64,000 bases of DNA, taken from Planctomycetaceae bacterium (lineage in GTDB: Bacteria; Planctomycetota; Planctomycetia; Planctomycetales; Planctomycetaceae). This document shows, in pieces, positions 1-64,000 of this stretch. Both the position numbers and the translations under genes were made by a program. The stretch's first letter is position 1; each line of letters starts with the position of its first letter. Under the pieces are notes generated by a model that was given only the letters and a program-made list of their open reading frames with translations, made no database searches and was not told the DNA's origin. The stretch lies in NCBI GenBank assembly GCA_021732845.1, contig JAKFUF010000008.1:1-64000 (forward strand), written 5' to 3'.

Positions 1-123
1 AGCGCCATCCTGCAGCTCCGCGGAGACTGCCTGAGCAGCATCCACACCCTCGACGAATTCTGGACCCGCCGGGAAGCCGCGGCCACAGGCCAAAGAACCT
101 ACCACAAGTCAACATCAGCCTGA
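1..123 (+). CDS. C-terminal end of an unidentified protein, cut by the window edge
   Basis: Frame 1 is open from the first base to a TGA at 121-123 and encodes the last 40 residues of a protein whose body lies upstream of the window. The visible part contains no motif I recognise. It is mixed polar and charged (Asp-Glu-Phe-Trp, then Arg-Arg-Glu), with no transmembrane segment. It could also be chance open frame, because the neighbouring sequence up to 1.3 kb is made of gene remnants. Confidence 0.35.
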   Translation, partial: SAILQLRGDCLSSIHTLDEFWTRREAAATGQRTYHKSTSA

Positions 124-169
124 GGGAAGATTAACAATCCTTGTCGTGCGCCCAAGCGGGTCTGACGTG

Positions 170-316
170 AATTCGTCCGATCCCGATTATGGCTTCACCG
201 CGCTCTTCTGGGCCAGTGCGCGTGGACACAAAAATGTGGTCAAATTCCTGCTGGCCCAACCCGACATCAAGCTCGATGCCGTCAACATTGATGGCGACAC
301 CGGCCAGCATTACTGA
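170..316 (+). pseudogene. Ankyrin-repeat remnant
   Basis: Frame 2 encodes about 48 residues ending at TGA 314-316. They fit one ankyrin repeat plus the start of the next: a Gly-Phe-Thr-Ala-Leu turn, Ala-Ser-Ala-Arg-Gly-His as the first helix, Val-Val-Lys-Phe-Leu-Leu as the second, then Asp-Gly-Asp-Thr opening another repeat. The frame is open further upstream without a credible start, and the sequence stops inside the second repeat. A working ankyrin protein needs several stacked repeats, so I read this as the leftover of a larger gene. A very short functional ORF starting at one of the upstream GTG codons is possible but unlikely. Confidence 0.55.
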
Positions 317-548
317 TGCCCCGACCCCACTTTGCGCTTGTACGCGTGAGGTGTGGCAGAGTCACCAAGCGGGCCTGCACCATGCCACTGTAGCCCTTGG
401 TCGCCTATGGTAATGTCGTCATTTGCTCCGACGCTGTGTCCGTTGCCTGTTCAGGGAGAGGCAGATGTTCTGGCCGAAATCAAAGCCACCGAAGCCGCGC
501 GTGTTTTGCGATCGCCTGCCAACATATGGCGTGGCTGAGGTGGGGCGG

Positions 549-1277
549 ATGTCAGAGGCGATGCGCACCGACGGCTTTGTCTTGATTCCCGGCGTGCTCA
601 CGATGGCCGAAGTGCAGGCGGCGCGGGACAAGATTGATGAGCTTGAGCCACGGCTGTGGGATTTCACGGGTTTGACAGACCATTACAAAAACGTGTTCAA
701 CCGCGACCCGTTCTGGCTGTCCTTCATCGACCGGCCCGGCGTGATTGACGTGGCCGAGGCCACACTCGGCGGCTAGTGTCACATCATCGGAGAAACCGCA
801 TGGCGCAGCCACCCCGGTCACCGTGGAGTCGGGTTGCACCTCGACTACCTGCCGATGGCGTGGCCCGAGCCGGGGATTCCGGATGCGGTCGACGTGCCGA
901 TGTTTCTCGGCACCGCCCACATCTATCTGAGTCCCCAACCCGCGGAGCTATGCCCGACGCACATCATTCCTGGGAGCCACCGGGCGGGGCGGAAACCGCA
1001 GCGGGGGGAACTGCATTGGAGTGGCCGGTTGCCGCAGCCCGTGTTGTGCAACGCCGGAGATGTCCTCTATTTCCGCAGCGACCTGTGGCACAGCGGCAGC
1101 GACAATACGACCGACGACCAGGTGCGTTACCTGTTGCAGGTCCACTACGGCCGCCGGGAAATGGCCCAGCACTTCGCTCCGTATCTGGAGTGGCGGTTCC
1201 ACCCGGAGGTGCTGTCCGCCGGCACGCCGCGGCAACTGCGGCTGCTCGGGGACCATGAGCCGGGAGCGTACGATTGA
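549..1277 (+). pseudogene. Phytanoyl-CoA dioxygenase (PhyH)-like gene interrupted by an in-frame TAG
   Basis: Read straight through, this frame gives a 242-codon protein of the PhyH family of Fe(II)/2-oxoglutarate oxygenases. The N-terminal part has the family's opening helix-strand (Asp-Gly-Phe-Val-Leu-Ile-Pro-Gly-Val-Leu). The C-terminal part has the iron ligands His-x-Asp (in His-Leu-Asp-Tyr-Leu-Pro) and a distal His (in Leu-Trp-His-Ser-Gly), followed by the arginine region that binds 2-oxoglutarate. A TAG at 774-776 lies between the halves, and the frame does not change, so this is a nonsense change rather than a frameshift. The stop falls before the iron site, so the short product would be inactive. 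The ATG at 549 is chosen because it immediately precedes the conserved start; an in-frame ATG at 423 adds sequence that looks unrelated. Functional readthrough cannot be excluded. Confidence 0.8.
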
Positions 1278-1410
1278 ACGCGTGCGGCGCAATCGAGAAT
1301 CAGTTTCATTGCCGTCTGGCGTCACGGATTCTCCGTGGCCTCATGGGGAAAATCAACCAGATTGGCCACAAGGCCCACGAGCAGAGGCGAACCTCGCCGA
1401 ACCGGCCCGC

Positions 1411-1773
1411 TCAGAGCTTTTGTTCCCTTCTGGAAGCCAGAGCGAGCTTCCGGACGAGCGCGTCAGGGATTGGCTGGCTCGGCGAGAAGGTGACGCCAGT
1501 CTTGGTGGACTTGAGCCCGGCTGCGGCAATGTCGTCGGCATGGGCCTGAATGGCGGCAGAAGCCAAATAGAGGCCGCACTGCTTGCTGAACGCTGCATAC
1601 CCGGCGACGATCGATTTTCCAATCCTGAACCCCGGCATCTTATAGGCGATGACTTCTTCGGCGTCAGGCAGTGCGCCCGCGAGTTGAGCGCGCAACTGAA
1701 CCAGTAGCGGGCGGAGGTTTTCAGGAGCCTCAGCGATGTAGGCGTCGTGATCAGCAAACATGGTCAGACCCAC
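1411..1773 (-). CDS. DUF1801 (YdhG-like) domain protein
   Basis: This 120-residue protein matches the DUF1801/YdhG fold. It has an N-terminal helix with Leu-Arg-Pro-Leu-Leu, the hallmark Ala-Glu-Glu-Val-Ile-Ala-Tyr-Lys-Met-Pro-Gly-Phe segment around residues 39-50, a Gly-x-Tyr-Ala-Ala-Phe strand with a Cys-Gly-Leu-Tyr segment, and a Pro-Ser-Gln-Pro-Ile-Pro C-terminal part. Its length is normal for the family. Members are small cytoplasmic proteins; the Bacillus homologue YdhG (FrdB-type) has been linked to iron delivery, but a function here cannot be assigned. It stands alone on the minus strand, between the broken PhyH gene and cysS, and no operon partner is evident. Confidence 0.85.
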   Translation of the reverse strand: MGLTMFADHDAYIAEAPENLRPLLVQLRAQLAGALPDAEEVIAYKMPGFRIGKSIVAGYAAFSKQCGLYLASAAIQAHADDIAAAGLKSTKTGVTFSPSQPIPDALVRKLALASRREQKL

Positions 1774-1848
1774 GCCTCCGTTGGCATGACATACAAGGCA
1801 AGCGTGCAGCAGGGGTGATCAGAATTTCGTCGGCAGCGGAAAATCGCG

Positions 1849-1877
1849 CACCGGACGGCTTGCGCCGTGCCGCTACA
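1849..1877. repeat. Solo half of a dispersed palindromic repeat (second, complete copy at 31966-32058)
   Basis: The 29 bases from caccggacggct to gccgctaca closely match the right arm of the inverted repeat at 31966-32058. Only one arm is present here, in the gap between the DUF1801 gene and the end of cysS. Confidence 0.6.
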
Positions 1878-1907
1878 TTTCTTGCTGCGGTCGCACCGAC
1901 GACGCCA

Positions 1908-3476
1908 CTACACATCCCGCCGCCAGGTCACGCTCTCCGGCCGGTCCTCCACAATCACCTTAAGGGCTTTGAGGCGGTCGCGGATCTTGTCGCTCATGCT
2001 CCAGTTCTTTGTGGTTCGCGCCTCGGCCCGCAGTTCGAGGATCAGCGACATCAGTTCGCCGGCGAACTGGTCGTCTGCGCCGGTCTTTTTCGGTGGCGGG
2101 GCGTTGAAGATGCCAAGCAGCGAGGAGAGTTCGCGAAACAGCGTCATCGCGGTGACGAATGCCGCCATCCCCGCCGGGCTGCCCTTGGCGGTTTCCAGCT
2201 TTTCGGCAGCCACGAGGCCGTTGATCGCCTTCCGCATTTCAAACAGCACGCCGATCGCGCCGCCGGTGTTGAAGTCATCGTCCATCGCATCCAGGAAGCG
2301 GTTGCGCAGTGCGGTGAGTTCCGTGAAGAACACCGCCGGATCGCCGCTCAGCTCGGTGGTTCCGCTGCGCAGTTGAGGCACGGCCAGTGTGAAATAGTCC
2401 CGCGTCGTGATCCTCTGAAACAGTTCAAACAGGCGGTAAAACCCTTCGAGGCTCTTGCCAGTCTCGGCAATGTTCTCGTCGTTGAAGTCAATCGGGCTGC
2501 GGTAGTGGGTCGCCAACAGGAAGAACCGCACCGTCTCCGGGGCATGCTTCAAAAACAGGTCCTTGACTGACGCCGCCCCCTTCGAGCCGGCGAGCTTGCC
2601 GGCCTCTTGGGCCTCTTTTTCGGCAAGCGCATCGGCCGGGCTGTCGCCGTGGCGGTCGTGCTGGCCACCGATCTTGCCGGCGGTCTTGCTGGACTGCATC
2701 AGGCCGTTGTGCAGCCAGTAGCGGGTGAACTTGTGGCCCGTGCAGCTTTCGGATTGTGCCAGTTCGTTTTCATGGTGCGGGAACATCAGGTCGAGCCCGC
2801 CGCCATGAATATCCAGCGTGGCCCCAATGTGCTTGAGGCTCATCGCCGAGCATTCGATATGCCAGCCCGGCCGGCCCTGTCCCCAGGGGCTGTCCCAGGC
2901 AGGCTCGTTGGGCTTGGAGCGCTTCCACAGGGCAAAGTCCGCCGGGCTCCGCTTGCGGTCGCTCGCCTCGACGCGCGTCCCCGCCATCATGTCCGCCACA
3001 TTGCGGTGGCTCAGCGCTCCGTAGTCCTCATCCTTCGAGACATCGAAGTAGACGTCGCCCTCCAGCGGATACGCATACCCCTTGTCGATCAGCGTCTGAA
3101 TCATCGACAGCATTTCGGGGATGTGCTCTGTCGCGTAGGGGAACAGGTCGACCGTATCGACACCCATCGTCTTGAGGTTGTCGAAGTAGTCCTGCGTCAT
3201 CTCCCGCGCCAGGGCATTGACCGTCGTGCCCTTCTCAGCCGCCTTCACGATCAGCTTGTCATCCACATCCGTGATGTTGATGACAAACTTCACCTTGTAG
3301 CCGCTGTAGGTCAGGTAACGCTTGACGGTGTCAAAGATTACCGGCCCGACCATGTGCCCGATATGCGCTGGCTTGTAGACCGTCGGTCCGCACAGGTACA
3401 TCCCCACCTGTCCGGGAACGACTGTCTGAAACTCTTCCTTCTGCCGGCTGAGGGTGCTGTAAACGCGAAGGGACAT
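1908..3476 (-). CDS. cysS: Cysteinyl-tRNA synthetase, KMSKS motif missing
   Basis: This class I synthetase charges tRNA-Cys in the cytoplasm. The 522 residues carry Cys-Gly-Pro-Thr-Val-Tyr (29-34), the HIGH-type motif His-Ile-Gly-His (38-41), and zinc ligands Cys29, Cys209, His234 and Glu238, at nearly the same numbers as the E. coli enzyme. The C-terminal anticodon-binding helices are present. The odd part is the second catalytic motif. Where Lys-Met-Ser-Lys-Ser-Leu-Gly is expected there is an inserted Ala/Glu/Lys-rich stretch of about 30 residues (261-293), then Lys-Leu-Ala-Gly-Ser-Lys-Gly (294-300). No second cysS is visible in the window. The gene follows ispF on the same strand after a 125-base gap, so co-transcription is plausible. 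The spacer holds AT-rich repeats of atttcaaatttca (about 3511-3550). Confidence 0.96.
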   Translation of the reverse strand: MSLRVYSTLSRQKEEFQTVVPGQVGMYLCGPTVYKPAHIGHMVGPVIFDTVKRYLTYSGYKVKFVINITDVDDKLIVKAAEKGTTVNALAREMTQDYFDNLKTMGVDTVDLFPYATEHIPEMLSMIQTLIDKGYAYPLEGDVYFDVSKDEDYGALSHRNVADMMAGTRVEASDRKRSPADFALWKRSKPNEPAWDSPWGQGRPGWHIECSAMSLKHIGATLDIHGGGLDLMFPHHENELAQSESCTGHKFTRYWLHNGLMQSSKTAGKIGGQHDRHGDSPADALAEKEAQEAGKLAGSKGAASVKDLFLKHAPETVRFFLLATHYRSPIDFNDENIAETGKSLEGFYRLFELFQRITTRDYFTLAVPQLRSGTTELSGDPAVFFTELTALRNRFLDAMDDDFNTGGAIGVLFEMRKAINGLVAAEKLETAKGSPAGMAAFVTAMTLFRELSSLLGIFNAPPPKKTGADDQFAGELMSLILELRAEARTTKNWSMSDKIRDRLKALKVIVEDRPESVTWRRDV

Positions 3477-3601
3477 CGTAGGCTCTGTTGTGAAGATTGA
3501 ACGTGGCTGCGAAATCTGAATTTCAAATTTCAGGTTTCAAATTTCACAGTAAAATGCTTTTATTCAGTGGTTGAAGAAATCTGGTGCATAGGCTTCTCGG
3601 C

Positions 3602-4096
3602 TTACTTGACGGCTCTCCGCAGCAGCACGATGGCATCGGCCGACATCGCCTCCTCCCGGCCGATCGGGCCGACGTGCTCGCCGGTTTTGGCCTTCATGTT
3701 GACGCAATCGAGCGGGAGTTGCACAAGTTCGGCCAGTCGTTGCCGGATCTGTAATTTGAAGGGTACGAGCTTGGGCCGCTGGGCGAAAATCGTGCAGTCG
3801 ACGTTCACCAGGGTCCAGCCCAGTTCACGCACGCGCTCCAGCGAGCGGGCGAAGAGCAGTGATGAGTCGATGCCGGCGTAGGCTGGATCGGTGTCTGGGA
3901 AGGCATCGCCGATGTCACCCAACCCGGCCGCTCCCAGAACGGCATCCGTCAGGGCATGCAGGAGAATGTCAGCGTCGCTGTGTCCCAGCAGGCCCTTTTC
4001 GAACTCGATCCGCACGCCTCCGAGCCACAGCTCTCGTCCGGCGACGAGCCGATGGGTGTCGTGTCCCAGGCCAATGCGAAAATCCGGTACATCCAT
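3602..4096 (-). CDS. ispF: 2-C-methyl-D-erythritol 2,4-cyclodiphosphate synthase
   Basis: IspF is the fifth enzyme of the non-mevalonate isoprenoid pathway. It cyclises CDP-methylerythritol 2-phosphate with loss of CMP, as a cytoplasmic homotrimer. The 164-residue length is typical. Zinc ligands are visible as Asp13 and His15 (in Gly-His-Asp-Thr-His) and His47 (in Asp-Ile-Leu-Leu-His-Ala-Leu), together with His-Ser-Asp-Ala-Asp (39-43) and the late Lys-Thr-Gly-Glu loop that holds the diphosphate. It is upstream of cysS on the same strand. In many bacteria ispF sits close to cysS, which supports both calls. Confidence 0.97.
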   Translation of the reverse strand: MDVPDFRIGLGHDTHRLVAGRELWLGGVRIEFEKGLLGHSDADILLHALTDAVLGAAGLGDIGDAFPDTDPAYAGIDSSLLFARSLERVRELGWTLVNVDCTIFAQRPKLVPFKLQIRQRLAELVQLPLDCVNMKAKTGEHVGPIGREEAMSADAIVLLRRAVK

Positions 4097-4697
4097 GAAC
4101 GTGGCTCAGGTGAGCATCCGCCGTGTCTCACTCGGCGCGGACTCATAAAGAGTGATCTCCGCCGGGCGGCGGGAATTGCTGCGAATGATAGTCCGCGGCA
4201 AGGGAACTGACAACGGGAAGCATTTGCCGTTATGCCGTGTCGGCTGGCTCAATGTTGACGCATCTGGCACGGTGCCATCGCCTGCTGACACCCAACGACT
4301 TCATCTCATTGCGTGACTCAGGTGCATCTGTCGCGGATCCGTTCGCTGGGAAATCCGGTTCGGCATTACCGTATCTGTGTTTGCGGCGGTTCTGCCATCA
4401 ATGAACTCGCTGCTACGATCCGGTCTATCGGCTGAAGGCGATGGCACGTTCGTCGTGTTGGAGTTTTTTTATGCTTCAATCTGGCGAATGACGGAGAGGG
4501 GGAGCTATAGTGAATGGGTTGACCTGCACTGAGCCGCAATTTTGGCGGGCTGGCGGTGACCATGTTGAATGGTTGTCCCATCTTTGCCGAACGTGCGGTC
4601 CTCCCTCAACGCCTGGGAGTTTTGATGGGAATCCCGCGCCGGGAACACTCTTCAAAACTCTTCCCGCCTTAATGTTCGAGACGAGAGGCTGAGTTTT
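4097..4697. other. Divergent intergenic region between ispF and the cytochrome-WD40 gene
   Basis: These 601 bases carry no convincing gene in any frame. They must hold the promoters for ispF-cysS (minus) and for the secreted cytochrome gene (plus). A segment at about 4328-4351 (ctgtcgcggatccgttcgctgg) resembles the core of the hairpin repeats at 14313-14454 and may be a decayed copy. No clear -35/-10 pair or riboswitch fold was found. Confidence 0.5.
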
Positions 4698-6863
4698 ATG
4701 CATCGCCTGCGACCCTCCCTGGTGTGCTTGTGTGCCGCATTTGTCTGCCAGATGAGTCTGCTGTCCCTGCGGGCGCAGGAGGCGGCCCCGGCCACAGCCG
4801 ACCCGGCCGTACTCGCCAAGGTTGAAGCCACGGAGAAGGTGTTTGCAGAAGTTCAAATTCGAAAAGTGGCGGCAGAGAAGGTCGTCGCCGAAGCTCAGAC
4901 GCGTCTAAAGGCGGCCGCCCAGCAGGTCGCCAAGGCCAAGGCCGACACGGCCAAGGCCACGGGCGAACTCGCCCCGATCGATAAAATGCTGGCGGAGAAG
5001 GTGGCCGTGGTCACCAAGGCCACCGAGGACGCCAAGCCGGTGGTGAAGGCTTATGCAGACGCCCAGGCCGCGGAAAAGGTCACCGTCGATGCGAAAGCCG
5101 CCGCCGACAAGCTCGTCGTGGACAGCGCGGCCATTGCCAAGGCGGTTGTTGATACAGCCGCTGCCGCCAAGTCCGCCGCGGAGAAAGCGCCTGGCCATCA
5201 GGCGATTGCCGAACTGAAGGCCCTCGCCGACAAAGTCACGGCAGCCACGGCTGTCGAGGCTCAGGCTGCGGTGACGAAGGCCGCCACCGCGGCGACGGCT
5301 GTGACCACCGCCGCCGCCGCCACGAAGGCCGCCAATGAAAAGCTGGTCGCCGCCCAAAAAGTAATCACCGATGCCCAGGCGGCCGCCACCGCGATTGAAC
5401 CGATGGTCGCGGCGGCCAAGGCCAAGATTGCCGCCGCCACGGAAGTTGTGAAGCAGATGGAAGCCGCGCTGGCTGTCGTGCAGACGGAAGTCAACACGCA
5501 CGCCACCGCCCTGGCGACCATCGACACCGAATCCACCACTGCCCTCAAAGCCCATGAGGAAGCTCTCGGCGGGGCGGGCAAACTGGTGTTGTTCTCCAAG
5601 CAGGTCGCACCGGTCTTCATCAAGCGATGTCTCGCCTGCCACAACGCCCAGACGGCCAAAGGCCGCTACAACATGGACTCGTATGTCGGGGTGATGAAAG
5701 GTGGCGAGCAGGGCGACACGCTGATTCCGAAAGACGTGGATACTTCCAATCTGATCGCCATGATTGAAGACGGCACCATGCCGAAGGATGCTGATCCGCT
5801 CACCAAGGACGAGATCGCTGCGGTGAAGCAGTGGGTGCTCAATGGAGCCCGTCTTGACGCCGGCCTGAAGCCCGAAGCGCAGTTGGTGACCATCGTCCCC
5901 AAACTGCCACAGCCGACCGCACCTGAAAGCTATCGCGTGCCAGTGCCGATCACTGCTGTCGCCTGGAGCCCGGACGGCAACACGCTGGCCTCGTCTGGCT
6001 ATCACGAAGTGATCCTGTGGAACCCCAATGACGGGGCTCTGGTTCGCCGGATCACGAATGTCGCCGAACGGACGCACGACCTGAAGTTCAACGCCGATGG
6101 CACCCTGCTCGCCGTGGCTTCCGGAACACCCGGCCAGATGGGTGAAGTGAAGCTGTTCAACCCCGCCGACGGCTCGCTCGTCCGCGATCTGATGACGACC
6201 AACGATGCGGTGTTCGGCGTGGCGTTCAGCCCCGACGGCAAGAAACTGGCCACCTGCAGTGCCGACCGTTCGATTCGCATTTTCGATATGGCGACCTTCG
6301 CTCAGGAACGGCTGATTGAAGACCATGCCGACTGGGTGATGGACATCGCCTGGTCTCCCGATGGGGCCAAGCTCGCTTCTGCCAGCCGCGACAAGACATC
6401 CAAGGTATTCGACGCGAAAACGGGTGAGTCGCTGGTCACCTTCCCGGGCCACAGTGAAGTTGTCTATGGTGTTGCGTTCTCACCCGATGGAACGCAGGTG
6501 CTGACCAGCGGCCGCGACAACCGCGTCCGGGCGTGGAACCCCACGAACGCCGCCCAGGTGCGAGAAATCGGCGGCTTCGGCGGCGAAGTCTACCGCGTTG
6601 TTGTGACTCCCGACGGCCGCCTGTTCACCTGCAGCGCCGACAAAACCGCCCGCGAACACAAAGTCGCCGACGGTGCCGCTGTCCGGAGCTTCGCCGGTCA
6701 CCAAGACTGGATCTACAGCGTCGCCTTCAACCCCGCCACCAAGCGGCTGGCCACGGGAAGCTGGGACGGCGAAGTCCGCGTTTGGAACGCCGAAGACGCC
6801 AAGGGGATGACAACCTTCGTGGCCGCCCCCGGCTTCAAAAGCCCCATGACTGCCGCCAAGTAG
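4698..6863 (+). CDS. Secreted planctomycete-type cytochrome c with coiled-coil stalk and WD40 propeller
   Basis: The 721-residue protein opens with a signal peptide (cut near residue 27 at Leu-Arg-Ala-Gln). Next come about 250 residues built almost only of Ala, Lys, Glu, Val and Thr in heptad-like order, as expected for a long coiled-coil. A planctomycete cytochrome c domain follows: Cys-Leu-Ala-Cys-His at 311-315 is a CxxCH haem site, and Gly-Thr-Met-Pro supplies a likely axial Met. The last 300 residues are WD40 blades with recurring Ser-Pro-Asp-Gly turns. It is probably exported and membrane- or wall-associated, with a redox role I cannot specify. The start has an aggctgag ribosome site. 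The neighbouring PPC-domain gene at 7458 may belong to the same system. Confidence 0.9.
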   Translation: MHRLRPSLVCLCAAFVCQMSLLSLRAQEAAPATADPAVLAKVEATEKVFAEVQIRKVAAEKVVAEAQTRLKAAAQQVAKAKADTAKATGELAPIDKMLAEKVAVVTKATEDAKPVVKAYADAQAAEKVTVDAKAAADKLVVDSAAIAKAVVDTAAAAKSAAEKAPGHQAIAELKALADKVTAATAVEAQAAVTKAATAATAVTTAAAATKAANEKLVAAQKVITDAQAAATAIEPMVAAAKAKIAAATEVVKQMEAALAVVQTEVNTHATALATIDTESTTALKAHEEALGGAGKLVLFSKQVAPVFIKRCLACHNAQTAKGRYNMDSYVGVMKGGEQGDTLIPKDVDTSNLIAMIEDGTMPKDADPLTKDEIAAVKQWVLNGARLDAGLKPEAQLVTIVPKLPQPTAPESYRVPVPITAVAWSPDGNTLASSGYHEVILWNPNDGALVRRITNVAERTHDLKFNADGTLLAVASGTPGQMGEVKLFNPADGSLVRDLMTTNDAVFGVAFSPDGKKLATCSADRSIRIFDMATFAQERLIEDHADWVMDIAWSPDGAKLASASRDKTSKVFDAKTGESLVTFPGHSEVVYGVAFSPDGTQVLTSGRDNRVRAWNPTNAAQVREIGGFGGEVYRVVVTPDGRLFTCSADKTAREHKVADGAAVRSFAGHQDWIYSVAFNPATKRLATGSWDGEVRVWNAEDAKGMTTFVAAPGFKSPMTAAK

Positions 6864-6940
6864 GGTGTGTGCAGCATCGCGAAACACACCACGGGCGTCT
6901 GGCCGCGTGGTGTGTTGCACGACTCCAAGCGACGCCCAAC

Positions 6941-7192
6941 GTGAACGCATTCTACGTGACGAACGAAAGCACCGAAGATACGTTCGGTTACACCGACGAC
7001 CTTCAAGAGGCAATCCAGATTGCGATTGATGTCGCGAGAACAGGGGCAGTCGGAGATCTCGTACTGGTAGAATCGCGCGCAGGGAAAGGGGTCAAGCAGT
7101 TCGTGCTGACTTCTGAAGGCGTCGTGGACGAAAAAGATGTCGGTCAAACCGTGAGAGTCGACTTGGCATGTCCCGGTCTTTACCCCCCTTGA
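6941..7192 (+). CDS. Small hypothetical protein
   Basis: A GTG-initiated frame encodes 83 residues. Its composition is protein-like rather than a shadow of another frame: acidic N-terminal half (Asn-Glu-Ser-Thr-Glu-Asp), an amphipathic helix Leu-Gln-Glu-Ala-Ile-Gln-Ile-Ala-Ile-Asp, then alternating strands ending in Pro-Gly-Leu-Tyr-Pro-Pro. It has no signal peptide or membrane segment, and I recognise no family. No strong ribosome site precedes the GTG. It overlaps the next ORF by 25 bases, and both sit within the 6861-7446 inverted repeats. Confidence 0.45.
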   Translation: MNAFYVTNESTEDTFGYTDDLQEAIQIAIDVARTGAVGDLVLVESRAGKGVKQFVLTSEGVVDEKDVGQTVRVDLACPGLYPP

Positions 7193-7404
7193 TTCGGCGT
7201 GCGGCGATCGCATTTGCGGCGGTCTACCCCTTCGAAGTCGCCATTCTGCTAACCCTTCGGTTTACAACATCCCTGGTGGGATCTGAAAACTGGCCGGAGT
7301 TGGTGTACGGTCCTGCCATTACAAACGTCTGTGTGTTGCTGATGATGTCGGGCGCGGTCTGGTTGGGAGATTGGCCGTGGCCCGAAGAGTGCCGCCCAAA
7401 TTGA
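7168..7404 (+). CDS. Small hypothetical membrane protein
   Basis: This 78-residue frame predicts two hydrophobic helices, roughly residues 10-30 (Ala-Ile-Ala-Phe-Ala-Ala-Val-Tyr-Pro-Phe) and 46-66 (Tyr-Gly-Pro-Ala-Ile-Thr-Asn-Val-Cys-Val-Leu-Leu), with a positive N-terminus and a short polar tail. It starts inside the 3' end of the preceding small ORF (25-base overlap), as in translationally coupled pairs. The family is not recognised. It may be real because the hydrophobic pattern is clean, but codon evidence is thin. Confidence 0.4.
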   Translation: MSRSLPPLIRRAAIAFAAVYPFEVAILLTLRFTTSLVGSENWPELVYGPAITNVCVLLMMSGAVWLGDWPWPEECRPN

Positions 7405-7457
7405 TGTCGACAGACTACGATGGTGTGTTGCGCTCCACACACCCTACGGAGAATTCG

Positions 7458-9584
7458 ATGACCATTCGCAAATTGTTCGTCGGCTTCTGCCTCGCGATCT
7501 CTGTCTGCTGTGCCGCCAGCGCCCAGACCGACAACTCCTATCCGATGCTGATGAGCCTCAAGCCGGTGGCGGTTCAGATCGGGCAGACGACCGAAGTCGA
7601 ACTGAGCGCGCGGTACAACCTGGATGGCGCGTCCAAAGTGCTGGTCGTGGGTGAGGGGCTGACGGCGGAGGTGGTGCCACAGGAGGACAAAAAGCCTGAC
7701 GAGAAAACACCGGACGGGAAGAAGTCCAAGCGGCCGTCCAAGGCAAAGATCAAGCTGAAGTTCACGGTCGCCGCCGAAGCGACACCCGGTGTTCGTGACT
7801 TTCGTGTCTGGACACCGCAGGGGGTGAGCACGGTCGGCCAGGTGGTGCTGACGCGCGACCCGATCGTGGCCGAGGCGGCTGACAACGACACTGCCGCAAA
7901 GGCCCAGGCCATCACCCTGCCGGCCGCAGTCTGCGGCGTGATCGAAAAGCCCGAGGATTTGGACTTCTACAAGTTCACGGCTCAGGCGGGGCAGACGCTG
8001 ACGTTCCACGTCTGGTCGCAACGGTTGGAAAACCGGCTGCACGACATGCAGATTCGTGTCGACCCGCTGATCACCATTCGCAATTCCGCCGGCAGCACAC
8101 TGGCCACCTCCGACAATGTGTACGCGGGCGACCCGCTGCTGGCCTACAAATTCGAGCAGGCGGGCGAATATCAACTCGAGGTCCGGGATGTCCGCTACCA
8201 GGGAAACATCGAGTGGGTCTACTGTGTCGAGATTGATGACCACCCATTCGTGACTCAGGCGCATCCGCTGGCGGTTGTGCCCGGTGTCGAAACAAAACTG
8301 ACGCTCGTGGGGCACAACCTGCCGGCCGACCCGACACTGGCTGTCACCCTGCCCGCCGACACGAAACCCGGCCTCAGGTGGGTGTCGTTCCCTGTTGGCG
8401 GCAAACCGGCGAACTCGTTCGCTCTGTTCGTCACCCCCGCACCGGTGGCGCTTGAAGCCGCGGGCGAGAACAATTCACTGGCCAAAGCTCAGGCCGTGCC
8501 CGAACTGTCAACGATTGCTGGTGTGATCGAAGCCCCCGCCGATATTGATGTCTATTCCTTTCAGGCCAAGGCTGGAGAACTGCTCTCGTTTGATGTCCAG
8601 GCCCGCCGTGGCTGGTCGCAGATCGATCCGATCCTGCGGATCTTTCACGACAATGGCAGCGTGCTCGCGGAGATCGACGACCTGAACTTCAACCGCATCA
8701 ACTCGCTCGACGCGTGGCTCGAAAACTGGGCGGCACCGGCCGACGGCAAGTACTACCTGGAGATTCGAGACCTGCACCTGCGGGGCGGGCCGGGGTTCAC
8801 CTATGCCATTCAGATGAGCCGGAGCCAGCCCTATTTTGAACTGGTGCTGGACACCGACAAGACGCTGCTTGCTCCGGGGACCAGTTCGCCCTTTTATGTG
8901 CGCGTTTTGCGGAAGTGTGGTTTCGCCGGCGATGTGGCCCTGGCGGTTGACGGACTGCCGCCGGGCATCACCGCGACCAACGGCCGCATCCTGGCAAACG
9001 GGATCGATGGGTGCATCATTCTCACAGCCGATGCAAACGCCCCACCGGGAGCCACGAATCTGCGTGTGACGGGTACGGCCATGCATCCGCAGAAGGACGG
9101 ATCGTCGCTGGCGATCACCGCGACAGCAGTGCCGTTGCAGGAAGTCTATTCTCCCGGTGGAGGCCGGGCTCACTTTCCGGTCGAGATTCATACTGTGTCC
9201 GTTGCCGACCCGATGGACATTCGCGCGGTGAAGCTGAGCACCACTGAAATTTCGGTCAAACCCGGAGAGACGCAAAAGATTGAAGTCGAAGTGGAACGTG
9301 CCCCCGGCTTCATCGGAAACGTCACGCTGGATGTCTTGTTTCAGCATCTTGAACAGCCCTACGGCAACAGCCTGCCCAAGGGCGTGGCGATGGACGTGGG
9401 CAACAGCAAGACGCTGCTGACGGGAGCCGAAACCAAGGGATACATCACCCTGAAGGCTGCTCCTGACGCGGCCCCGGTGGAGAAACAGTTGATCCCCGTC
9501 ATGGCCCATGTGTCGGTCAACTTCGTGATGAAGATGACCTATTGCGGCGCTCCCGTGTGGGTCACTGTGCCCAAGAAACCGTAG
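7458..9584 (+). CDS. Secreted protein with pre-peptidase C-terminal (PPC)-like domains
   Basis: The 708-residue product begins with a signal peptide (Met-Thr-Ile-Arg-Lys-Leu-Phe, hydrophobic core, cut near Ala-Ser-Ala-Gln). The ATG at 7458 follows a cggag ribosome site and is preferred over an in-frame start at 7371. Two PPC-like beta-sandwich domains can be seen from repeated Asp-Leu-Asp-Phe-Tyr and Asp-Ile-Asp-Val-Tyr strands, each followed by Gly-Gln/Glu-x-Leu and a later Tyr-x-Leu-Glu-Ile/Val-Arg-Asp strand. The C-terminal third resembles immunoglobulin-like domains with Val-Lys-Pro-Gly-Glu-Thr. No catalytic motif was seen. Planctomycetes encode many such proteins beside DUF1501, DUF1549 or cytochrome genes. 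It shares its layout with the 42885-45224 product. Confidence 0.85.
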   Translation: MTIRKLFVGFCLAISVCCAASAQTDNSYPMLMSLKPVAVQIGQTTEVELSARYNLDGASKVLVVGEGLTAEVVPQEDKKPDEKTPDGKKSKRPSKAKIKLKFTVAAEATPGVRDFRVWTPQGVSTVGQVVLTRDPIVAEAADNDTAAKAQAITLPAAVCGVIEKPEDLDFYKFTAQAGQTLTFHVWSQRLENRLHDMQIRVDPLITIRNSAGSTLATSDNVYAGDPLLAYKFEQAGEYQLEVRDVRYQGNIEWVYCVEIDDHPFVTQAHPLAVVPGVETKLTLVGHNLPADPTLAVTLPADTKPGLRWVSFPVGGKPANSFALFVTPAPVALEAAGENNSLAKAQAVPELSTIAGVIEAPADIDVYSFQAKAGELLSFDVQARRGWSQIDPILRIFHDNGSVLAEIDDLNFNRINSLDAWLENWAAPADGKYYLEIRDLHLRGGPGFTYAIQMSRSQPYFELVLDTDKTLLAPGTSSPFYVRVLRKCGFAGDVALAVDGLPPGITATNGRILANGIDGCIILTADANAPPGATNLRVTGTAMHPQKDGSSLAITATAVPLQEVYSPGGGRAHFPVEIHTVSVADPMDIRAVKLSTTEISVKPGETQKIEVEVERAPGFIGNVTLDVLFQHLEQPYGNSLPKGVAMDVGNSKTLLTGAETKGYITLKAAPDAAPVEKQLIPVMAHVSVNFVMKMTYCGAPVWVTVPKKP

Positions 9585-9604
9585 AGTCTGTCTCGCATTT
9601 GGGA

Positions 9605-10654
9605 TCACTCTCTCCAGAGCCGATGAATCAGCGCGTTCTTGGCGACATTCCAGACGCAGACGCCGCCGTCAGCGCCTCCGGAGGCCAGCGACCGGCCGTC
9701 TGGAGAGAATTCGAGACAGCACACGCAGCCGGAATGGCCCTCTCTCAAGACACCTAACTGTTCGGACCAAAGATCCCACAGGGCGATTGTCCGGCTGTAG
9801 CTGCCCAGCGCGACCGTTCGACCGTCCGGCGAAACTGCCATGGAGGCAATTCCATCTTTGTGGGAGTTGAGCTGGAGTTCCTGGAGGATTGTCCCAGTGG
9901 CTGAATCAGCAACAGTGAGCGACCCAGACTGATTGGCAAAAACAACGGTCGGCGCGGTGGGATGCTGTTCATCACTGCCTTCGCTGGAGGAACGATTGGC
10001 GAAGGCCGACACAACTTGTGCAGCGTGAGCATCCCATTCGCGAAGGATTTTCCCGTTGTGTCCGTTCAACAGCACTACACGGTGAGAATTGCCGCTGACC
10101 AACAGCAGCGATCCATCGGGTGACAGGTCCAGGGAAGTGATCCCGAACGGCCAGTCAATGTGGACCTGAGTGGGATTAGCCGCATCGCCAAGCCACAAGC
10201 GATTGTCCTCGGTGAAAATGGCGGTCCGGCCATTGGCGGCGGCGGCAATCTGCCGCACGCGGAGCCTGCCGTGAAACTGCCAGGCCACGCGGTCATCGCG
10301 CAGCGCATTGGCCCAGAACTCACCATCATGACCGCCCACGAGGAGTCCGTTTTGGTGCCAGGCCACCGAGCTGGCCCGGCGGACGGGCAACCCGGACGCC
10401 TGGGGCGATGGCCCGCGAAGATCGTGCTGGACGAGATTGGCAGGCCCCGCGATGGTGGAATCGTGCATCACGACCAACTCAGTGCCCGTGGGTGACCACG
10501 CAATACCATAAACGGGCGGATGGGCTGATGCGCTCCATGGCTGTGAAGCCCCTTCTGGCCGTGGCTCGCCTTTTGGGGCCTCGGGCGTCCAACCGAAGAC
10601 GGCGATACCGATAAGCCCCATTCCAAGACACGGTACGATGGCGAAGTGACGCAT
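9605..10654 (-). CDS. WD40-repeat protein with N-terminal membrane anchor
   Basis: The 349-residue protein starts with a hydrophobic segment (Cys-Leu-Gly-Met-Gly-Leu-Ile-Gly-Ile-Ala-Val-Phe-Gly) that serves as signal peptide or anchor. The rest is a WD40 propeller: repeated Ser-Pro-Asp-Gly turns (Leu-Asp-Leu-Ser-Pro-Asp-Gly, Ala-Val-Ser-Pro-Asp-Gly, Phe-Ser-Pro-Asp-Gly) and blade ends such as Ile-Ala-Leu-Trp-Asp and Val-Cys-Val-Trp-Asn. I chose the ATG at 10654 because a tcggag ribosome site lies six bases upstream; a longer frame to 10696 lacks one. It converges with the PPC gene at 9584, only 20 bases away. Its binding partner is unknown. Confidence 0.88.
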   Translation of the reverse strand: MRHFAIVPCLGMGLIGIAVFGWTPEAPKGEPRPEGASQPWSASAHPPVYGIAWSPTGTELVVMHDSTIAGPANLVQHDLRGPSPQASGLPVRRASSVAWHQNGLLVGGHDGEFWANALRDDRVAWQFHGRLRVRQIAAAANGRTAIFTEDNRLWLGDAANPTQVHIDWPFGITSLDLSPDGSLLLVSGNSHRVVLLNGHNGKILREWDAHAAQVVSAFANRSSSEGSDEQHPTAPTVVFANQSGSLTVADSATGTILQELQLNSHKDGIASMAVSPDGRTVALGSYSRTIALWDLWSEQLGVLREGHSGCVCCLEFSPDGRSLASGGADGGVCVWNVAKNALIHRLWRE

Positions 10655-10952
10655 GAAAGCTCCGATAAACGTAAAGCGACAGCCACGCGCGCACAAAGAG
10701 ACATTTTGTCTTTAATGCGGCTGGAAGTTGTTGCCTGAAAATGCTTCGTGACCAGCGAGCCACCAGACAATTCGTCTCTATGACGTGTTTCTTGTCGCAG
10801 AAATTCGCAAAAAATGCTGAGAAGGCGGAAATTCCTCGACTTTTCTAGATTCCGACGGGCTACCGGCAGCGCTCGGACGCAGATATTGACGCTACGGCGC
10901 GCACACTGGAGCCCAGAACGACAACTGGCCACAGTTGGCGCGCGGCGAACCG

Positions 10953-11345
10953 TCAATTCTGGGGAATTTCATGTTTCGCCTCGGCAGCCAAGGGTGACAT
11001 CATGCTTCGCGTCACGCGCCAAAGCCTGCAGCGCCGCAGCTTCAAGGTCGCATCGCGGATTTGGATCTGCGTCGGGTTGCAGTCGACGAATGCGACCTCA
11101 ACCGATCCGCGCAGGGTGTTGAGTTCCAATAATTCATCCAACTGCTGAGCGTCGAGTGGATGCGGAAAGCTGACCCGATATTCTGCCCCCAATGGCCAGA
11201 ACGGGATCGACCCCATGCGCCCACCATGCTTCGTCACCGCGTTCGCCACGCGACGGTTCTTGGCCTCCACAACAAGATAGTCGAGCGTCAGCGCGCAAAC
11301 GCCAAGCGCGAGACACACACCAGCCACTCTAATGAGGAGTCGCAC
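10953..11345 (-). CDS. Small hypothetical protein with N-terminal membrane helix
   Basis: This 130-residue frame begins Met-Arg-Leu-Leu-Ile-Arg with a hydrophobic segment over residues 5-25 (Gly-Val-Cys-Leu-Ala-Leu-Gly-Val-Cys-Ala-Leu). A soluble part of about 100 residues follows, with a leucine-rich stretch (Leu-Asp-Glu-Leu-Leu-Glu-Leu-Asn-Thr-Leu). That stretch resembles the leucine-rich-repeat-like modules of small planctomycete proteins, but too few repeats are visible to be sure. It precedes the WD40 gene on the same strand with about 300 bases between them. The function is unknown. Confidence 0.6.
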   Translation of the reverse strand: MRLLIRVAGVCLALGVCALTLDYLVVEAKNRRVANAVTKHGGRMGSIPFWPLGAEYRVSFPHPLDAQQLDELLELNTLRGSVEVAFVDCNPTQIQIRDATLKLRRCRLWRVTRSMMSPLAAEAKHEIPQN

Positions 11346-11762
11346 GCAGCGCTCCTTTGCTACCTCGGCTGCGGCCCATGTTTCAGTGACACCGATGCCG
11401 GGCGTTTCGATGACAGGAAGTTAGACTCACAAGCACGACAGTTCTTACATAGACGAATTGTCTTTTTCTGGGAAGCCTTGGCTCGCACTCTCGATCTGGA
11501 ATTCTGTTTGCACTCGGCATGGACGTTGCTGCTTTGCCCCCGCCTTCACCTACGGGAATCTCCAGATTGGAAACAGCCGTAAGCGCGTCGAGGCTTCGCC
11601 AGATGGGCAGCCTGAATCTGTAAGTTCCACGGGAGTTGCAGATTGCGCAGGCTGTCGCTAGCGTTAGCCGGATTGAAATTCTTCCGCCGGTAGTGAAGCA
11701 GGGCTGCAGGACATGAGGTCCGCGCCGTACGCCATGAGATCACGGGCACTTCGCGCAGCATT
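11346..11762. other. Intergenic region before the MMPL transporter gene
   Basis: This divergent gap of 417 bases has only short, out-of-context open frames and no recognisable gene. It should contain promoters for the minus-strand small protein and the plus-strand transporter, but no convincing consensus pair, operator or RNA fold was identified. Confidence 0.4.
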
Positions 11763-14255
11763 ATGTTTGATGTCATCAGCCAGTTCGTGCATCGCCAATG
11801 GAAACTGATCCTCATTGCGTGGGTGGCGCTGACGGTCCTCGCAGTCTTCGCCGACAAAGGGATGATTCCCGGGGTTCCGGTATTTAAGGATGTGGCTGAA
11901 GACGGCGAATTTGCATACCTGCCACCAGGAATGCAAAGCCTCGAAGCGGAGAGCCTGTTGATCCAGGGTTTTCAAACCCGCACGGATGGGACCGACGCCG
12001 AGCCACTGCGAAGCAGCGTCGTCGTCGTCATCCGGCGCGTCAGCAGCAAGCTCGTCGAGAAGGATTTTGACTTCATCCGGAACATTTTGGTTCCCGAACT
12101 CGAAAAGATCCGCACCAACGAGAAGCTGTTCAGCGCCCGCTCAGGCAAACGCAATGAGGACAAAACCTCGCTCATCGCGGACATCCGCTCGTTCTCCGAC
12201 TCCGGGGTCGGCAAGCTGCTGATCAGCGAAGACGGAAAAGCGTCGCTGGTCGTGCTGGATCTCAAGTCCGAGTTCATGGAGTGGCGCAACAAGCCCCTTC
12301 TCGACGCCATTGAAGAACTGGTCCACATCGAGAGGGGCACCCTCAAAAAGAAAAAACTGATCCCACCCGGCCTCGATTTGAAGTTGAGCGGCACGGCGAC
12401 GGTCGGCCGCGACATGCTGATCGCGGGACAGGAGAGCGCCAGCTCCACCGAGCTGTGGACGGTGGCCCTCGTCGTGCTGCTGTTGCTCATGGTGTACCGC
12501 GGCGCGATCATCGTCGCGCTGATCCCCCTGGTGACGGTTTTCGCCTCCCGCCAGATCGCCATCGTGGTGATCACCCTGATGACGCAGATCCCCTTTCCCG
12601 GCGGCCATTATCGGGTGTTTCTGGGACTGCAGACATACATCACCGTCATCGTGTACGGAGCCGGTGTGGACTACTGCATGTTCCTCATCGCCCGGTACAA
12701 GGAAGAACTCGATGCTGGCGTGGAAATGCGAACAGCCGTGGCTCACTCGCTGAAACGCGTGGGGCACGCCATCACCGCCAGCGCGGCGACTGTCATCTTT
12801 GGCATCGGGATGATGTACTTCGCCCAGTTCGGCAAGTTTCGCGAAGCCGGGCTGACCATCGCCCTGAGCCTCATCATCGCCCTGCTGGCCGCGTTGACCT
12901 TCACGCCCGCACTGCTGTCCCTTGCCGGGCGGCTGGCGTTCTGGCCGCATGGCCTGTCGGAGTTCATACCGGGCTTCACCAAGAATGCCGGCACCAGCCT
13001 CATCGGCCGACTGATCCCCCACGACCGGGTGCATCAGTTCTGGGAGAAACTTGGTTACTGGCTGGTGGCCCGCCCGGGCACCATCCTGCTGACCTGCACG
13101 CTTTCCATGGTCCCGTTTGGGATCGTTGGGCTGTTGTTTCACAGCCATTTGAGCTACGGGCTGCTGACCGAGTTGCCACGGGACAAGCAGAGCGTTGTTG
13201 GTGCCGAAGCCGTCCAGCAGCATTTTCCACCGGGCTATGCGGCTCCGGTCACCGTCCTGCTCAAGAACTCGAATTTCGATTTCCGCGACGACACCAGCGA
13301 TGGCCGGACGGCGGTGCGGGAGGCGATCGACAAACTGATGCAGAAGAAGGACCAACTGGGGGTGTCGGAAATCCGCAACATCAACCAGCCGCTGGGACAG
13401 TTGCACGATCTGAAGCTCAGCGGACTTGCCGAACGGGTCGCCGCGCGGAACCGAGCCAAGGAGTATTTCGTCACCCAGAACGAACGCCTGAATGGCTCCG
13501 TGATTCGCCTGGAGATCATTTTCAATTCGGACCCATTCTCCCGCCAGAGCATTGCCCTGCTGACCACGCTCGAAGACGCGATCCGGGAGGCCCTGCCGGA
13601 GGAAGTCCGGTCAGGCACCGCGGTGTACTTCGTCGGCCCCACAGCCAGCATTCGCGATCTGAAGATTGTCACCGATCGCGACCAGGTGGTGATCGACATT
13701 CTGGTGCTGGCGGCCGTGTTCGCCATTCTGGTGCTGCTGCTGAAGAAGGTGGCCATTTCCCTGTACCTGATCGTCACGGTGTTCTTCAGTTATTTCGTGA
13801 CCCTCGGCATCACCATCACGGCCTTTTACTGGCTCGACCCCGCCGGCTTCGCGGGGTTGGACTGGAAGGTGCCGATGTTTCTGTTCACGATCCTCATTGC
13901 CGTCGGCGAGGACTACAACATTTTCCTAATGACACGGATCGACGAAGAACAGCATCGTCACGGCGCGATCGAGGGGATCCGGCTGGCTCTGCTCCACACG
14001 GGGGGGATCATCTCCAGTTGCGGCATCATCATGGCAGGAACGTTCTGCTCCCTCGTGATTGCCGGACGGCTGGTGGGGATGCAGCAGTTGGGGTTCGCCC
14101 TGGCGACCGGCGTGCTGCTGGACACGTTTCTCGTCCGTCCGATTCTGGTGCCGACATACCTGATCCTGCTGAACAATGGGACGTTTGGCAAAGCCAGCCG
14201 CCTGCTGGGCTCATTCCGGGCCTCCGACCCGCTGGGTTGGACGGAGGAGCCGTAG
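11763..14255 (+). CDS. MMPL-type RND superfamily transporter
   Basis: The 830-residue inner-membrane protein has the duplicated RND layout: a first helix at 14-32, a large extracytoplasmic loop, five or six helices (about 230-390), then a second loop and a second helix bundle (about 640-800). Each half carries the MMPL hallmark in its bundle, Val-Asp-Tyr-Cys-Met-Phe-Leu-Ile-Ala-Arg in the first and Glu-Asp-Tyr-Asn-Ile-Phe-Leu-Met-Thr-Arg in the second; such Asp-Tyr pairs relay protons. The family exports lipids and other hydrophobic molecules using the proton gradient, and the substrate here is unknown. No periplasmic adaptor gene is adjacent. No strong ribosome site precedes the ATG. The gene is followed by the hairpin repeats at 14313-14454. 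Confidence 0.93.
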   Translation: MFDVISQFVHRQWKLILIAWVALTVLAVFADKGMIPGVPVFKDVAEDGEFAYLPPGMQSLEAESLLIQGFQTRTDGTDAEPLRSSVVVVIRRVSSKLVEKDFDFIRNILVPELEKIRTNEKLFSARSGKRNEDKTSLIADIRSFSDSGVGKLLISEDGKASLVVLDLKSEFMEWRNKPLLDAIEELVHIERGTLKKKKLIPPGLDLKLSGTATVGRDMLIAGQESASSTELWTVALVVLLLLMVYRGAIIVALIPLVTVFASRQIAIVVITLMTQIPFPGGHYRVFLGLQTYITVIVYGAGVDYCMFLIARYKEELDAGVEMRTAVAHSLKRVGHAITASAATVIFGIGMMYFAQFGKFREAGLTIALSLIIALLAALTFTPALLSLAGRLAFWPHGLSEFIPGFTKNAGTSLIGRLIPHDRVHQFWEKLGYWLVARPGTILLTCTLSMVPFGIVGLLFHSHLSYGLLTELPRDKQSVVGAEAVQQHFPPGYAAPVTVLLKNSNFDFRDDTSDGRTAVREAIDKLMQKKDQLGVSEIRNINQPLGQLHDLKLSGLAERVAARNRAKEYFVTQNERLNGSVIRLEIIFNSDPFSRQSIALLTTLEDAIREALPEEVRSGTAVYFVGPTASIRDLKIVTDRDQVVIDILVLAAVFAILVLLLKKVAISLYLIVTVFFSYFVTLGITITAFYWLDPAGFAGLDWKVPMFLFTILIAVGEDYNIFLMTRIDEEQHRHGAIEGIRLALLHTGGIISSCGIIMAGTFCSLVIAGRLVGMQQLGFALATGVLLDTFLVRPILVPTYLILLNNGTFGKASRLLGSFRASDPLGWTEEP

Positions 14256-14312
14256 CCCGGTTTGCGGAATTGACAAGAATCGCCGGCTGAATTAGACGTA
14301 GTTAAGCCTGCC

Positions 14313-14454
14313 TGAATCCAAGACACCTGTCGCGGATCGATCCGCTGTCGGTGTCTTGGATTCATGTTGTGTCAGTCTGCATGAATCCAACACACCTGTC
14401 GCGGATCGCTTCGCTGGCGCTTGCTTTCGATCCGCTGTCGGTGTCTTGGATTCA
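14313..14454. repeat. Two tandem hairpin repeats
   Basis: Unit one (14313-14364) and unit two (14382-14454) each start with tgaatccaa(g/c)acacctgtcgcggatcg and end with gatccgctgtcggtgtcttggattca. The outer 15 bases of each unit are complementary, so each folds into a long hairpin. The linker gttgtgtcagt(c/g)tgc follows both. Unit two carries about 20 extra loop bases. They lie just after the MMPL transporter gene and could stop its transcripts. Confidence 0.8.
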
Positions 14455-14531
14455 TGTTGTGTCAGTGTGCAGCCGGGGTCCTTCGACAATCATTTCTGTT
14501 CACCAATGGATGAATGCACTGTGGGCATTGC

Positions 14532-15275
14532 ATGAGAAAGCCTGAAGAGCCGCCCGATCAGGAAATCCTGGCGGACTGCGAGGCCGTCCTGGGGTACCAG
14601 TTCAACGACCGTTCGCTGCTGCAGATGTGCCTGACGCATGCCTCCGGGGCGAACCACCGGCTGGCCTCCAATGAACGGCTCGAGTTCCTCGGTGACGCGG
14701 TGTTGGGATTGCTCGTCTGCGAGCTGTTGTTTCACCGCTTCCCCGAAGAACCCGAGGGCGAACTGACCCGGATCAAATCGATCGTCGTCAGCCGTTGTGT
14801 CTGCGCCAAAATCAGCCAGACGCTGGGACTGACCCGCTTTCTGCGGTTGGGCAAGGGGCTCAGTTCCAATGACACAGTGCCCCAGTCCGTCGCCGCAGCG
14901 GTCTTTGAGGCCCTGACGGCGGGCATCTATCTCGACGGCGGACTCGAAGCCGCACGCTCATTGATCAACCGCTTCGTCCTGCCAGAAGTGGAAGTGGCCT
15001 GTGGGGTCGAGAACGGGCGAAACTTCAAAAGTCTCCTGCAGCAGATCGCGCAAAAATCGTTGGGAGCCACGCCCATCTATGCGCTGCTGGATGAGAAAGG
15101 CCCGGATCACTCCAAGTGCTTCAAGATCGCGGCCAAGATCGGTCCCGATTGCTATCCCGCCGCCTGGGGCAACAACAAGAAGGCCGCCGAACAGCGGGCC
15201 GCCCACAACGCCCTGCATACGCTGGAAGGCAAGCCGATCCCTTATTATGAGGGCGACCCGGTCAGCTCGGAATGA
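14532..15275 (+). CDS. rnc: Ribonuclease III
   Basis: RNase III cuts double-stranded RNA during rRNA and mRNA maturation. The 247-residue protein has the signature Asn-Glu-Arg-Leu-Glu-Phe-Leu-Gly-Asp-Ala-Val-Leu-Gly, with the catalytic acidic residues, and the second metal-binding pair in Ala-Ala-Val-Phe-Glu-Ala-Leu. The C-terminal double-stranded-RNA-binding domain ends in Asn-Lys-Lys-Ala-Ala-Glu-Gln-Arg-Ala-Ala. The segment Asp-Glu-Lys-Gly-Pro-Asp-His-Ser-Lys-Cys-Phe is well preserved. Two starts are possible (14514 and 14532); neither has a good ribosome site, and I chose the one giving a family-typical N-terminus. It faces clpB, with a strong stem-loop between them. Confidence 0.97.
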   Translation: MRKPEEPPDQEILADCEAVLGYQFNDRSLLQMCLTHASGANHRLASNERLEFLGDAVLGLLVCELLFHRFPEEPEGELTRIKSIVVSRCVCAKISQTLGLTRFLRLGKGLSSNDTVPQSVAAAVFEALTAGIYLDGGLEAARSLINRFVLPEVEVACGVENGRNFKSLLQQIAQKSLGATPIYALLDEKGPDHSKCFKIAAKIGPDCYPAAWGNNKKAAEQRAAHNALHTLEGKPIPYYEGDPVSSE

Positions 15276-15334
15276 CGCACAATTCCACGCCCGCCGTGTC
15301 ACAAAAGGAAGGAGCCACAGATTGAACACAGGGA

Positions 15335-15378
15335 AACACGGATTTTGCGCGACGATGACCTTCCGCAAAATCCGTGTT
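15335..15378. terminator. Stem-loop between convergent rnc and clpB, possible bidirectional terminator
   Basis: A perfect 15-base stem (aacacggattttgcg at 15335-15349 with its complement at 15364-15378) encloses a 14-base loop. It lies in the 176-base gap between two converging genes. No long T-run follows on either strand, so termination is inferred from position and stem strength. Confidence 0.45.
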
Positions 15379-15451
15379 CCATCCGTGTTCCATCGGCGGG
15401 CTGAATCCAAATCGACCACGGAGTCGTTCTCGATTCACCCTCTCCGCGAGA

Positions 15452-18064
<2,613 letters not shown>

Positions 18065-18134
18065 GATTGGATTTCCTCCTATGATCTGGCAGTCGGCGCG
18101 AGGGGCGACGGGGTTGCCGTATTAAAAAGCAGCA

Positions 18135-19619
18135 TCACTTGATGAACTTCAACGCAAACAGATCCGCATCACGAATCTCGAACCGCAGACGGACGACTTT
18201 GCCAGCCAGCGCAGCGACGCTGCTGCCGTTCTTCCAGCGAACCGTCCGGTCGACCTCATTGCCGATGACCTCAACACAATCCGCCGCCGCGAACCCGGGA
18301 ATGGGCTGCCCAGCCTCATCCTGAATTTCCACACGAATCGCACCGACGGCCGACGTTGAAAAGTTCAGCGACAGATGGTCGCCCGTGAACGTCAATGGCT
18401 TGGTGAGCAGTTCTCCTCCGGCATAGTCGGCCCGGGCCGAAACGAACCCGTCGAGCCGCAGCGAGTACCGATGCAGGTGCGCGGTTGGCTGGGCGTAGTC
18501 TTGGTTGGCATAGACTGACATTTCGGCGGGGCTGGTTTGAAGCAGGCCGAGCGCTGGGTAGTTCGTCCGCGAGACCCAGTTCTTGGCTCCAATCCCTGGC
18601 CGGATGAAGGAGCTGAGAAACGTTCGGTCGTAGACATTGCCGCCGCGAGTGACCATCAGCACCGCGTCGGAGAGATCCTTGTGATAGCCCGGGGCGACCT
18701 TCAGGGCCGCCGCCTCCTCATCGCTGATCGCCTGCCGACCCGGGACAAACCGGGCGGCGATGGCCACGTAGAGGTGTGGAGCGCGGAAGTAGGGATGCGT
18801 CTGGTTCGTGTACAGTTCTTCCAGGGGCGATGGTTTGCCGTCCGTCATGTAGTCCATCAGCACCGGTTCGCTCCAATGCGTGAAGTCGGCGCTCTCGCAA
18901 CGGGCGATGCGGCGGACGCCATTCCAGACGCGGAAGTAGCAGACGTATTTCTGCTCTGACTCTGACCAGAACGCCAGATTCTGCGAGTCGAACATATGAA
19001 TAAACTTGAACGGCGCCTGGCGGGGCACCACGGGCTCACTTTGCAGTTTTTGCCATTTCAGACCATCGGGAGAGACGAAGGCGACGAGCCCACTTGTATC
19101 CAAACCGCACAGGGCCTTGTACCGCTGATGCGCCGGGCAGCCGGGCCGCGTGTCGATGAACGGCGAAAAATTGTGCGAGTACGGCGGGTCGCCGGCCAAG
19201 ACGATGTTGTTTTCCGTGGAGCCACGGGATTCAAACAATCCCAGCTTCGGCTTGGTCCAATGGATTCCATCCTCGGACTCCGCGACACAAGTGACCTCGT
19301 TCGCGGTGCCGTCGCGGCCGGTGACCGGGAGACCCCGGTAGTAAGCCCGAAATCGCCCCCCATCCTGAATCATTGTGCAATAGCCGGAGTGGATCCCCTC
19401 CCAGGGGGCGTCGAACTTCAGCACTTCTCCTTCATCCCGTGGCTCATGCAGGTGCAGCCGCGCCGCGGACAGCTTCTCGATCAAATGCGAATCGACAAAC
19501 AGCTCCCGCCGGCCGCCCAGTTCGATGGGCGGTTCGGCAGCATGCGCCTCGCCGCCAGCCATGAGGATGCACAGACATGCCAGGCAATGTCTGAAGTTCG
19601 GGGATCGATGGGCCATCAT
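18135..19619 (-). CDS. Secreted five-bladed beta-propeller protein, glycoside hydrolase 43/32-like
   Basis: The 494-residue product has a signal peptide (cut near Ala-His-Ala-Ala-Glu). A propeller-like core follows, with patterns such as Arg-Glu-Leu-Phe-Val-Asp-Ser-His-Leu-Ile near the start, Phe-Arg-Ala-Tyr-Tyr-Arg-Gly, Ser-Glu-Asp-Gly-Ile-His-Trp-Thr-Lys-Pro and Ser-Pro-Asp-Gly-Leu-Lys-Trp. These are typical of glycosidase-like propellers common in planctomycetes. The C-terminal 110 residues look like a beta-sandwich carbohydrate-binding part. I could not place a full set of catalytic acids, so substrate and activity stay open. ATG codons at 19619 and 19616 are both usable. The gene is divergent from 19858 across a gap with a perfect palindrome. 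Confidence 0.75.
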   Translation of the reverse strand: MMAHRSPNFRHCLACLCILMAGGEAHAAEPPIELGGRRELFVDSHLIEKLSAARLHLHEPRDEGEVLKFDAPWEGIHSGYCTMIQDGGRFRAYYRGLPVTGRDGTANEVTCVAESEDGIHWTKPKLGLFESRGSTENNIVLAGDPPYSHNFSPFIDTRPGCPAHQRYKALCGLDTSGLVAFVSPDGLKWQKLQSEPVVPRQAPFKFIHMFDSQNLAFWSESEQKYVCYFRVWNGVRRIARCESADFTHWSEPVLMDYMTDGKPSPLEELYTNQTHPYFRAPHLYVAIAARFVPGRQAISDEEAAALKVAPGYHKDLSDAVLMVTRGGNVYDRTFLSSFIRPGIGAKNWVSRTNYPALGLLQTSPAEMSVYANQDYAQPTAHLHRYSLRLDGFVSARADYAGGELLTKPLTFTGDHLSLNFSTSAVGAIRVEIQDEAGQPIPGFAAADCVEVIGNEVDRTVRWKNGSSVAALAGKVVRLRFEIRDADLFALKFIK

Positions 19620-19684
19620 GAATTTCTCGAATTAATTGTCACTTTCCGCCGCCAAATTGGCAGAGATGGTGTTCAATCTTCTGG

Positions 19685-19702
19685 GCTTGCTCTAGAGCAA
19701 GC
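19685..19702. promoter_or_regulatory. Perfect 18-base palindrome in a divergent promoter region
   Basis: gcttgctctagagcaagc is its own reverse complement. It lies in the 238-base gap between the starts of the minus-strand propeller gene and the plus-strand YHS-like gene, where a dimeric regulator could control both. No regulator gene is adjacent, so the operator role is inferred from symmetry and position only. Confidence 0.4.
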
Positions 19703-19857
19703 AAATCTCGCTCCTTCACCCCAATTCTTCACGATTCACTTGCCAATGGCGTCCTGAAGCTCCTCGTGCTTGCCCTGTTGAATGGGGCCGTGATAGTGTT
19801 CGGAGATGGCCAGACGCAGTGTACCTGTCCAAACTCAGCCCCCTTGTTGGAGTAGCG

Positions 19858-20640
19858 ATGTCATCGCTGATTGGCCGTTCCCTGGCACGTCGGTCTGCGG
19901 GCTCTGCATTGGCACTGATGACGCTGTGTCTCGTGGCGGCGTCTTTGAGCCATTCACCAATCCTACGCGCGGGCACCGAGCAACCCAAGGGCGCGAGTGG
20001 CAGCCGGGCGGCACTCGTCGAGTCGCTGGAGCCATTCAACGGTCTCGTGGGAGGCTGGCGGGGAGTGGGTCAGCCAAAACGAAACTCGGCCAAAGATTCC
20101 TGGTCGGAAACGGCGAACTGGGTGTGGGACTTAAAGGGCGATCATGTCGCCCTGAATTATGCCGTGAACAGGGGGCGGCTCATGACCTCCGCCGCGCTGA
20201 CCTATAACCCAGCGGACAAGCGTTATGTCTTCGACGCCGTGCTGCCCGACAAATCCACGCGCAAGTATTTGGGGAGGCGGGAAGGGACAAAGCTGACGCT
20301 GGAATCGCCGAAGGATGCCGCAGGCCAGATCCACCAGGTGGTGATCACCCAGTTGAATGAAAAGCGGACCCTGGTGTTGTTCCAATCCCGGCTGGCCGAA
20401 CAGTCGCAATTTCAGCGGGTGGCGGAAGTGGGTTATACCCGCGAGGGGACCACGCTGGCGGTTGAAGGTGCGGGCGAGCCCGAATGCATCGTCACCGGCG
20501 GCAAAGGCACCTCCAGCACAGTTTACAAGGGCAAGACCTACTACTTCTGCTGCACCGGCTGCCGTGATGCCTTTAACGATGACCCTGAAGGGATCATTGC
20601 CGAGGCAGAGCAGAAAGCCGCCAAAAAGAAGCAGAAGTAA
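19858..20640 (+). CDS. Exported protein with C-terminal YHS/TRASH-like metal-binding motif
   Basis: The 260-residue protein starts at an ATG preceded by ggag. A shorter-spaced upstream ATG at 19819 has no such site. It has a basic N-terminus and signal segment (Ala-Leu-Ala-Leu-Met-Thr-Leu-Cys-Leu-Val-Ala-Ala). The middle 150 residues form a beta-rich domain with Gly-Gly-Trp-Arg-Gly-Val-Gly, of unknown type. Near residues 231-240 is Tyr-Phe-Cys-Cys-Thr-Gly-Cys-Arg-Asp-Ala-Phe, the YHS/TRASH signature, in which the cysteines can bind a metal ion. The tail is lysine-rich. A role in periplasmic metal handling or sensing is possible; there is no further evidence in the neighbourhood. Confidence 0.8.
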   Translation: MSSLIGRSLARRSAGSALALMTLCLVAASLSHSPILRAGTEQPKGASGSRAALVESLEPFNGLVGGWRGVGQPKRNSAKDSWSETANWVWDLKGDHVALNYAVNRGRLMTSAALTYNPADKRYVFDAVLPDKSTRKYLGRREGTKLTLESPKDAAGQIHQVVITQLNEKRTLVLFQSRLAEQSQFQRVAEVGYTREGTTLAVEGAGEPECIVTGGKGTSSTVYKGKTYYFCCTGCRDAFNDDPEGIIAEAEQKAAKKKQK

Positions 20641-20663
20641 CGGTCCAATTCATTCGCGATGAT

Positions 20664-22049
20664 TCATGCGTCGGTGAACGGACCCGCGTTCCGCGCGGCG
20701 AGCGTTTCACGCACCTTCACCCCGCCGATTTCCTGGGGAGACCGCCTGCTGGCGACTGCCAGAGCTGCCGCGACGCCTGCCGCCTCGCCAAGGGCCATGG
20801 CGGTGGCCGTCACGCGTGTTGAGGCATGTGCCCCGCGCGTGGCTGAATGACAGCGGCCGGCGACCAGCAGGTTTTCGATCTTTTGCGGCAGCAGCGACCG
20901 ATAGGGAATTTCGTACGGATCCGGCTGGTGCTTCTCCGGCTGAAAATTGTTGGCGCTGCCGACGGTCGTCTGATTGGGATGCAAATCCAGATACCAGCAG
21001 CCGGTGGCAACCGCATCGTCGAACCGTCGCGCCTGCATGAGGTCGTCCTCCCGCAGCACGTGCTGTCCGATCAGACGGCGTGATTCGCGGACGCCGATCC
21101 AAGGGTAGGCTTCGAGAAAATAGGCCTGCTCAAAGCCGGGAACCTCGCGTTTCCACGCACGAAACATCGCATGCGCATCGGCGCGGCCCTGCATTTCGGC
21201 ACGGGTCAAATCCGCGGCGCTGGTCGGATTCGCCGGCACCCGCACGCCATGCACGTAGACTTCGCCTGCCCCAAAGAGAAACATCACGCCCGGGCCATAA
21301 TAATGCGGAAGTTCGCCCCGCTGCTGGGCGGCCTGGAGCGCTGACCGGCAGTTTTGGCTCAACAGCGGGGAGTTTTTCACCTGTCCAATGCGGAAATGCA
21401 GGGTCAATGGCTGCACCTCGGCGTTTTGCTCAAACGGCGCGCCCGACCATGCCGCCACGTCGCCGTCGCCCGTGCAGTCAATGACGACCTGCGGCCGGAT
21501 GCGAACCAGACCATCCTTGTTGGCGACCTGCACAGACTCGATCCGTTGACCCTGCGTCTCGACGCCGCAGACCATGGAATTGAACAGCACGTCCAACCGG
21601 TCCTGCTGCTCGCGCAGCAGCCCGTCGAGCAGCAGCTTGAACTCGAAAGTGTTGGGGATTGTCGGGTTGTGTTTGTCGACAGACTTTGCATCGGGGGCGC
21701 AGACTCCGGACTTGGAGAGCAGTTCGAGGGCGATGCCACGCACCACGATCCGGCGGTCGCGAATGTTGGCAATGCCATCGAAATACGGCAGCCCGACACA
21801 CGTGATAATGCCACCCGCGAAGGGGGCCTTCTCGATCAACAGTGTGTTCGCGCCCGAACGGGCCGCCGCAAGTGCTGCCGCAGTGCCGGCACATCCAGAG
21901 CCACAAACCAGAACATCGGCGGTGAGGTCTGGGCGGTGGGAAGCCGATTGGCCAGCTTCAGCAGCGGTGGAAGAGCCCAGAGAGACGCCAGCGGCGGCAG
22001 CAGTGGCGGTCTGCAGGAAGCGACGCCGGTTTTCCCCTGGAGAAGTCAT
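20664..22049 (-). CDS. Tat-exported FAD-dependent oxidoreductase
   Basis: The 461-residue protein begins with a twin-arginine signal (Asn-Arg-Arg-Arg-Phe-Leu-Gln, then an alanine-rich core), which fits export in folded form with its cofactor. The FAD-binding Rossmann motif follows as Val-Leu-Val-Cys-Gly-Ser-Gly-Cys-Ala-Gly, ending in Leu-Leu-Ile-Glu-Lys. A second FAD contact is visible at Val-Ile-Asp-Cys-Thr-Gly-Asp-Gly-Asp, and the C-terminal Gly-Arg-Cys-His-Ser-Ala-Thr-Arg-Gly-Ala-His-Ala-Ser-Thr-Arg region is typical of this family (FAD_oxidored type, common in planctomycetes). The substrate is unknown. I set the start at 22049 because it begins directly before the Tat motif; the frame is open to 22100. 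The gene lies 63 bases downstream of the FHA gene on the same strand. Confidence 0.88.
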   Translation of the reverse strand: MTSPGENRRRFLQTATAAAAGVSLGSSTAAEAGQSASHRPDLTADVLVCGSGCAGTAAALAAARSGANTLLIEKAPFAGGIITCVGLPYFDGIANIRDRRIVVRGIALELLSKSGVCAPDAKSVDKHNPTIPNTFEFKLLLDGLLREQQDRLDVLFNSMVCGVETQGQRIESVQVANKDGLVRIRPQVVIDCTGDGDVAAWSGAPFEQNAEVQPLTLHFRIGQVKNSPLLSQNCRSALQAAQQRGELPHYYGPGVMFLFGAGEVYVHGVRVPANPTSAADLTRAEMQGRADAHAMFRAWKREVPGFEQAYFLEAYPWIGVRESRRLIGQHVLREDDLMQARRFDDAVATGCWYLDLHPNQTTVGSANNFQPEKHQPDPYEIPYRSLLPQKIENLLVAGRCHSATRGAHASTRVTATAMALGEAAGVAAALAVASRRSPQEIGGVKVRETLAARNAGPFTDA

Positions 22050-22112
22050 GATGGCCGTAGAGGATGAGCGTCGGGCATCATGGACCAACAATCGTCCCAC
22101 AGGGAACGACGC

Positions 22113-22631
22113 CTATTCTTCCTTGAGGCGGATGTCGTCCAGCATCGACCGGCGCGGGGTGGGATCGGCCGTGGGGTATCCATGCCGATCCTGGTGGAGA
22201 TCTTCCGGAACCACGATCGGGAATTCCATGCTCACATCGCCCGCATGATGATGGGCGGCCAGCGGCGGTGCATCGTCCTCGTCAACGCAAACCGTGACTT
22301 TGGGGTGTCCGTTGGCGACCGCCGCTGCCTTGGGCTTCTGCGAGCCAGCTTCGTCTCGAAAGACAAAAAACACGTCACCAATGCCGACTTCGTCACCCGG
22401 GGCCAATTCCCGCTCGGTGACGCGCTCGCCATTGACGCGAACGCCGTTCATGCTCCCCAGATCTCGGATGAGATAACGGTCGTTGACCCGCGCCAGGCAA
22501 CAGTGCTTGCGTGAAACTTTGGTGCTGTTTTGCAGCACCGCATCACAATCGGGCTGCCGGCCGACCAGAATGATCGGTTTCGACAGCACAATGGGCGGCC
22601 CCCCAGCGACGGGGATCAGGCGCGCGGCCAT
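22113..22631 (-). CDS. FHA-domain protein
   Basis: The 172-residue cytoplasmic protein has one forkhead-associated domain over residues 20-95, which binds phosphothreonine peptides. Signature residues are Val-Gly-Arg-Gln-Pro-Asp-Cys-Asp, Val-Ser-Arg-Lys-His-Cys and Asp-Leu-Gly-Ser-Met-Asn-Gly-Val. The rest is a polar tail without a second domain. The ATG at 22631 is preceded by ggag; the frame also contains a TTG 15 bases upstream. FHA proteins usually read signals from Hanks-type kinases. The window encodes one kinase of that type (46347-48575), but nothing shows that they interact. Confidence 0.9.
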   Translation of the reverse strand: MAARLIPVAGGPPIVLSKPIILVGRQPDCDAVLQNSTKVSRKHCCLARVNDRYLIRDLGSMNGVRVNGERVTERELAPGDEVGIGDVFFVFRDEAGSQKPKAAAVANGHPKVTVCVDEDDAPPLAAHHHAGDVSMEFPIVVPEDLHQDRHGYPTADPTPRRSMLDDIRLKEE

Positions 22632-22840
22632 GTCCAGGCTCCGCAAGTAATGCGCGGCTCACAGTCCCTTGGAATCAACAATCATCCATTCGACAGTCCG
22701 TTTGCAGTATGACCAGACACTGAACACTTGCCAACAGCAAATTTCAAGACATTCATGACCGAGAACCGGCCTAGATCTGAAATCCGCCCCGGCAACCGCC
22801 AAAATCGGCCCATTCGGCAACACTCTTCAGCGTCACGTCT

Positions 22841-23128
22841 TTAGTGCTTCTCGGCATGTGTTGTTGCACCGCCGCCTGTGGGAGTCGGCGACGACGCTTT
22901 GAAAGCCGTCCAAGTCCAGAACCCGACGGCCAGCATCACTAATAATGAGTAGAGGAAGAATGAAACCAGCAGTTTGCCAATGACCGTGACCGCTTCGCCA
23001 TCGTCATTGCCGAACTGCTGGACCTCACGTTTGTCGAAATCCGGCTCGTGATAGGCGGGGACTTCGCCATCGCCCGGCACATGCGAGATCGGCGAGTGCC
23101 CGGACTCGGGCAGGTGAACTGCGGTCAC
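22841..23128 (-). CDS. Small single-pass membrane protein
   Basis: I start this 95-residue protein at a GTG preceded by caggaga, although the frame is open to 23269. Residues 1-50 are acidic and histidine-containing (Pro-Glu-Ser-Gly-His-Ser-Pro, Asp-Phe-Asp-Lys-Arg-Glu-Val-Gln-Gln-Phe). One membrane helix follows (Leu-Leu-Val-Ser-Phe-Phe-Leu-Tyr-Ser-Leu-Leu-Val-Met-Leu-Ala-Val-Gly), with a short Gly/Thr/His tail. No family is recognised. It is separated from the FHA gene on the same strand by 209 bases. Confidence 0.6.
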   Translation of the reverse strand: MTAVHLPESGHSPISHVPGDGEVPAYHEPDFDKREVQQFGNDDGEAVTVIGKLLVSFFLYSLLVMLAVGFWTWTAFKASSPTPTGGGATTHAEKH

Positions 23129-23505
23129 AGATCGGTCTCCTGTACAAACAATCGTCAGTCGCCTCGCATTGTGCCCAATTTTCGCCGGGATGTCGAGGTA
23201 TCGTCGATTTAGAAATCGATGGGCGCGAGATTTCTGGCTGGAACTCAATGACTTGCTCATTTTAACCATTCCAACCGGTCTCGAAGCTTGTCAGAAACCT
23301 CAACTGGCAAGGAAGTTCAAATTTCGTGTTGAGGCTTGAACTCAAGCCGGACTTTGCCGGCTTCGGCAATCGGCCGGTCGGGGATTTCTTCCCACGTGCC
23401 GTTGACGTGGATTCGTGCGCAAGCAACACTTGATGTGTGTGGTATAAGTCTCCATTCAATGCCACAACCCGCCTGACGACAACCCGATTGCCAGCCGAAA
23501 CCTCC
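23129..23505. other. Divergent intergenic region before the DUF1549/DUF1553 gene
   Basis: No gene is supported in these 377 bases. The gap must hold promoters for the small membrane protein (minus) and the DUF1549/DUF1553 gene (plus). The in-frame extension of the latter back to 23437 shows no signal-peptide features and is left out. No repeat, terminator or fold was recognised. Confidence 0.4.
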
Positions 23506-25752
23506 ATGAATCTGCGCACGCAACGCGGCACAACAACTGCTTCAAGGCTGCGCTTTGGCCTGTTCTGTTCCGTTGTGCTTGTCGGCGTGCTGCTTCCAGA
23601 TTCCAGCCAGGCCAATGAGCCTGTTGCGGGGGAAGAAAAGCCCGCCGCCCTTGTGACCTTTGAAAACGATGTTCAACCGCTGCTGACGCGGTTTGGCTGC
23701 AACTCGGGACCGTGCCACGGGAAGTCTCGGGGACAGAACGGCTTTGCCCTTTCGCTGCTGGGGTTTGATTCCGACTTTGACCACGACTCCCTCGTGCAGT
23801 CGGCACGGGGACGCAGAATTTCGACAGCGGCTCCGGAAATGAGCGCGCTCCTGCAGAAGGCGACGGGAAAGGTTCCCCACGGTGGTGGAGTACGGTTCTC
23901 GGTCGACAGTCCGCATTACAAACTGCTGCGCGATTGGATCGCCGCGGGAGCACCCCGCACCCCCGCAGACGCGCCGAAATTGCTGCGCGTGGTCGTCGAA
24001 CCGAGCACGCGCAGCCTGGCCCCCAAAGAAAGCACGCCGCTCAAAGTCTACGCCGAGTATTCTGACGGAAATCGCCGGGATGTGACCGACGCCAGCGCCT
24101 TCCAGTCGAACGACCGGACAATCGCCGCCATCAGCGGCGAAGGGCTGCTGGAAGCCGGACCTGTTCCGGGTGAAGCGGCGATCATGGTCCGTTATATGGG
24201 GCACATCGCCGTCTGTGCGGTGACCATTCCCCTCGTGGGGACTGTGCCAGACGAAGCTTACGCCGCCCTGCCGCGGAACAACGAGATTGACGAGTTCGTC
24301 TGGAAGAAGCTGAAGCTGCTGGGAATGCTGCCCTCGGCTCCCGCCAGCGAGTCGACATTCCATCGACGGGTTTTTCTGCGGATCATCGGGCGGCTGCCAA
24401 GTCCTGAAGAGACGCGGGCCTACCTGGCGGACACCAGCCCCGACAAACGGGCGCAGCTTGTGGACCGGTTGTTGGAACGACCGGAGTACGGCGATTTTTG
24501 GGCCAACAAATGGGCGGATCTGTTGCGCCCCAACCCGTTCCGGGTGGGGATGAAGGCGACCTGGAACCTCGACGCGTGGCTGCGCGGCGCGTTTCGCGAC
24601 AACATGCCCTACGATGAGTTTGTGCGTGAACTGGTCACCGCCAGCGGAGGCACCTACCGCAATGGAGCCACGGTGATCTTCCGCGACCGTCCCGACACGG
24701 TGGAGATCGGCTCGTCAGTCAGCCAGTTGTTCCTCGGCGTGCGGCTCGAATGCGCCAAGTGCCACCATCATCCGTTCGAAGTCTGGAGCCAGGACGACTT
24801 CTATGGCTTCGCCTCGTTCTTCTCCCGTGTCGGTCATGTCGGAGGGTTGTCTCCGCCGATCTCCGGGGCCGAGGAGATCATCTTCACAAAACGCACGGGC
24901 CAGTTGTTGCACGGCCGGACCGGGGTTCCCGTGCTGCCGAAGACGCTGACCGGTGCTTCACTGACTCTGGGGCCCGATGAAGATCCGCGGGAGATTCTCG
25001 CGGCGTGGATGACGGACGATGCAAACCCCTACTTCGCCAAGGTCATGGCCAATCGGGTCTGGGCCGACTTGATGGGTGTGGGAATCGTGGAACCTGTCGA
25101 TGACATGCGTGCCACGAACCCGGCCTCAAACGAGCCCCTGGTGAATTTTCTGGCACAGGAGTTCAAGAAGGAGCATTACGACATCAAGAAACTGGTGCGA
25201 AAAATCGTGCTGTCCCACGTGTTCATGCTGAGTTCAATTCCCAAAGAGCGGAACGTCACCGACATCAAGAATTTTTCCCGCTACTATCGCCAGCGGATGC
25301 GGGCGGAAGTCGCCCTGGATGCGGTCAACGATGTTTTGGGCACCGAAGAAAAATTCGCCGCCATGCCTCCCGGCTCGCGGGCCACACAACTTTGGACACA
25401 CCGGGCCAGTTCTTTGTTCCTCGATACATTCGGCCGGCCAGATCCAAATCAAGACCCTCCGTGCGAACGCATGAGCGACTTCACCACGCCGCAGGTGCTG
25501 CACCTGATGAACTCGCCGCAGTTGAATGCGAAGTTGTCGAGCGACGACGCCCGGCCGGCGAAACTGGCGGCCTCGACAGAACCCAACGAAAAACTGATTG
25601 AAGAAGTGTTCCTGCTCATTTACTGCCGCCTGCCCACCGCCGATGAAATGAACAGGGCTTTGCCGCTCGTCGCCGCCGGCGACCGGCGGAAAGGCCTCGA
25701 AGACCTGTTCTGGGCACTGCTGAACACACCGGAATTCCTGTTCGTCGATTAG
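23506..25752 (+). CDS. Secreted DUF1549/DUF1553 protein with Ig-like domain
   Basis: The 748-residue planctomycete-type protein starts with a signal peptide (cut after Ser-Gln-Ala). A cytochrome-like segment with Gly-Cys-Asn-Ser-Gly-Pro-Cys-His-Gly follows, giving a CX4CH spacing rather than CX2CH. Around residues 165-250 is a bacterial Ig-like (BIG2) domain, Val-Glu-Pro-Ser-Thr to Ala-Val-Thr-Ile-Pro. DUF1549 follows (Asn-Asn-Glu-Ile-Asp-Glu-Phe-Val, Phe-Trp-Ala-Asn-Lys-Trp-Ala-Asp-Leu), and then DUF1553 (Pro-Tyr-Phe-Ala-Lys-Val-Met-Ala-Asn-Arg-Val-Trp). The molecular function of these domains is not established. It is the first gene of a pair with the DUF1501 gene 79 bases downstream, the usual arrangement in this phylum. 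Confidence 0.93.
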   Translation: MNLRTQRGTTTASRLRFGLFCSVVLVGVLLPDSSQANEPVAGEEKPAALVTFENDVQPLLTRFGCNSGPCHGKSRGQNGFALSLLGFDSDFDHDSLVQSARGRRISTAAPEMSALLQKATGKVPHGGGVRFSVDSPHYKLLRDWIAAGAPRTPADAPKLLRVVVEPSTRSLAPKESTPLKVYAEYSDGNRRDVTDASAFQSNDRTIAAISGEGLLEAGPVPGEAAIMVRYMGHIAVCAVTIPLVGTVPDEAYAALPRNNEIDEFVWKKLKLLGMLPSAPASESTFHRRVFLRIIGRLPSPEETRAYLADTSPDKRAQLVDRLLERPEYGDFWANKWADLLRPNPFRVGMKATWNLDAWLRGAFRDNMPYDEFVRELVTASGGTYRNGATVIFRDRPDTVEIGSSVSQLFLGVRLECAKCHHHPFEVWSQDDFYGFASFFSRVGHVGGLSPPISGAEEIIFTKRTGQLLHGRTGVPVLPKTLTGASLTLGPDEDPREILAAWMTDDANPYFAKVMANRVWADLMGVGIVEPVDDMRATNPASNEPLVNFLAQEFKKEHYDIKKLVRKIVLSHVFMLSSIPKERNVTDIKNFSRYYRQRMRAEVALDAVNDVLGTEEKFAAMPPGSRATQLWTHRASSLFLDTFGRPDPNQDPPCERMSDFTTPQVLHLMNSPQLNAKLSSDDARPAKLAASTEPNEKLIEEVFLLIYCRLPTADEMNRALPLVAAGDRRKGLEDLFWALLNTPEFLFVD

Positions 25753-25831
25753 TTGGAAGCCAAGTGTCACCCTGTCATTTTCGGACAGGGCGACAAGAAA
25801 CCACAGAAACCAGACGGAAAGCGAGGATGCC

Positions 25832-27178
25832 GTGGCTCTGCACCGCAACTGTGAAGGAATGAAGCGGCGGGACTGTCTGTCATTGGGCCTGGGTGCGCTG
25901 CTTGGCGGTGGCTTTGTCGACGCCCTGCGACTGCGGTCGGTGGCCAGCGAAGGCAAGCCCGCGGCAGTCACACGGAAAACGAGCTGCATTCTCTTCTGGC
26001 TGGATGGCGGTCCCAGCCACTTCGAGACGTTCGACCCCAAACCCGATGCCCCCTCGGAAATTCGCGGCGAGTTTCAGCCGATTGAAACCAAAGTGCCCGG
26101 CATGTTCTTCTCGGAGAACATGCGCCGGCTGTCAGCCATCAGCGACAAGTTTTCGATCGTCCGCTCCGTCCGTCACGATCAGAACAACCACGGTGCCGGC
26201 AACCACTACATGACGACGGGAGCCCCCACCCGGATTCCCGTGAGCTGCGGCGCGTTCGTCAGCTTCCACCCGAGCATGGGCTCCGTCGTTTCGCATGAAC
26301 GCGGAGCGCCCCACGGGTTGCCGCCGTACTTTTCGCTGCCGGACATGTCGCGCTCGGGGGGACCAAATTTTCTCGGCGCGCGGCACGCCCCATTCGTGGT
26401 CGGCGATGATCCGAACTCCGAATCGTTCCGGGTGCGGGACGTGACCATTCCCAACGGCCTGGACGATGGCCGCGCGGTCAGCCGCCGCGACTTGCGCAAC
26501 ACAATGGATTCGATGCTCCGGTTTCAGGATCGGGCCGCGGGCGACCCGGTGCTGGGTGCCGACCAAAATTACCAGCAGGCGGTCTCTTTGATTACTTCAG
26601 AGGAAGCCAAAAAGGCGTTTGAGATTCAACAGGAGCCGAAGGAAATCCGAGAGGCCTACGGCCGGTCGACGCTCGGCCAGCAGGCGCTGCTCGCCCGGCG
26701 GCTGGTTGAAGCTGGCGTGCCATTCGTGACGCTCAACAACGGCGGTTGGGACCATCACTCGAACATCTTCCCGGCCTTCAAGGGACAGGGGCAGAAGCTC
26801 GAAGCGGTTGTCGCCACCCTCATTGAAGACCTCGCCCAGCGCGGCATGCTGGACACAACGCTCGTGCTGGTCATGGGAGAATTCGGCCGTACACCGCAGA
26901 TTTCGAAACTTCCCGGCAGCAACACCCCCGGCCGCGACCACTGGTCCAACGCCATCTCGGTCCTTGTCGCCGGCTGTGGAACGCCGGGGGGACAAGTCGT
27001 GGGAGCCACCGACCGCTACGGATATACCGCGGTCGAAAACATCTACGGACCCGAAAACTTGGTCTCCACTGTCTATCGCAAGCTGGGAATCGACCCGGAC
27101 ACCATCCTGTACAACACGACGGGCCGGCCGACGCACCTTGTCAGCGACTCGCGCCCCATCGTCGAGTTGATGGGGTAA
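25832..27178 (+). CDS. DUF1501 family protein, Tat-type N-terminus
   Basis: The 448-residue protein is a DUF1501 member, a family with the alkaline phosphatase/sulfatase-like fold. It shows Phe-Trp-Leu-Asp-Gly-Gly-Pro-Ser-His near residue 55, Phe-Asp-Pro-Lys-Pro-Asp-Ala-Pro, Gly-Glu-Phe-Gly-Arg-Thr-Pro and Gly-Arg-Asp-His-Trp, which are the usual DUF1501 landmarks. The N-terminus has Lys-Arg-Arg-Asp-Cys-Leu-Ser-Leu-Gly followed by a hydrophobic stretch, consistent with Tat export. The GTG at 25832 is preceded by gcgagga at good spacing. The ATG at 25859 has AAGGA directly touching it, so I prefer the GTG. It is paired with the DUF1549/DUF1553 gene, and its substrate is unknown. Confidence 0.92.
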   Translation: MALHRNCEGMKRRDCLSLGLGALLGGGFVDALRLRSVASEGKPAAVTRKTSCILFWLDGGPSHFETFDPKPDAPSEIRGEFQPIETKVPGMFFSENMRRLSAISDKFSIVRSVRHDQNNHGAGNHYMTTGAPTRIPVSCGAFVSFHPSMGSVVSHERGAPHGLPPYFSLPDMSRSGGPNFLGARHAPFVVGDDPNSESFRVRDVTIPNGLDDGRAVSRRDLRNTMDSMLRFQDRAAGDPVLGADQNYQQAVSLITSEEAKKAFEIQQEPKEIREAYGRSTLGQQALLARRLVEAGVPFVTLNNGGWDHHSNIFPAFKGQGQKLEAVVATLIEDLAQRGMLDTTLVLVMGEFGRTPQISKLPGSNTPGRDHWSNAISVLVAGCGTPGGQVVGATDRYGYTAVENIYGPENLVSTVYRKLGIDPDTILYNTTGRPTHLVSDSRPIVELMG

Positions 27179-27185
27179 GGTGCCT

Positions 27186-27840
27186 GTAGCGTCGGCTTCA
27201 GCCGACCGGTCAACCGTCGGCGTTGATGCAACCCGAGCCCATGTCGCGAGCCACGTCGCCGGGGTGGGTTGAAACCCACGCTACGTACCCGTAGCGTCGG
27301 CTTCAGCCGACCGGTCAACCGTCGGCGTTGGTTGGCGCAACCCGAGCCCATGTCGCGAGCCACGTCACCAGGGTGGGTTGAAACCCACGCTACGTACGCG
27401 GTGCCCGTAGCGTCGGCTTCAGCCGACCGGTCAACCGTCGGCGTTGGCGCAACCAGAGCCCATGTCGCGAACCCCGTCGCCGAGGTGGGTTGAAACCCAC
27501 GCTACGCACGCGGCCCCCGTAGCGTCGGCTTCAGTCGACCGGTCAACCGTCGGCGTTGGCGCAACCAGAGCCCATGTCGCGAGCCACGTCGCCGGCGTGG
27601 GTTGAAACCCACGCTACGCACCCGTAGCGTCGGCTTCAGCCGACCGGTCAACCGTCGGCGTTGGTTGGCGCAACCAGAGCCCATGTCGCGAGCCCCGTCA
27701 CCAGGGTGGGTTGAAACCCACGCTACGCACGCAGCCCCCGTAGCGTCGGCTTCAGCCGACCGGTCAACCGTCAGCGTTGGCGCAACCAGAGCCCATGTCG
27801 CGAGCCACGTCACCAGGGTGGGTTGAAACCCACGCTACGT
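27186..27840. repeat. Six-unit array of palindromic repeats
   Basis: Six units start at 27186, 27291, 27407, 27519, 27624 and 27740. Each begins gtagcgtcggcttcagccgac (one base varies in unit four) and ends gtgggttgaaacccacgctac. The unit ends, gtagcgt and acgctac, are complementary. Each unit also contains two perfect small hairpins (gtcggct/agccgac and gtgggtt/aacccac). Units two and five carry an extra ttggttggc-type insertion, giving start-to-start spacings of 105, 116, 112, 105 and 116. That pattern suggests a three-unit block was duplicated. The array sits after the DUF1501 gene and before the end of the polysaccharide deacetylase gene. Confidence 0.95.
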
Positions 27841-27852
27841 GCGCGGTGCCCG

Positions 27853-28842
27853 TCACATCGCCCGTGCGGCCAGCGCGTCCAGCGGCACGAGTTTGGCCCG
27901 GTTGCCGGCCTTGGCGACGAGGTCGCAGATCAGTTCCACCGCTTTGAACTGGGGGTCGGCAACACCCAAGCACGATGGGTGGGCGAGAAAGTCGAACGTG
28001 GCTCCGTTGTCGATACACCAGGTGACCGCCTGCCGGATCGCCTCGAGAAAATCTTCCAGCGGCCAGCGCCCCGAGCGAAAGGCGTTGATGTCGCTGACGG
28101 GGCTCATGGGGATTTCGACGAGTCCGGTGGGATACACGAATGGCTGAGCCGCCGCCTGCGCGGCGACAATTCCCTTGTAGATCTCGGGCGTGGCTCGTTC
28201 TCCCGGCTTGGACATCGGGTGTGACGGATAGCGGCAACTGGCCCATTTGAAACCAGCATTGAGGATCATCTTTTGGACATCCTCACGGCCCTTCAGGCCC
28301 TCGGCGAAGCCACCCGGCGTGCGAAAACCGGCGGGGTCGACGCCCAGCCGGGTCTTGATCGCTTCCGACGCCATGGCGATGTTGTCGGCGATGACCTCCT
28401 GAGGTGGCCGGCCGCGCATCAACCACGGCGCGCGTTTGAAGCGGAATTGAACCTCTTCAGGTTTGGTCGCCAGCACGTACACATGATCGTATGTGTGGTT
28501 TCCCACTGGGTGGCCGTCAGCGATGATCGCCTTAAGCCACGCCACGTCCTCCTGCTCCAGCACGCGGGCCACCGAGAAGCAGTGGATCACGCCCCCCTTT
28601 TCCTTGACGCGGCGGCAGGCCTCGACCGTATAGTCCTTCGTGGCCGCGTCGAGGTTTCCCTTCTCGTAGTCCCAGTGCGTCGTTTCCCACTGGGGAAAGT
28701 TGCGGCTCATTTCCAGGTCGAGCGTGATCGAGATCAGTGCCGGCTTGGCATCTTCGGCTTTCAGCATTCGGCTGGCGGCGAGAACCCCCGCGGCAGTGCT
28801 TCCCAAAAATGCCCGCCGTGTCACGATGCCCGGAATGGTCAC
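27853..28842 (-). CDS. Polysaccharide deacetylase-like protein with Tat-type signal
   Basis: The 329-residue protein starts at a GTG preceded by aaggag. An N-terminal signal contains Thr-Arg-Arg-Ala-Phe-Leu-Gly-Ser, typical of Tat export. The NodB-type carbohydrate esterase fold is indicated by Ile-Thr-Leu-Asp-Leu-Glu (catalytic Asp region) and His-Thr-Tyr-Asp-His, whose two histidines would bind zinc. Gly-Phe-Arg-Thr-Pro-Gly-Gly follows as the third motif, and Phe-Leu-Ala-His-Pro near the C-terminus supplies the last histidine. Such enzymes remove acetyl groups from cell-surface or dietary sugars; the substrate here is unknown. It is divergent from the aminotransferase at 29041. Confidence 0.87.
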   Translation of the reverse strand: MTIPGIVTRRAFLGSTAAGVLAASRMLKAEDAKPALISITLDLEMSRNFPQWETTHWDYEKGNLDAATKDYTVEACRRVKEKGGVIHCFSVARVLEQEDVAWLKAIIADGHPVGNHTYDHVYVLATKPEEVQFRFKRAPWLMRGRPPQEVIADNIAMASEAIKTRLGVDPAGFRTPGGFAEGLKGREDVQKMILNAGFKWASCRYPSHPMSKPGERATPEIYKGIVAAQAAAQPFVYPTGLVEIPMSPVSDINAFRSGRWPLEDFLEAIRQAVTWCIDNGATFDFLAHPSCLGVADPQFKAVELICDLVAKAGNRAKLVPLDALAARAM

Positions 28843-28951
28843 GGAGATGCTCCTTTTCGACAGCCAAGAAAGTCGTTGCTCTAGCAGACATTCGATGCGG
28901 CCAGACGAAAAACTCGATTCGCGCCAGCTCGCCGAAAGCCATAATACTGTG

Positions 28952-28973
28952 AAATCTGGATTAAATCTGGATT
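28952..28973. repeat. Tandem pair of 11-base repeats in a divergent promoter region
   Basis: aaatctggatt occurs twice in direct succession, in the 198-base gap between the deacetylase (minus) and aminotransferase (plus) starts. It could be a regulator site or just a short slippage repeat. Confidence 0.4.
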
Positions 28974-29040
28974 CTGAATTTAAGATCATCACTCGAAACT
29001 TCACAACGGTGCAACGCACCTCACGCTGGTAACCGCCACC

Positions 29041-30204
29041 ATGACCGATCCCGAACAGCTCTGGCCCATTCGCCCGGGCGTGACCTATTTGAATCATGGA
29101 TCCTGGGGACCGACCCCGTGGTTCGTTCAGCGCGAGCGGCAAAGGTGGAGTGAACGGCTCGCCAGCGAGCCGATGGACTTTTTCCTGCGGGAACACGAAA
29201 CCGCTCTGGATGGCGCGCGGGCCAGGCTTGCGAAGTTCATTGGCGCCAAGCCACACAATCTGGCCTTCGTCGACAACGCCACGTTCGGCATGAACGTGGT
29301 CGCCGCGAACGTGCGGGTCGGAGCGGGTGACGAGATTCTCGCGACGGATCATGAATACGGCGCGGTTCTGCGACTATGGCGGCAGACCTGCCAGCAGACG
29401 GGTGCGACCGTCCGCATCGCTCGCCTGCCCGAGCAGTTCACCACGGCGGAGGCCCTGCTTGACACACTTTTCGCCCAGGTCACTCCCCAAACGAAACTGC
29501 TGGTCGTGAGCCACATCGCTTCGCCGACAGCCGTCCTGTTCCCCGTGGCGGCGATTTGTCAGCGGGCGGCGAAACAGGGTCTCAGCGTCTGCATCGATGG
29601 CGCGCATGCCCCCGCAGCGGTTGATATTCAATTGGAAAAACTCAACTGCGACTACTACGTCGCCAGTTGCCACAAGTGGCTCAGCGCGCCGTTGGGTTCT
29701 GGGTTCCTGTACGTGCATCCGCGTCGGCAGCGGGCGGTTGAGCCACGGGTGGTGAGCTGGGGGAACAGCCTCGGCGGGCGGCCGTCCAACTGGGTGGACG
29801 AGTTTCACTGGGCGGGCACGCGCGATCCGGCGTCGTTCCTGGCCGTGGGGGCAGCGGTTGAGTTTCTGGAGAACGCTGGTGTGGAACGCTTCCGCCAGCA
29901 TTCGCGCGACCTGATCCGCTACGCCCGCCAGCAGATCTCGTCCTGGACGGGGCTGGAGCCCACGGTTCCGGAAGAGGGCTGGACGGGTACGATGATCGCC
30001 CTGCCGCTCCCCGCGGCCGTCGGACCTCCCTTGGAGGTGCATTCCCACCAGTTGCAGCAGCAATTGTGGCACGAACATCAGATCGAGGTGCCGATCGTCA
30101 ACTGGCACGACAAGCGCTGGCTGCGGGTCTCGGCGCACCTCTACAATGACTCGGGCGACATCGACCGGTTGCTGTTGGCGCTGAAGAAGACCGTGGGCGT
30201 GTGA
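29041..30204 (+). CDS. Class V aminotransferase (isopenicillin N epimerase-like)
   Basis: The 387-residue cytoplasmic enzyme belongs to the PLP-dependent class V family. It opens with Tyr-Leu-Asn-His-Gly-Ser-Trp-Gly, the substrate-loop motif of the isopenicillin N epimerase-like branch. Asp-His-Glu-Tyr-Gly-Ala-Val and Ile-Asp-Gly-Ala-His-Ala-Pro contain the residues that hold the PLP ring, and Ala-Ser-Cys-His-Lys-Trp-Leu carries the Schiff-base lysine. The C-terminal Trp-Leu-Arg-Val-Ser-Ala-His-Leu-Tyr-Asn matches the family's carboxylate-binding arginine. The branch includes epimerases, desulfurases and aminotransferases, so the reaction is not settled. No ribosome site is clear upstream. 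Confidence 0.9.
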   Translation: MTDPEQLWPIRPGVTYLNHGSWGPTPWFVQRERQRWSERLASEPMDFFLREHETALDGARARLAKFIGAKPHNLAFVDNATFGMNVVAANVRVGAGDEILATDHEYGAVLRLWRQTCQQTGATVRIARLPEQFTTAEALLDTLFAQVTPQTKLLVVSHIASPTAVLFPVAAICQRAAKQGLSVCIDGAHAPAAVDIQLEKLNCDYYVASCHKWLSAPLGSGFLYVHPRRQRAVEPRVVSWGNSLGGRPSNWVDEFHWAGTRDPASFLAVGAAVEFLENAGVERFRQHSRDLIRYARQQISSWTGLEPTVPEEGWTGTMIALPLPAAVGPPLEVHSHQLQQQLWHEHQIEVPIVNWHDKRWLRVSAHLYNDSGDIDRLLLALKKTVGV

Positions 30205-30351
30205 GTCCGGTGGGCGGCTGGAGGGGACATTCGGTTCGGTTCGCCCTTTATGACTTCGACAAAGTTGTGCGCGACCGTATCATGTGGCTCACATTCCGCG
30301 CTCACGTCATCGCTTCCTTCATCCTGGCGTGGAAAATCTTGAGGTCGCTTC

Positions 30352-31830
30352 ATGCTCTGTATCGCCGTGGCTCCCGAGTCCCGCCAGTTGGGCAGAGTGG
30401 ACTTGTTCAATGCCTCAATGCTTGCCGACATCATTGAGCTGCGGCTGGACCGGCTGCACAAGGAACCAGACATCAAGGAGATGCTGGAAGGGGTCAGCAA
30501 GCCGATCCTGATTTCCTGCCGGCGGAAATCCGACGGCGGGGCGTGGGAAGGCAGCGAAGACGAGCGGATGACGCTGCTGCGGCAGGGAATTCTCGCCGGC
30601 CCGGCCTATGTCGAGCTGGAATTGGACGTGGCCGACAAGGTGCCGCGCTTCGGCAAGACCCAGCGCGTCGTCAGCTATACCCAAATGCAAAAGCCACTCT
30701 CGGGATTGGAGCCGATCTTGGAGCAGGCGGCCAAGGCCAAGGCCGACGTGGTGAAGCTGGTCGGCCCCACGCCCACGCTCGATGCCGCCTGGCCGCTGCT
30801 GGCGACGGTCACCAAAAAGCGGACGCTGCCTGTGGTGGGCATGGGACTCGGCCGACCGGGCACGACTTTCTCGCTGCTGGGCCGCCGGTATGGCGCACCC
30901 TGGATCTATGCCGCGCTGGAGAAGGGGCTGGAGGCGTATGAAGGTCAGTCCACGGTGACGGAACTTGATGAAGTCTATCACTGGAAGGCGATCAACACGC
31001 AGACGAAGTTCATCGCCGTAACCGGCTTCGACGAGTGTGCCACGCTGCGGGTGAAGGTGCTGAATGCCGGGTTCGCGCATCATCAGATGAACACCCGCTG
31101 CCTGCCTTTGGAACTGGGGATCAGTGAGAAGATCGGCCAGATGCTGGACGCGCTGCATTGCCCGGTGATCGTTGGCAACCCGCGGATGGGCGAGCGGATG
31201 CTGAACCTCGCTTCGGATATTGAAGAGCCCGCGCGCGTCGCCCAATACTCCGATCTCGTCGTCAAACAGAAGGACAGTTGGCATGCGCTCAACACGCTGT
31301 GGCGGGCCACGCTGCGCTCCATTGAAACGGCACTGGGTGCCAAAACCGCCGAGGACCGACCGCTCGACAAGCGCAATGTGTTCGTGATCGGCGCTGGCGG
31401 ACCCGCCAAAGGCGTGGCTTACGGAATCCAAAAGCGCAAGGGGATGATCAGCATCACCGCCGCCGACAACAGCGAGGCCCAAATGGCCGCCTCACAGTTC
31501 GGTGCCCGCTTCGTGCCCATCGCCAACATGTATGACACGCTGTGTGATGTCGTCGTCATCACGGAAGCCTACTCCATGGATGAAGGCGACGCTGCCCTGG
31601 GCGTGCGGCTCAATCCCAGCTTCCTCCGCCCACACATGCTGGTCACCGACCTCAGCCGCCTGCCACTCGAAACCAACCTCGTCCGGGAAGCCCGCCTGCG
31701 TGGCTGCAAACTCCTGGACCCCCGCGCGGTCTTCTGCGAGCACATGCAGTCGGTGTTCAAGACCATCAGCGGGAAGGAGCTGCCACTGGATGTGGCGATG
31801 GGGGCGCTGGGCGAGCCACAGGTGGGATGA
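30352..31830 (+). CDS. AroD-AroE-like fusion with altered active sites in both halves
   Basis: The 492-residue protein joins a type I 3-dehydroquinate dehydratase-like domain (1-215) to a shikimate dehydrogenase-like domain (220-480). The first half keeps Ile-Glu-Leu-Arg-Leu-Asp (28-33) and the Schiff-base lysine in Val-Val-Lys-Leu-Val (Lys135). However, the catalytic histidine expected in Ser-Tyr-His is Thr110 (Ser-Tyr-Thr-Gln-Met). The second half keeps the nucleotide-binding Gly-Ala-Gly-Gly-Pro-Ala-Lys-Gly (347-354), but the shikimate-binding Ser-Leu-Ser-Pro-x-x-His-Asn is replaced by Asp-Glu-Cys-Ala-Thr-Leu-Arg-Val (about 227-234). The catalytic lysine of Asn-Val-Thr-Val-Pro-Phe-Lys is not found either. 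The start has a ttgaggt ribosome site. Whether it works in the shikimate pathway or has another role is open. Confidence 0.88.
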   Translation: MLCIAVAPESRQLGRVDLFNASMLADIIELRLDRLHKEPDIKEMLEGVSKPILISCRRKSDGGAWEGSEDERMTLLRQGILAGPAYVELELDVADKVPRFGKTQRVVSYTQMQKPLSGLEPILEQAAKAKADVVKLVGPTPTLDAAWPLLATVTKKRTLPVVGMGLGRPGTTFSLLGRRYGAPWIYAALEKGLEAYEGQSTVTELDEVYHWKAINTQTKFIAVTGFDECATLRVKVLNAGFAHHQMNTRCLPLELGISEKIGQMLDALHCPVIVGNPRMGERMLNLASDIEEPARVAQYSDLVVKQKDSWHALNTLWRATLRSIETALGAKTAEDRPLDKRNVFVIGAGGPAKGVAYGIQKRKGMISITAADNSEAQMAASQFGARFVPIANMYDTLCDVVVITEAYSMDEGDAALGVRLNPSFLRPHMLVTDLSRLPLETNLVREARLRGCKLLDPRAVFCEHMQSVFKTISGKELPLDVAMGALGEPQVG

Positions 31831-31939
31831 AACGGGGCGATTTTCGACATGTCCTTCCCAAATCCACGAAGCAGGGAGGGGTGATGGCCGCCTGGCTGGG
31901 GAAAAGTGCAGGGTCGTCCAATCACTCCGCGCCTGGGCT

Positions 31940-31958
31940 CGAGTCACGGAGTGACTCG
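31940..31958. repeat. Copy 1 of the GAGTCAC palindrome
   Basis: cgagtcac-gga-gtgactcg forms an 8-base stem with a 3-base loop and is followed by tcgactttgtag. The same stem plus similar flanks occurs at 35140-35158, and in reverse orientation at 34955-34973. Confidence 0.75.
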
Positions 31959-31965
31959 TCGACTT

Positions 31966-32058
31966 TGTAGCGGCTGGGCGCAAGCCCTCCGGTGAACGGT
32001 CACGACCGCCCGGAGCGCCGGAAATCCATCACCGGACGGCTCGCGCCGCGCCGCTACA
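31966..32058. repeat. Inverted repeat of 93 bases, 30-base arms
   Basis: The arm 31966-31995 (tgtagcggctgggcg...) and the reverse complement of 32029-32058 agree at 26 of 30 positions. The loop is about 33 bases and contains a second G/C-rich pairing. One arm of the same family occurs alone at 1849-1877. Confidence 0.75.
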
Positions 32059-32435
32059 GGAGCGCGGACGAACCATCCCGACCCCACCGAGTTCACCGCG
32101 GTGGTCAACGGGCCTTCGCACTACGCCGCGCGTGCCGACACACCGACATTCACGGGATCAACGACCATTGCACGCGGGAGCCTGGGCATAACGCTGAAAC
32201 CACCTTCGAGAACGAAGCTGCGGAGAACATTTTGCCAAAGATAATTGACGATTGGATCCAAAGTCTATAAACAATAGGTGGCACACTCCTCTTGCACCTT
32301 TCACTCCTATTGCACACTCCTATTGGGGGGGCACACCTCTGCTAATGGTGCTTGGAATCCGTAAGGTACTGAATACACCTTCACGATCTTTCTTCGCCGC
32401 AAACGTATCCGGCGCGAAACAGGGAAAGAGGCAGT

Positions 32436-33479
32436 ATGACTAGCAGGTTTGTCCGCCGCGCGGCGATTTTCATTCTGCTTATGGCAATGTGCCTCGGCTG
32501 CGTTCCCCAAGCCCCCTCGGGATCGACCTCGTCCGGTGACAAGTGGAAGTCGGACTACACGGAGTATCATCGCCTTCTCAATGAGGAAGCAGCCGACGCC
32601 TTGTCGGTTGCGCTGTATAATGGCCAACCAAAGACCAATCGAAAGCTGACGTCGGACGCCGCAGGGCTGAACGTCTATGCCGAACAGGTTGGAGCTGGTG
32701 TGATTCCTCGAACCATTGGGTTAATGCACTTGCACGATCAGGCGACGGTTACCTGGAATGCAAAATTCAATGGGTTCAAGAAGCCTGCCGAAATCGATTT
32801 CGACCTGCCCACGCTTGGCATGCCATTTGAGACCCAATCCTTCCGTTGCGCAAAAGAATTGATCCCGCATTGGAACTCCGTCCCGCGGGGGACGATGGTC
32901 GTTTTTCAGGGAAAGATCAGCATATTCCCCGGCCGCGAGTCTCCAAACGTTCCCTATCGCGGAATCACGAACAGCAACAATCACATCGTACACTTCTGGA
33001 CGCTGAGCGACGTTCGTCCGATCGACGTTCCAGATGGCAGCGGCGGAGAAACGCTGTCGCGCGAGATCAGCGAAGCTTACGATTCGCTATGGAACGCCGC
33101 CGATCAATTCAGGAGAGGAGGCGACTTTGAGCTTCTGGACCGTTTTCTGGAAAGCGACAAAAGCCTCGGAACGCGCACCGTCGTCGGGCAGCATCGGCCC
33201 CCCGTCGTGGGGGCTTATATCGATCCCGAGCATTCCGCCACCACCATCGTGAAGGAGTTGATACGCAACGGTAACCAAACTCATCCAACCAAGAATTGGA
33301 TGCTCCGCGCCGTCGCCATCCAAACGGTCGTCCTGGACCGCACACGGACGGAAGAGTTTTCCGAGAAAGCCGTAACTGATCTCTTGGCTGCCGTGGCGAA
33401 TCGGGATGGCGAATCCGACGAGTTGCGCTCGATCGCTCGACGGGCGCTCGAACTGCTTGCGAAAAATCCGGCAAATTAA
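32436..33479 (+). CDS. Predicted lipoprotein of unknown function
   Basis: The 347-residue protein has a lipoprotein signal: basic start, hydrophobic core, and Met-Cys-Leu-Gly-Cys with the lipidated cysteine at residue 25. The mature part starts with a Ser/Pro-rich linker and is otherwise a soluble domain with no family I recognise. Its middle carries an ordered stretch (Thr-Val-Thr-Trp-Asn-Ala-Lys-Phe-Asn) that looks like beta strands, and the last 90 residues are helical, resembling HEAT-like pairs. The ATG is well placed after gaaagaggc. It stands isolated in the repeat-rich island, just upstream of a duplicated aroDE tail. Confidence 0.75.
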   Translation: MTSRFVRRAAIFILLMAMCLGCVPQAPSGSTSSGDKWKSDYTEYHRLLNEEAADALSVALYNGQPKTNRKLTSDAAGLNVYAEQVGAGVIPRTIGLMHLHDQATVTWNAKFNGFKKPAEIDFDLPTLGMPFETQSFRCAKELIPHWNSVPRGTMVVFQGKISIFPGRESPNVPYRGITNSNNHIVHFWTLSDVRPIDVPDGSGGETLSREISEAYDSLWNAADQFRRGGDFELLDRFLESDKSLGTRTVVGQHRPPVVGAYIDPEHSATTIVKELIRNGNQTHPTKNWMLRAVAIQTVVLDRTRTEEFSEKAVTDLLAAVANRDGESDELRSIARRALELLAKNPAN

Positions 33480-33499
33480 GGTCTCGGTGATGATCGGGG

Positions 33500-33556
33500 G
33501 AGGAACTGCCGCTGGAGGTGGCGATGGGGGCGCTGGGAGAGCCACTGGAGGGATGA
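33500..33556 (+). pseudogene. Duplicated 3' end of the aroDE-like gene
   Basis: These 57 bases match the last 57 bases of the aroDE-like gene (31774-31830) at 50 positions, without gaps and including the TGA stop. The encoded end reads Glu-Leu-Pro-Leu-Glu-Val-Ala-Met-Gly-Ala-Leu-Gly-Glu-Pro-Leu-Glu-Gly, against Glu-Leu-Pro-Leu-Asp-Val-Ala-Met-Gly-Ala-Leu-Gly-Glu-Pro-Gln-Val-Gly in the gene. The differences fall partly at third codon positions. Sequence before it does not continue the match, so this is a leftover of a duplication or of a second, lost gene copy. Confidence 0.8.
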
Positions 33557-33598
33557 TCAAGCGGTAGAACCCAACGCGTGGTTCTGGCAGGGTCAGAG

Positions 33599-33901
33599 GT
33601 GCCGCTGGGCTGGGCCTCGAACCGTGGTTGCCTGCCGCTGACCCAGTCCGAATACCTGCAACTGCTCGACTAGACCGGCCGCCAGATCCGCCGCGACAAG
33701 CGCGGGAACATCCCTCCCAACCTCGCCCCGATCGTTCTGCGTCTGGGCATCCACGCCGACTAGTGGCTGCACCTGGTCTCGCACTACGGCAAGCTCTTTC
33801 GCTCCGCCGCCGGCCGCCCCGCCAGCCTGGAGGAAGAAGCCACGCGCCGGGAAAAGCGCTGGCTTCAAGGCAGCGCGTGGGCGCGACAGGTCTTCGCGTA
33901 G
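33599..33901 (+). pseudogene. C-terminal remnant of a REP-associated-type transposase
   Basis: One frame runs for 101 codons to TAG 33899-33901, interrupted by TAG at 33671-33673 and at 33761-33763. The reading matches the C-terminal part of a planctomycete protein family that I recall as Y1/REP-associated transposase-like: Leu-Gln-Leu-Leu-Asp-(stop)-Thr-Gly-Arg-Gln, Asp-Lys-Arg-Gly-Asn-Ile-Pro-Pro-Asn-Leu-Ala-Pro-Ile, Leu-Phe-Arg-Ser-Ala-Ala-Gly-Arg-Pro-Ala-Ser and Arg-Trp-Leu-Gln-Gly. The first stop fits TGG to TAG at a conserved Trp. The N-terminal catalytic part is absent, so the remnant cannot move DNA. The family assignment is from memory and should be checked. Confidence 0.65.
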
Positions 33902-34081
33902 TTAGGCGCTGCGGCAGTCCCAACCCAAATGCCGCATCGCCGTTCGCGCTGACGGTCCGTCCAATGCGGTTTTGAACACGGAGCGTGCTCAAGTCCTTTC
34001 GGCGGAGCGAAAGGCGACACCCATCCGCCCACTCGCGGATGGCCTGCAAACATAGGAATTAGAAAAAACTTAAATTAACTA

Positions 34082-34110
34082 TTGACATGCATTCCGGCCG
34101 GCGGTACAAT
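34082..34110 (+). promoter_or_regulatory. Near-consensus sigma-70 promoter
   Basis: TTGACA (34082-34087) and TACAAT (34105-34110) are separated by exactly 17 bases. This differs from the vegetative consensus by one base in the -10 box. Transcription would begin near 34117, about 40 bases before the ATG at 34158. Such a strong match is rare in this window and implies constitutive expression of the two genes that follow. Confidence 0.7.
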
Positions 34111-34157
34111 TATTGGATCGAGCGTACATCATTCGACAGGATCTGAGGCAGACGGCC

Positions 34158-35012
34158 ATGAGCGGTTGCACTTCCCATGAGAGAGCGGATGCGGGCGTTT
34201 CCCTGGAACAGCAGGTGGCGGAGGGGCGCGGGCGGAAGCAGCGCAGCGACTGCAAGGTGACCGATGCGCAGATCTATGCAGCGATCGTCTCGAACATGGG
34301 AGTCGTGACGTATGCGGCTGTCGCTCTGGGGATCCTCCGGCCGACGCTTTACCGGCGGATCGAGCGCGCGCCGCAACTGAAGGCGTGTCTGGGCGCGGCG
34401 CGGGCGGTGATGGTCCGCATCGCCTGGGAGCAGCTCGACAAGGCACTGGACGCCAGTGCCCGCTGGGCGGTCATTTTCGTTTTCAGCCGCATGCATGGGG
34501 TCCCGATCACGCCACGCTCCTGGCCGAGTGAGTCGTACTCCGCCGAGACTTCGGGGGCTCCGGCACGGCGGAAGCCACGGACTCCACTCGTGGCTCAACC
34601 CGACGCGGCCGACGCGTCGACGCTGCGGCTGGTTCTGGCCCTCGAGAACGGCGAGCCATGGGCGATCAAGTATTGCCTGAGCCACCTGGACCCGAACGGG
34701 CCTTGTGGCGTCAACCAGGTTCGCGGAAGGAATGATGATTCCGCAGCGGAACCCGCCGAGTCGCTGACTGAGGACGATGAGGATCCGCCGGAAGAGATCG
34801 ATCCTGAAGTAGACGCTCACGACCATGAGGTGGCGTCCGGCCATGCCCAGCAGCGCCATGCCATGCTGACGGGCAGGATTCAGCCGCCGCCCGCGCCGCC
34901 TGTCTTGGACGCGGCCCCGCAGACCAGCGCGAACTCCGGGAGTTGCAAAGTAGCCGAGTCACTCCGTGACTCGAACTCGTCCATGAACCGGACGCCGCGG
35001 AGTTCCGGTTGA
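34158..35012 (+). CDS. Unknown protein with Fis-like helix-turn-helix and disordered, repeat-bearing tail
   Basis: The 284-residue product has a basic patch (Gly-Arg-Gly-Arg-Lys-Gln-Arg) and a helix-turn-helix at about 48-70 (Thr-Tyr-Ala-Ala-Val-Ala-Leu-Gly-Ile-Leu-Arg-Pro-Thr-Leu-Tyr-Arg-Arg-Ile), like Fis or phage small-terminase DNA-binding domains. Two similar helical units follow (Leu-Asp-Lys-Ala-Leu-Asp-Ala-Ser-Ala-Arg-Trp-Ala-Val-Ile and Leu-Ala-Leu-Glu-Asn-Gly-Glu-Pro-Trp-Ala-Ile). The last 90 residues are acidic and Pro/Ala-rich, and contain translated palindrome copy 2. The start at 34158 follows the promoter; an in-frame TTG lies at 34113. The stop overlaps the start of the next gene (TGATG). 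DNA binding is likely, but the role is unknown. Confidence 0.65.
   Translation: MSGCTSHERADAGVSLEQQVAEGRGRKQRSDCKVTDAQIYAAIVSNMGVVTYAAVALGILRPTLYRRIERAPQLKACLGAARAVMVRIAWEQLDKALDASARWAVIFVFSRMHGVPITPRSWPSESYSAETSGAPARRKPRTPLVAQPDAADASTLRLVLALENGEPWAIKYCLSHLDPNGPCGVNQVRGRNDDSAAEPAESLTEDDEDPPEEIDPEVDAHDHEVASGHAQQRHAMLTGRIQPPPAPPVLDAAPQTSANSGSCKVAESLRDSNSSMNRTPRSSG
34955..34973. repeat. Copy 2 of the GAGTCAC palindrome, inside a coding frame
   Basis: cgagtcac-tcc-gtgactcg, in reverse orientation compared with copies 1 and 3, lies in the 3' part of the HTH-protein gene and is translated in frame as part of its disordered tail. Confidence 0.75.
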
Positions 35013-35491
35013 TGACCGAACAAGCGTCGCAACCACCAGCCGCGCCGCCTGTCTTGGAAGCGGAACCGCAGGCCGACGGACCATCAAAGACGGCGGAGGC
35101 GCGTCGGAGTGCGTCTACCGGCGTGAACGGGGCGGGGTTCGAGTCACGGAGTGACTCGTCTACTTTGTCACGCGCCACGCAGGAACATCCTGACGGAATC
35201 GTCGCCAGACGTTCGCGTTCTTTTGCGGAGAAAGAGCCGATATTACGCCACCCGAACGGCAACGCTGGCGGCGCGGAGCAGGCCGCGCCGCCTATCCCAG
35301 GCGACGATCGTGACGACGAAGAAACCGACGAACTGTTCCGGCAGATTCGGGAGATGGCGCTCGCGTTTCAGGCCGCGGCCGCGCCGCCTGTCGCCGGGCG
35401 CGCGCCTGTCCAGAAGCCCGATATCGATGAGTTCCGGCGGCTCCTCGAACGGGGAAGAGCCCGCCTGCCACCCGCGCCGCCTGTCACCTAA
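35012..35491 (+). CDS. Unknown low-complexity protein coupled to the HTH protein
   Basis: The 159-residue frame starts at an ATG that shares its first base with the previous stop (TGATG), a classical coupled start. The product is Pro/Ala/Glu/Arg-rich with little predicted fold, except a possible helix Leu-Phe-Arg-Gln-Ile-Arg-Glu-Met-Ala-Leu-Ala-Phe-Gln. It repeats the phrase Ala-Pro-Pro-Val or a close variant about four times, which follows DNA copies of gcgccgcctgtc at 35043, 35285, 35381 and 35474, with one more at 34893 in the upstream gene. It also contains translated palindrome copy 3. I recognise no family. It could be a tail that was once continuous with the upstream protein. Confidence 0.5.
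   Translation: MTEQASQPPAAPPVLEAEPQADGPSKTAEARRSASTGVNGAGFESRSDSSTLSRATQEHPDGIVARRSRSFAEKEPILRHPNGNAGGAEQAAPPIPGDDRDDEETDELFRQIREMALAFQAAAAPPVAGRAPVQKPDIDEFRRLLERGRARLPPAPPVT
35140..35158. repeat. Copy 3 of the GAGTCAC palindrome, inside a coding frame
   Basis: cgagtcac-gga-gtgactcg followed by tctactttgtc, matching copy 1 (31940-31958) in stem, loop and most of the flank. It is read in frame in the 35012 gene. Confidence 0.75.
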
Positions 35492-35497
35492 ATAGCC

Positions 35498-35580
35498 TTG
35501 CGTGATTCCGGGACACTGGCAGTGGAGCCAGAGCGAGCGCCAGCAAGTGGCTTCACGACAGGTGTCCCGAAATCACGCAA
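35498..35580. repeat. Dispersed 83-base inverted-repeat element, copy A
   Basis: The arms 35498-35515 (ttgcgtgattccgggaca) and 35563-35580 pair at 17 of 18 positions. A related element lies at 54649-54732, and the internal sequences also align (cagt..agcc.gag, cgccagc, tcacgac). It sits between two convergent genes and may also terminate transcription, but homology of the middle makes a mobile-repeat origin more likely. Confidence 0.75.
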
Positions 35581-35631
35581 AACTATATAGGTGCCGGAGG
35601 ACTCCCAGTTTGCCATTTGTTTTCCCGCCTC

Positions 35632-38600
35632 TCACATCTTCAAAAAACTCTCAATCTCACGTTGAATCGGTCCCATCTGGCGCTGGATGGCGACAAACAG
35701 TTCTCCCGCTTGCTCAAGCTGGGCCTCCTTGCCGGCTTCTTCGCACCGGGCGGCGAGTTCCGCCGCGGTGGGGACGCCGAAGACTCGGAGTGAGCCCTTG
35801 AGGGTGTGAGCCGCGCGCTGCACGACTTTTGCGTCGCCCTTGAGCAGTGCCTGGTTGAGCTGGATGCAGATCCGCGGGGCTTCTTCCAGGAAGGCCTCGA
35901 CAACGGCCCGCAGCAGTTCTTCGTCGTTGTTGACCGACTCGCGGGCGTGTGTCCAATCGACTTCATTGGGTGGAGTGTCATCGTCCAGCACGCTGCCCGC
36001 ATCTTCCACGGCGTGCGAGTCGAGGCACTTGTCGATGGCGGCGAACAGCTCGCTGACGCGCACCGGCTTGGTCACATACTCATCCATTCCCGCCTCCAGG
36101 CAGCGTTCGCGGTCGCCCTTCATGGCATGCGCGGTCATGGCGATGATCGGGATGTGCTGGCCCGTGCGTTCTTCGCGGCGGCGAATGGTGGCGGCGGCCT
36201 CCAGCCCGTCCATTTCCGGCATCTGCACATCCATGAGGACCAGATCGAACTTCTGGGTTTCCAGCGCCGCCAGCGCCTCCTTGCCATTGTTGGCGACCGT
36301 GATCTTGTGTCCGTATTTTCCCAGCAGACCCAGCGCCAGCTTCTGATTGACGAGGCTGTCCTCGGCCAGCAGGATTTTGAGCACCCGCGCTCCGGCGGGG
36401 ATCTGCGGCGGCGGTGCCCCCGGAGTGTCCGATTCCGCGGTCGTCGCGCCGATCGCCGCGGCGATGGCATCGAACAGTTCGGACTGCTTGATCGGCTTCA
36501 TCAGGTAGGCCGCGATCCCCAACTGTTCGCAGCGGGAAACATCCTCCGGACGGTTGCCGCTGGTGAGCATCATCACCACCGCACTGCCCAACTCCGCATC
36601 CTCTTTGACCTGGGTGGCGAAGGTGAAGCCATCCACATCGGGCATGTTCGAATCGGTCAGCACCAGGTCAAAACTGTTCCCTGCCGCGCGGGCGGTGCGC
36701 ATCGCCGCGATGCCGTCGGACGCACCCGCCGCCAGCGTCGGATGCATCCGCCAGTTGTGCAGCATCTCCTGCAGGATGCGGCGATTGGTCGCATTGTCAT
36801 CCACCACCAGCACCTTCAGGCCGACGAGGCTCGACTTGTGAACCGAGCGGGTGTCGATTCCTTCTCCATCGCCGTGCATGAAGAACGCGGTGAAGAAAAA
36901 TGTGCTGCCTTGCCCCGGCCGGCTTTCCAGCCAGATCCGCCCCCCCATCAGTTCGACCAGCCGCGAGCAGATGGCCAGACCCAGCCCGGTGCCGCCATAC
37001 CGACGCGTTGTCGAAGAATCCGCCTGTTCAAAGGCTTCGAAGACGCGGGATTGTTCCGAAGGAGAGATGCCAATGCCCGTATCGGAAACCGAAAACTGCA
37101 GCTCGACACCGTCCTCGTCGGATTCGGACAGTTTCTCAACATTGACCACAATTTCGCCGCGCTCCGTGAACTTCACGGCGTTTCCGGCCAGGTTCATGAT
37201 CACCTGCCGCAGCCGACCGGGATCCCCCTGCAGGAACGAAGGCACGTCGGGCTTCACATCAAAAATGACTTCCAGGCCCTTGCCATGAGCCCGCACCGCC
37301 AGTGCCCGCATCGCGTCGCCCAGCCGCTCGCGGAGATCAAACACGACATCGTCGAGGCTCAGCTTGCCGGCCTCGATTTTCGAGAAATCCAGCACATCAT
37401 TGATGATGCCGAGCAGCGATTCACCCGATTCGCGGACGATCTCCAGGTACTCGCGCTGCAGTGGAGTGAGCGAACTGTCCAGCACCAGCTCCGTCATCCC
37501 GATGACGGCGTTCATCGGCGTGCGGATCTCGTGGCTCATATTCGCCAGAAAATCGCTCTTCGCCCGATTGGCCGATTCGGCCGCCTCCTTGGCCGCGAGA
37601 ATTTCCAGTTCCGCCTGTTTGCGGCGGGTCACATCCCGCAGATAAACGGTGAACAGCACGGCCCCGTCCAGCGGAATCGTGCGGATCGACATTTCGGCGA
37701 CGAACTCTTCTCCCGACTTGCGGATCGCCGTGGTCTCCGTGCGGTTGTTCATCAGCGTCGTGTACGACGACCCGGAGTTCTGCTGTTCCAGGGCGAACGC
37801 GCGGTATTCCGGGGGGAACAGCAGTTCGTTCATCTCCCGGCCGGACACCTCACGCAGCTTGTAGCCAAAAATCTTTTCCGCGGCCGGGTTCCACTCGATG
37901 ATCCGTCCGCCCTCGTCCAGGGTGATGATCGCGTCCAGCGCGGCTTCGAACACGGCCCGCTTGCGGGCCTCGCTTTCCTGCAGGGCCTTTTCCGCCAGCT
38001 TCTGCTCGGTGATGTCCCGCGAAATCCCAAACGTGCCGACCGTTTTGCCCGTGCTGTCGCGGAGGGGGAGCTTGGTGGTGATGACCCACGTCTGGCGGCC
38101 ATCGGGCCAGGTCTCGCGCTCTTCAATCCCGATGAGCGGCTTGTTGGACAACATCAGCCGCTGCTCGTCTTCTGCCGTCTTTTTAGCAAACTCAAGGCTG
38201 AAATAATCGCGGTCGGTCTTTCCACGCACGATCGCCGGATCGGTGATGCCAAATTTCTCAGCCACCCCTTTGCTGGCCCGCAGGAACCGGCTCTGCGTGT
38301 CCTTGAAATAGATGCTGTCCGGCAGGTTCGACATCAGGGTCTGCAGCAGGTAGCGTTCCTGGTGCAGGTCGGCCTCGGTCTGTTTGCGGTCGGAGACATC
38401 CCAAAAAATCCCCTGCGTGCCGACGATGTTGCCCGAGGCGTCGTACACCGGCGTCTTCAGCACCTGCACCCACCGGGCCTTGCCGGCGACTTCGTTGCGC
38501 TCGACATCCTCGACCTGGGTACCGGATTGAATCACCCGCTGGTCATCCTGGCGGAACTTGTGCGCCAAATCTTCGGGGAACAGGTCATAGTCGGTCTTCC

Positions 38601-39054
38601 CCAGCAACCCCGCCACAGAGATGCCGATGAATTTGGAATACGCGCCGTTGACGAAAGTCAGCCGCCCCTGCAGGTCCTTCCGCAGAATGCACATCGGCAG
38701 GGTTTCGACAAGAGAGTGATACAGCGCCTCCGAATTCCGCAGCGCCACCTCGGCACGCCGCCGCTCGTCAATTTCCGCCGCCAGTTCTTCCTGGGCCTTG
38801 CCGGCCGTGCGGCGCACCTTTTGAATCGTCAGGGCCAGCAGCAGTGCCCCCAGCAATGCAAGCCCGATGCCAACTCCCCAAGACTGCGACAGCCGCAACA
38901 TCATGGCCGCCGGCTGTCCAGAGTGCAGGGCCTGCTGGAGCTGCAATTGCGACCAGACGAAGAGCAGTCCGGTCATCGCGAACAGCCCGGCGACAACCGC
39001 CAAACCGTAGCGTTTCAATCCATCCACAACGACCGTCGGCTGTGACTTGCCCAT
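35632..39054 (-). CDS. Hybrid sensor histidine kinase (PAS, HisKA, HATPase, two receivers, HPt)
   Basis: The 1140-residue protein is a complete phosphorelay in one chain. Two membrane helices (about 15-32 and 55-80) are followed by three PAS domains (about 105-230, 235-360, 365-490). The dimerisation domain has the phospho-accepting Ser-His-Glu-Ile-Arg-Thr-Pro-Met, and the ATPase domain has [10 protein letters not shown], Asp-Thr-Gly-Ile-Gly-Ile and Gly-Thr-Gly-Leu-Gly-Leu. Receiver one has Leu-Thr-Asp-Ser-Asn-Met-Pro-Asp and receiver two Leu-Met-Asp-Val-Gln-Met-Pro-Glu. The C-terminal HPt carries Ala-His-Thr-Leu-Lys-Gly-Ser. The domain order is BarA-like. No DNA-binding response regulator is adjacent, so the target is unknown. 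Confidence 0.96.
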
Positions 39055-39136
39055 TGCTCCGCCAGCACCGGGGATCCGAGAGATTCAAGGCTGGACGCAG
39101 TATAGCGTGATGTCAATTCATTTTCAGAGTCGCCGC

Positions 39137-40378
39137 TCACGTCATTGAGCGAAATCGCCACCAGCCCAAAGTAAAGAACACCCCGGTGAAGGTCAGCAGC
39201 GCGCCGCAGCACTGCGTGACCACGGCCAGATCGATCGGTCGGTGGGTCAGGACTTCGTCATAGGCGATCAGGGCCCAGGCATGCGGCGTCACGAGGCTGA
39301 CCTGTTGCATGACCATCGGCAGCCAGTCGCGGGGCATGAACACCCCGCTGATGGCGGCCATCATGATCACCAGGAAGGTGGCATAGGCTTCGACTTGCGA
39401 TTCGGTGCGAACCACCGTGGCCGTCAGCAGTCCCAGGGTGGTCGCCGAGAACGAGGTGCAGATCATCACGGGGAGCAGGAGCCACGGCTCGGAGCCCCAG
39501 GACATGCCGAAAATCAGCTTTCCCGAGAGGAACAGCAGCCCCGTTTGAATGACCGACAGCAGCAGGAACGGGACAGTCTTGCCGATCAGAATCGAGACCG
39601 AGGGGATCGGTGCCAGCCGCAGCCTGCGCAGTGTTCCGAGGCTCAGCTCCGCGAGGAACGAGCGGGCCATGATCTGCACCAGAAAGAACACGAACATTAC
39701 GGTATAGGCTGGCACCAGCACTTCGTAGATGCCGTTGGTCTCGTCGGGCGGTGGGGTCGGCGATTCTGCCGGTCTCGGCTGCTCCTCGGGCGGCAGATCC
39801 TCGGGAGATTCCGGGGGCCGCTTCACCGCCTTGTCGATCCAATTTGAAATCAGCCGGTTCCGCCGCACGACATGTGGCGTGAGAATCCGCATCGACTCGG
39901 CCAGGATCAACTGCCGGACAATCGCCCCCACGCTGGCGAACAGCGGCTTCTGCTCGACGTGCACGTCAATGGCGTCCAGCCCCCCGGACAGGCGGCCACG
40001 CGTCTGATCGAGCAGATCGACGACGTGCAGTTCTTCGACACGCTCCTGAAACTGCGGTCCCAGAATCACCGCGGCGCTGCATTTCTTGGTGGTGACGAGG
40101 ACCGACGCCTCTTCGCGCGTGGGCAGTTCAACGATGACCACCCCCTCGCGCAGCTTGAGGCTCTCGACGATTTCCTTGGAGACATCTCCGCCGTCGAGAT
40201 TGACGACCGCAATTTTCAGTTGCTGGTTTCGCTGCTTCCAGCCCAGCAGTTGTCCCGTCGACAGTCCGAGAATGCTGATGAACAAGAGTGGCAGCACCAG
40301 CAGAATGAACAGCGCGGGTTTGTCGCGGAGCAGCAGCCGCAGGTCCTTCAGAATGATCAGGCTGGCCGAGTACAACAT
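39137..40378 (-). CDS. ABC-2 type transporter permease
   Basis: The 413-residue inner-membrane protein matches ABC-2 permeases of the type with a large extracytoplasmic loop. It has one N-terminal helix (Leu-Phe-Ile-Leu-Leu-Val-Leu-Pro-Leu-Leu-Phe-Ile-Ser-Ile-Leu-Gly) and a soluble domain of about 180 residues (Leu-Lys-Ile-Ala-Val-Val-Asn-Leu-Asp). Five helices follow in the last 200 residues, including the conserved Gly-Val-Phe-Met-Pro-Arg-Asp-Trp-Leu-Pro turn. No ATPase gene is adjacent, so the partner is encoded elsewhere. The exported substrate is unknown. It lies 82 bases upstream of the histidine kinase gene on the same strand. Confidence 0.88.
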   Translation of the reverse strand: MLYSASLIILKDLRLLLRDKPALFILLVLPLLFISILGLSTGQLLGWKQRNQQLKIAVVNLDGGDVSKEIVESLKLREGVVIVELPTREEASVLVTTKKCSAAVILGPQFQERVEELHVVDLLDQTRGRLSGGLDAIDVHVEQKPLFASVGAIVRQLILAESMRILTPHVVRRNRLISNWIDKAVKRPPESPEDLPPEEQPRPAESPTPPPDETNGIYEVLVPAYTVMFVFFLVQIMARSFLAELSLGTLRRLRLAPIPSVSILIGKTVPFLLLSVIQTGLLFLSGKLIFGMSWGSEPWLLLPVMICTSFSATTLGLLTATVVRTESQVEAYATFLVIMMAAISGVFMPRDWLPMVMQQVSLVTPHAWALIAYDEVLTHRPIDLAVVTQCCGALLTFTGVFFTLGWWRFRSMT

Positions 40379-40465
40379 GCAGAAGGCGATCTTCGAACCG
40401 AGGCAGGTGCGGCAAATGGCACGATGGAAATGGCGCGCGGCGCTGAGGCGGTGTCAGCAGTCCAA

Positions 40466-40810
40466 TCAGGCTCCCAACGTCTCGCCAAGTTCCCGCAGGA
40501 CTTCCAACGAATAGATGCCCGAATCGTGTCCGTCGCTGAAATCGATATGGTAGGCGTAGTTGCCGAGGGCCTGCATCCCCGTCCCCCGCACGGCCTCCGC
40601 CTCTCCCGGCTTGAGGATGTTGAACATCGGCGGCGGTTCGTTTTTCTTCGCCCGGCAGACCGCGCAGGGGCAGTTGCTGCGGATCTGCTGCCAGGTCAGA
40701 GTATGGGTGACTCCGTCGCTCCAGGTCAGACGGAGCTTCTCGGCATCGCCCTTCAGGCCCGTCAAGGCGGCTGTGCGGGCGGAACTGGTCTTGGCGTTGG
40801 AATCGGACAC
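40466..40810 (-). CDS. DUF971 domain protein
   Basis: The 114-residue product contains a full DUF971 (GBBH-like N-terminal) domain, found alone or fused to gamma-butyrobetaine hydroxylase. Visible landmarks are Leu-Thr-Trp-Ser-Asp-Gly-Val-Thr-His, Leu-Arg-Ser/Ile-Arg-Ser-Asn-Cys-Pro-Cys-Ala-Val-Cys-Arg and Tyr-His-Ile-Asp-Phe-Ser-Asp-Gly-His-Asp-Ser-Gly-Ile-Tyr, with cysteines that could bind a metal. The start is uncertain: I chose the GTG that gives family-typical length; an ATG at 40936 would add 42 residues without conserved features. DUF971 proteins are often linked to iron-sulfur cluster handling, but nothing local confirms that. Confidence 0.85.
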   Translation of the reverse strand: MSDSNAKTSSARTAALTGLKGDAEKLRLTWSDGVTHTLTWQQIRSNCPCAVCRAKKNEPPPMFNILKPGEAEAVRGTGMQALGNYAYHIDFSDGHDSGIYSLEVLRELGETLGA

Positions 40811-41039
40811 GGTGTGCCAGGAGATGCGGGAAAAGGAAAGTGACTTTGTGTGTCGTTTGTCGGCCTGAGGCCTTGGATGAGATTTTACAGTCCACGGCAC
40901 TTGAAGACGATGCAAGCGAATGAGCTGGTCTGGCATGCCATCTGCCTAATGTGTGCAGATGCCCGAGCCACGCCAGAAACCGCAGCCAAACGGCATCGTT
41001 TCCCCTTGTTTGTGGCTCATCCTGTTGCGGAATTTAAAC

Positions 41040-41342
41040 ATGAAGCCCACCTGGATCAGCCGTCTTGCCTTGATGCTGGCGATTGTCGCTGGAGGCACGG
41101 CAAATTCCGCGCAGGCTGAAGGTTGGCTGTTTCGCCGCTCATACTACAGCCACAACGACAGTCCCGGCTTCAATGGGGGCGAAGTGCCCGTCGCCCGTTC
41201 GGCGTACCGCGAGGCGATAGTCGGCGGCCGCGGACGGTTCTCGATTCGTGGCGGCTATCGCTACAACAGCATCGTGATCCCCAACGGCAACGGATTTGAC
41301 CGCACGGTGATCCGCGAGAATTGGGTCGATCTCGACAACTGA
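41040..41342 (+). CDS. Small secreted protein of unknown function
   Basis: The 100-residue protein starts at an ATG that opens a classic signal peptide (Arg-Leu-Ala-Leu-Met-Leu-Ala-Ile-Val-Ala-Gly-Gly, cut after Ala-Gln-Ala). The mature part of about 73 residues is basic, with tyrosine and glycine (Phe-Arg-Arg-Ser-Tyr-Tyr-Ser-His, Gly-Gly-Arg-Gly-Arg-Phe-Ser-Ile). I recognise no family. It sits between a minus-strand DUF971 gene and the DUF1501 gene, and probably uses its own promoter. Confidence 0.65.
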   Translation: MKPTWISRLALMLAIVAGGTANSAQAEGWLFRRSYYSHNDSPGFNGGEVPVARSAYREAIVGGRGRFSIRGGYRYNSIVIPNGNGFDRTVIRENWVDLDN

Positions 41343-41488
41343 GCCACGGACCGGGATGTCTGGTCCCAACGCGCTCACAGCGATTACGCATTCTTTCTTC
41401 TTGATGCATTCCGACGGGAACGATACATTCATCAACAGACATAAATTTGTTGGATCTCGTCCAGAATCCGTCCGCTGCTGAGGTTTCG

Positions 41489-42859
41489 ATGGCCCAAAAA
41501 GCCGGCTCCCGATCGACCACTTCGCGGCGCGATTTTCTGCGTCTGGGGATGCTGGGGGCCTCAGGGTTGTCGCTGTCGCAACTGCTGCGACAAGAGGCCC
41601 AAGAGGCCCAAGCGGCAGACAGTAACGGTTCCTCCAACCGCAAAAACTCGGTGATCATCCTGTGGATGCGCGGCGGACCGAGCCACATCGACATGTGGGA
41701 CCCCAAACCCGAAGCGCCTCTGGAGTATCGCGGCGAATTTGGGGTGATGAATACGAAGGTGCCGGGAATTCTGCTGTCCGACATGCTGCCGCAATGCGCG
41801 GCGATGATGGACAAATGGTCGATCATCCGCAGCCTCAATCATCATGACGCCGGACATTCGACGGGCGACCAGATCTGTTTCACGGGCTACAACTCCGGCC
41901 CCAACCCCGATGAGAACATCCACCCCAGTTGCGGGGCGATTGTCGCGGAGCAGCTCGGCCGGCAAAGTCCGGAACTGCCAGCGTATGTGATGATTCCCAA
42001 GATGTGCCCGGGGACAAACTCAGCCTATCTGGGAGTGGCCTGCAAGCCGTTTGAGACACTGGCCGACCCGGCGCAGACGACACCATTCAATGTCCCAAAT
42101 TTTGCCCTGCCCGAAGGGATTACCGTCAACCGCGTGGGCGACCGGCGCGGACTATTGCAGGGGTTTGACCGCCTGAAGAATGATGTCGACAGTCGCGGCC
42201 AGTTCCAGGCGATGGACCGGTTTCAGCAGCAGGCGTGGGGCATCCTGACTTCGCCCAAGGCCCGCGAGGCGTTTGATCTGGAGGCTGAACCGCAGTCAGT
42301 TCGTGCGCGGTATGGGTTCATGCCCGCATTCGATCCCGGCGCTTCCAACCGCTGCGGAGCCCCCAACTGGAGCCAGCGAATGCTGCTGGCGCGGCGGTTG
42401 GTGGAAGCTGGAGTGCGACTGGTCACGGTCGACCTCCGCTGGTGGGACACCCACGTCAAAGGGTTCGACTCACTGCGGCGTGGCTTCCTGCCGCGATTTG
42501 ACCTGGCCTATTCGGCCCTGATTGACGACCTGGAACAACGCGGCCTGCTCTCCAGCACGCTGGTTCTTGCGTGGGGGGAATTCGGCCGTACGCCCCGCGT
42601 GAACAACGACGCCGGACGCGACCATTACCCCAATGTCTTCAGCGCCGCGCTGGCGGGCGGGCCTGTCATCGGTGGGCGCGTGGTGGGCGAGTCGGATTCC
42701 AAGGGGGCATTCCCCAAAACCAACCCCAAGTCGCCGCAGGATGTGCTGGCGACTGTCTACCGGCACCTGGGCATCGACACCACACGCAGCTACATCAACA
42801 ATGCGGGCCGGCCGATTGCCGTCTTGCCGTCGGGCACGCCGCTTCTGGAATTGTCTTGA
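41489..42859 (+). CDS. DUF1501 family protein, Tat-exported
   Basis: The 456-residue protein opens with a Tat signal (Ser-Arg-Arg-Asp-Phe-Leu-Arg-Leu-Gly followed by Leu-Gly-Ala-Ser-Gly-Leu-Ser-Leu). DUF1501 landmarks are Trp-Met-Arg-Gly-Gly-Pro-Ser-His-Ile-Asp-Met-Trp-Asp-Pro-Lys-Pro, Gly-Glu-Phe-Gly-Arg-Thr-Pro and Gly-Arg-Asp-His-Tyr-Pro. The ATG at 41489 follows gctgagg at good spacing; an in-frame upstream start at 41447 has none. The gene is followed after 25 bases by the PPC-domain gene at 42885, so the two probably form an operon. Compared with 25832-27178 it is clearly related but not a close copy. Confidence 0.93.
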   Translation: MAQKAGSRSTTSRRDFLRLGMLGASGLSLSQLLRQEAQEAQAADSNGSSNRKNSVIILWMRGGPSHIDMWDPKPEAPLEYRGEFGVMNTKVPGILLSDMLPQCAAMMDKWSIIRSLNHHDAGHSTGDQICFTGYNSGPNPDENIHPSCGAIVAEQLGRQSPELPAYVMIPKMCPGTNSAYLGVACKPFETLADPAQTTPFNVPNFALPEGITVNRVGDRRGLLQGFDRLKNDVDSRGQFQAMDRFQQQAWGILTSPKAREAFDLEAEPQSVRARYGFMPAFDPGASNRCGAPNWSQRMLLARRLVEAGVRLVTVDLRWWDTHVKGFDSLRRGFLPRFDLAYSALIDDLEQRGLLSSTLVLAWGEFGRTPRVNNDAGRDHYPNVFSAALAGGPVIGGRVVGESDSKGAFPKTNPKSPQDVLATVYRHLGIDTTRSYINNAGRPIAVLPSGTPLLELS

Positions 42860-42884
42860 GTCAACTCGCTCTGTCGGACGACGC

Positions 42885-45224
42885 ATGAATCGCATCTGGA
42901 GTTGCCTCTGTCTCGGTCTGTTGCTGTCTCTCTGTGGCTCAACCCTCGCCCAGGCACAGCTCGTCCCCGAGATCGGCTTCATGCATCCGGCGGGTGCGCA
43001 GCCGGGGACCACGGTCGATGTGATTCTCGGTGGCTACGACTGGACGCCGGACATGCAGCTTTTCGTGCATGATCCACGAATCAAGCTGGAACTGACCGGT
43101 GCCCCCTCGGGGGTGCTGGTGCCTGAGCCACCGTATTGGTTCGGGGCGAAGGGCCGGGGCTACGCCTGGCCCCTGTGCCGCGAGTTTCCCGCGCGGCTGA
43201 CCATTCCCGCCGATGTCCCGCCCGGTTTGATCAAATGGCAGGCCGCCAACGCCAACGGAGCCTCTCCCACAGGACTGATCTTCGTGAGCGCCGCTCCTGC
43301 GGTGGCGGAAGTTGCCAAGCGGACTGAGCCACAGGAACTTCCCGCGCTGCCGGTGACTGTCTCCGGTCAGATCCGGCGGATCGAAGAGGTGGACGAGTAC
43401 GTTTTTCGCGCGCCACAGGCGGGAATCGTCACGCTGGAGCTGTTGGCGCGCAGTCTCAACTCGCCGCTGCATGGGATGGTGAAAGTTCGTGATGCGAGCC
43501 AGAAGGTGATCGCGGACGTAGCTGACACTGAAGGGCGAGATCTGTCGGTCTCCTTTTCGGTCCTGGCCAATGAGGCTTACACGGTCAGCCTGCATGACCT
43601 CGATTTCGCCGGCGACCGTTCCTACGTCTATTGTCTCAGCCTGAAGCTGGGGCCAAAAGTTCTGGCGACTTATCCGGCCCTTGCCCAACGTGGCTCAACT
43701 CAGACGGTCGAATTCGTGGGACTGGGGTTAGCCACGGGTGCCTCGAAAATGGAGAGTGTCATCAGGGAAATCGCCGTTCCGCCAACGGCCGATGCGGTGA
43801 CGCACCCTGTTCGCATTGATACACCCTGCGGCGTGGCCGAATACAACATTCCGCTTTCCGGCATCACCGAACTGGTGAAGCCAGTGGGAGCCGGACCGAT
43901 GGCGCTGCCGACACCCGCACCAACGGGCTTGGCGGTCACTGGTGCGTTCGAAAAGCGGTTTGGTGTCGAAGAGTTTCGCATCCCTCTCAGCAAAGACCAG
44001 ACTTGGCGATTTGCCGCTGCGGCCCGGAGCCACGGTTCGCCGCTGGATCTTGAGCTGACGCTGCTGTCGCCGGAGGGCAAGGAGCTGAAGACCAGCGATG
44101 ATGCTCCGGCAACGACCGATGCCGTGTTGACCTTCACGATTCCCGCTGACGGCATCTATCAGGTACGGCTTGCCGATCGCTCAGGAAAAAGCGGGACAAG
44201 GACCGCCAACTACCGGTTGAGCCTCCAGCCCGAATTAGAAGATTTTGAGCTGACCGTCCCGGCTACGGCGAATGTCTTACTTGGTGGTGAGGCAAAGCTG
44301 GCGGTCAAGATTGTGCGCACCGGTCCCTTCAAGGGTCCCATAAACGTGACGCTGTCGGGGCTGCCGGAAGGCATTCCGGTGCCTCCCGAACAGATCATCG
44401 CCCCGGACAAAGCCGAGATCCAGTTCGACCTTAAGGTCGCTGCCGATGTGCCCGTCACCGCCGCCTTGGCGAAAGCCACGTTCACCACGACGCTCAACGG
44501 CCAGCCCGTGACCCGCACAGTGCCGGTGTTGACGGCGATCGCCATGAAGCCCCGCATCAAGATCACGCCGGAAGGTTTGGACGATGTCCGCAAGGTCCAT
44601 CGCGGCAGCACCTATCTGGCCCCGCTCCTGCTGCAGCGGCTGGAAGGGTTCAACGGCGACCTCGTTCTGGAAATGACCTCCAAGCAACAACGGCATCGGC
44701 AGGGGCTGGCCAGCGGTGAAATGGTGGTGCCTCCCGGTCCGACACGCGTGGAGTATCCGATTTTCGTCCCCGAATGGATGGAGACAACCAAGACCAGCCG
44801 GATGATCCTGAACGGCGTGGTCAAAGTCCCCGACCCGCGCGGCACCGTCCGAACCCTGGTGCAGCGGATGGAGCTGCGGATTGGCATCCTGCCTGAAGGA
44901 GCACTGCTGCGGCTCGCACACGGGGCGGGCGAGTTCACGGTGGCTCCAGGCAAGGAACTGGAACTTCCCCTTGTGCTCTCGGTCGCCACCGAGATGCAGT
45001 CGCCCATTCAGATCCAGTTGGGGCTCACCCCGGAGCAGGCTGGCCTGTTCACGCTCGACCCACAAACAGTTGCCCAGGGGCAGACAAAGTCCGTCGTCAA
45101 GATTCAAGTGGCCAACGATCCGCGCGCGCAGGGTCAGCAAACCCTGCGTCTGCGGGCCGTGGCGAGCAAGGATGGACACCCAGTCGTGTCTGAGACGAGT
45201 GTGCAGGTGCAGGTCTCACCTTAG
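42885..45224 (+). CDS. Large secreted PPC-domain protein, partner of DUF1501
   Basis: The 779-residue product has a signal peptide (cut after Ala-Gln-Ala-Gln). An N-terminal beta-rich domain (Met-His-Pro-Ala-Gly-Ala-Gln-Pro-Gly-Thr-Thr-Val) resembles IPT/TIG-like folds. Two PPC-like domains follow, one around Val-Asp-Glu-Tyr-Val-Phe-Arg-Ala-Pro and one around Val-Glu-Glu-Phe-Arg-Ile-Pro-Leu, each ending with a Tyr-Val-Tyr-Cys-Leu or Tyr-Arg-Leu-Ser-Leu strand. The C-terminal 250 residues are Ig-like modules. No catalytic motif is seen. It has the same general plan as the 7458-9584 protein. The start lies 25 bases after the DUF1501 stop. Confidence 0.85.
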   Translation: MNRIWSCLCLGLLLSLCGSTLAQAQLVPEIGFMHPAGAQPGTTVDVILGGYDWTPDMQLFVHDPRIKLELTGAPSGVLVPEPPYWFGAKGRGYAWPLCREFPARLTIPADVPPGLIKWQAANANGASPTGLIFVSAAPAVAEVAKRTEPQELPALPVTVSGQIRRIEEVDEYVFRAPQAGIVTLELLARSLNSPLHGMVKVRDASQKVIADVADTEGRDLSVSFSVLANEAYTVSLHDLDFAGDRSYVYCLSLKLGPKVLATYPALAQRGSTQTVEFVGLGLATGASKMESVIREIAVPPTADAVTHPVRIDTPCGVAEYNIPLSGITELVKPVGAGPMALPTPAPTGLAVTGAFEKRFGVEEFRIPLSKDQTWRFAAAARSHGSPLDLELTLLSPEGKELKTSDDAPATTDAVLTFTIPADGIYQVRLADRSGKSGTRTANYRLSLQPELEDFELTVPATANVLLGGEAKLAVKIVRTGPFKGPINVTLSGLPEGIPVPPEQIIAPDKAEIQFDLKVAADVPVTAALAKATFTTTLNGQPVTRTVPVLTAIAMKPRIKITPEGLDDVRKVHRGSTYLAPLLLQRLEGFNGDLVLEMTSKQQRHRQGLASGEMVVPPGPTRVEYPIFVPEWMETTKTSRMILNGVVKVPDPRGTVRTLVQRMELRIGILPEGALLRLAHGAGEFTVAPGKELELPLVLSVATEMQSPIQIQLGLTPEQAGLFTLDPQTVAQGQTKSVVKIQVANDPRAQGQQTLRLRAVASKDGHPVVSETSVQVQVSP

Positions 45225-45290
45225 AGCCAGAAAATAGCCTGTGTTTCAAGGTGCTTACTGGAGGCCATCTCTCGATAACGAGATGGGGGG

Positions 45291-45400
45291 ACCACGAATC
45301 AGACGAATGGCACGAATGACAACGCGAAGGATTTCATCACCCGCGACATCAGGCCGGTTGATGATTCGTGAAATTCGTAGGATTCGTGCAGATTCGTGGT
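45291..45400. repeat. 110-base element with perfect 10-base terminal inverted repeats
   Basis: accacgaatc (45291-45300) and gattcgtggt (45391-45400) are exact reverse complements. Further acgaat/attcgt steps are repeated inside both ends at 8 to 12 base intervals, so the two halves pair over about 30 bases with interruptions. It lies in the gap between the PPC-domain gene and the redoxin gene, both on the plus strand. Confidence 0.65.
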
Positions 45401-45422
45401 CGAGTTTCTGACTTTACGATCC

Positions 45423-46142
45423 ATGCAACGTTTTGCCGGACCAGCCGACGTGACCAACACCTTAATTCGTTTTTGCCTGGCCGGTTTAGCACCAATTGCG
45501 GAGAAGAGTGGGCCATTTTCCGCAGGTCAACCGCGTATCCCCGTGCCGGCAGTTGCCGCACTCATGATCGCCATTTGCTGTGCCACAGGCCGCTGCACGG
45601 AACCCGCGAAACCGCTGCAGGTCACAGCGTTTGATCTGCCGGATCTGACGGGCAAGTCGCATACGCAGGAGGACTGGAAGACCGCCAAGCTGGTGGTGGT
45701 GGTGCAACTGGGAACCGAGTGCCCGGTGGCCAACGGCTATCTTCCCGGCCTCAGCCGGTCTCACGAAATGTGGAAGAAGCAGGGCATCGTGCTGATCGGC
45801 GTCCACAGCGACCCGACGGTGACGCTGGAAGACGCCCGGCTGCATGCACGCGAGATGCAGATCGGCTTCCCGGTGCTGATGGACCCGCGGCAGGTACTGG
45901 CCCGCCAGACAGGAGCGACGACAATTTCCGAAGCGACGTTGCTGTCTGCCAGTGGCACGGTTTGCTACCGCGGCCGAATCAATGACCGATACTCAACGAC
46001 GGGCAAGCGCAAGGAAATGGCGCTGGTCCATGATCTGCAAAACGCCATCACCGCCACGCTGGCCGGCCAGCCCGTCTCTCCGCCGACCACCAAGGCATTT
46101 GGCTGCCCATTACCAAAATTGACTGCTGACAAGCCGCGGTGA
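45423..46142 (+). CDS. Redoxin (AhpC/TSA-type thioredoxin-fold) protein
   Basis: The protein has a hydrophobic segment near residues 40-55 (Val-Ala-Ala-Leu-Met-Ile-Ala-Ile-Cys-Cys) that anchors or exports it, then a thioredoxin-fold domain. That domain starts with Phe-Asp-Leu-Pro-Asp-Leu-Thr-Gly-Lys and carries Gly-Thr-Glu-Cys-Pro-Val-Ala-Asn, the single-cysteine active-site form typical of redoxins rather than CxxC thioredoxins. Phe-Pro-Val-Leu-Met-Asp and a cis-Pro region (Ala-Thr-Thr-Ile-Ser-Glu-Ala) follow. It probably acts outside the cytoplasm in thiol chemistry. The start is uncertain: 45396, 45423, or a GTG at 45450 are all possible, none with a clear ribosome site. Confidence 0.8.
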   Translation: MQRFAGPADVTNTLIRFCLAGLAPIAEKSGPFSAGQPRIPVPAVAALMIAICCATGRCTEPAKPLQVTAFDLPDLTGKSHTQEDWKTAKLVVVVQLGTECPVANGYLPGLSRSHEMWKKQGIVLIGVHSDPTVTLEDARLHAREMQIGFPVLMDPRQVLARQTGATTISEATLLSASGTVCYRGRINDRYSTTGKRKEMALVHDLQNAITATLAGQPVSPPTTKAFGCPLPKLTADKPR

Positions 46143-46346
46143 AGTTTGTCATAGGCCACGGAATTCGGCTGGTACAGGCGGAAGCTCGCCGCGCCGGCCC
46201 TGCCTGTCGCGATCGTTGCCGATCACGGCCCCTCGACCGGATTTCGCCGAATTGACATTTCTGCGCTTGACGCTCGTCACCGCCATCTGTCACTTTTGGC
46301 AAAAGCATGAGCAATTTGGCGTCATGCGCATTTGGGCAGAGCTTTC

Positions 46347-48575
46347 ATGTCGGTCTTCAACTTTTTCCGTCGCCGTTCCGTCGAAGCTCCAACAGCGGCG
46401 CACATGACGTGGACGTCGAAGACCATTGGCCGAACGCTGACCCGCACCGGCGGCTTTTTGCGCCGGCAGATGTGGGTTGTACCCATCCTTGCCATCCTCG
46501 TCCTGGCCGTCATGGGCTTTGGCATCCGCGTGGCGATCGAGCAGACAATGAAGTCCGAACTGCGGTCGCAACTGCAGACATTGCTGAACATCGAGACGGA
46601 GATGCTCCAAAGCTGGATGCGGGTCCAGACCTCAAATGCGGAGACGCAGGCCAATCAGCAGCAGGTGCGGGAACTTGTTTACAAGCTGCTGGCAGAGCAG
46701 GACACCGAGGTGCCCGGCGCCACTGCGGTGGACATGTCATTGCACAAACAGTTGCGCAAGGAGCTGGCTCCCGCCATGGCCTCCCACGACTATGTGGGCT
46801 ACATCGTCTTTGACACCTCGCGAAAGGTGATTTCGTCATCCCAGAGCGAACTCATTGGGAAGCAGAACCTGCCGAGCTACGAAGTCTTTCTGGACCGGGC
46901 GCTGGAGGGGGAGGCCACCGTTTCCCCGCCGTTCCCCAGCGTTGCCATTTCGGAGGACGAGTTTGGCCGCATGCGCACCGGAGTGCCGACGATGTTTGTG
47001 TGTGCGCCGGTGCGGGATGCCAGTTTTCAGGTGGTTGCGGCGCTCGGGCTGCGGATGACTCCCGAACGGGAGTTCACCCGCATCCTGCAGCTCGGCCAGA
47101 TCGGAGAGTCCGGAGAGACTTATGCCTTCGACAAGTCGGGCGTCATGCTCTCCAACAGCCGGTTCGATGACAACCTCATTCTGCTCGGTCTGATCCCCGA
47201 CCAGGAGCACTCGCGCTCGATGCTGAGCCTGCAGATTCGCGATCCGCAGGGAAACATGACCACCGGATTTCATCCCAAGGTCCGCCGTTCGGAACTGCCG
47301 CTGACCAAGATGGCGGCGGCGGCCATGAGCGGCGTCTCCGGGTATGATGTCGATGGCTATCGGGATTATCGGGGCGTGCCTGTGGTCGGCGCGTGGGTCT
47401 GGCTGCCGAAGCTCGAAATGGGCCTGGCCACCGAAATCGACACTGCCGAGGCCTACCGGCCACTGACCATCCTGCGATGGACTTTTTTTTCGCTGTTCGC
47501 GCTGCTGGGCGTGGCTTCACTGGCGATTTTCATCTTCAGCATCATGCTGCTGCGGATGCGCCGCGAGGCGCAGATGGCCGAACTTGACTCGAAGAAGCTC
47601 GGGCAGTACACCCTGGAGCGCAAACTTGGCTCCGGCGGCATGGGCGTGGTCTACAAGGGGTTCCACGCGATCCTGCGGCGGCCCACAGCCATCAAAACGC
47701 TGCATCTCGACAAGGTCAACGAAGGGTCGATCGAACGGTTTGAGCGCGAGGTGCAGATCACGTGCAAGCTGAACCACCCCAACACGGTGGCGATTTACGA
47801 TTTTGGCCGCACCGAAGAGGGCCTGTTTTTCTACGCCATGGAATACCTCGACGGCATCGATCTGCAGACCCTCGTCGACACCTACGGTCCGCAGTCCGAA
47901 AGCCGCGTCATTCACATCCTCCAGCAGGTCTGTGGGTCACTTTACGAGGCCCATTCCCTGGGCCTTGTGCATCGGGACATCAAACCCGCCAACATCATGC
48001 TCAACCGGCGTGGGGGTGAACCCGATGTCGTGAAGGTGCTGGATTTCGGGCTCGTGAAGGCGCTCGACGAACAGAAACAGGCGGGGATGACGGGTACCAA
48101 CAGCCTGACCGGCACCCCGCTGTACATGTCGCCGGAATCGATCGAAACACCCGATGGCGTCGATGCCCGCAGCGACCTGTACGCTGTGGGGGCCGTGGGT
48201 TACTTCCTGCTGACCGGCCGCCCGGTGTTCGATGCGCGGTCGATTGTCGAACTTTGCCAGGCCCATTTGACACAGCCGCCCATTCCACCCACGGAGCGAA
48301 TGGGGAAACCCGTCAGCTCGGAATTGGAAACGGCATTGCTGGCCTGCCTGGAGAAATCCCGCGCGCGCCGCCCGCAGACCGCCCGGGACCTGGCCCTGCG
48401 CCTCGCCCGATCGAGTTCCGCCAGCCTGTGGTCGATTGACGAAGCCGACGGCTGGTGGAGCCGCCATGAACGCGGAGTTGAGGCCGCTGCTGCCGCCACC
48501 ACTGCGGACCCGCCCCGAATGGCCAACCGCACCACATCCAACTTCGAGCGAACGATTGTCTCAAACGAAGATTAA
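46347..48575 (+). CDS. Membrane Ser/Thr kinase with extracellular dCache-type sensor
   Basis: The 742-residue protein has a helix near 42-65, an extracytoplasmic domain of about 300 residues, a second helix near 375-405, and a C-terminal Hanks-type kinase from about 419. The sensor has the double-Cache look: a long first helix, Gly-Tyr-Ile-Val-Phe-Asp-Thr-Ser-Arg-Lys-Val-Ile, Gly-Glu-Ser-Gly-Glu-Thr-Tyr-Ala-Phe-Asp and Arg-Gly-Val-Pro-Val-Val-Gly-Ala-Trp-Val-Trp. The kinase is complete: Gly-Ser-Gly-Gly-Met-Gly-Val-Val-Tyr, Ala-Ile-Lys, His-Arg-Asp-Ile-Lys-Pro-Ala-Asn (about 541) and Asp-Phe-Gly. Cache sensors are known mainly from chemoreceptors and histidine kinases, where they bind small metabolites. 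The ligand and the substrates are unknown. Confidence 0.93.
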   Translation: MSVFNFFRRRSVEAPTAAHMTWTSKTIGRTLTRTGGFLRRQMWVVPILAILVLAVMGFGIRVAIEQTMKSELRSQLQTLLNIETEMLQSWMRVQTSNAETQANQQQVRELVYKLLAEQDTEVPGATAVDMSLHKQLRKELAPAMASHDYVGYIVFDTSRKVISSSQSELIGKQNLPSYEVFLDRALEGEATVSPPFPSVAISEDEFGRMRTGVPTMFVCAPVRDASFQVVAALGLRMTPEREFTRILQLGQIGESGETYAFDKSGVMLSNSRFDDNLILLGLIPDQEHSRSMLSLQIRDPQGNMTTGFHPKVRRSELPLTKMAAAAMSGVSGYDVDGYRDYRGVPVVGAWVWLPKLEMGLATEIDTAEAYRPLTILRWTFFSLFALLGVASLAIFIFSIMLLRMRREAQMAELDSKKLGQYTLERKLGSGGMGVVYKGFHAILRRPTAIKTLHLDKVNEGSIERFEREVQITCKLNHPNTVAIYDFGRTEEGLFFYAMEYLDGIDLQTLVDTYGPQSESRVIHILQQVCGSLYEAHSLGLVHRDIKPANIMLNRRGGEPDVVKVLDFGLVKALDEQKQAGMTGTNSLTGTPLYMSPESIETPDGVDARSDLYAVGAVGYFLLTGRPVFDARSIVELCQAHLTQPPIPPTERMGKPVSSELETALLACLEKSRARRPQTARDLALRLARSSSASLWSIDEADGWWSRHERGVEAAAAATTADPPRMANRTTSNFERTIVSNED

Positions 48576-48588
48576 GAGGTCTAAAGGT

Positions 48589-51141
48589 CTAGTCATTCCC
48601 AGATCCATGCCCCTGGGCGCGACTGTTGTGTCCCGCTCGTGTCAGCGACAGCCTGTGCCCCCGTGGCTCAACATTACCAGCCGCATCACTGGCAACCGCG
48701 ACCAGGGTCCCGTTGGCGGGGCGGGGCAGGATGATTTGCCAGTGAACAATGCCAGTGACGGTCTGTTCCTGGGAGGGCATCGGTGACATGGAGGCCTTTG
48801 CCGGGAGGCCGTTGACGAGAATGCCTGCGACATCGCCATTGTCGTGTGTCGCGCCGCTGACGATCAGGTTTTCCCCCTGCGAGCGCACGTCCGTGATGAG
48901 TGTCGCTGGCGGCAGGTCGTCCGTGGGATCCAGCAGGCGCGGGAACTCGATGTTCGCAACTTCGGCGAGGCGGGATTCGTCGCCTGTCAGGGGAGGCTCG
49001 GCTCGAAATCCGCTGCCATCTCCGTACAGGTCCGCCGCCTTCGTGCTGACCAGCTTGGCGTGCCGGCCGGGACCGAAGTGGTTGTGAATGAAGTAGGGCA
49101 CCCCCTCCTTGACGAAGGGGTCCACGCGCGTGGAACCGCCCCGGTTGAAGACCGGCCGCCGAGGATCGCAGCCAACCACGGACACGTTGCGGAAGTGGGC
49201 GTCGGCACCCGCCCCCAGGGCATTGTCCGTCATGTGGATCAGCGGGTGATACTGGCCGTCGTTTCGCATCCCTTCGAGCTTCAGTCCATCCACGGTGAAG
49301 CGGCCAACTTGTGCGCTGGCGTCGTCCATGCCCCGGTTGAACGGTTCGGAGCCGACGCGCGACAGATGCACGTTGCGGTACTCGTGGTTGTCAAAGGCGG
49401 GACGATAGACACCATACTCCGTCCGGTCGATTCGCAGACCATCCATGAGCATCGAAGGGCTCTGCGGGCGAAATGCGTAGTGGGCATTCCAGACGGTGAA
49501 GTTCCGGATGACGTGCGGATGCTTCGCGTCCGGTCCGGTCCAGTCAACAGCACGGATCGCCTCAAGCATCCGCTGATCCTCGATGGGTGCGTCCGGCTGA
49601 TGATCCCCATTAGCGGCCACGACCATCCCGGCGAAGTTCGTGTGCGCCTCGTTGGCTTCAAACTTCCAGATCGGAATGGTGCGGACATCGACAACGGTCT
49701 GAGTGCCATCCGCGTTCTGCAACGGCAGCGCGGGGTCGAACTGCGACGACTTCTTCATGTCGTAGCGAAAGGCATACTGGTCATTCTCGACACCCACATT
49801 TCCCGCCAACGTGTTGCGTCCGTTGGCCCACCAAAACGCGGCCCCGGCATTGTCATCAAACGGCAGCGCCAGGTTCTTCAGCCGCGGACCAAAGTAAGAC
49901 TGCACCCCCAGATTGCCCGCCAGCAGGTTGCCCACCTCGGTGCCGTCCTCCAGAAAGTAGCCGTGTCCGACACTCTGGTAGCCCACGCAATCGCGAACCA
50001 CGAGATGGTTGGTGTTGTGAATCGTGACCCAGCGGTTGTGGGAATCGACAACCGCGACTCCCCGGACGCTCGAACCCCGCATGGTGTCACCGACGAGATG
50101 GAAGTGAATGGGGTAACGTCCCAGCACCCCCTCCTTCCCGAGATGGGCGAACTGGGCATAGCTGATCCCACCGGAGGAGGACCGGTGATACACCGTGTGG
50201 CCGCGGACACCGGCGGGATCGGCGCTTTCGATGACCACGTTTCGCGTGAGCAGTGCCACCTCCCCGCGAAACTCGCCGCTGCCCGCGTGGTTGAACTTGA
50301 GTGGCTGGTCGAGCGTCAGCGTTCGTCCGTCGATCGCGCTGATTCTGCGTTCCTCCGTCTGCGGCGTTCGATGGCTGCGGGCACCAGCGCGGAACGACGA
50401 TCCGCCTCCCTGCCAGTCAGTCGCCGTCACGATGATCGAGTCGCCGACACTCCAGCCAGCGACATCCGCGTTCAGTGTGACGGACTGGTCTTTGGCCTTG
50501 GCGTCTGTTCCGAGCTTCACCCAGGTGCGGGGGAGCGGGCTGCCGTGAAGCTCCATGCGTGCCGAGCAGCAGGCAATCGCCGGAGCATCGTCACGGTTGA
50601 AGCCCTCCAGATAATGCAACCGGATGCGGGCGGTTCGACCCGCCGGAATGGGGTCGTGGGGCAGCCCCACATCGAGCGTCGCAACGCTGCCGTCCGGCAC
50701 CGCCTGAAGCTCTCCGTCCGTTTCTCCAGCATCAAAGTCACACGCAAAGCCGTCTTCCGAGCACTGATCGCTCTCCTGCACCTTGAGGATGCCGACGTTC
50801 AGCAGCGTGTCCTTTTCACGCGAAAACCTCAGCGTTCCGGCAACCTGCAGCAGCCGGATGACCTGCGGTTCCTGCACATCATATTCGACGCGCGTGCCCG
50901 CCGTCACCAGCACGCGGTCTCCGTCTTTGGGAACTCGCTTCAGATTCCATGTCTGCGGATTCGACCAGGCACCGCTCTGCAAGGAACGAATACTGAATTC
51001 GACCTGCCGGTGCGAACCGTGTCCGGAATGGCCACCAGAATGTTTGACGGCGGAGGAAGCCACGCTGCAGGGAAGACACCCCAGGAAAACGAGCACTGTG
51101 ACAACAGCCGCCGGACGAATACCGAAGCAGTGACGGTCCAT
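48589..51141 (-). CDS. Secreted CEMIP-like protein: G8 domain plus parallel beta-helix
   Basis: The 850-residue product starts at an ATG preceded by aaagga and has a signal peptide. A short His/Gly-rich linker follows, then a G8 domain (about 50-190): Ser-Gly-Ala-Trp-Ser-Asn-Pro-Gln-Thr-Trp and Val-Pro-Lys-Asp-Gly-Asp-Arg-Val-Leu-Val are the classic opening. The rest looks like a right-handed beta-helix and contains Arg-Tyr-Pro-Ile-His-Phe-His-Leu-Val-Gly-Asp, then His-Gly-Tyr-Phe-Leu-Glu-Asp-Gly. Those motifs are shared with animal CEMIP/TMEM2 (hyaluronan-degrading) and fibrocystin-type proteins. Binding or cleavage of an extracellular polysaccharide is plausible. The gene is divergent from the sigma factor gene at 51521. 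Confidence 0.87.
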   Translation of the reverse strand: MDRHCFGIRPAAVVTVLVFLGCLPCSVASSAVKHSGGHSGHGSHRQVEFSIRSLQSGAWSNPQTWNLKRVPKDGDRVLVTAGTRVEYDVQEPQVIRLLQVAGTLRFSREKDTLLNVGILKVQESDQCSEDGFACDFDAGETDGELQAVPDGSVATLDVGLPHDPIPAGRTARIRLHYLEGFNRDDAPAIACCSARMELHGSPLPRTWVKLGTDAKAKDQSVTLNADVAGWSVGDSIIVTATDWQGGGSSFRAGARSHRTPQTEERRISAIDGRTLTLDQPLKFNHAGSGEFRGEVALLTRNVVIESADPAGVRGHTVYHRSSSGGISYAQFAHLGKEGVLGRYPIHFHLVGDTMRGSSVRGVAVVDSHNRWVTIHNTNHLVVRDCVGYQSVGHGYFLEDGTEVGNLLAGNLGVQSYFGPRLKNLALPFDDNAGAAFWWANGRNTLAGNVGVENDQYAFRYDMKKSSQFDPALPLQNADGTQTVVDVRTIPIWKFEANEAHTNFAGMVVAANGDHQPDAPIEDQRMLEAIRAVDWTGPDAKHPHVIRNFTVWNAHYAFRPQSPSMLMDGLRIDRTEYGVYRPAFDNHEYRNVHLSRVGSEPFNRGMDDASAQVGRFTVDGLKLEGMRNDGQYHPLIHMTDNALGAGADAHFRNVSVVGCDPRRPVFNRGGSTRVDPFVKEGVPYFIHNHFGPGRHAKLVSTKAADLYGDGSGFRAEPPLTGDESRLAEVANIEFPRLLDPTDDLPPATLITDVRSQGENLIVSGATHDNGDVAGILVNGLPAKASMSPMPSQEQTVTGIVHWQIILPRPANGTLVAVASDAAGNVEPRGHRLSLTRAGHNSRAQGHGSGND

Positions 51142-51520
51142 CGAGAGGATCCTTTTGAAGAAGACGGAGAACGCGCGCCGGATGAGCGCCACCCATTTCA
51201 TTGGATTCGCCACGCATCACGAAGACTTCGATCATCCAAACTTCGGCAGTCAGTCACGCTGCCTGCCCGACATGCCAGCAACCAGTTCCGCTCTGATTCA
51301 AGCGAGCAAGACGACTTTGCAGGAGTTGGATGCTAGCACAGAGTGGAGAAGAATTCTGTACACGGCGCGTTGCCCGTTGCCCGCTTAGGGCGGCCTTTCA
51401 ACCGGGCGGCCGGGGTTACCGCTGGCTATTGCTCATGCTGCCCATTCAAGTCAAAATGACTGACTGATTGATCAGCTTTCCGTCAACAGCATTCTCAGAG
51501 CGAACACAGTTTCGTCCCCT
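51142..51520. other. Divergent region between the G8 protein and sigma factor genes
   Basis: These 379 bases contain no supported gene. They should carry promoters for both neighbours. I could not pick out a convincing ECF-type promoter. An unsupported 77-codon open frame covers 51155-51388. Confidence 0.4.
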
Positions 51521-52180
51521 ATGAACGGCACCGACACCGCGATGCCTCCGCCCCCGCGCAGCAACGAGGGGGAGACGCGCGCGGCGGAGATGCCTTCGGA
51601 AGTCGACGACCAATTGATGATCGGCGTCCAAAATGGCAATCCTCGGGCCTTCGACGCCTTGGTCGCGCGGCATCAGGGTCCGTTGATCGGCTTCTTCTGC
51701 GCCAATGCGCACGACCGCCAGCTTGCCGAGGATCTCACCCAGGAAACCCTGCTCAGGGTCTACAACCAGGCTTGGGATTACCTGCCCACCGGCAGATTTC
51801 AAGGATGGCTCTACCGCATTGCCCGCAACCTGCTGATTGACACCGTCCGGCGGCATTCGCATGACGCCGTATTGCGGGCACTGAAAACGAGCGATGCCGA
51901 ACAGACGGCCCTGCGGTCACTGATGGACGCCGTGGCTTCCCCGGCAGACCAGGCCGGCGTACGCGAATTGGGCGTCCTCGTGAAAGCGTGGCTCCAGGAA
52001 CTGCCCGCCGAACAGCGTGAGACATTCACTCTGCATCACTTCTCGGGCCTCACCCTGCCGGAGGTCGCGGAGATCCTGAAGACATCCGTCGCCACAACCA
52101 AAAGCCGCCTGCGGCTGGTGCGGGAAAAACTCCAGGAAAAGCTGCGTCTGCGTGGTGTTGGTGGTCTGGAAGAGACCTGA
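51521..52180 (+). CDS. ECF-type RNA polymerase sigma factor
   Basis: The 219-residue protein has sigma-70 region 2 with Ala-Phe-Asp-Ala-Leu-Val-Ala-Arg-His, the core-binding Asp-Leu-Thr-Gln-Glu-Thr-Leu-Leu-Arg-Val-Tyr and Trp-Leu-Tyr-Arg-Ile-Ala-Arg-Asn-Leu, and region 4 with Thr-Leu-Pro-Glu-Val-Ala-Glu-Ile-Leu as helix-turn-helix. There is no region 3, which places it in the ECF group. The first 30 residues are a disordered extension. No anti-sigma gene follows: the next gene is on the other strand. The divergent G8-protein gene is the nearest candidate target, by position only. Confidence 0.93.
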   Translation: MNGTDTAMPPPPRSNEGETRAAEMPSEVDDQLMIGVQNGNPRAFDALVARHQGPLIGFFCANAHDRQLAEDLTQETLLRVYNQAWDYLPTGRFQGWLYRIARNLLIDTVRRHSHDAVLRALKTSDAEQTALRSLMDAVASPADQAGVRELGVLVKAWLQELPAEQRETFTLHHFSGLTLPEVAEILKTSVATTKSRLRLVREKLQEKLRLRGVGGLEET

Positions 52181-52261
52181 GTTCCAGCCACCAACGACGC
52201 AGTTTTCATACACACGTCGCTGCCACGCTTTTGCGAGTGCAGCGAAAACGAGCCATGCGAG

Positions 52262-54391
52262 TTACGGGGCCTTCGCCCCCAGCTCCTCAACCAGGAAACC
52301 GATCGAATCCGCTGAGGCTTCCACCCGCTGTTTGATCAGGTCGGCACCGCCGTGACCGGCGTTCTTTTCTATCCGCAGCAAGACCGGCAGACCACTGGTG
52401 CTCGCCGCCTGGATGCCGGCGGCAAACTTGCGGGCGTGCATCGGGTCGACACGGTCGTCACTGTCGGCCGAGATCATCAGGAGCGCCGGGTACTTGGTAT
52501 CGGGGTGGATGTGGTGATACGGCGAATAGCCGTGCAGCACCTTGAAGTCTTCAGCCTTTTCGGCGGTGCCGTATTCGGGAATCCATGTCCGGCCGCTGCC
52601 GAACTTGTGGTAGCGGACCATGTCGAGGAGGGGCACGGCGCAGATCACGGCTTTGAACAGTTCCGGGCGCTGGGTCATCGCCGCGCCCACCAGCAGTCCG
52701 CCGTTTGAGCCACCGCGGATCGCGAGTTTTTCCGGCTTGGTGTAGTTGCTCTTGATGAGGTATTCGGCGGCGGCAATGAAGTCGTCGAAGACATTCTGCT
52801 TGTTGTGGAGCATGCCGGCCCGATGCCAGGCCTCGCCGTATTCTCCGCCGCCCCGCAGGTTGGGCAGGGCCACTCCACCGCCGGCTTCGAGCCACAGGCA
52901 GAAGTCGACGGAGAAGCTGGGGGTCATGCTGACATTAAAGCCCCCATACCCGGTCAGGAGCCACGGGGTGTTTCCGTCTTTCTTGAGTCCCTTCCGATGA
53001 ATCAGGAACATGGAGACTTTGGTGCCGTCGCGGGACGGGTACCACACCTGCTGGACTTCGTAGGGGCTGGCGTCGAAGGGAACCTTCACGCTGGCCCAGA
53101 GCTTGGTCTCACCGGTCTTGATCGACGTGCGGTAAACTTCGCTGGGCGTCATGAAGGAGACGAAACCGAAGTAGGCGTCATCTTCATCGGGGTTGCCCGA
53201 CATCCCGCCGGTGGTACCGATGCTGGGCAGGGGCACGGTGCGGACGAGTTTTCCTTCCAGCGTGCGCACCTCCATCCGGCTGGAGGCGTCCTTGAGAGTC
53301 ACGAGGACGAGGTGTTCACCCACAACCTGCGTGCTGTCCAGCGTGGTCTCGGCTTCGGGGACGATCTCGCGCCACTCGTCGCGGGCGGGCTTTTCGGCGG
53401 CAGTCTTGAACACCCGCCATCTGGGTGCCCCCTCATTGGTCGCCACATAAAACTGGTCGCGCCAGGCGATGATCGAATACTGCGAGTCCTTGCCAACGAC
53501 GAACGGCTTCCACGCCGTGTCCTTCGACTGCAGGTCGCGGTAGTAAACGTCGTTGGCATTCCAGCCATGGGCGATGTAGACAAACAGCCAGCGCCCGTCG
53601 CGGGACAGGCTGGGGCTGATGAACGTTGCCGGATCGGCGGTGCGGGGATGAATGACAGGATCTTTGGCGGGGTCGGTGCCCAGAGCGTGAAACCGTACTT
53701 CAGCAAAACCCGGCCGGGCATCAACGGTGATCTCTTTGCCATCCAGCGCCGGCAGGAATGTGTAGTAAAACCCCTTGCCATCGGGCGTCCATTGTGGGTC
53801 CGCGTACTTGGCTCCCTCAATCACGTCTTTTTCGCTGACTTTTCCCGTCGCCACATCCATCACATGCAGCGTGGCTTCGTCCGAATTGTTGCGGCGGATG
53901 GCGTAAGCCACGGTCAGGCCATCGTGCGTCGGCTCCCAGGTTCCCAGGGAGACCGTTCCGTCGGTGCTCAGGGTGTTGGGGTCGAGCAGGACGGTCTCGG
54001 TACCGGTTTCGCCCTCTTTCCAATAGACGATCGACTTTTCCTTGTCGGCATGCCGCCTTGAGTAAAAGAAGCGGGTGCCGGCATGGTGCGGCGACGAGAT
54101 GGCGTCGATATACAGCATGGACCGCAGCCGCTTCACGAGTGTTTCCCGGCCGGGAAACTGCAGGGCCGCGCGGGCATATTGATCCTGAGCGTCCATCCAG
54201 GCTTTGACTTCCGGGCTTTTCTCGTCTTCGAGCCACCGGTAGGGGTCGGCCACCGGAGTTCCAAACTGCTCCTCGGAAATCTTCTCGGTTTTCGTGGCGG
54301 GCGGCGCGGAGGGCTTGGTGACGGGCAGTGCGGCCATGAGCGTCCCGAAAAGAGAGAAAACCGCCAGCACGAGGAGGCCGGGTCGAAGCAT
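52262..54391 (-). CDS. Prolyl oligopeptidase (peptidase family S9A), exported
   Basis: The 709-residue serine peptidase starts with a signal peptide (Leu-Leu-Val-Leu-Ala-Val-Phe-Ser-Leu-Phe), preceded by ggag; the frame is open much further upstream but without protein-like sequence. The N-terminal part is Asp-Pro-Tyr-Arg-Trp-Leu-Glu-Asp, the usual S9A opening, followed by a seven-bladed propeller. The catalytic domain at the C-terminus has Gly-Gly-Ser-Asn-Gly-Gly (nucleophile Ser), Asp-Asp-Arg-Val (Asp) and Ala-Gly-His-Gly-Gly (His). Such enzymes cut short peptides after proline; here it probably works outside the cytoplasm. It converges with the sigma factor gene. Confidence 0.96.
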   Translation of the reverse strand: MLRPGLLVLAVFSLFGTLMAALPVTKPSAPPATKTEKISEEQFGTPVADPYRWLEDEKSPEVKAWMDAQDQYARAALQFPGRETLVKRLRSMLYIDAISSPHHAGTRFFYSRRHADKEKSIVYWKEGETGTETVLLDPNTLSTDGTVSLGTWEPTHDGLTVAYAIRRNNSDEATLHVMDVATGKVSEKDVIEGAKYADPQWTPDGKGFYYTFLPALDGKEITVDARPGFAEVRFHALGTDPAKDPVIHPRTADPATFISPSLSRDGRWLFVYIAHGWNANDVYYRDLQSKDTAWKPFVVGKDSQYSIIAWRDQFYVATNEGAPRWRVFKTAAEKPARDEWREIVPEAETTLDSTQVVGEHLVLVTLKDASSRMEVRTLEGKLVRTVPLPSIGTTGGMSGNPDEDDAYFGFVSFMTPSEVYRTSIKTGETKLWASVKVPFDASPYEVQQVWYPSRDGTKVSMFLIHRKGLKKDGNTPWLLTGYGGFNVSMTPSFSVDFCLWLEAGGGVALPNLRGGGEYGEAWHRAGMLHNKQNVFDDFIAAAEYLIKSNYTKPEKLAIRGGSNGGLLVGAAMTQRPELFKAVICAVPLLDMVRYHKFGSGRTWIPEYGTAEKAEDFKVLHGYSPYHHIHPDTKYPALLMISADSDDRVDPMHARKFAAGIQAASTSGLPVLLRIEKNAGHGGADLIKQRVEASADSIGFLVEELGAKAP

Positions 54392-54767
54392 GAGAATCTC
54401 CAGAGCGTGCGGAAGCGCAATTGGACAGTGAAACGATTGCAAAGGTGCGAATATCTGATGGTGCGGGGCGCAGTCAAGGGTCATTGGCCAGATGTTGTCT
54501 CGACCATTTACAACCCGCTTTGAACAATCTTCAGACTGACCCGGTGCGTCCGGTTCAGCCGTTTCAGCTCTCCCAGTTCGGCCGTCGCCAGATCCGAATT
54601 GACAACCTTCGTCGAGCCACGAGAATACCGCCCGCAAACCAAGTGGCCTTGCGTGATTCGGGAACACCGCCAGTCAAGCCGGAGTGGCCGCCAGCGAGCG
54701 GGCGTCACGACGAGTATCCCGGAATCATGCAAAGTGATACAAACACGGCAACGACGGGAGCGAGCGC
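54392..54767. other. Divergent region between prolyl oligopeptidase and lspA
   Basis: The gap of 376 bases holds copy B of the 83-base inverted-repeat element (54649-54732) just before lspA. A TTGACA at 54600-54605 lies upstream of it, but no matching -10 box was clear. No gene is supported. Confidence 0.5.
54649..54732. repeat. Dispersed inverted-repeat element, copy B
   Basis: The arms ttgcgtgattcgggaaca (54649-54666) and tatcccggaatcatgcaa (54715-54732) pair with a few mismatches, and the middle aligns with copy A at 35498-35580. Copy B lies 36 bases before the lspA start, so its hairpin would be in the leader if transcription starts upstream. Confidence 0.7.
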
Positions 54768-55337
54768 GTGACAATTTCCTCGAGCAGACAGTTGACGCGA
54801 AAACTACGGCTGGTGGTGACGCTGGTGATTCTCTGTTCCTGTGTCGGCTGCGATCAGGCCACAAAACAGCTTGCGACCCAGCGGCTCAAAAACGCGCCCG
54901 CCCACTCCTTCCTGGCCGACTGCCTGCGTTTTGAATACGCGCTCAATCCTGGCGGGTTTCTCAGCTTGGGAAGCAGCCTGCCGGACGGCGTGCGGACCTC
55001 GGCGTTTATTCTGCTGAACTCCGGCCTGCTGGTGGCATTGACTGCATTCCTCATCATGAAGCGTGGGCTGACCCTACCCCTGTTTGTGTCCTTGGCGTTC
55101 ATTCTCGCCGGGGGAATCGGCAACCTGATCGATCGGGTCTGGCAAAATGGCCTGGTCACCGACTTTATCGTCGTTGGCATTGGCCCGCTGCGAACGGGCG
55201 TCTTCAATGTCGCGGACATGGCCGTCACCTTCGGGGCGATCGCGGTGGCATGCCTGTCCCTGCGGCAAAGCTCCGACTCTTCCGGAGAACCGCGGTCTCT
55301 TGAGGCTCTTAGTTCTGGCACGCGAGTGGAAGAATGA
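54768..55337 (+). CDS. lspA: Lipoprotein signal peptidase
   Basis: LspA is the inner-membrane aspartyl peptidase that removes signal peptides from lipoproteins after lipidation. The 189-residue protein has four membrane helices and the family signatures: Asp-Gln-Ala-Thr-Lys in the first part, Asn-Pro-Gly-Gly-Phe, Gly-Gly-Ile-Gly-Asn-Leu-Ile-Asp-Arg with one catalytic Asp, and Phe-Asn-Val-Ala-Asp with the other. It starts at a GTG preceded by cgggag. Its substrates in this window include the predicted lipoproteins at 32436 and 60438. Its stop overlaps the next gene (ATGA). Confidence 0.95.
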   Translation: MTISSSRQLTRKLRLVVTLVILCSCVGCDQATKQLATQRLKNAPAHSFLADCLRFEYALNPGGFLSLGSSLPDGVRTSAFILLNSGLLVALTAFLIMKRGLTLPLFVSLAFILAGGIGNLIDRVWQNGLVTDFIVVGIGPLRTGVFNVADMAVTFGAIAVACLSLRQSSDSSGEPRSLEALSSGTRVEE

Positions 55338-56077
55338 GCCACGTGGGTGCATCGCGTTTCGCCGATTGGGCACGGTGGTTCTTTGTGTCCTTGCTGCTTG
55401 TGACTGCCATTGGCGTGGTTGCCGGTCGGTCTCCCGAGAGGTTTGCCCTGCCGGGGCTGTTTGGACTGGGTTTTGGTGCCATTGTAGGACTGGGTGCGGG
55501 TGAGATGGCCTGCCGTCTGCATGTGTTCCGGCCCCGCGCGTTGGTAAATTTTGCTCGCGGCGGAACCCCTGGCGCGGATGGGCGGCTTGAGCCGCCTTCT
55601 TCATCCGCAGTCGGGGTTCCTCGCTCGCTGACGATGCTTGTGGTCTTGATGACCGCCGTTGGCTTCGTCGGGGTGTCTCTCCAGTGGCAGAGACTTTACG
55701 CCGAGCGGTCCAAGCCGTTTATCAAACCGGTACCCGATGATCCGCTGCGCAAACAACTGCTCAAGTCGTTGACGCCAGTTCCCGCAGGTGAAACACCACA
55801 GGGCCGGGCAGCGCGGGAACAACTGCTGGCGGATGTGGCCGATAGCGATGCTCAGCGGAACAAGCTCCGGCTGGAAATGGCGGAGACGCAAACCATTCGT
55901 GGCTATTTAAGATCGCGTTGGAACAACTTTCCGCTGCTCAAGGGGACCGACGCTCCCTGGCCACTCGTGTTGTGGCTCCTGGAACTCGTGGGAGGAGTGG
56001 TGATCGCGGGAGTGATTGCCTGGCGGACGATTCGGAAGGGTGCCGAGGCTCAGAAATCCGTTGAACCCCTTCACTGA
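55334..56077 (+). CDS. Unknown membrane protein coupled to lspA
   Basis: The 247-residue protein starts inside the lspA stop (ATGA), which implies translational coupling. It has hydrophobic segments near 14-32, 40-56, 98-116 and 210-230, with a polar, partly coiled section between (Pro-Asp-Asp-Pro-Leu-Arg-Lys-Gln-Leu-Leu-Lys-Ser-Leu and Asp-Ala-Gln-Arg-Asn-Lys-Leu-Arg-Leu-Glu-Met-Ala-Glu). No family is recognised. A role in lipoprotein processing is possible because of the coupling but is not shown by the sequence. Confidence 0.75.
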   Translation: MSHVGASRFADWARWFFVSLLLVTAIGVVAGRSPERFALPGLFGLGFGAIVGLGAGEMACRLHVFRPRALVNFARGGTPGADGRLEPPSSSAVGVPRSLTMLVVLMTAVGFVGVSLQWQRLYAERSKPFIKPVPDDPLRKQLLKSLTPVPAGETPQGRAAREQLLADVADSDAQRNKLRLEMAETQTIRGYLRSRWNNFPLLKGTDAPWPLVLWLLELVGGVVIAGVIAWRTIRKGAEAQKSVEPLH

Positions 56078-56382
56078 CTCGCTTAGCAACTCGGCAGCGA
56101 GAGGCTTCAACACGTGCGGACGCCTTGCCGGCGTGGGCTGCTCACGAAAAAGCAACTCTGGATGGGCGGTTCGGCGGCGTTCTTGACACTGGTTTCATGG
56201 TTGGCGTGCCTGTATACTCACGTTGTCGGGCGACGGGATCGGCGACGCACGCCGGGTGATGACCTGCCGTGGCTGATTCTGGCGTGGTGACATGATCCCC
56301 TGAATCGCCTCCCTTTCGCGGTTCAGTCCTCCCGCTGAACCGACGATGGCCGCAACGAAATCTCAACCTGGATCCAACAGGC
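56078..56382. other. Intergenic region before fabH
   Basis: These 305 bases hold no supported gene, no clear terminator for the lspA unit and no recognised regulatory site. Confidence 0.35.
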
Positions 56383-57519
56383 ATGGACTTTGAGATGCGT
56401 GCCGCCGAGATGTCAGGATCCACGACCTTGCCCGAGCATCCCGCCTCTTCCTCTTCCGACAACCAGCCGGCCCGCGACGGACAGCCCCAGCCGTCAACGT
56501 CCGCACCCGTCGGCCGACGTTACAGTCGGCGAACGAATTCCCTGATGGGCGTGCAGGTGGTCGGGGTCGGCTCTTATGTTCCCGCCCAAGTGGTCACCAA
56601 TGCCGAACTGGCAACGCGGTACGGTTTCGACGCGGACTGGATCAAGCAGCGCAGCGGAATTCTTGAGCGACGACACGCGCCGCCCGAGCAGGCGACCAGC
56701 GACCTCTGTGTCGAAGCCGCACAAAACGCCATTCGGCATGCCGGGGTCAATCCCGCGGACATCGACCTCGTCGTCGTCGGCACCTTTACGCCCGACTTCT
56801 CCTTTCCCTCCACCGCCTGTCTCGTCCAGAATCGCCTCGGCTTGGATGCGCCCGCCGTTGACTTGCAGGCCGCCTGTGCCGGCTTCATGTATGCTCTGAC
56901 GACAGCCGCCCAGTACGTGGCGACCGGCAACAGCCGCCTCGCCCTCGTGATCGGAGGCGACTGCAACAGCCGCGTCACCAATCCTGCCGACCAGAAGACC
57001 TACCCGCTGTTTGGCGATGGCGCGGGTGCGGTGCTGCTGGCCAGGGGCAGTGCCGAACAGGGTCTGCTGTGCTATCAGTTGGGGGCCGATGGGAGTGGTG
57101 GCCCTTTGCTCGACCGTCCCAGCGGTGGCTCACGCCGCCCCCCAAACGCCGCCGATCTGGAGGCCGGGCTGCAATACATGCAGATGGACGGCCGCAACGT
57201 TTTCAAATGGGCGGTTCATCTGGTCAGCGACACCATCAAGCTGGTCCTCGACCGGGCCGGCATGACGCCACAGGATGTCTCACTGTACATTCTGCACCAG
57301 GCGAACATCCGCATCATCAACGCGGCGATGGAACATTTGGGCATCCCCGACGACCGGGTGTTCAACAATCTGCAAAAGTACGGGAACACCTCGGGCGGGT
57401 CGATCCCGCTGGCACTCGATGAAGCCCTTCGCGCCGGCCGCGTTCAGCGCGGTGACACGCTGCTCTTCAGCGGCTTTGGTGCCGGCCTGACGTGGGGAAC
57501 GGGGCTGTTCCGCTGGTAG
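56383..57519 (+). CDS. fabH: 3-oxoacyl-ACP synthase III (FabH) with N-terminal extension
   Basis: FabH condenses acetyl-CoA with malonyl-ACP to start fatty acid synthesis in the cytoplasm. The catalytic triad is complete: Cys in Gln-Ala-Ala-Cys-Ala-Gly-Phe, His in Leu-His-Gln-Ala-Asn-Ile-Arg-Ile and Asn in Tyr-Gly-Asn-Thr-Ser-Gly-Gly-Ser. The conserved protein starts at Met55 (56545, Gly-Val-Gln-Val-Val-Gly-Val-Gly-Ser-Tyr). The 54 residues before it are Ser/Pro/Gln-rich and probably disordered. No ribosome site is clear before 56383, 56395 or 56410, so the true start is uncertain and the extension may be untranslated. No other fatty acid gene is adjacent. Confidence 0.94.
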   Translation: MDFEMRAAEMSGSTTLPEHPASSSSDNQPARDGQPQPSTSAPVGRRYSRRTNSLMGVQVVGVGSYVPAQVVTNAELATRYGFDADWIKQRSGILERRHAPPEQATSDLCVEAAQNAIRHAGVNPADIDLVVVGTFTPDFSFPSTACLVQNRLGLDAPAVDLQAACAGFMYALTTAAQYVATGNSRLALVIGGDCNSRVTNPADQKTYPLFGDGAGAVLLARGSAEQGLLCYQLGADGSGGPLLDRPSGGSRRPPNAADLEAGLQYMQMDGRNVFKWAVHLVSDTIKLVLDRAGMTPQDVSLYILHQANIRIINAAMEHLGIPDDRVFNNLQKYGNTSGGSIPLALDEALRAGRVQRGDTLLFSGFGAGLTWGTGLFRW

Positions 57520-57910
57520 CACGTCATTCGTGTTCGTACCTCCCGGTACGGCCTGGCACCCAGTCGGGTGAGGTTGCGCCACCAGATTTTCAGATCGGGT
57601 CGGCCGCACCGCGATTGAAGAAGTTTTTCGATCCAATCTGACTGACGGGCCAGCAATCTGCGGGCGCGACCCTCATTTCGCGGCCTGCTGCTTTTGGCCA
57701 GCCCCGGACTTTTCGAGAAATTTCCGGACCTAACCGGCTGTCTAGATGAGAGTTGTGGAATTTTCAAAAAGCCGAGCAGCGATGGCGCGCTGATTGCTTA
57801 TTCACCTCTTCCAAACACAACACCCTTCTGTGGAACAGCTCTTTCGGAAGGATTCAATCTGGTGGTTGCTCACATGATGAGCCAACCCGTTCAAGCATAG
57901 AGGAGAAATC
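57520..57910. other. Intergenic region after fabH
   Basis: These 391 bases have a small perfect stem (cgtacc-tccc-ggtacg, 57535-57550) shortly after the fabH stop, without a T-run. A 68-codon open frame at 57694-57900 has no protein-like features. The last bases contain the gaggag ribosome site of the Gly/Tyr-rich gene. Confidence 0.4.
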
Positions 57911-58195
57911 ATGCAACGCTTTTTGATGGTCGCGGTTTTGGTTGCCAGTGCCGTGTTCTCCACCGTTGGCACGGCTGATGCTCAATGGGGTCGGGGCGGC
58001 TATGGCCGCGGGTACGGCGGTCATGGCAGCTACGGCCGTGGTTACGGTGGGGGCTACTACGGTGGATACGGACGTGGTGGGTACTACAACGGCTACGGTC
58101 GTGGCTACGGGGGCTACGGCCGCGGTTACTACGGGGGCGGATACGGCGGCGGCTACTACCGGCCGTACGGAAGCGGGATCTATTTCAGCTTCTAG
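57911..58195 (+). CDS. Secreted Gly/Tyr-rich repeat protein
   Basis: The 94-residue protein has an ideal ribosome site (gaggag, then aaatc before ATG) and a signal peptide cut after Ala-Asp-Ala-Gln. The mature part of about 69 residues consists almost only of Gly, Tyr and Arg in loose Gly-Tyr-Gly-Arg-Gly-Tyr-Gly repeats, ending Gly-Ile-Tyr-Phe-Ser-Phe. No hydrophobic anchor is present. Such proteins are intrinsically disordered; they may be part of an envelope or matrix, but the function is not known. The ribosome site suggests high expression. A strong terminator follows at 58467. Confidence 0.85.
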   Translation: MQRFLMVAVLVASAVFSTVGTADAQWGRGGYGRGYGGHGSYGRGYGGGYYGGYGRGGYYNGYGRGYGGYGRGYYGGGYGGGYYRPYGSGIYFSF

Positions 58196-58562
58196 ACTCT
58201 CACCTACGCCAAGCTGAGATCGTCGTGAGCCGCTGATTTTTAAGGAACCCTCTCGATGAGGACGTTCCGGTGAAATCGAGCGGCTCGCAGTCTTTTCGAC
58301 GGTGGTCTTGGAACTGGTGATCACTCTGAAGCGGTGCGGCTGCCCTCCAACGCCAGCAGCCAATGTGGCTCGGCACTGCTCTTGCCATCCGCTGTGAGAC
58401 CAATGACGCTGCTGCGGCAAAACACAGATGAACACGTCGAGCCGTTTCAGTCCCCTCCAAAAAGGCAAAGGCAGTCGTGGCTCGTGGCCACGGCTGCCTT
58501 TCTCTTATCTGACTCAAGTTTCGCCTGAAAATCCAGCGTTCGAGAGCGTCCCGGTGGGACAC
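58196..58562. other. Intergenic region between convergent genes
   Basis: The 367-base gap between the Gly/Tyr-rich gene and the end of the ArsR-type gene holds the stem-loop terminator at 58467-58507 and otherwise no supported gene. A minus-strand frame over 57854-58468 is the reverse reading of the Gly/Tyr codons and is not a gene. Confidence 0.5.
58467..58507. terminator. Stem-loop terminator between convergent genes
   Basis: aaaggcagtcgtgg (58467-58480) pairs with ccacggctgccttt (58488-58501) over 14 bases, with one G-T pair and a 7-base loop. The stem is followed by a T-containing tail (tctctta), and the A-rich bases before it give a T-run on the minus strand, so it can stop transcription from both sides. 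Confidence 0.75.
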
Positions 58563-59120
58563 TTAGCGCTGGTGTGACAGCACAAAGTCCTCGAAGCGGA
58601 TTTCGTCGGCTCGGGAATCACCCAGGCCCACGAAGACTTCGGTCATCAGGCGGTGGAAGTGCTTCGTGCGGACAGAGTAGAAGTTGTGTTTTCCGTCGCG
58701 GCGGGCTTCGATCAGCCCAGCCACGCGGAGCAGTGCCAAGTGGTGGCTCACCGCTGGCTGGCTCTGTTCCAGCTTTTCACACAGGGCGGTGACGTGCAGT
58801 TCGCCTTCGCGGGCGAGGTACATCAGGATGCGCAGACGAGTTTCGTCGGAGAGCAGTTTGAACATCTGGACCAGCTCCTTCTCGAGCTGATCAGACAGCT
58901 CGGGAATATTGGAGTGCGTGATGGCCACAGGTTCAGCAACGTCGGAGATCATGGGTTCCCTTTGGGGTACAGGTGGATTTTCTGGGGGAAGCGAAGGTGT
59001 GGGACCTTCGGGGGATGACTGAGGCAGCAATGGATTTCCGATGTGAGGAGATGCCTCACCATCGGCGGGTTTAATGGCAAAATCGTCCTTGGCAAATTCG
59101 TCGTGATTCAAGTTGGACAC
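58563..59120 (-). CDS. ArsR/SmtB-family transcriptional regulator with long N-terminal extension
   Basis: The C-terminal 105 residues are a winged helix of the ArsR type: Leu-Leu-Ser-Asp-Glu-Thr-Arg-Leu-Arg-Ile-Leu-Met-Tyr-Leu, Val-Thr-Ala-Leu-Cys-Glu-Lys-Leu and Ser-Gln-Pro-Ala-Val-Ser-His-His-Leu-Ala-Leu-Leu as recognition helix. No metal-binding Cys pair of the classic ArsR type is seen, apart from the single Cys in helix three. The N-terminal 80 residues are Pro/Glu-rich and disordered. I start it at a GTG preceded by caaggga; an internal ATG at 58952 also has a fair ribosome site and would give the bare domain. It probably acts as a repressor; the targets are unknown. Confidence 0.88.
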   Translation of the reverse strand: MSNLNHDEFAKDDFAIKPADGEASPHIGNPLLPQSSPEGPTPSLPPENPPVPQREPMISDVAEPVAITHSNIPELSDQLEKELVQMFKLLSDETRLRILMYLAREGELHVTALCEKLEQSQPAVSHHLALLRVAGLIEARRDGKHNFYSVRTKHFHRLMTEVFVGLGDSRADEIRFEDFVLSHQR

Positions 59121-59634
59121 CTGAACATCCCTTGCAGGCAATACAAAATCATGGCCAATGGGCCATCGCATTGAATGGCAACCAACAGAAATTAAATGTT
59201 GGACGGGCGACGGAACGGTGTGTTCGTCTCGCCGGGTCGAGCTTGGAAGTCTTCAAACGAAAGCGGGATATCAAACAGCCAAGCCTGAATTTCAGGTGGT
59301 GGGTGACGCCCAATTTGTCCGTTGGAATTCTTTGCGGATGAATCCGCGACCAGAGAAGAACTCTCTGAGACGTGCTTTATTTCATAGATGGTCGAACCGA
59401 CTTTTGACTTTCGAAGTCTTCGCACCCATTATTACCGCCACATCCGCGACCGTCAATGAGTGTCCCACAATGCGGTTATTAATTCACCGTAAGATCACAT
59501 AGACAATGGGGCATGTGATTATTTTTGTCGGTTTCTTTCAAATGGGACCCTGGCCCATGACAATTTCAGCAGCCTAAGCGTCTCATGGGATGAGACTTGT
59601 GTTTTGTCGGTGTCACACCTGGATTTCTGAAAAA
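59121..59634. other. Divergent intergenic region
   Basis: The gap of 514 bases has short open frames on both strands but nothing protein-like. It should hold the promoters of the ArsR-type regulator and the SDR gene. No operator-like palindrome stood out. Confidence 0.4.
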
Positions 59635-60399
59635 ATGTTCGAGTTTGCCGGACTTGCGGGTCGTAAAGTCCTCGTCACTGGGGCGTCGTCAGGGATTGGA
59701 CGGGCGATCGCGCTGGAGCTGGCGCGGGCGGGGGCGGACCTCATCGTTCATGCCGCTCGGTCAGAAGAGGCTGCGGAAACGACGGCCACCGCATGCCGAA
59801 AGCTCGGACGGAACGCCTCGGTCGAGTTGCATGCCTTTGGTGAACAAAAGTCACCGGAAGAGTGGGCTGGGCGGGTCTGGGAGGAGCAGGGGCCACTCGA
59901 TGTCTGGGTGAACAATGCGGGGGCGGACATTCTGACGGGCACCCAGGCGCGGGCCTCTTATGCCGAGAAATTAGCGATGTTGCTGGAGGTGGATGTCAAA
60001 GCCTGCATGCTGCTGAATCATCTGATCGGCGGTAAGATGAAGGCTCGCGGGAAGGGTGTGATCCTCAATATCGGCTGGGATCAGGCCGACCGGGGCATGG
60101 AAGGCGCGAGCGGCGAGCTTTTTGCCGCAACCAAGAATGCCGTGATGGGCTATTCCCGCTCGCTGGCTTTGAGCCTCGCCCCGGAAGTGCGCGTGAACTG
60201 CATCGCCCCCGGCTGGATCCGCACGGCTTGGGGAGACGGCGCAAGCGATGCGTGGCAAGAGCGCGTCTTGCGTGAGACGCCGCTCCAGCGCTGGGGCACA
60301 CCGGAAGATATTGCCCGACTGGCCCGCTTTTTGGTGAGTGACGAGGCGTCGTACATCTCGGGTCAGGTGATCTGCGCCAACGGTGGCGCGGTCCGATAG
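59635..60399 (+). CDS. Short-chain dehydrogenase/reductase-fold protein with Phe in place of the catalytic Tyr
   Basis: The 254-residue protein has the SDR cofactor motif Thr-Gly-Ala-Ser-Ser-Gly-Ile-Gly (15-22), Asn-Asn-Ala-Gly (93-96) and a FabG-like C-terminus (Pro-Gly-Trp-Ile, Ser-Asp-Glu-Ala-Ser-Tyr-Ile-Ser-Gly-Gln-Val). In the active site the Tyr-x-x-x-Lys motif reads Phe163-Ala-Ala-Thr-Lys167, and the catalytic Ser region reads Asn-Ile-Gly-Trp-Asp, without Ser. So it may bind NAD(P)H but lack the usual reductase chemistry. The ATG at 59635 gives the family-typical start; an ATG at 59590 is possible. A lipoprotein gene follows after 38 bases. Confidence 0.88.
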   Translation: MFEFAGLAGRKVLVTGASSGIGRAIALELARAGADLIVHAARSEEAAETTATACRKLGRNASVELHAFGEQKSPEEWAGRVWEEQGPLDVWVNNAGADILTGTQARASYAEKLAMLLEVDVKACMLLNHLIGGKMKARGKGVILNIGWDQADRGMEGASGELFAATKNAVMGYSRSLALSLAPEVRVNCIAPGWIRTAWGDGASDAWQERVLRETPLQRWGTPEDIARLARFLVSDEASYISGQVICANGGAVR

Positions 60400-60437
60400 G
60401 GAAGACACATTGGTCGTTAGGGCGAATCGGGGAATCA

Positions 60438-61022
60438 ATGCGCAAGCCGTCAAGATCCTGCCGGAACTTCAACCGCGGCCGAACCTGCCTGGGGCTGCTT
60501 GTCGCGCTCTGCCTCACGGGTGGCTGCTCCGACGGCAATTCCGAGCCCAAAGTTGATTCGACGGCACAGGCGGTCGGGACTGCGGAACAGCCAAGACTTC
60601 CGACGGTGACCGGCGTCGAGCCAGGATCGAAAGAGCCACGCTTTACGCTGGAGATGCCGGATGGATTTGAATGGAGTTCCAAGCACAGGCTCTATCACAA
60701 CAATCAACTTCGCACCACCATCAGGCCGACCCACTCAGTCGGCGTTGAGATTCAAACCGTTGTCGATGACTTCGCCGCAGCGGATCTGAAAACCTTCGAG
60801 GTGATTGACAAGGAAATCGTCAATGTCGACAACCGCCCGACCCTGCTGCTGCACGCGAACCGGCGCGATGGAAAATATCCGCAACAGGTTTGCGTCGTGG
60901 CCTATGGAACAAAGACTGGATGTGCGCAGGTGACGGCACTTTACCCCACGGACGCGGCAGAGAGCCTGAAAAAAACGCTGGAGAAGTCGCTGCTGAACTC
61001 TCGGTACGAATTCCCAGAGTAG
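60438..61022 (+). CDS. Predicted lipoprotein of unknown function
   Basis: The 194-residue protein has an N-terminal signal with a lipobox-like Leu-Thr-Gly-Gly-Cys-Ser, so lipidation at Cys30 is likely though the box is not ideal. After a Ser/Thr/Glu linker comes a domain of about 130 residues of alternating strands (Arg-Phe-Thr-Leu-Glu-Met-Pro-Asp-Gly-Phe, Thr-Leu-Leu-Leu-His-Ala-Asn). Such strands recall LpqN/PsbP-like folds, but I cannot assign the family. The ribosome site is cggggaa. It follows the SDR gene by 38 bases and may share its transcript. Confidence 0.75.
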   Translation: MRKPSRSCRNFNRGRTCLGLLVALCLTGGCSDGNSEPKVDSTAQAVGTAEQPRLPTVTGVEPGSKEPRFTLEMPDGFEWSSKHRLYHNNQLRTTIRPTHSVGVEIQTVVDDFAAADLKTFEVIDKEIVNVDNRPTLLLHANRRDGKYPQQVCVVAYGTKTGCAQVTALYPTDAAESLKKTLEKSLLNSRYEFPE

Positions 61023-61370
61023 TCGACAGGGCGTCGAAAGATTCTTGGAACTTTTTGCCCAACTCTCTCGTCCAACCTTTGCTCTCGAAAATTCGCCTAG
61101 CTTTCAAACGCTGCAGGTGGCGCAGAAGTTGGATTGCAGGGAACGAACCGAGGGTGACGGATAAATTCGGGTGGACTGGGCGTTTTAGCTTGACGCTCAC
61201 TGAAATCCGGTGATAGCTTAACTTTCGGTGCATTGCACACGTCACGCACCAAACCCCACTGAACCGCATGTTGGACTCTCTTTCGCTACGGCGGCGAAAC
61301 CAGACCTTCGTGCGCTTCACCGAGGTTCTTTGCGACAATTTCACGATCACGCGACGCTTTTGAGGCACTC
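61023..61370. other. Intergenic region before the PilM-like gene
   Basis: The 348-base gap holds no supported gene. A weak promoter candidate, TTGACG (61190-61195) and TAGCTT (61214-61219) with 18 bases between, lies 150 bases before the PilM-like start. Confidence 0.4.
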
Positions 61371-63740
61371 ATGGCGAAACCAGAAACACGCGCGGCATGG
61401 GGCATCGACATCGGGCAGGCGGGCCTGAAGGCCCTGAGGCTCAAATATGTTGAGTCCGCCGGGCAGGTGATGGCGGTGGCCTTCGACTATGTGCCCCACG
61501 CCAAAATCCTCAGCCAGGTCGATGTGACGCCCGAGCAGAAGGTCGAGATGATCGACTCGGCCCTCAAGACATTTCTTTCCCGCAACCAGGTGCGGGGAGA
61601 TGTGGTGGCGATCAGCGTGCCGGGCGAAAAGGCGCTGGCCCGCTTCATCCAGTTGCCCCCGGTCGAAGCCAGCAAGGTCGGCGAGATCGTGAAGTATGAG
61701 GCCCGCCAGCAGATTCCGTTCGCGCTGGAAGAGGTGATCTGGGATTACCAGCCTCTGGGCGCGGGCATGGAAGAAAGCGGCTTCCTGCTGGATGCGGAAG
61801 TGGGCCTGTTCGCGATGAAGCGTGATCAGGTGCTGGAGCGGCTGTTCCCGTTCACCGCCGCGAAGGTCGAAGTCGACCTGATCCAGATCGCGCCGATGGC
61901 CCTCTACAATTACCTGATCCACGATGTGATGGGGCAGCCCATTGGCGAAAGCAACGAGGAAGACGAGTACTCGATGCTGCTCGACATGGGGGCCGACAGC
62001 ACGCAGTTGGTCGTCAGCAACGGCAAGAAATTGTGGATCCGCAATGTCGGCAAGGGCGGCAGCCACTTCACCCGCACGCTCACCAAAGAGCTGAAGCTGA
62101 CCTTCGCCAAGGCCGAACACCTGAAGTGCAATGCCACGAAGGCACCAGACCCCAAGGCGATTTTCCAGGCGCTCCGCGGCGAGTTCAAGGATTTTGCCGG
62201 TGAACTGCAGCGCTCCATCGGCCATTTTTCGAGCGTGAACCGCAACGCCAAGATCAAGAAGATCTACGGGCTGGGCGGGGGCTTCAAGCTGGCAGGTCTG
62301 CAAAAGTATCTGCAGCAGGAACTGCAGATGGAGGTTGAGCGGATTGAGGCGTTTCCGGCGCTCGTGGGCGACAGCGTGCTGGCCGCGCCGCTGTTCCAGG
62401 AAAACCTGCTGAGCTTCGCGGTGCCCTATGGCCTGGCGCTGCAGGGGCTGAATGTCACGCGGGTGCATACCTCGCTGCTGCCTCCGGAAATCCGCACCGC
62501 GCGGCTCGTGCGGGCGAAGAAGCCGTGGGCCATCGCCGCGGCGGCCCTGCTGCTGGTGGGGTTGGGGATCTCCAATGCGGTTGACGCCAAGGCGGTCTAT
62601 TCCGTCAGCGAAGATCGTTTCGGCCAGTCGGATGACAAGGCTAAGAAGGTGACCGATGATGCGGCCGCGCAGAAGTCGGCGTATGATGCCACGGTCGCCG
62701 AAAACGGCAAGCTGAAGCAGCAGGGCGAAGACATTCTGAAGCACGCCGAGGGCCGCCTGCACTGGCTGGAAGTCTACAAGGCGATCAATGAATGTCTCCC
62801 GCGCAGTGTTGGCGAGCAGAAGACGATCGAAGACCCGAGGCTCAAAAACCAGATCCGCCTTTCCAAGATCACCTGCACACGTGAGGCCGATCTGGCCGCG
62901 TGGTATGGCAAGGTCGACAACCCCCAAGGCCGTGGTATGCTCAAGGAGGACCAGAAGGCCCCAACGGGGGCCGGGTATGTCTTCACGCTGGAGGGGCGGC
63001 ATTTCCATCATGACCCGCAGCAGCCGGAAATGCAGCGGCTCAATTATGTGTTCAACACCCTGCTGCAGAATCTGAAGGCGTGGACCATCACGCAGCCGGG
63101 GACCAACGTTGAAGTGCCGGTTCGAAAACTGGGGATCACTCACGCGTACCTCTCGTTCTGGGAAGAAACGCAGAGGACCTATGTGCCGCCCGGAAAGCAG
63201 ATTGGCAGCTTTGGCGCGGCGGCGAATCCGGCGGCTGCGGGCAACTCCCCCATGCCAGGATCGCCAATGCCTGGCGTCGTGGGGCAGCCGGCGACTGCCG
63301 GAGCCGAAGAGCAGCAGGCGCTGAACCAGACCACGTTTCACATCCAGTTTGTCTGGAAAGAAACTCCCGAAAAGGACCGGCCAGCCGTTGACCCCATTGT
63401 GGCTGCCGCCGCGGCGGCGAACCCCGGTGCCGCCCCCGGTGCAGCCCTTCCTGGCGCAACGGCACCAGGTGTTCAGACGCCTCCGTTGGCAATGCCGCCT
63501 GGACCAGCGCCAGCAGGCGCTTCGGTCAACCTTCCGGCAATGCCACCCACGGGACCGATGCCTGGAGCGTCCCTGCCGGCCGGCCTTCCCGCAACGCCTG
63601 CGGTGGCTCCGGCAACTGCGACTCCTCCTGCCGTCGCTCCGGCCGCCCCCGCCGGTCCGGTTGCTCCTGCTGGTGCCGCCGCGCCCGCTGGTCCGACGGC
63701 CCCGATGGTGCCGCCAGTCGCACCCGTGGCTCCCAAATAG
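61371..63740 (+). CDS. PilM-PilN-like fusion protein of a type IV pilus/type II secretion-like apparatus
   Basis: The 789-residue protein starts with an actin-like ATPase fold of PilM (about 1-370): Trp-Gly-Ile-Asp-Ile-Gly-Gln-Ala-Gly-Leu-Lys-Ala (phosphate 1), Leu-Leu-Asp-Met-Gly-Ala-Asp-Ser-Thr (phosphate 2) and Gly-Leu-Gly-Gly-Gly-Phe-Lys. A membrane helix follows (about 384-404), then a periplasmic part resembling PilN with a helical start. The last 150 residues are Pro/Ala/Gly-rich and disordered. In most bacteria PilM and PilN are separate genes; here the cytoplasmic and periplasmic parts are joined. The start has a tgagg ribosome site. The next gene, cut by the window end, starts with a membrane helix and is probably part of the same system. 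Confidence 0.87.
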   Translation: MAKPETRAAWGIDIGQAGLKALRLKYVESAGQVMAVAFDYVPHAKILSQVDVTPEQKVEMIDSALKTFLSRNQVRGDVVAISVPGEKALARFIQLPPVEASKVGEIVKYEARQQIPFALEEVIWDYQPLGAGMEESGFLLDAEVGLFAMKRDQVLERLFPFTAAKVEVDLIQIAPMALYNYLIHDVMGQPIGESNEEDEYSMLLDMGADSTQLVVSNGKKLWIRNVGKGGSHFTRTLTKELKLTFAKAEHLKCNATKAPDPKAIFQALRGEFKDFAGELQRSIGHFSSVNRNAKIKKIYGLGGGFKLAGLQKYLQQELQMEVERIEAFPALVGDSVLAAPLFQENLLSFAVPYGLALQGLNVTRVHTSLLPPEIRTARLVRAKKPWAIAAAALLLVGLGISNAVDAKAVYSVSEDRFGQSDDKAKKVTDDAAAQKSAYDATVAENGKLKQQGEDILKHAEGRLHWLEVYKAINECLPRSVGEQKTIEDPRLKNQIRLSKITCTREADLAAWYGKVDNPQGRGMLKEDQKAPTGAGYVFTLEGRHFHHDPQQPEMQRLNYVFNTLLQNLKAWTITQPGTNVEVPVRKLGITHAYLSFWEETQRTYVPPGKQIGSFGAAANPAAAGNSPMPGSPMPGVVGQPATAGAEEQQALNQTTFHIQFVWKETPEKDRPAVDPIVAAAAAANPGAAPGAALPGATAPGVQTPPLAMPPGPAPAGASVNLPAMPPTGPMPGASLPAGLPATPAVAPATATPPAVAPAAPAGPVAPAGAAAPAGPTAPMVPPVAPVAPK

Positions 63741-63892
63741 AATTTCGGAACTCTTCTGTGACTTGGAGCGTCAATACACTGTCGCCCCGTTCTTGAATCA
63801 ACCTTCTGAGCCAGGTGGCTCAGGCAAGCCAAGCAAACGGTCGCATATCAACACGATGGCACAAGGTGCGTGCCTGTGGTCTGGAGCCTGCA

Positions 63893-64000
63893 ATGGATCA
63901 GTTGAACAAAGTCCTGGAACACAAATTCTGGATCATGCTGGGCTTGGCGATCATCATCCCCTTTGTGGGCTGGGGGATGACCCATTCGGCGATGGTGGCG
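63893..64000 (+). CDS. Start of a membrane protein, probably the next pilus-assembly gene (cut by window end)
   Basis: The first 36 residues (Met-Asp-Gln-Leu-Asn-Lys-Val-Leu, then a hydrophobic helix Trp-Ile-Met-Leu-Gly-Leu-Ala-Ile-Ile-Ile-Pro-Phe-Val-Gly-Trp) are visible. The ATG has a good ribosome site (ctggag). A short cytoplasmic start followed by one helix is the usual N-terminus of PilO or a similar partner of PilM/PilN, but identity needs the rest of the gene. It starts 152 bases after the PilM-like stop. Confidence 0.6.
   Translation, partial: MDQLNKVLEHKFWIMLGLAIIIPFVGWGMTHSAMVA

Follow-up and report, generated by a model that had tools for sequence, protein, structure and literature searches.

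A probable frameshifted member of a dispersed, genome-specific family of small-terminase-like, putative DNA-binding proteins in a planctomycete

The gene at positions 34082 to 35491 of the window (the whole stretch of 64,000 nucleotides that was analysed) is read here, with a probability of roughly 0.6, as one frameshifted copy in a family of about 60 dispersed genes for DNA-binding proteins, specific to this genome, captured from a phage small-terminase (TerS)-like gene and with tails varied by cassettes. Large recent multigene families are rare in bacteria. If true, a bacterial genome would here have a new means of multiplying and varying a DNA-binding protein, on the fold of a phage packaging protein; the novelty would lie in the dispersal of bare promoter-plus-gene units and in cassette tails joined at a fixed DNA word. 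The sequence-only reading had put the region forward as a candidate undescribed system, and a search of the literature on planctomycetes for such a family found no description. The features of the gene are:

34082..34110, plus strand: sigma-70-type promoter TTGACA-17-TACAAT, then the conserved leader element GTACAT; conserved before most paralogues.
34158..35012, plus strand: frame 1 of the gene (ATG 34158 to TGA 35012), TerS-like HTH core and start of the modular tail, 284 aa.
34251..34484, plus strand: HTH and first WA-helix motif; these residues, 32-109, share homology with phage small-terminase-like proteins (hhalign A1 against A2, probability 99.1, E 7.9e-19).
34617..34697, plus strand: second WA-helix motif (STLRLVLALENGEPWAIKYCLSHLDPNG), from alignment A1; kept in most subfamilies.
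34980..34990, plus strand: 1-nt deletion (frameshift) relative to paralogues C150, C38 and C31; alignment gap near 34985.
35009..35491, plus strand: frame 2, displaced remainder of the modular tail (the 'partner' of the sequence-only reading).

The near-consensus promoter with a 17-base spacer proposed earlier is present and matches the consensus at 11 of 12 positions. One promoter-like site of such quality was found against 0.5 expected in shuffles, which alone is weak and not significant; TTGAC, a -10 hexamer some 17 bp further along and then a GTACAT-type leader are kept at the same position 5' of most paralogues, in several subfamilies. The true start is placed at ATG 34158 because a sister copy has TAG upstream of this ATG; TTG 34113 is unsupported as a start on the same ground. 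A Fis-like HTH protein with a dedicated promoter holds up as a reading, and the protein is predicted to bind DNA; the Pfam HTH_8 match of the window protein (E 1e-3) is below cut-off, and that of subfamily 3 is above it. An AlphaFold2 model from the single window sequence was unusable (pLDDT 40). No solved structures were matched by sequence, no catalytic domain was found in the family proteins by Pfam, NCBIfam or PHROGs, and, as in the sequence-only reading, which had recognised no family, no catalogued family was matched.

The two window ORFs are, judged from sequence alignment, one ancestral gene split by a 1-nt deletion. The stop of the HTH ORF (TGA 35010-35012) does overlap the next start (TTG 35009 or ATG 35012; overlap at 35009-35014), as had been described, and two overlapping ORFs joined by TGATG would suit an operon in which one promoter serves a gene for an HTH protein and another for a separate disordered partner. 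However, the same region is a single ORF of 443-755 aa, running across the junction, in paralogues C150, C38, C56, C138 and C23. Furthermore, words 1 and 2 of a recurrent 12-bp word (see below) are spaced 149 bp apart in the window, C78 and C48, which is not a multiple of 3; in the in-frame paralogues of the window's subfamily, word spacings are multiples of 3 until near their ends. Because of this spacing, which together with the 1-nt alignment gap marks a frameshift, and because the paralogues read through as one ORF, ORF 2 is taken as the frameshifted tail of ORF 1, and the two-gene unit is very improbable. The frameshift is also present in C78 and C48; the window copy and these twins would represent a recently converted version with its tail out of frame. 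The product of the window copy would be a 284-aa core protein with a truncated tail, unless the TGATG overlap permits re-initiation of frame 2, which it could.

A search of the own genome (9.25 Mb) with the core profile (A1) gave at least 64 matches at about 58-60 dispersed loci, including fragments; this count is a lower bound, with 150 of 165 candidates scored. A single-protein search of 58 relatives of the same family and class gave no matches, and the A1 profile gave weak single HTH matches only, in 10 of 396 other genomes of the class (up to 8 candidates scored per genome). The family as such is absent from about 400 other genomes of its class, and IMG/VR and INPHARED, searched for a known phage gene, gave no match. 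Clustering yielded subfamilies of 22, 15, 11 (the window's), 4 and 2 genes as well as fragments, with paralogue lengths of 284-755 aa when the 284-aa frame of the window is counted. Contamination or collapsed repeats are an unlikely source of the copies, since the median dS within subfamilies is 0.25-0.77 and the copies lie on many contigs.

Distant homologues of the core are found elsewhere as single-copy genes for proteins of about 120-170 aa. A TerL gene lies directly downstream of the homologue at loci L120, L121, L125 and L127 (the neighbouring TerL genes match Terminase_6N and phrog_38, phrog_4758 and phrog_979), and three of the single-copy homologues match phrog 'terminase small subunit' profiles. 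The sensitive profile search suggested with the sequence-only reading was run with hhalign as a profile-profile comparison of A1 against seven homologues, and it gave E 7.9e-19 over 78 columns (probability 99.1). Since the homologues precede TerL, match TerS phrogs and align at this E value, the family is TerS-like in descent. The own genome contains two TerL genes, which lie in prophage-like regions on C72 and C23; among the loci examined, there is no A1-type gene beside TerL at C72 or C23 and no TerL beside the window gene. Kinship with a phage terminase, an outcome that the sequence-only reading had set against its own proposal, is thus found for the core, which is homologous to proteins encoded just upstream of TerL, but not for the setting, as the copies lie outside prophages. 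The family shares with phage TerS the homologous HTH N-terminus and helix core, with distant relatives directly before TerL, and differs from it in its number of chromosomal copies, about 60, of which none adjoins TerL in the loci examined; phage TerS proteins are of 15-21 kDa, whereas the family proteins have 284-755 aa, two WA-helix motifs and long cassette tails.

The median pairwise dN/dS of the cores was lowest in the 22-gene subfamily (0.08) and higher in the second (0.35) and in the window's (0.39); the tail medians of the same three subfamilies were 0.57-0.71. The core values, taken between paralogues, are well below 1, and therefore the cores are constrained proteins under purifying selection. 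Strong purifying selection on the subfamily 0 core, its basic C-terminal tail (KCSPSPKRKQQK...KKRSHVRRSHS) and the conserved promoters would also be in keeping with host regulators or nucleoid proteins that were expanded by ordinary duplication and regulate nearby genes or compact DNA, with REP arrays merely accumulated; this explanation is possible though doubtful, and the extent of the copied unit bears on it:

34158..35486, plus strand: tract identical to the C78 copy and near-identical to the C48 copy; upstream flanks diverged, downstream flanks unrelated.

This tract extends over about 1.33 kb between the ATG and the last word. It is letter-identical to C78 and has few differing sites against C48; its flanks at C8, C78 and C48 are only about 75% alike upstream and unrelated downstream. 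Such identity with unlike flanks points to recent copying or gene conversion of the CDS. Most pairs in the 22-gene subfamily are similar from a small hairpin followed by Ts, about 102 bp 5' of the ATG, to the stop codon or to 62 bp past it. In the C220/C93 pair, with a core dS of 0.014, contiguous homology does not extend past -140 on one side and about the stop on the other; as neutral flanks would still align at such divergence, the flanks were not copied along. By these comparisons, the copies spread as tracts of their own promoter plus CDS (or CDS only) with sharp edges, many of them located within arrays of REP palindromes, and the unit edges suggest that the copying proceeded by recombination or gene conversion. 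Edges this sharp even at dS 0.014, and identity confined to the CDS at three loci with no common flanks, are unlike tandem or segmental duplication and argue against ordinary duplication. No terminal inverted repeats were noticed at the unit edges (about -102 and the stop codon), and the family carries no transposase domain; in both respects it differs from REP-targeting insertion sequences (e.g. ISPpu9, PMC8450116), with which it shares the occurrence of discrete units dispersed in REP arrays.

The tails of the family proteins are built of cassettes, whose boundaries in the window are marked by the following copies of the 12-bp word:

34893..34904, plus strand: word 1, cassette boundary, GCGCCGCCTGTC.
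35042..35053, plus strand: word 2, cassette boundary.
35285..35296, plus strand: word 3, GCGCCGCCTATC.
35381..35392, plus strand: word 4; C56 has a counterpart of the 96-bp cassette that lies between words 3 and 4.
35474..35485, plus strand: word 5, the 3' edge of the tract common to C78 and C48.

These five copies of GCGCCGCCT(G/A)TC, starting at 34893, 35042, 35285, 35381 and 35474, agree with the earlier count of at least five spaced copies. Tail cassettes across the family are 48-174 bp long and bounded by GCGCC[G/C]CCTGTC. This word, GCGCCSCCTGTC, encodes 95 of the 118 APPV motifs of the tails against 1.03 expected from the codon use of the same ORFs (p about 1e-171 under independence, with related sites treated as independent), and CCT makes up 125 of 147 proline codons at the word versus 8% of proline codons elsewhere. 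Exact GCGCCGCCTGTC copies in the sampled loci lie inside family ORFs in 79 of 87 cases, and none was found in 400 kb of control DNA; subfamily 3 is without the word. Word spacings are 171 bp six times in C138, 171/174 bp and then 96 and 93 bp in C56, 96 and 93 bp in the window, and alternately 105 and 78 bp in C155. Local similarity between paralogues begins or ends within 8 bp of a word in 57% of cases, against 20% at random. The identity between C150 and C138/C23 is higher in the tail cassettes (about 84%) than in the cores (74-75%), and therefore cassettes move between genes. The constancy of the word may reflect the common descent of the cassettes rather than a function of the word. Of the earlier proposal of a tail rebuilt by repeat insertions, the repeat-built tail stands; the repeats are not simple insertions, however, but duplicated cassettes with the word at their boundaries. 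Rickettsia palindromic elements and PARCEL are similar in that palindromic repeats are read in frame and in that tandem repeat cassettes, in ORFs of unknown function, are shuffled within genomes (PMC2996958); here, in contrast, a 12-bp word that is not palindromic forms the boundary, and every carrier is a TerS-like HTH protein. The ORF at L004 (G000 C150) contains an in-frame palindromic repeat (EGEAPAEP...ARGSAGASPS) that is also present in the planctomycete loci L124 and L125. Subfamily 3 (G000 C63, C58 and C1; L086-L089) has the repeated tail motif GAQSL/GAQSQ instead of APPV, and dense REP clusters lie downstream of two of its genes.

REP palindromes and another inverted repeat are found in and near the gene:

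31904..32137, plus strand: REP-array fragment (palindrome 31941-31958); the arrays immediately 5' of the C78 and C48 copies are homologous to it.
34955..34972, minus strand: 18-bp REP palindrome inside the coding frame (VAESLRDSN).
35141..35158, plus strand: 18-bp REP palindrome inside the coding frame.
35485..35593, no strand: 109-bp near-perfect inverted repeat just 3' of the gene, predicted fold -60 kcal/mol.

The palindromes noted earlier within both frames correspond to the 18-bp copies at 34955 and 35141, and the window contains three such copies versus 0.01 expected. The palindrome, GAGTCACGGAGTGACTCG, has 295 exact strand matches in the own genome and none in 39 relatives. Its density near family genes is 125 sites per 300 kb versus 2 per 400 kb of control DNA (83-fold); most of these sites precede genes of the 22-gene subfamily and belong to arrays of hairpin-rich units of about 430-480 bp, and subfamily 1 (15 genes) is mostly without them. 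The 18-mer is common in other planctomycete genomes, where a family gene is present at 0 of 93 such loci and in 0 of 13 such genomes; the palindrome is therefore a planctomycete REP-like element rather than a partner private to the HTH family. The sharing of this element with named planctomycete genomes is also the ground on which the host is taken for a planctomycete. Its role as a private binding site or mobilised partner of the family is correspondingly weakened, also by its absence from most of subfamily 1. The in-gene palindrome is an older REP element, common to several paralogues and to unrelated planctomycetes, and REP-like elements of this kind are possibly moved by RAYT-like transposases. 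The transposase remnant noticed earlier proved to be the broken C-terminus of a REP-associated Y1/RAYT-like transposase (33590-33898), of which the genome has four full-length copies (C5, C26 twice, C39). The HTH proteins of the family gave no match to Y1_Tnp or REP_Tyr_transpos and lack the Y1 (HUH) fold and motif; such transposases are separate genes. As in REPIN/RAYT systems (PMC3116915), REP palindromes, often in inverted pairs, are clustered around a gene family, and the genome has RAYT-like transposases, with a relic of one in the window; unlike in those systems, the clustered gene is not a Y1/HUH transposase, it has many copies whereas each kind of RAYT has one, and the palindrome also occurs in other genomes without the gene.

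The following course of events would account for the family. An ancestral phage terS-like gene would have entered the chromosome by capture, become separated from TerL and gained a tail; it would then have been multiplied by recombination or gene conversion, with REP arrays outside and 12-bp words inside the genes as homology. Cassettes have been gained, lost and exchanged with edges at the word. Most probably, oligomers of the protein bind DNA via the HTH, and the protein serves as a chromosomal DNA-binding factor that possibly binds repeats in or beside its own genes; the tail may be a variable linker or interaction region.

A selfish mobile gene, in which the TerS-like protein drives the copying or packaging of its own unit through the intragenic words in a pac-like manner, perhaps with the TerL of a resident prophage, would explain the copy number and sharp edges, and words that are intragenic and constant at the DNA level; the genome has two TerL genes, and phage P22 carries its pac site inside terS (PMC9611059). 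Set against it, the copies have no nuclease, recombinase or TerL linked to them, both prophages lie at other places in the genome, neither target duplications nor empty sites were noticed, and subfamily 3 is without the word, so that we consider it improbable. The fuller claim of a self-spreading gene, whose protein recognises its own 12-bp words and drives copying, conversion or packaging of the unit to about 60 copies without a linked transposase, is quite improbable. With the P22 precedent, pac-like self-recognition is testable, but unlikely on present evidence. Under the preferred reading of a captured and dispersed family, a small-terminase-like protein working outside phages and a short intragenic DNA word driving cassette shuffling would become testable.

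Other repeats were observed in the window and the sampled loci. The 109-bp inverted repeat is dispersed and MITE-like, with diverged copies beside the C150, C38 and C31 family genes and once in control DNA. The last codons (31780-31830) of a dehydroquinase-type gene (30352-31830) recur at about 33515-33555 (33510-33560); the REP fragment and an ORF without assigned function (32436-33479) lie in between. At L033 4000-6700 (G000 C6), near-tandem hairpin-rich units of 482-484 bp are present with no family gene nearby; Rfam gave no match at the gathering cut-off on the REP arrays, and a weak match to YrlA (Y RNA-like), below cut-off, at L033 6948-7090. The control loci L091-L110 contain a second abundant palindromic repeat (TAACAAGCGGTTCAACCCGCGTGTGCCGC), which is unrelated to the HTH family.
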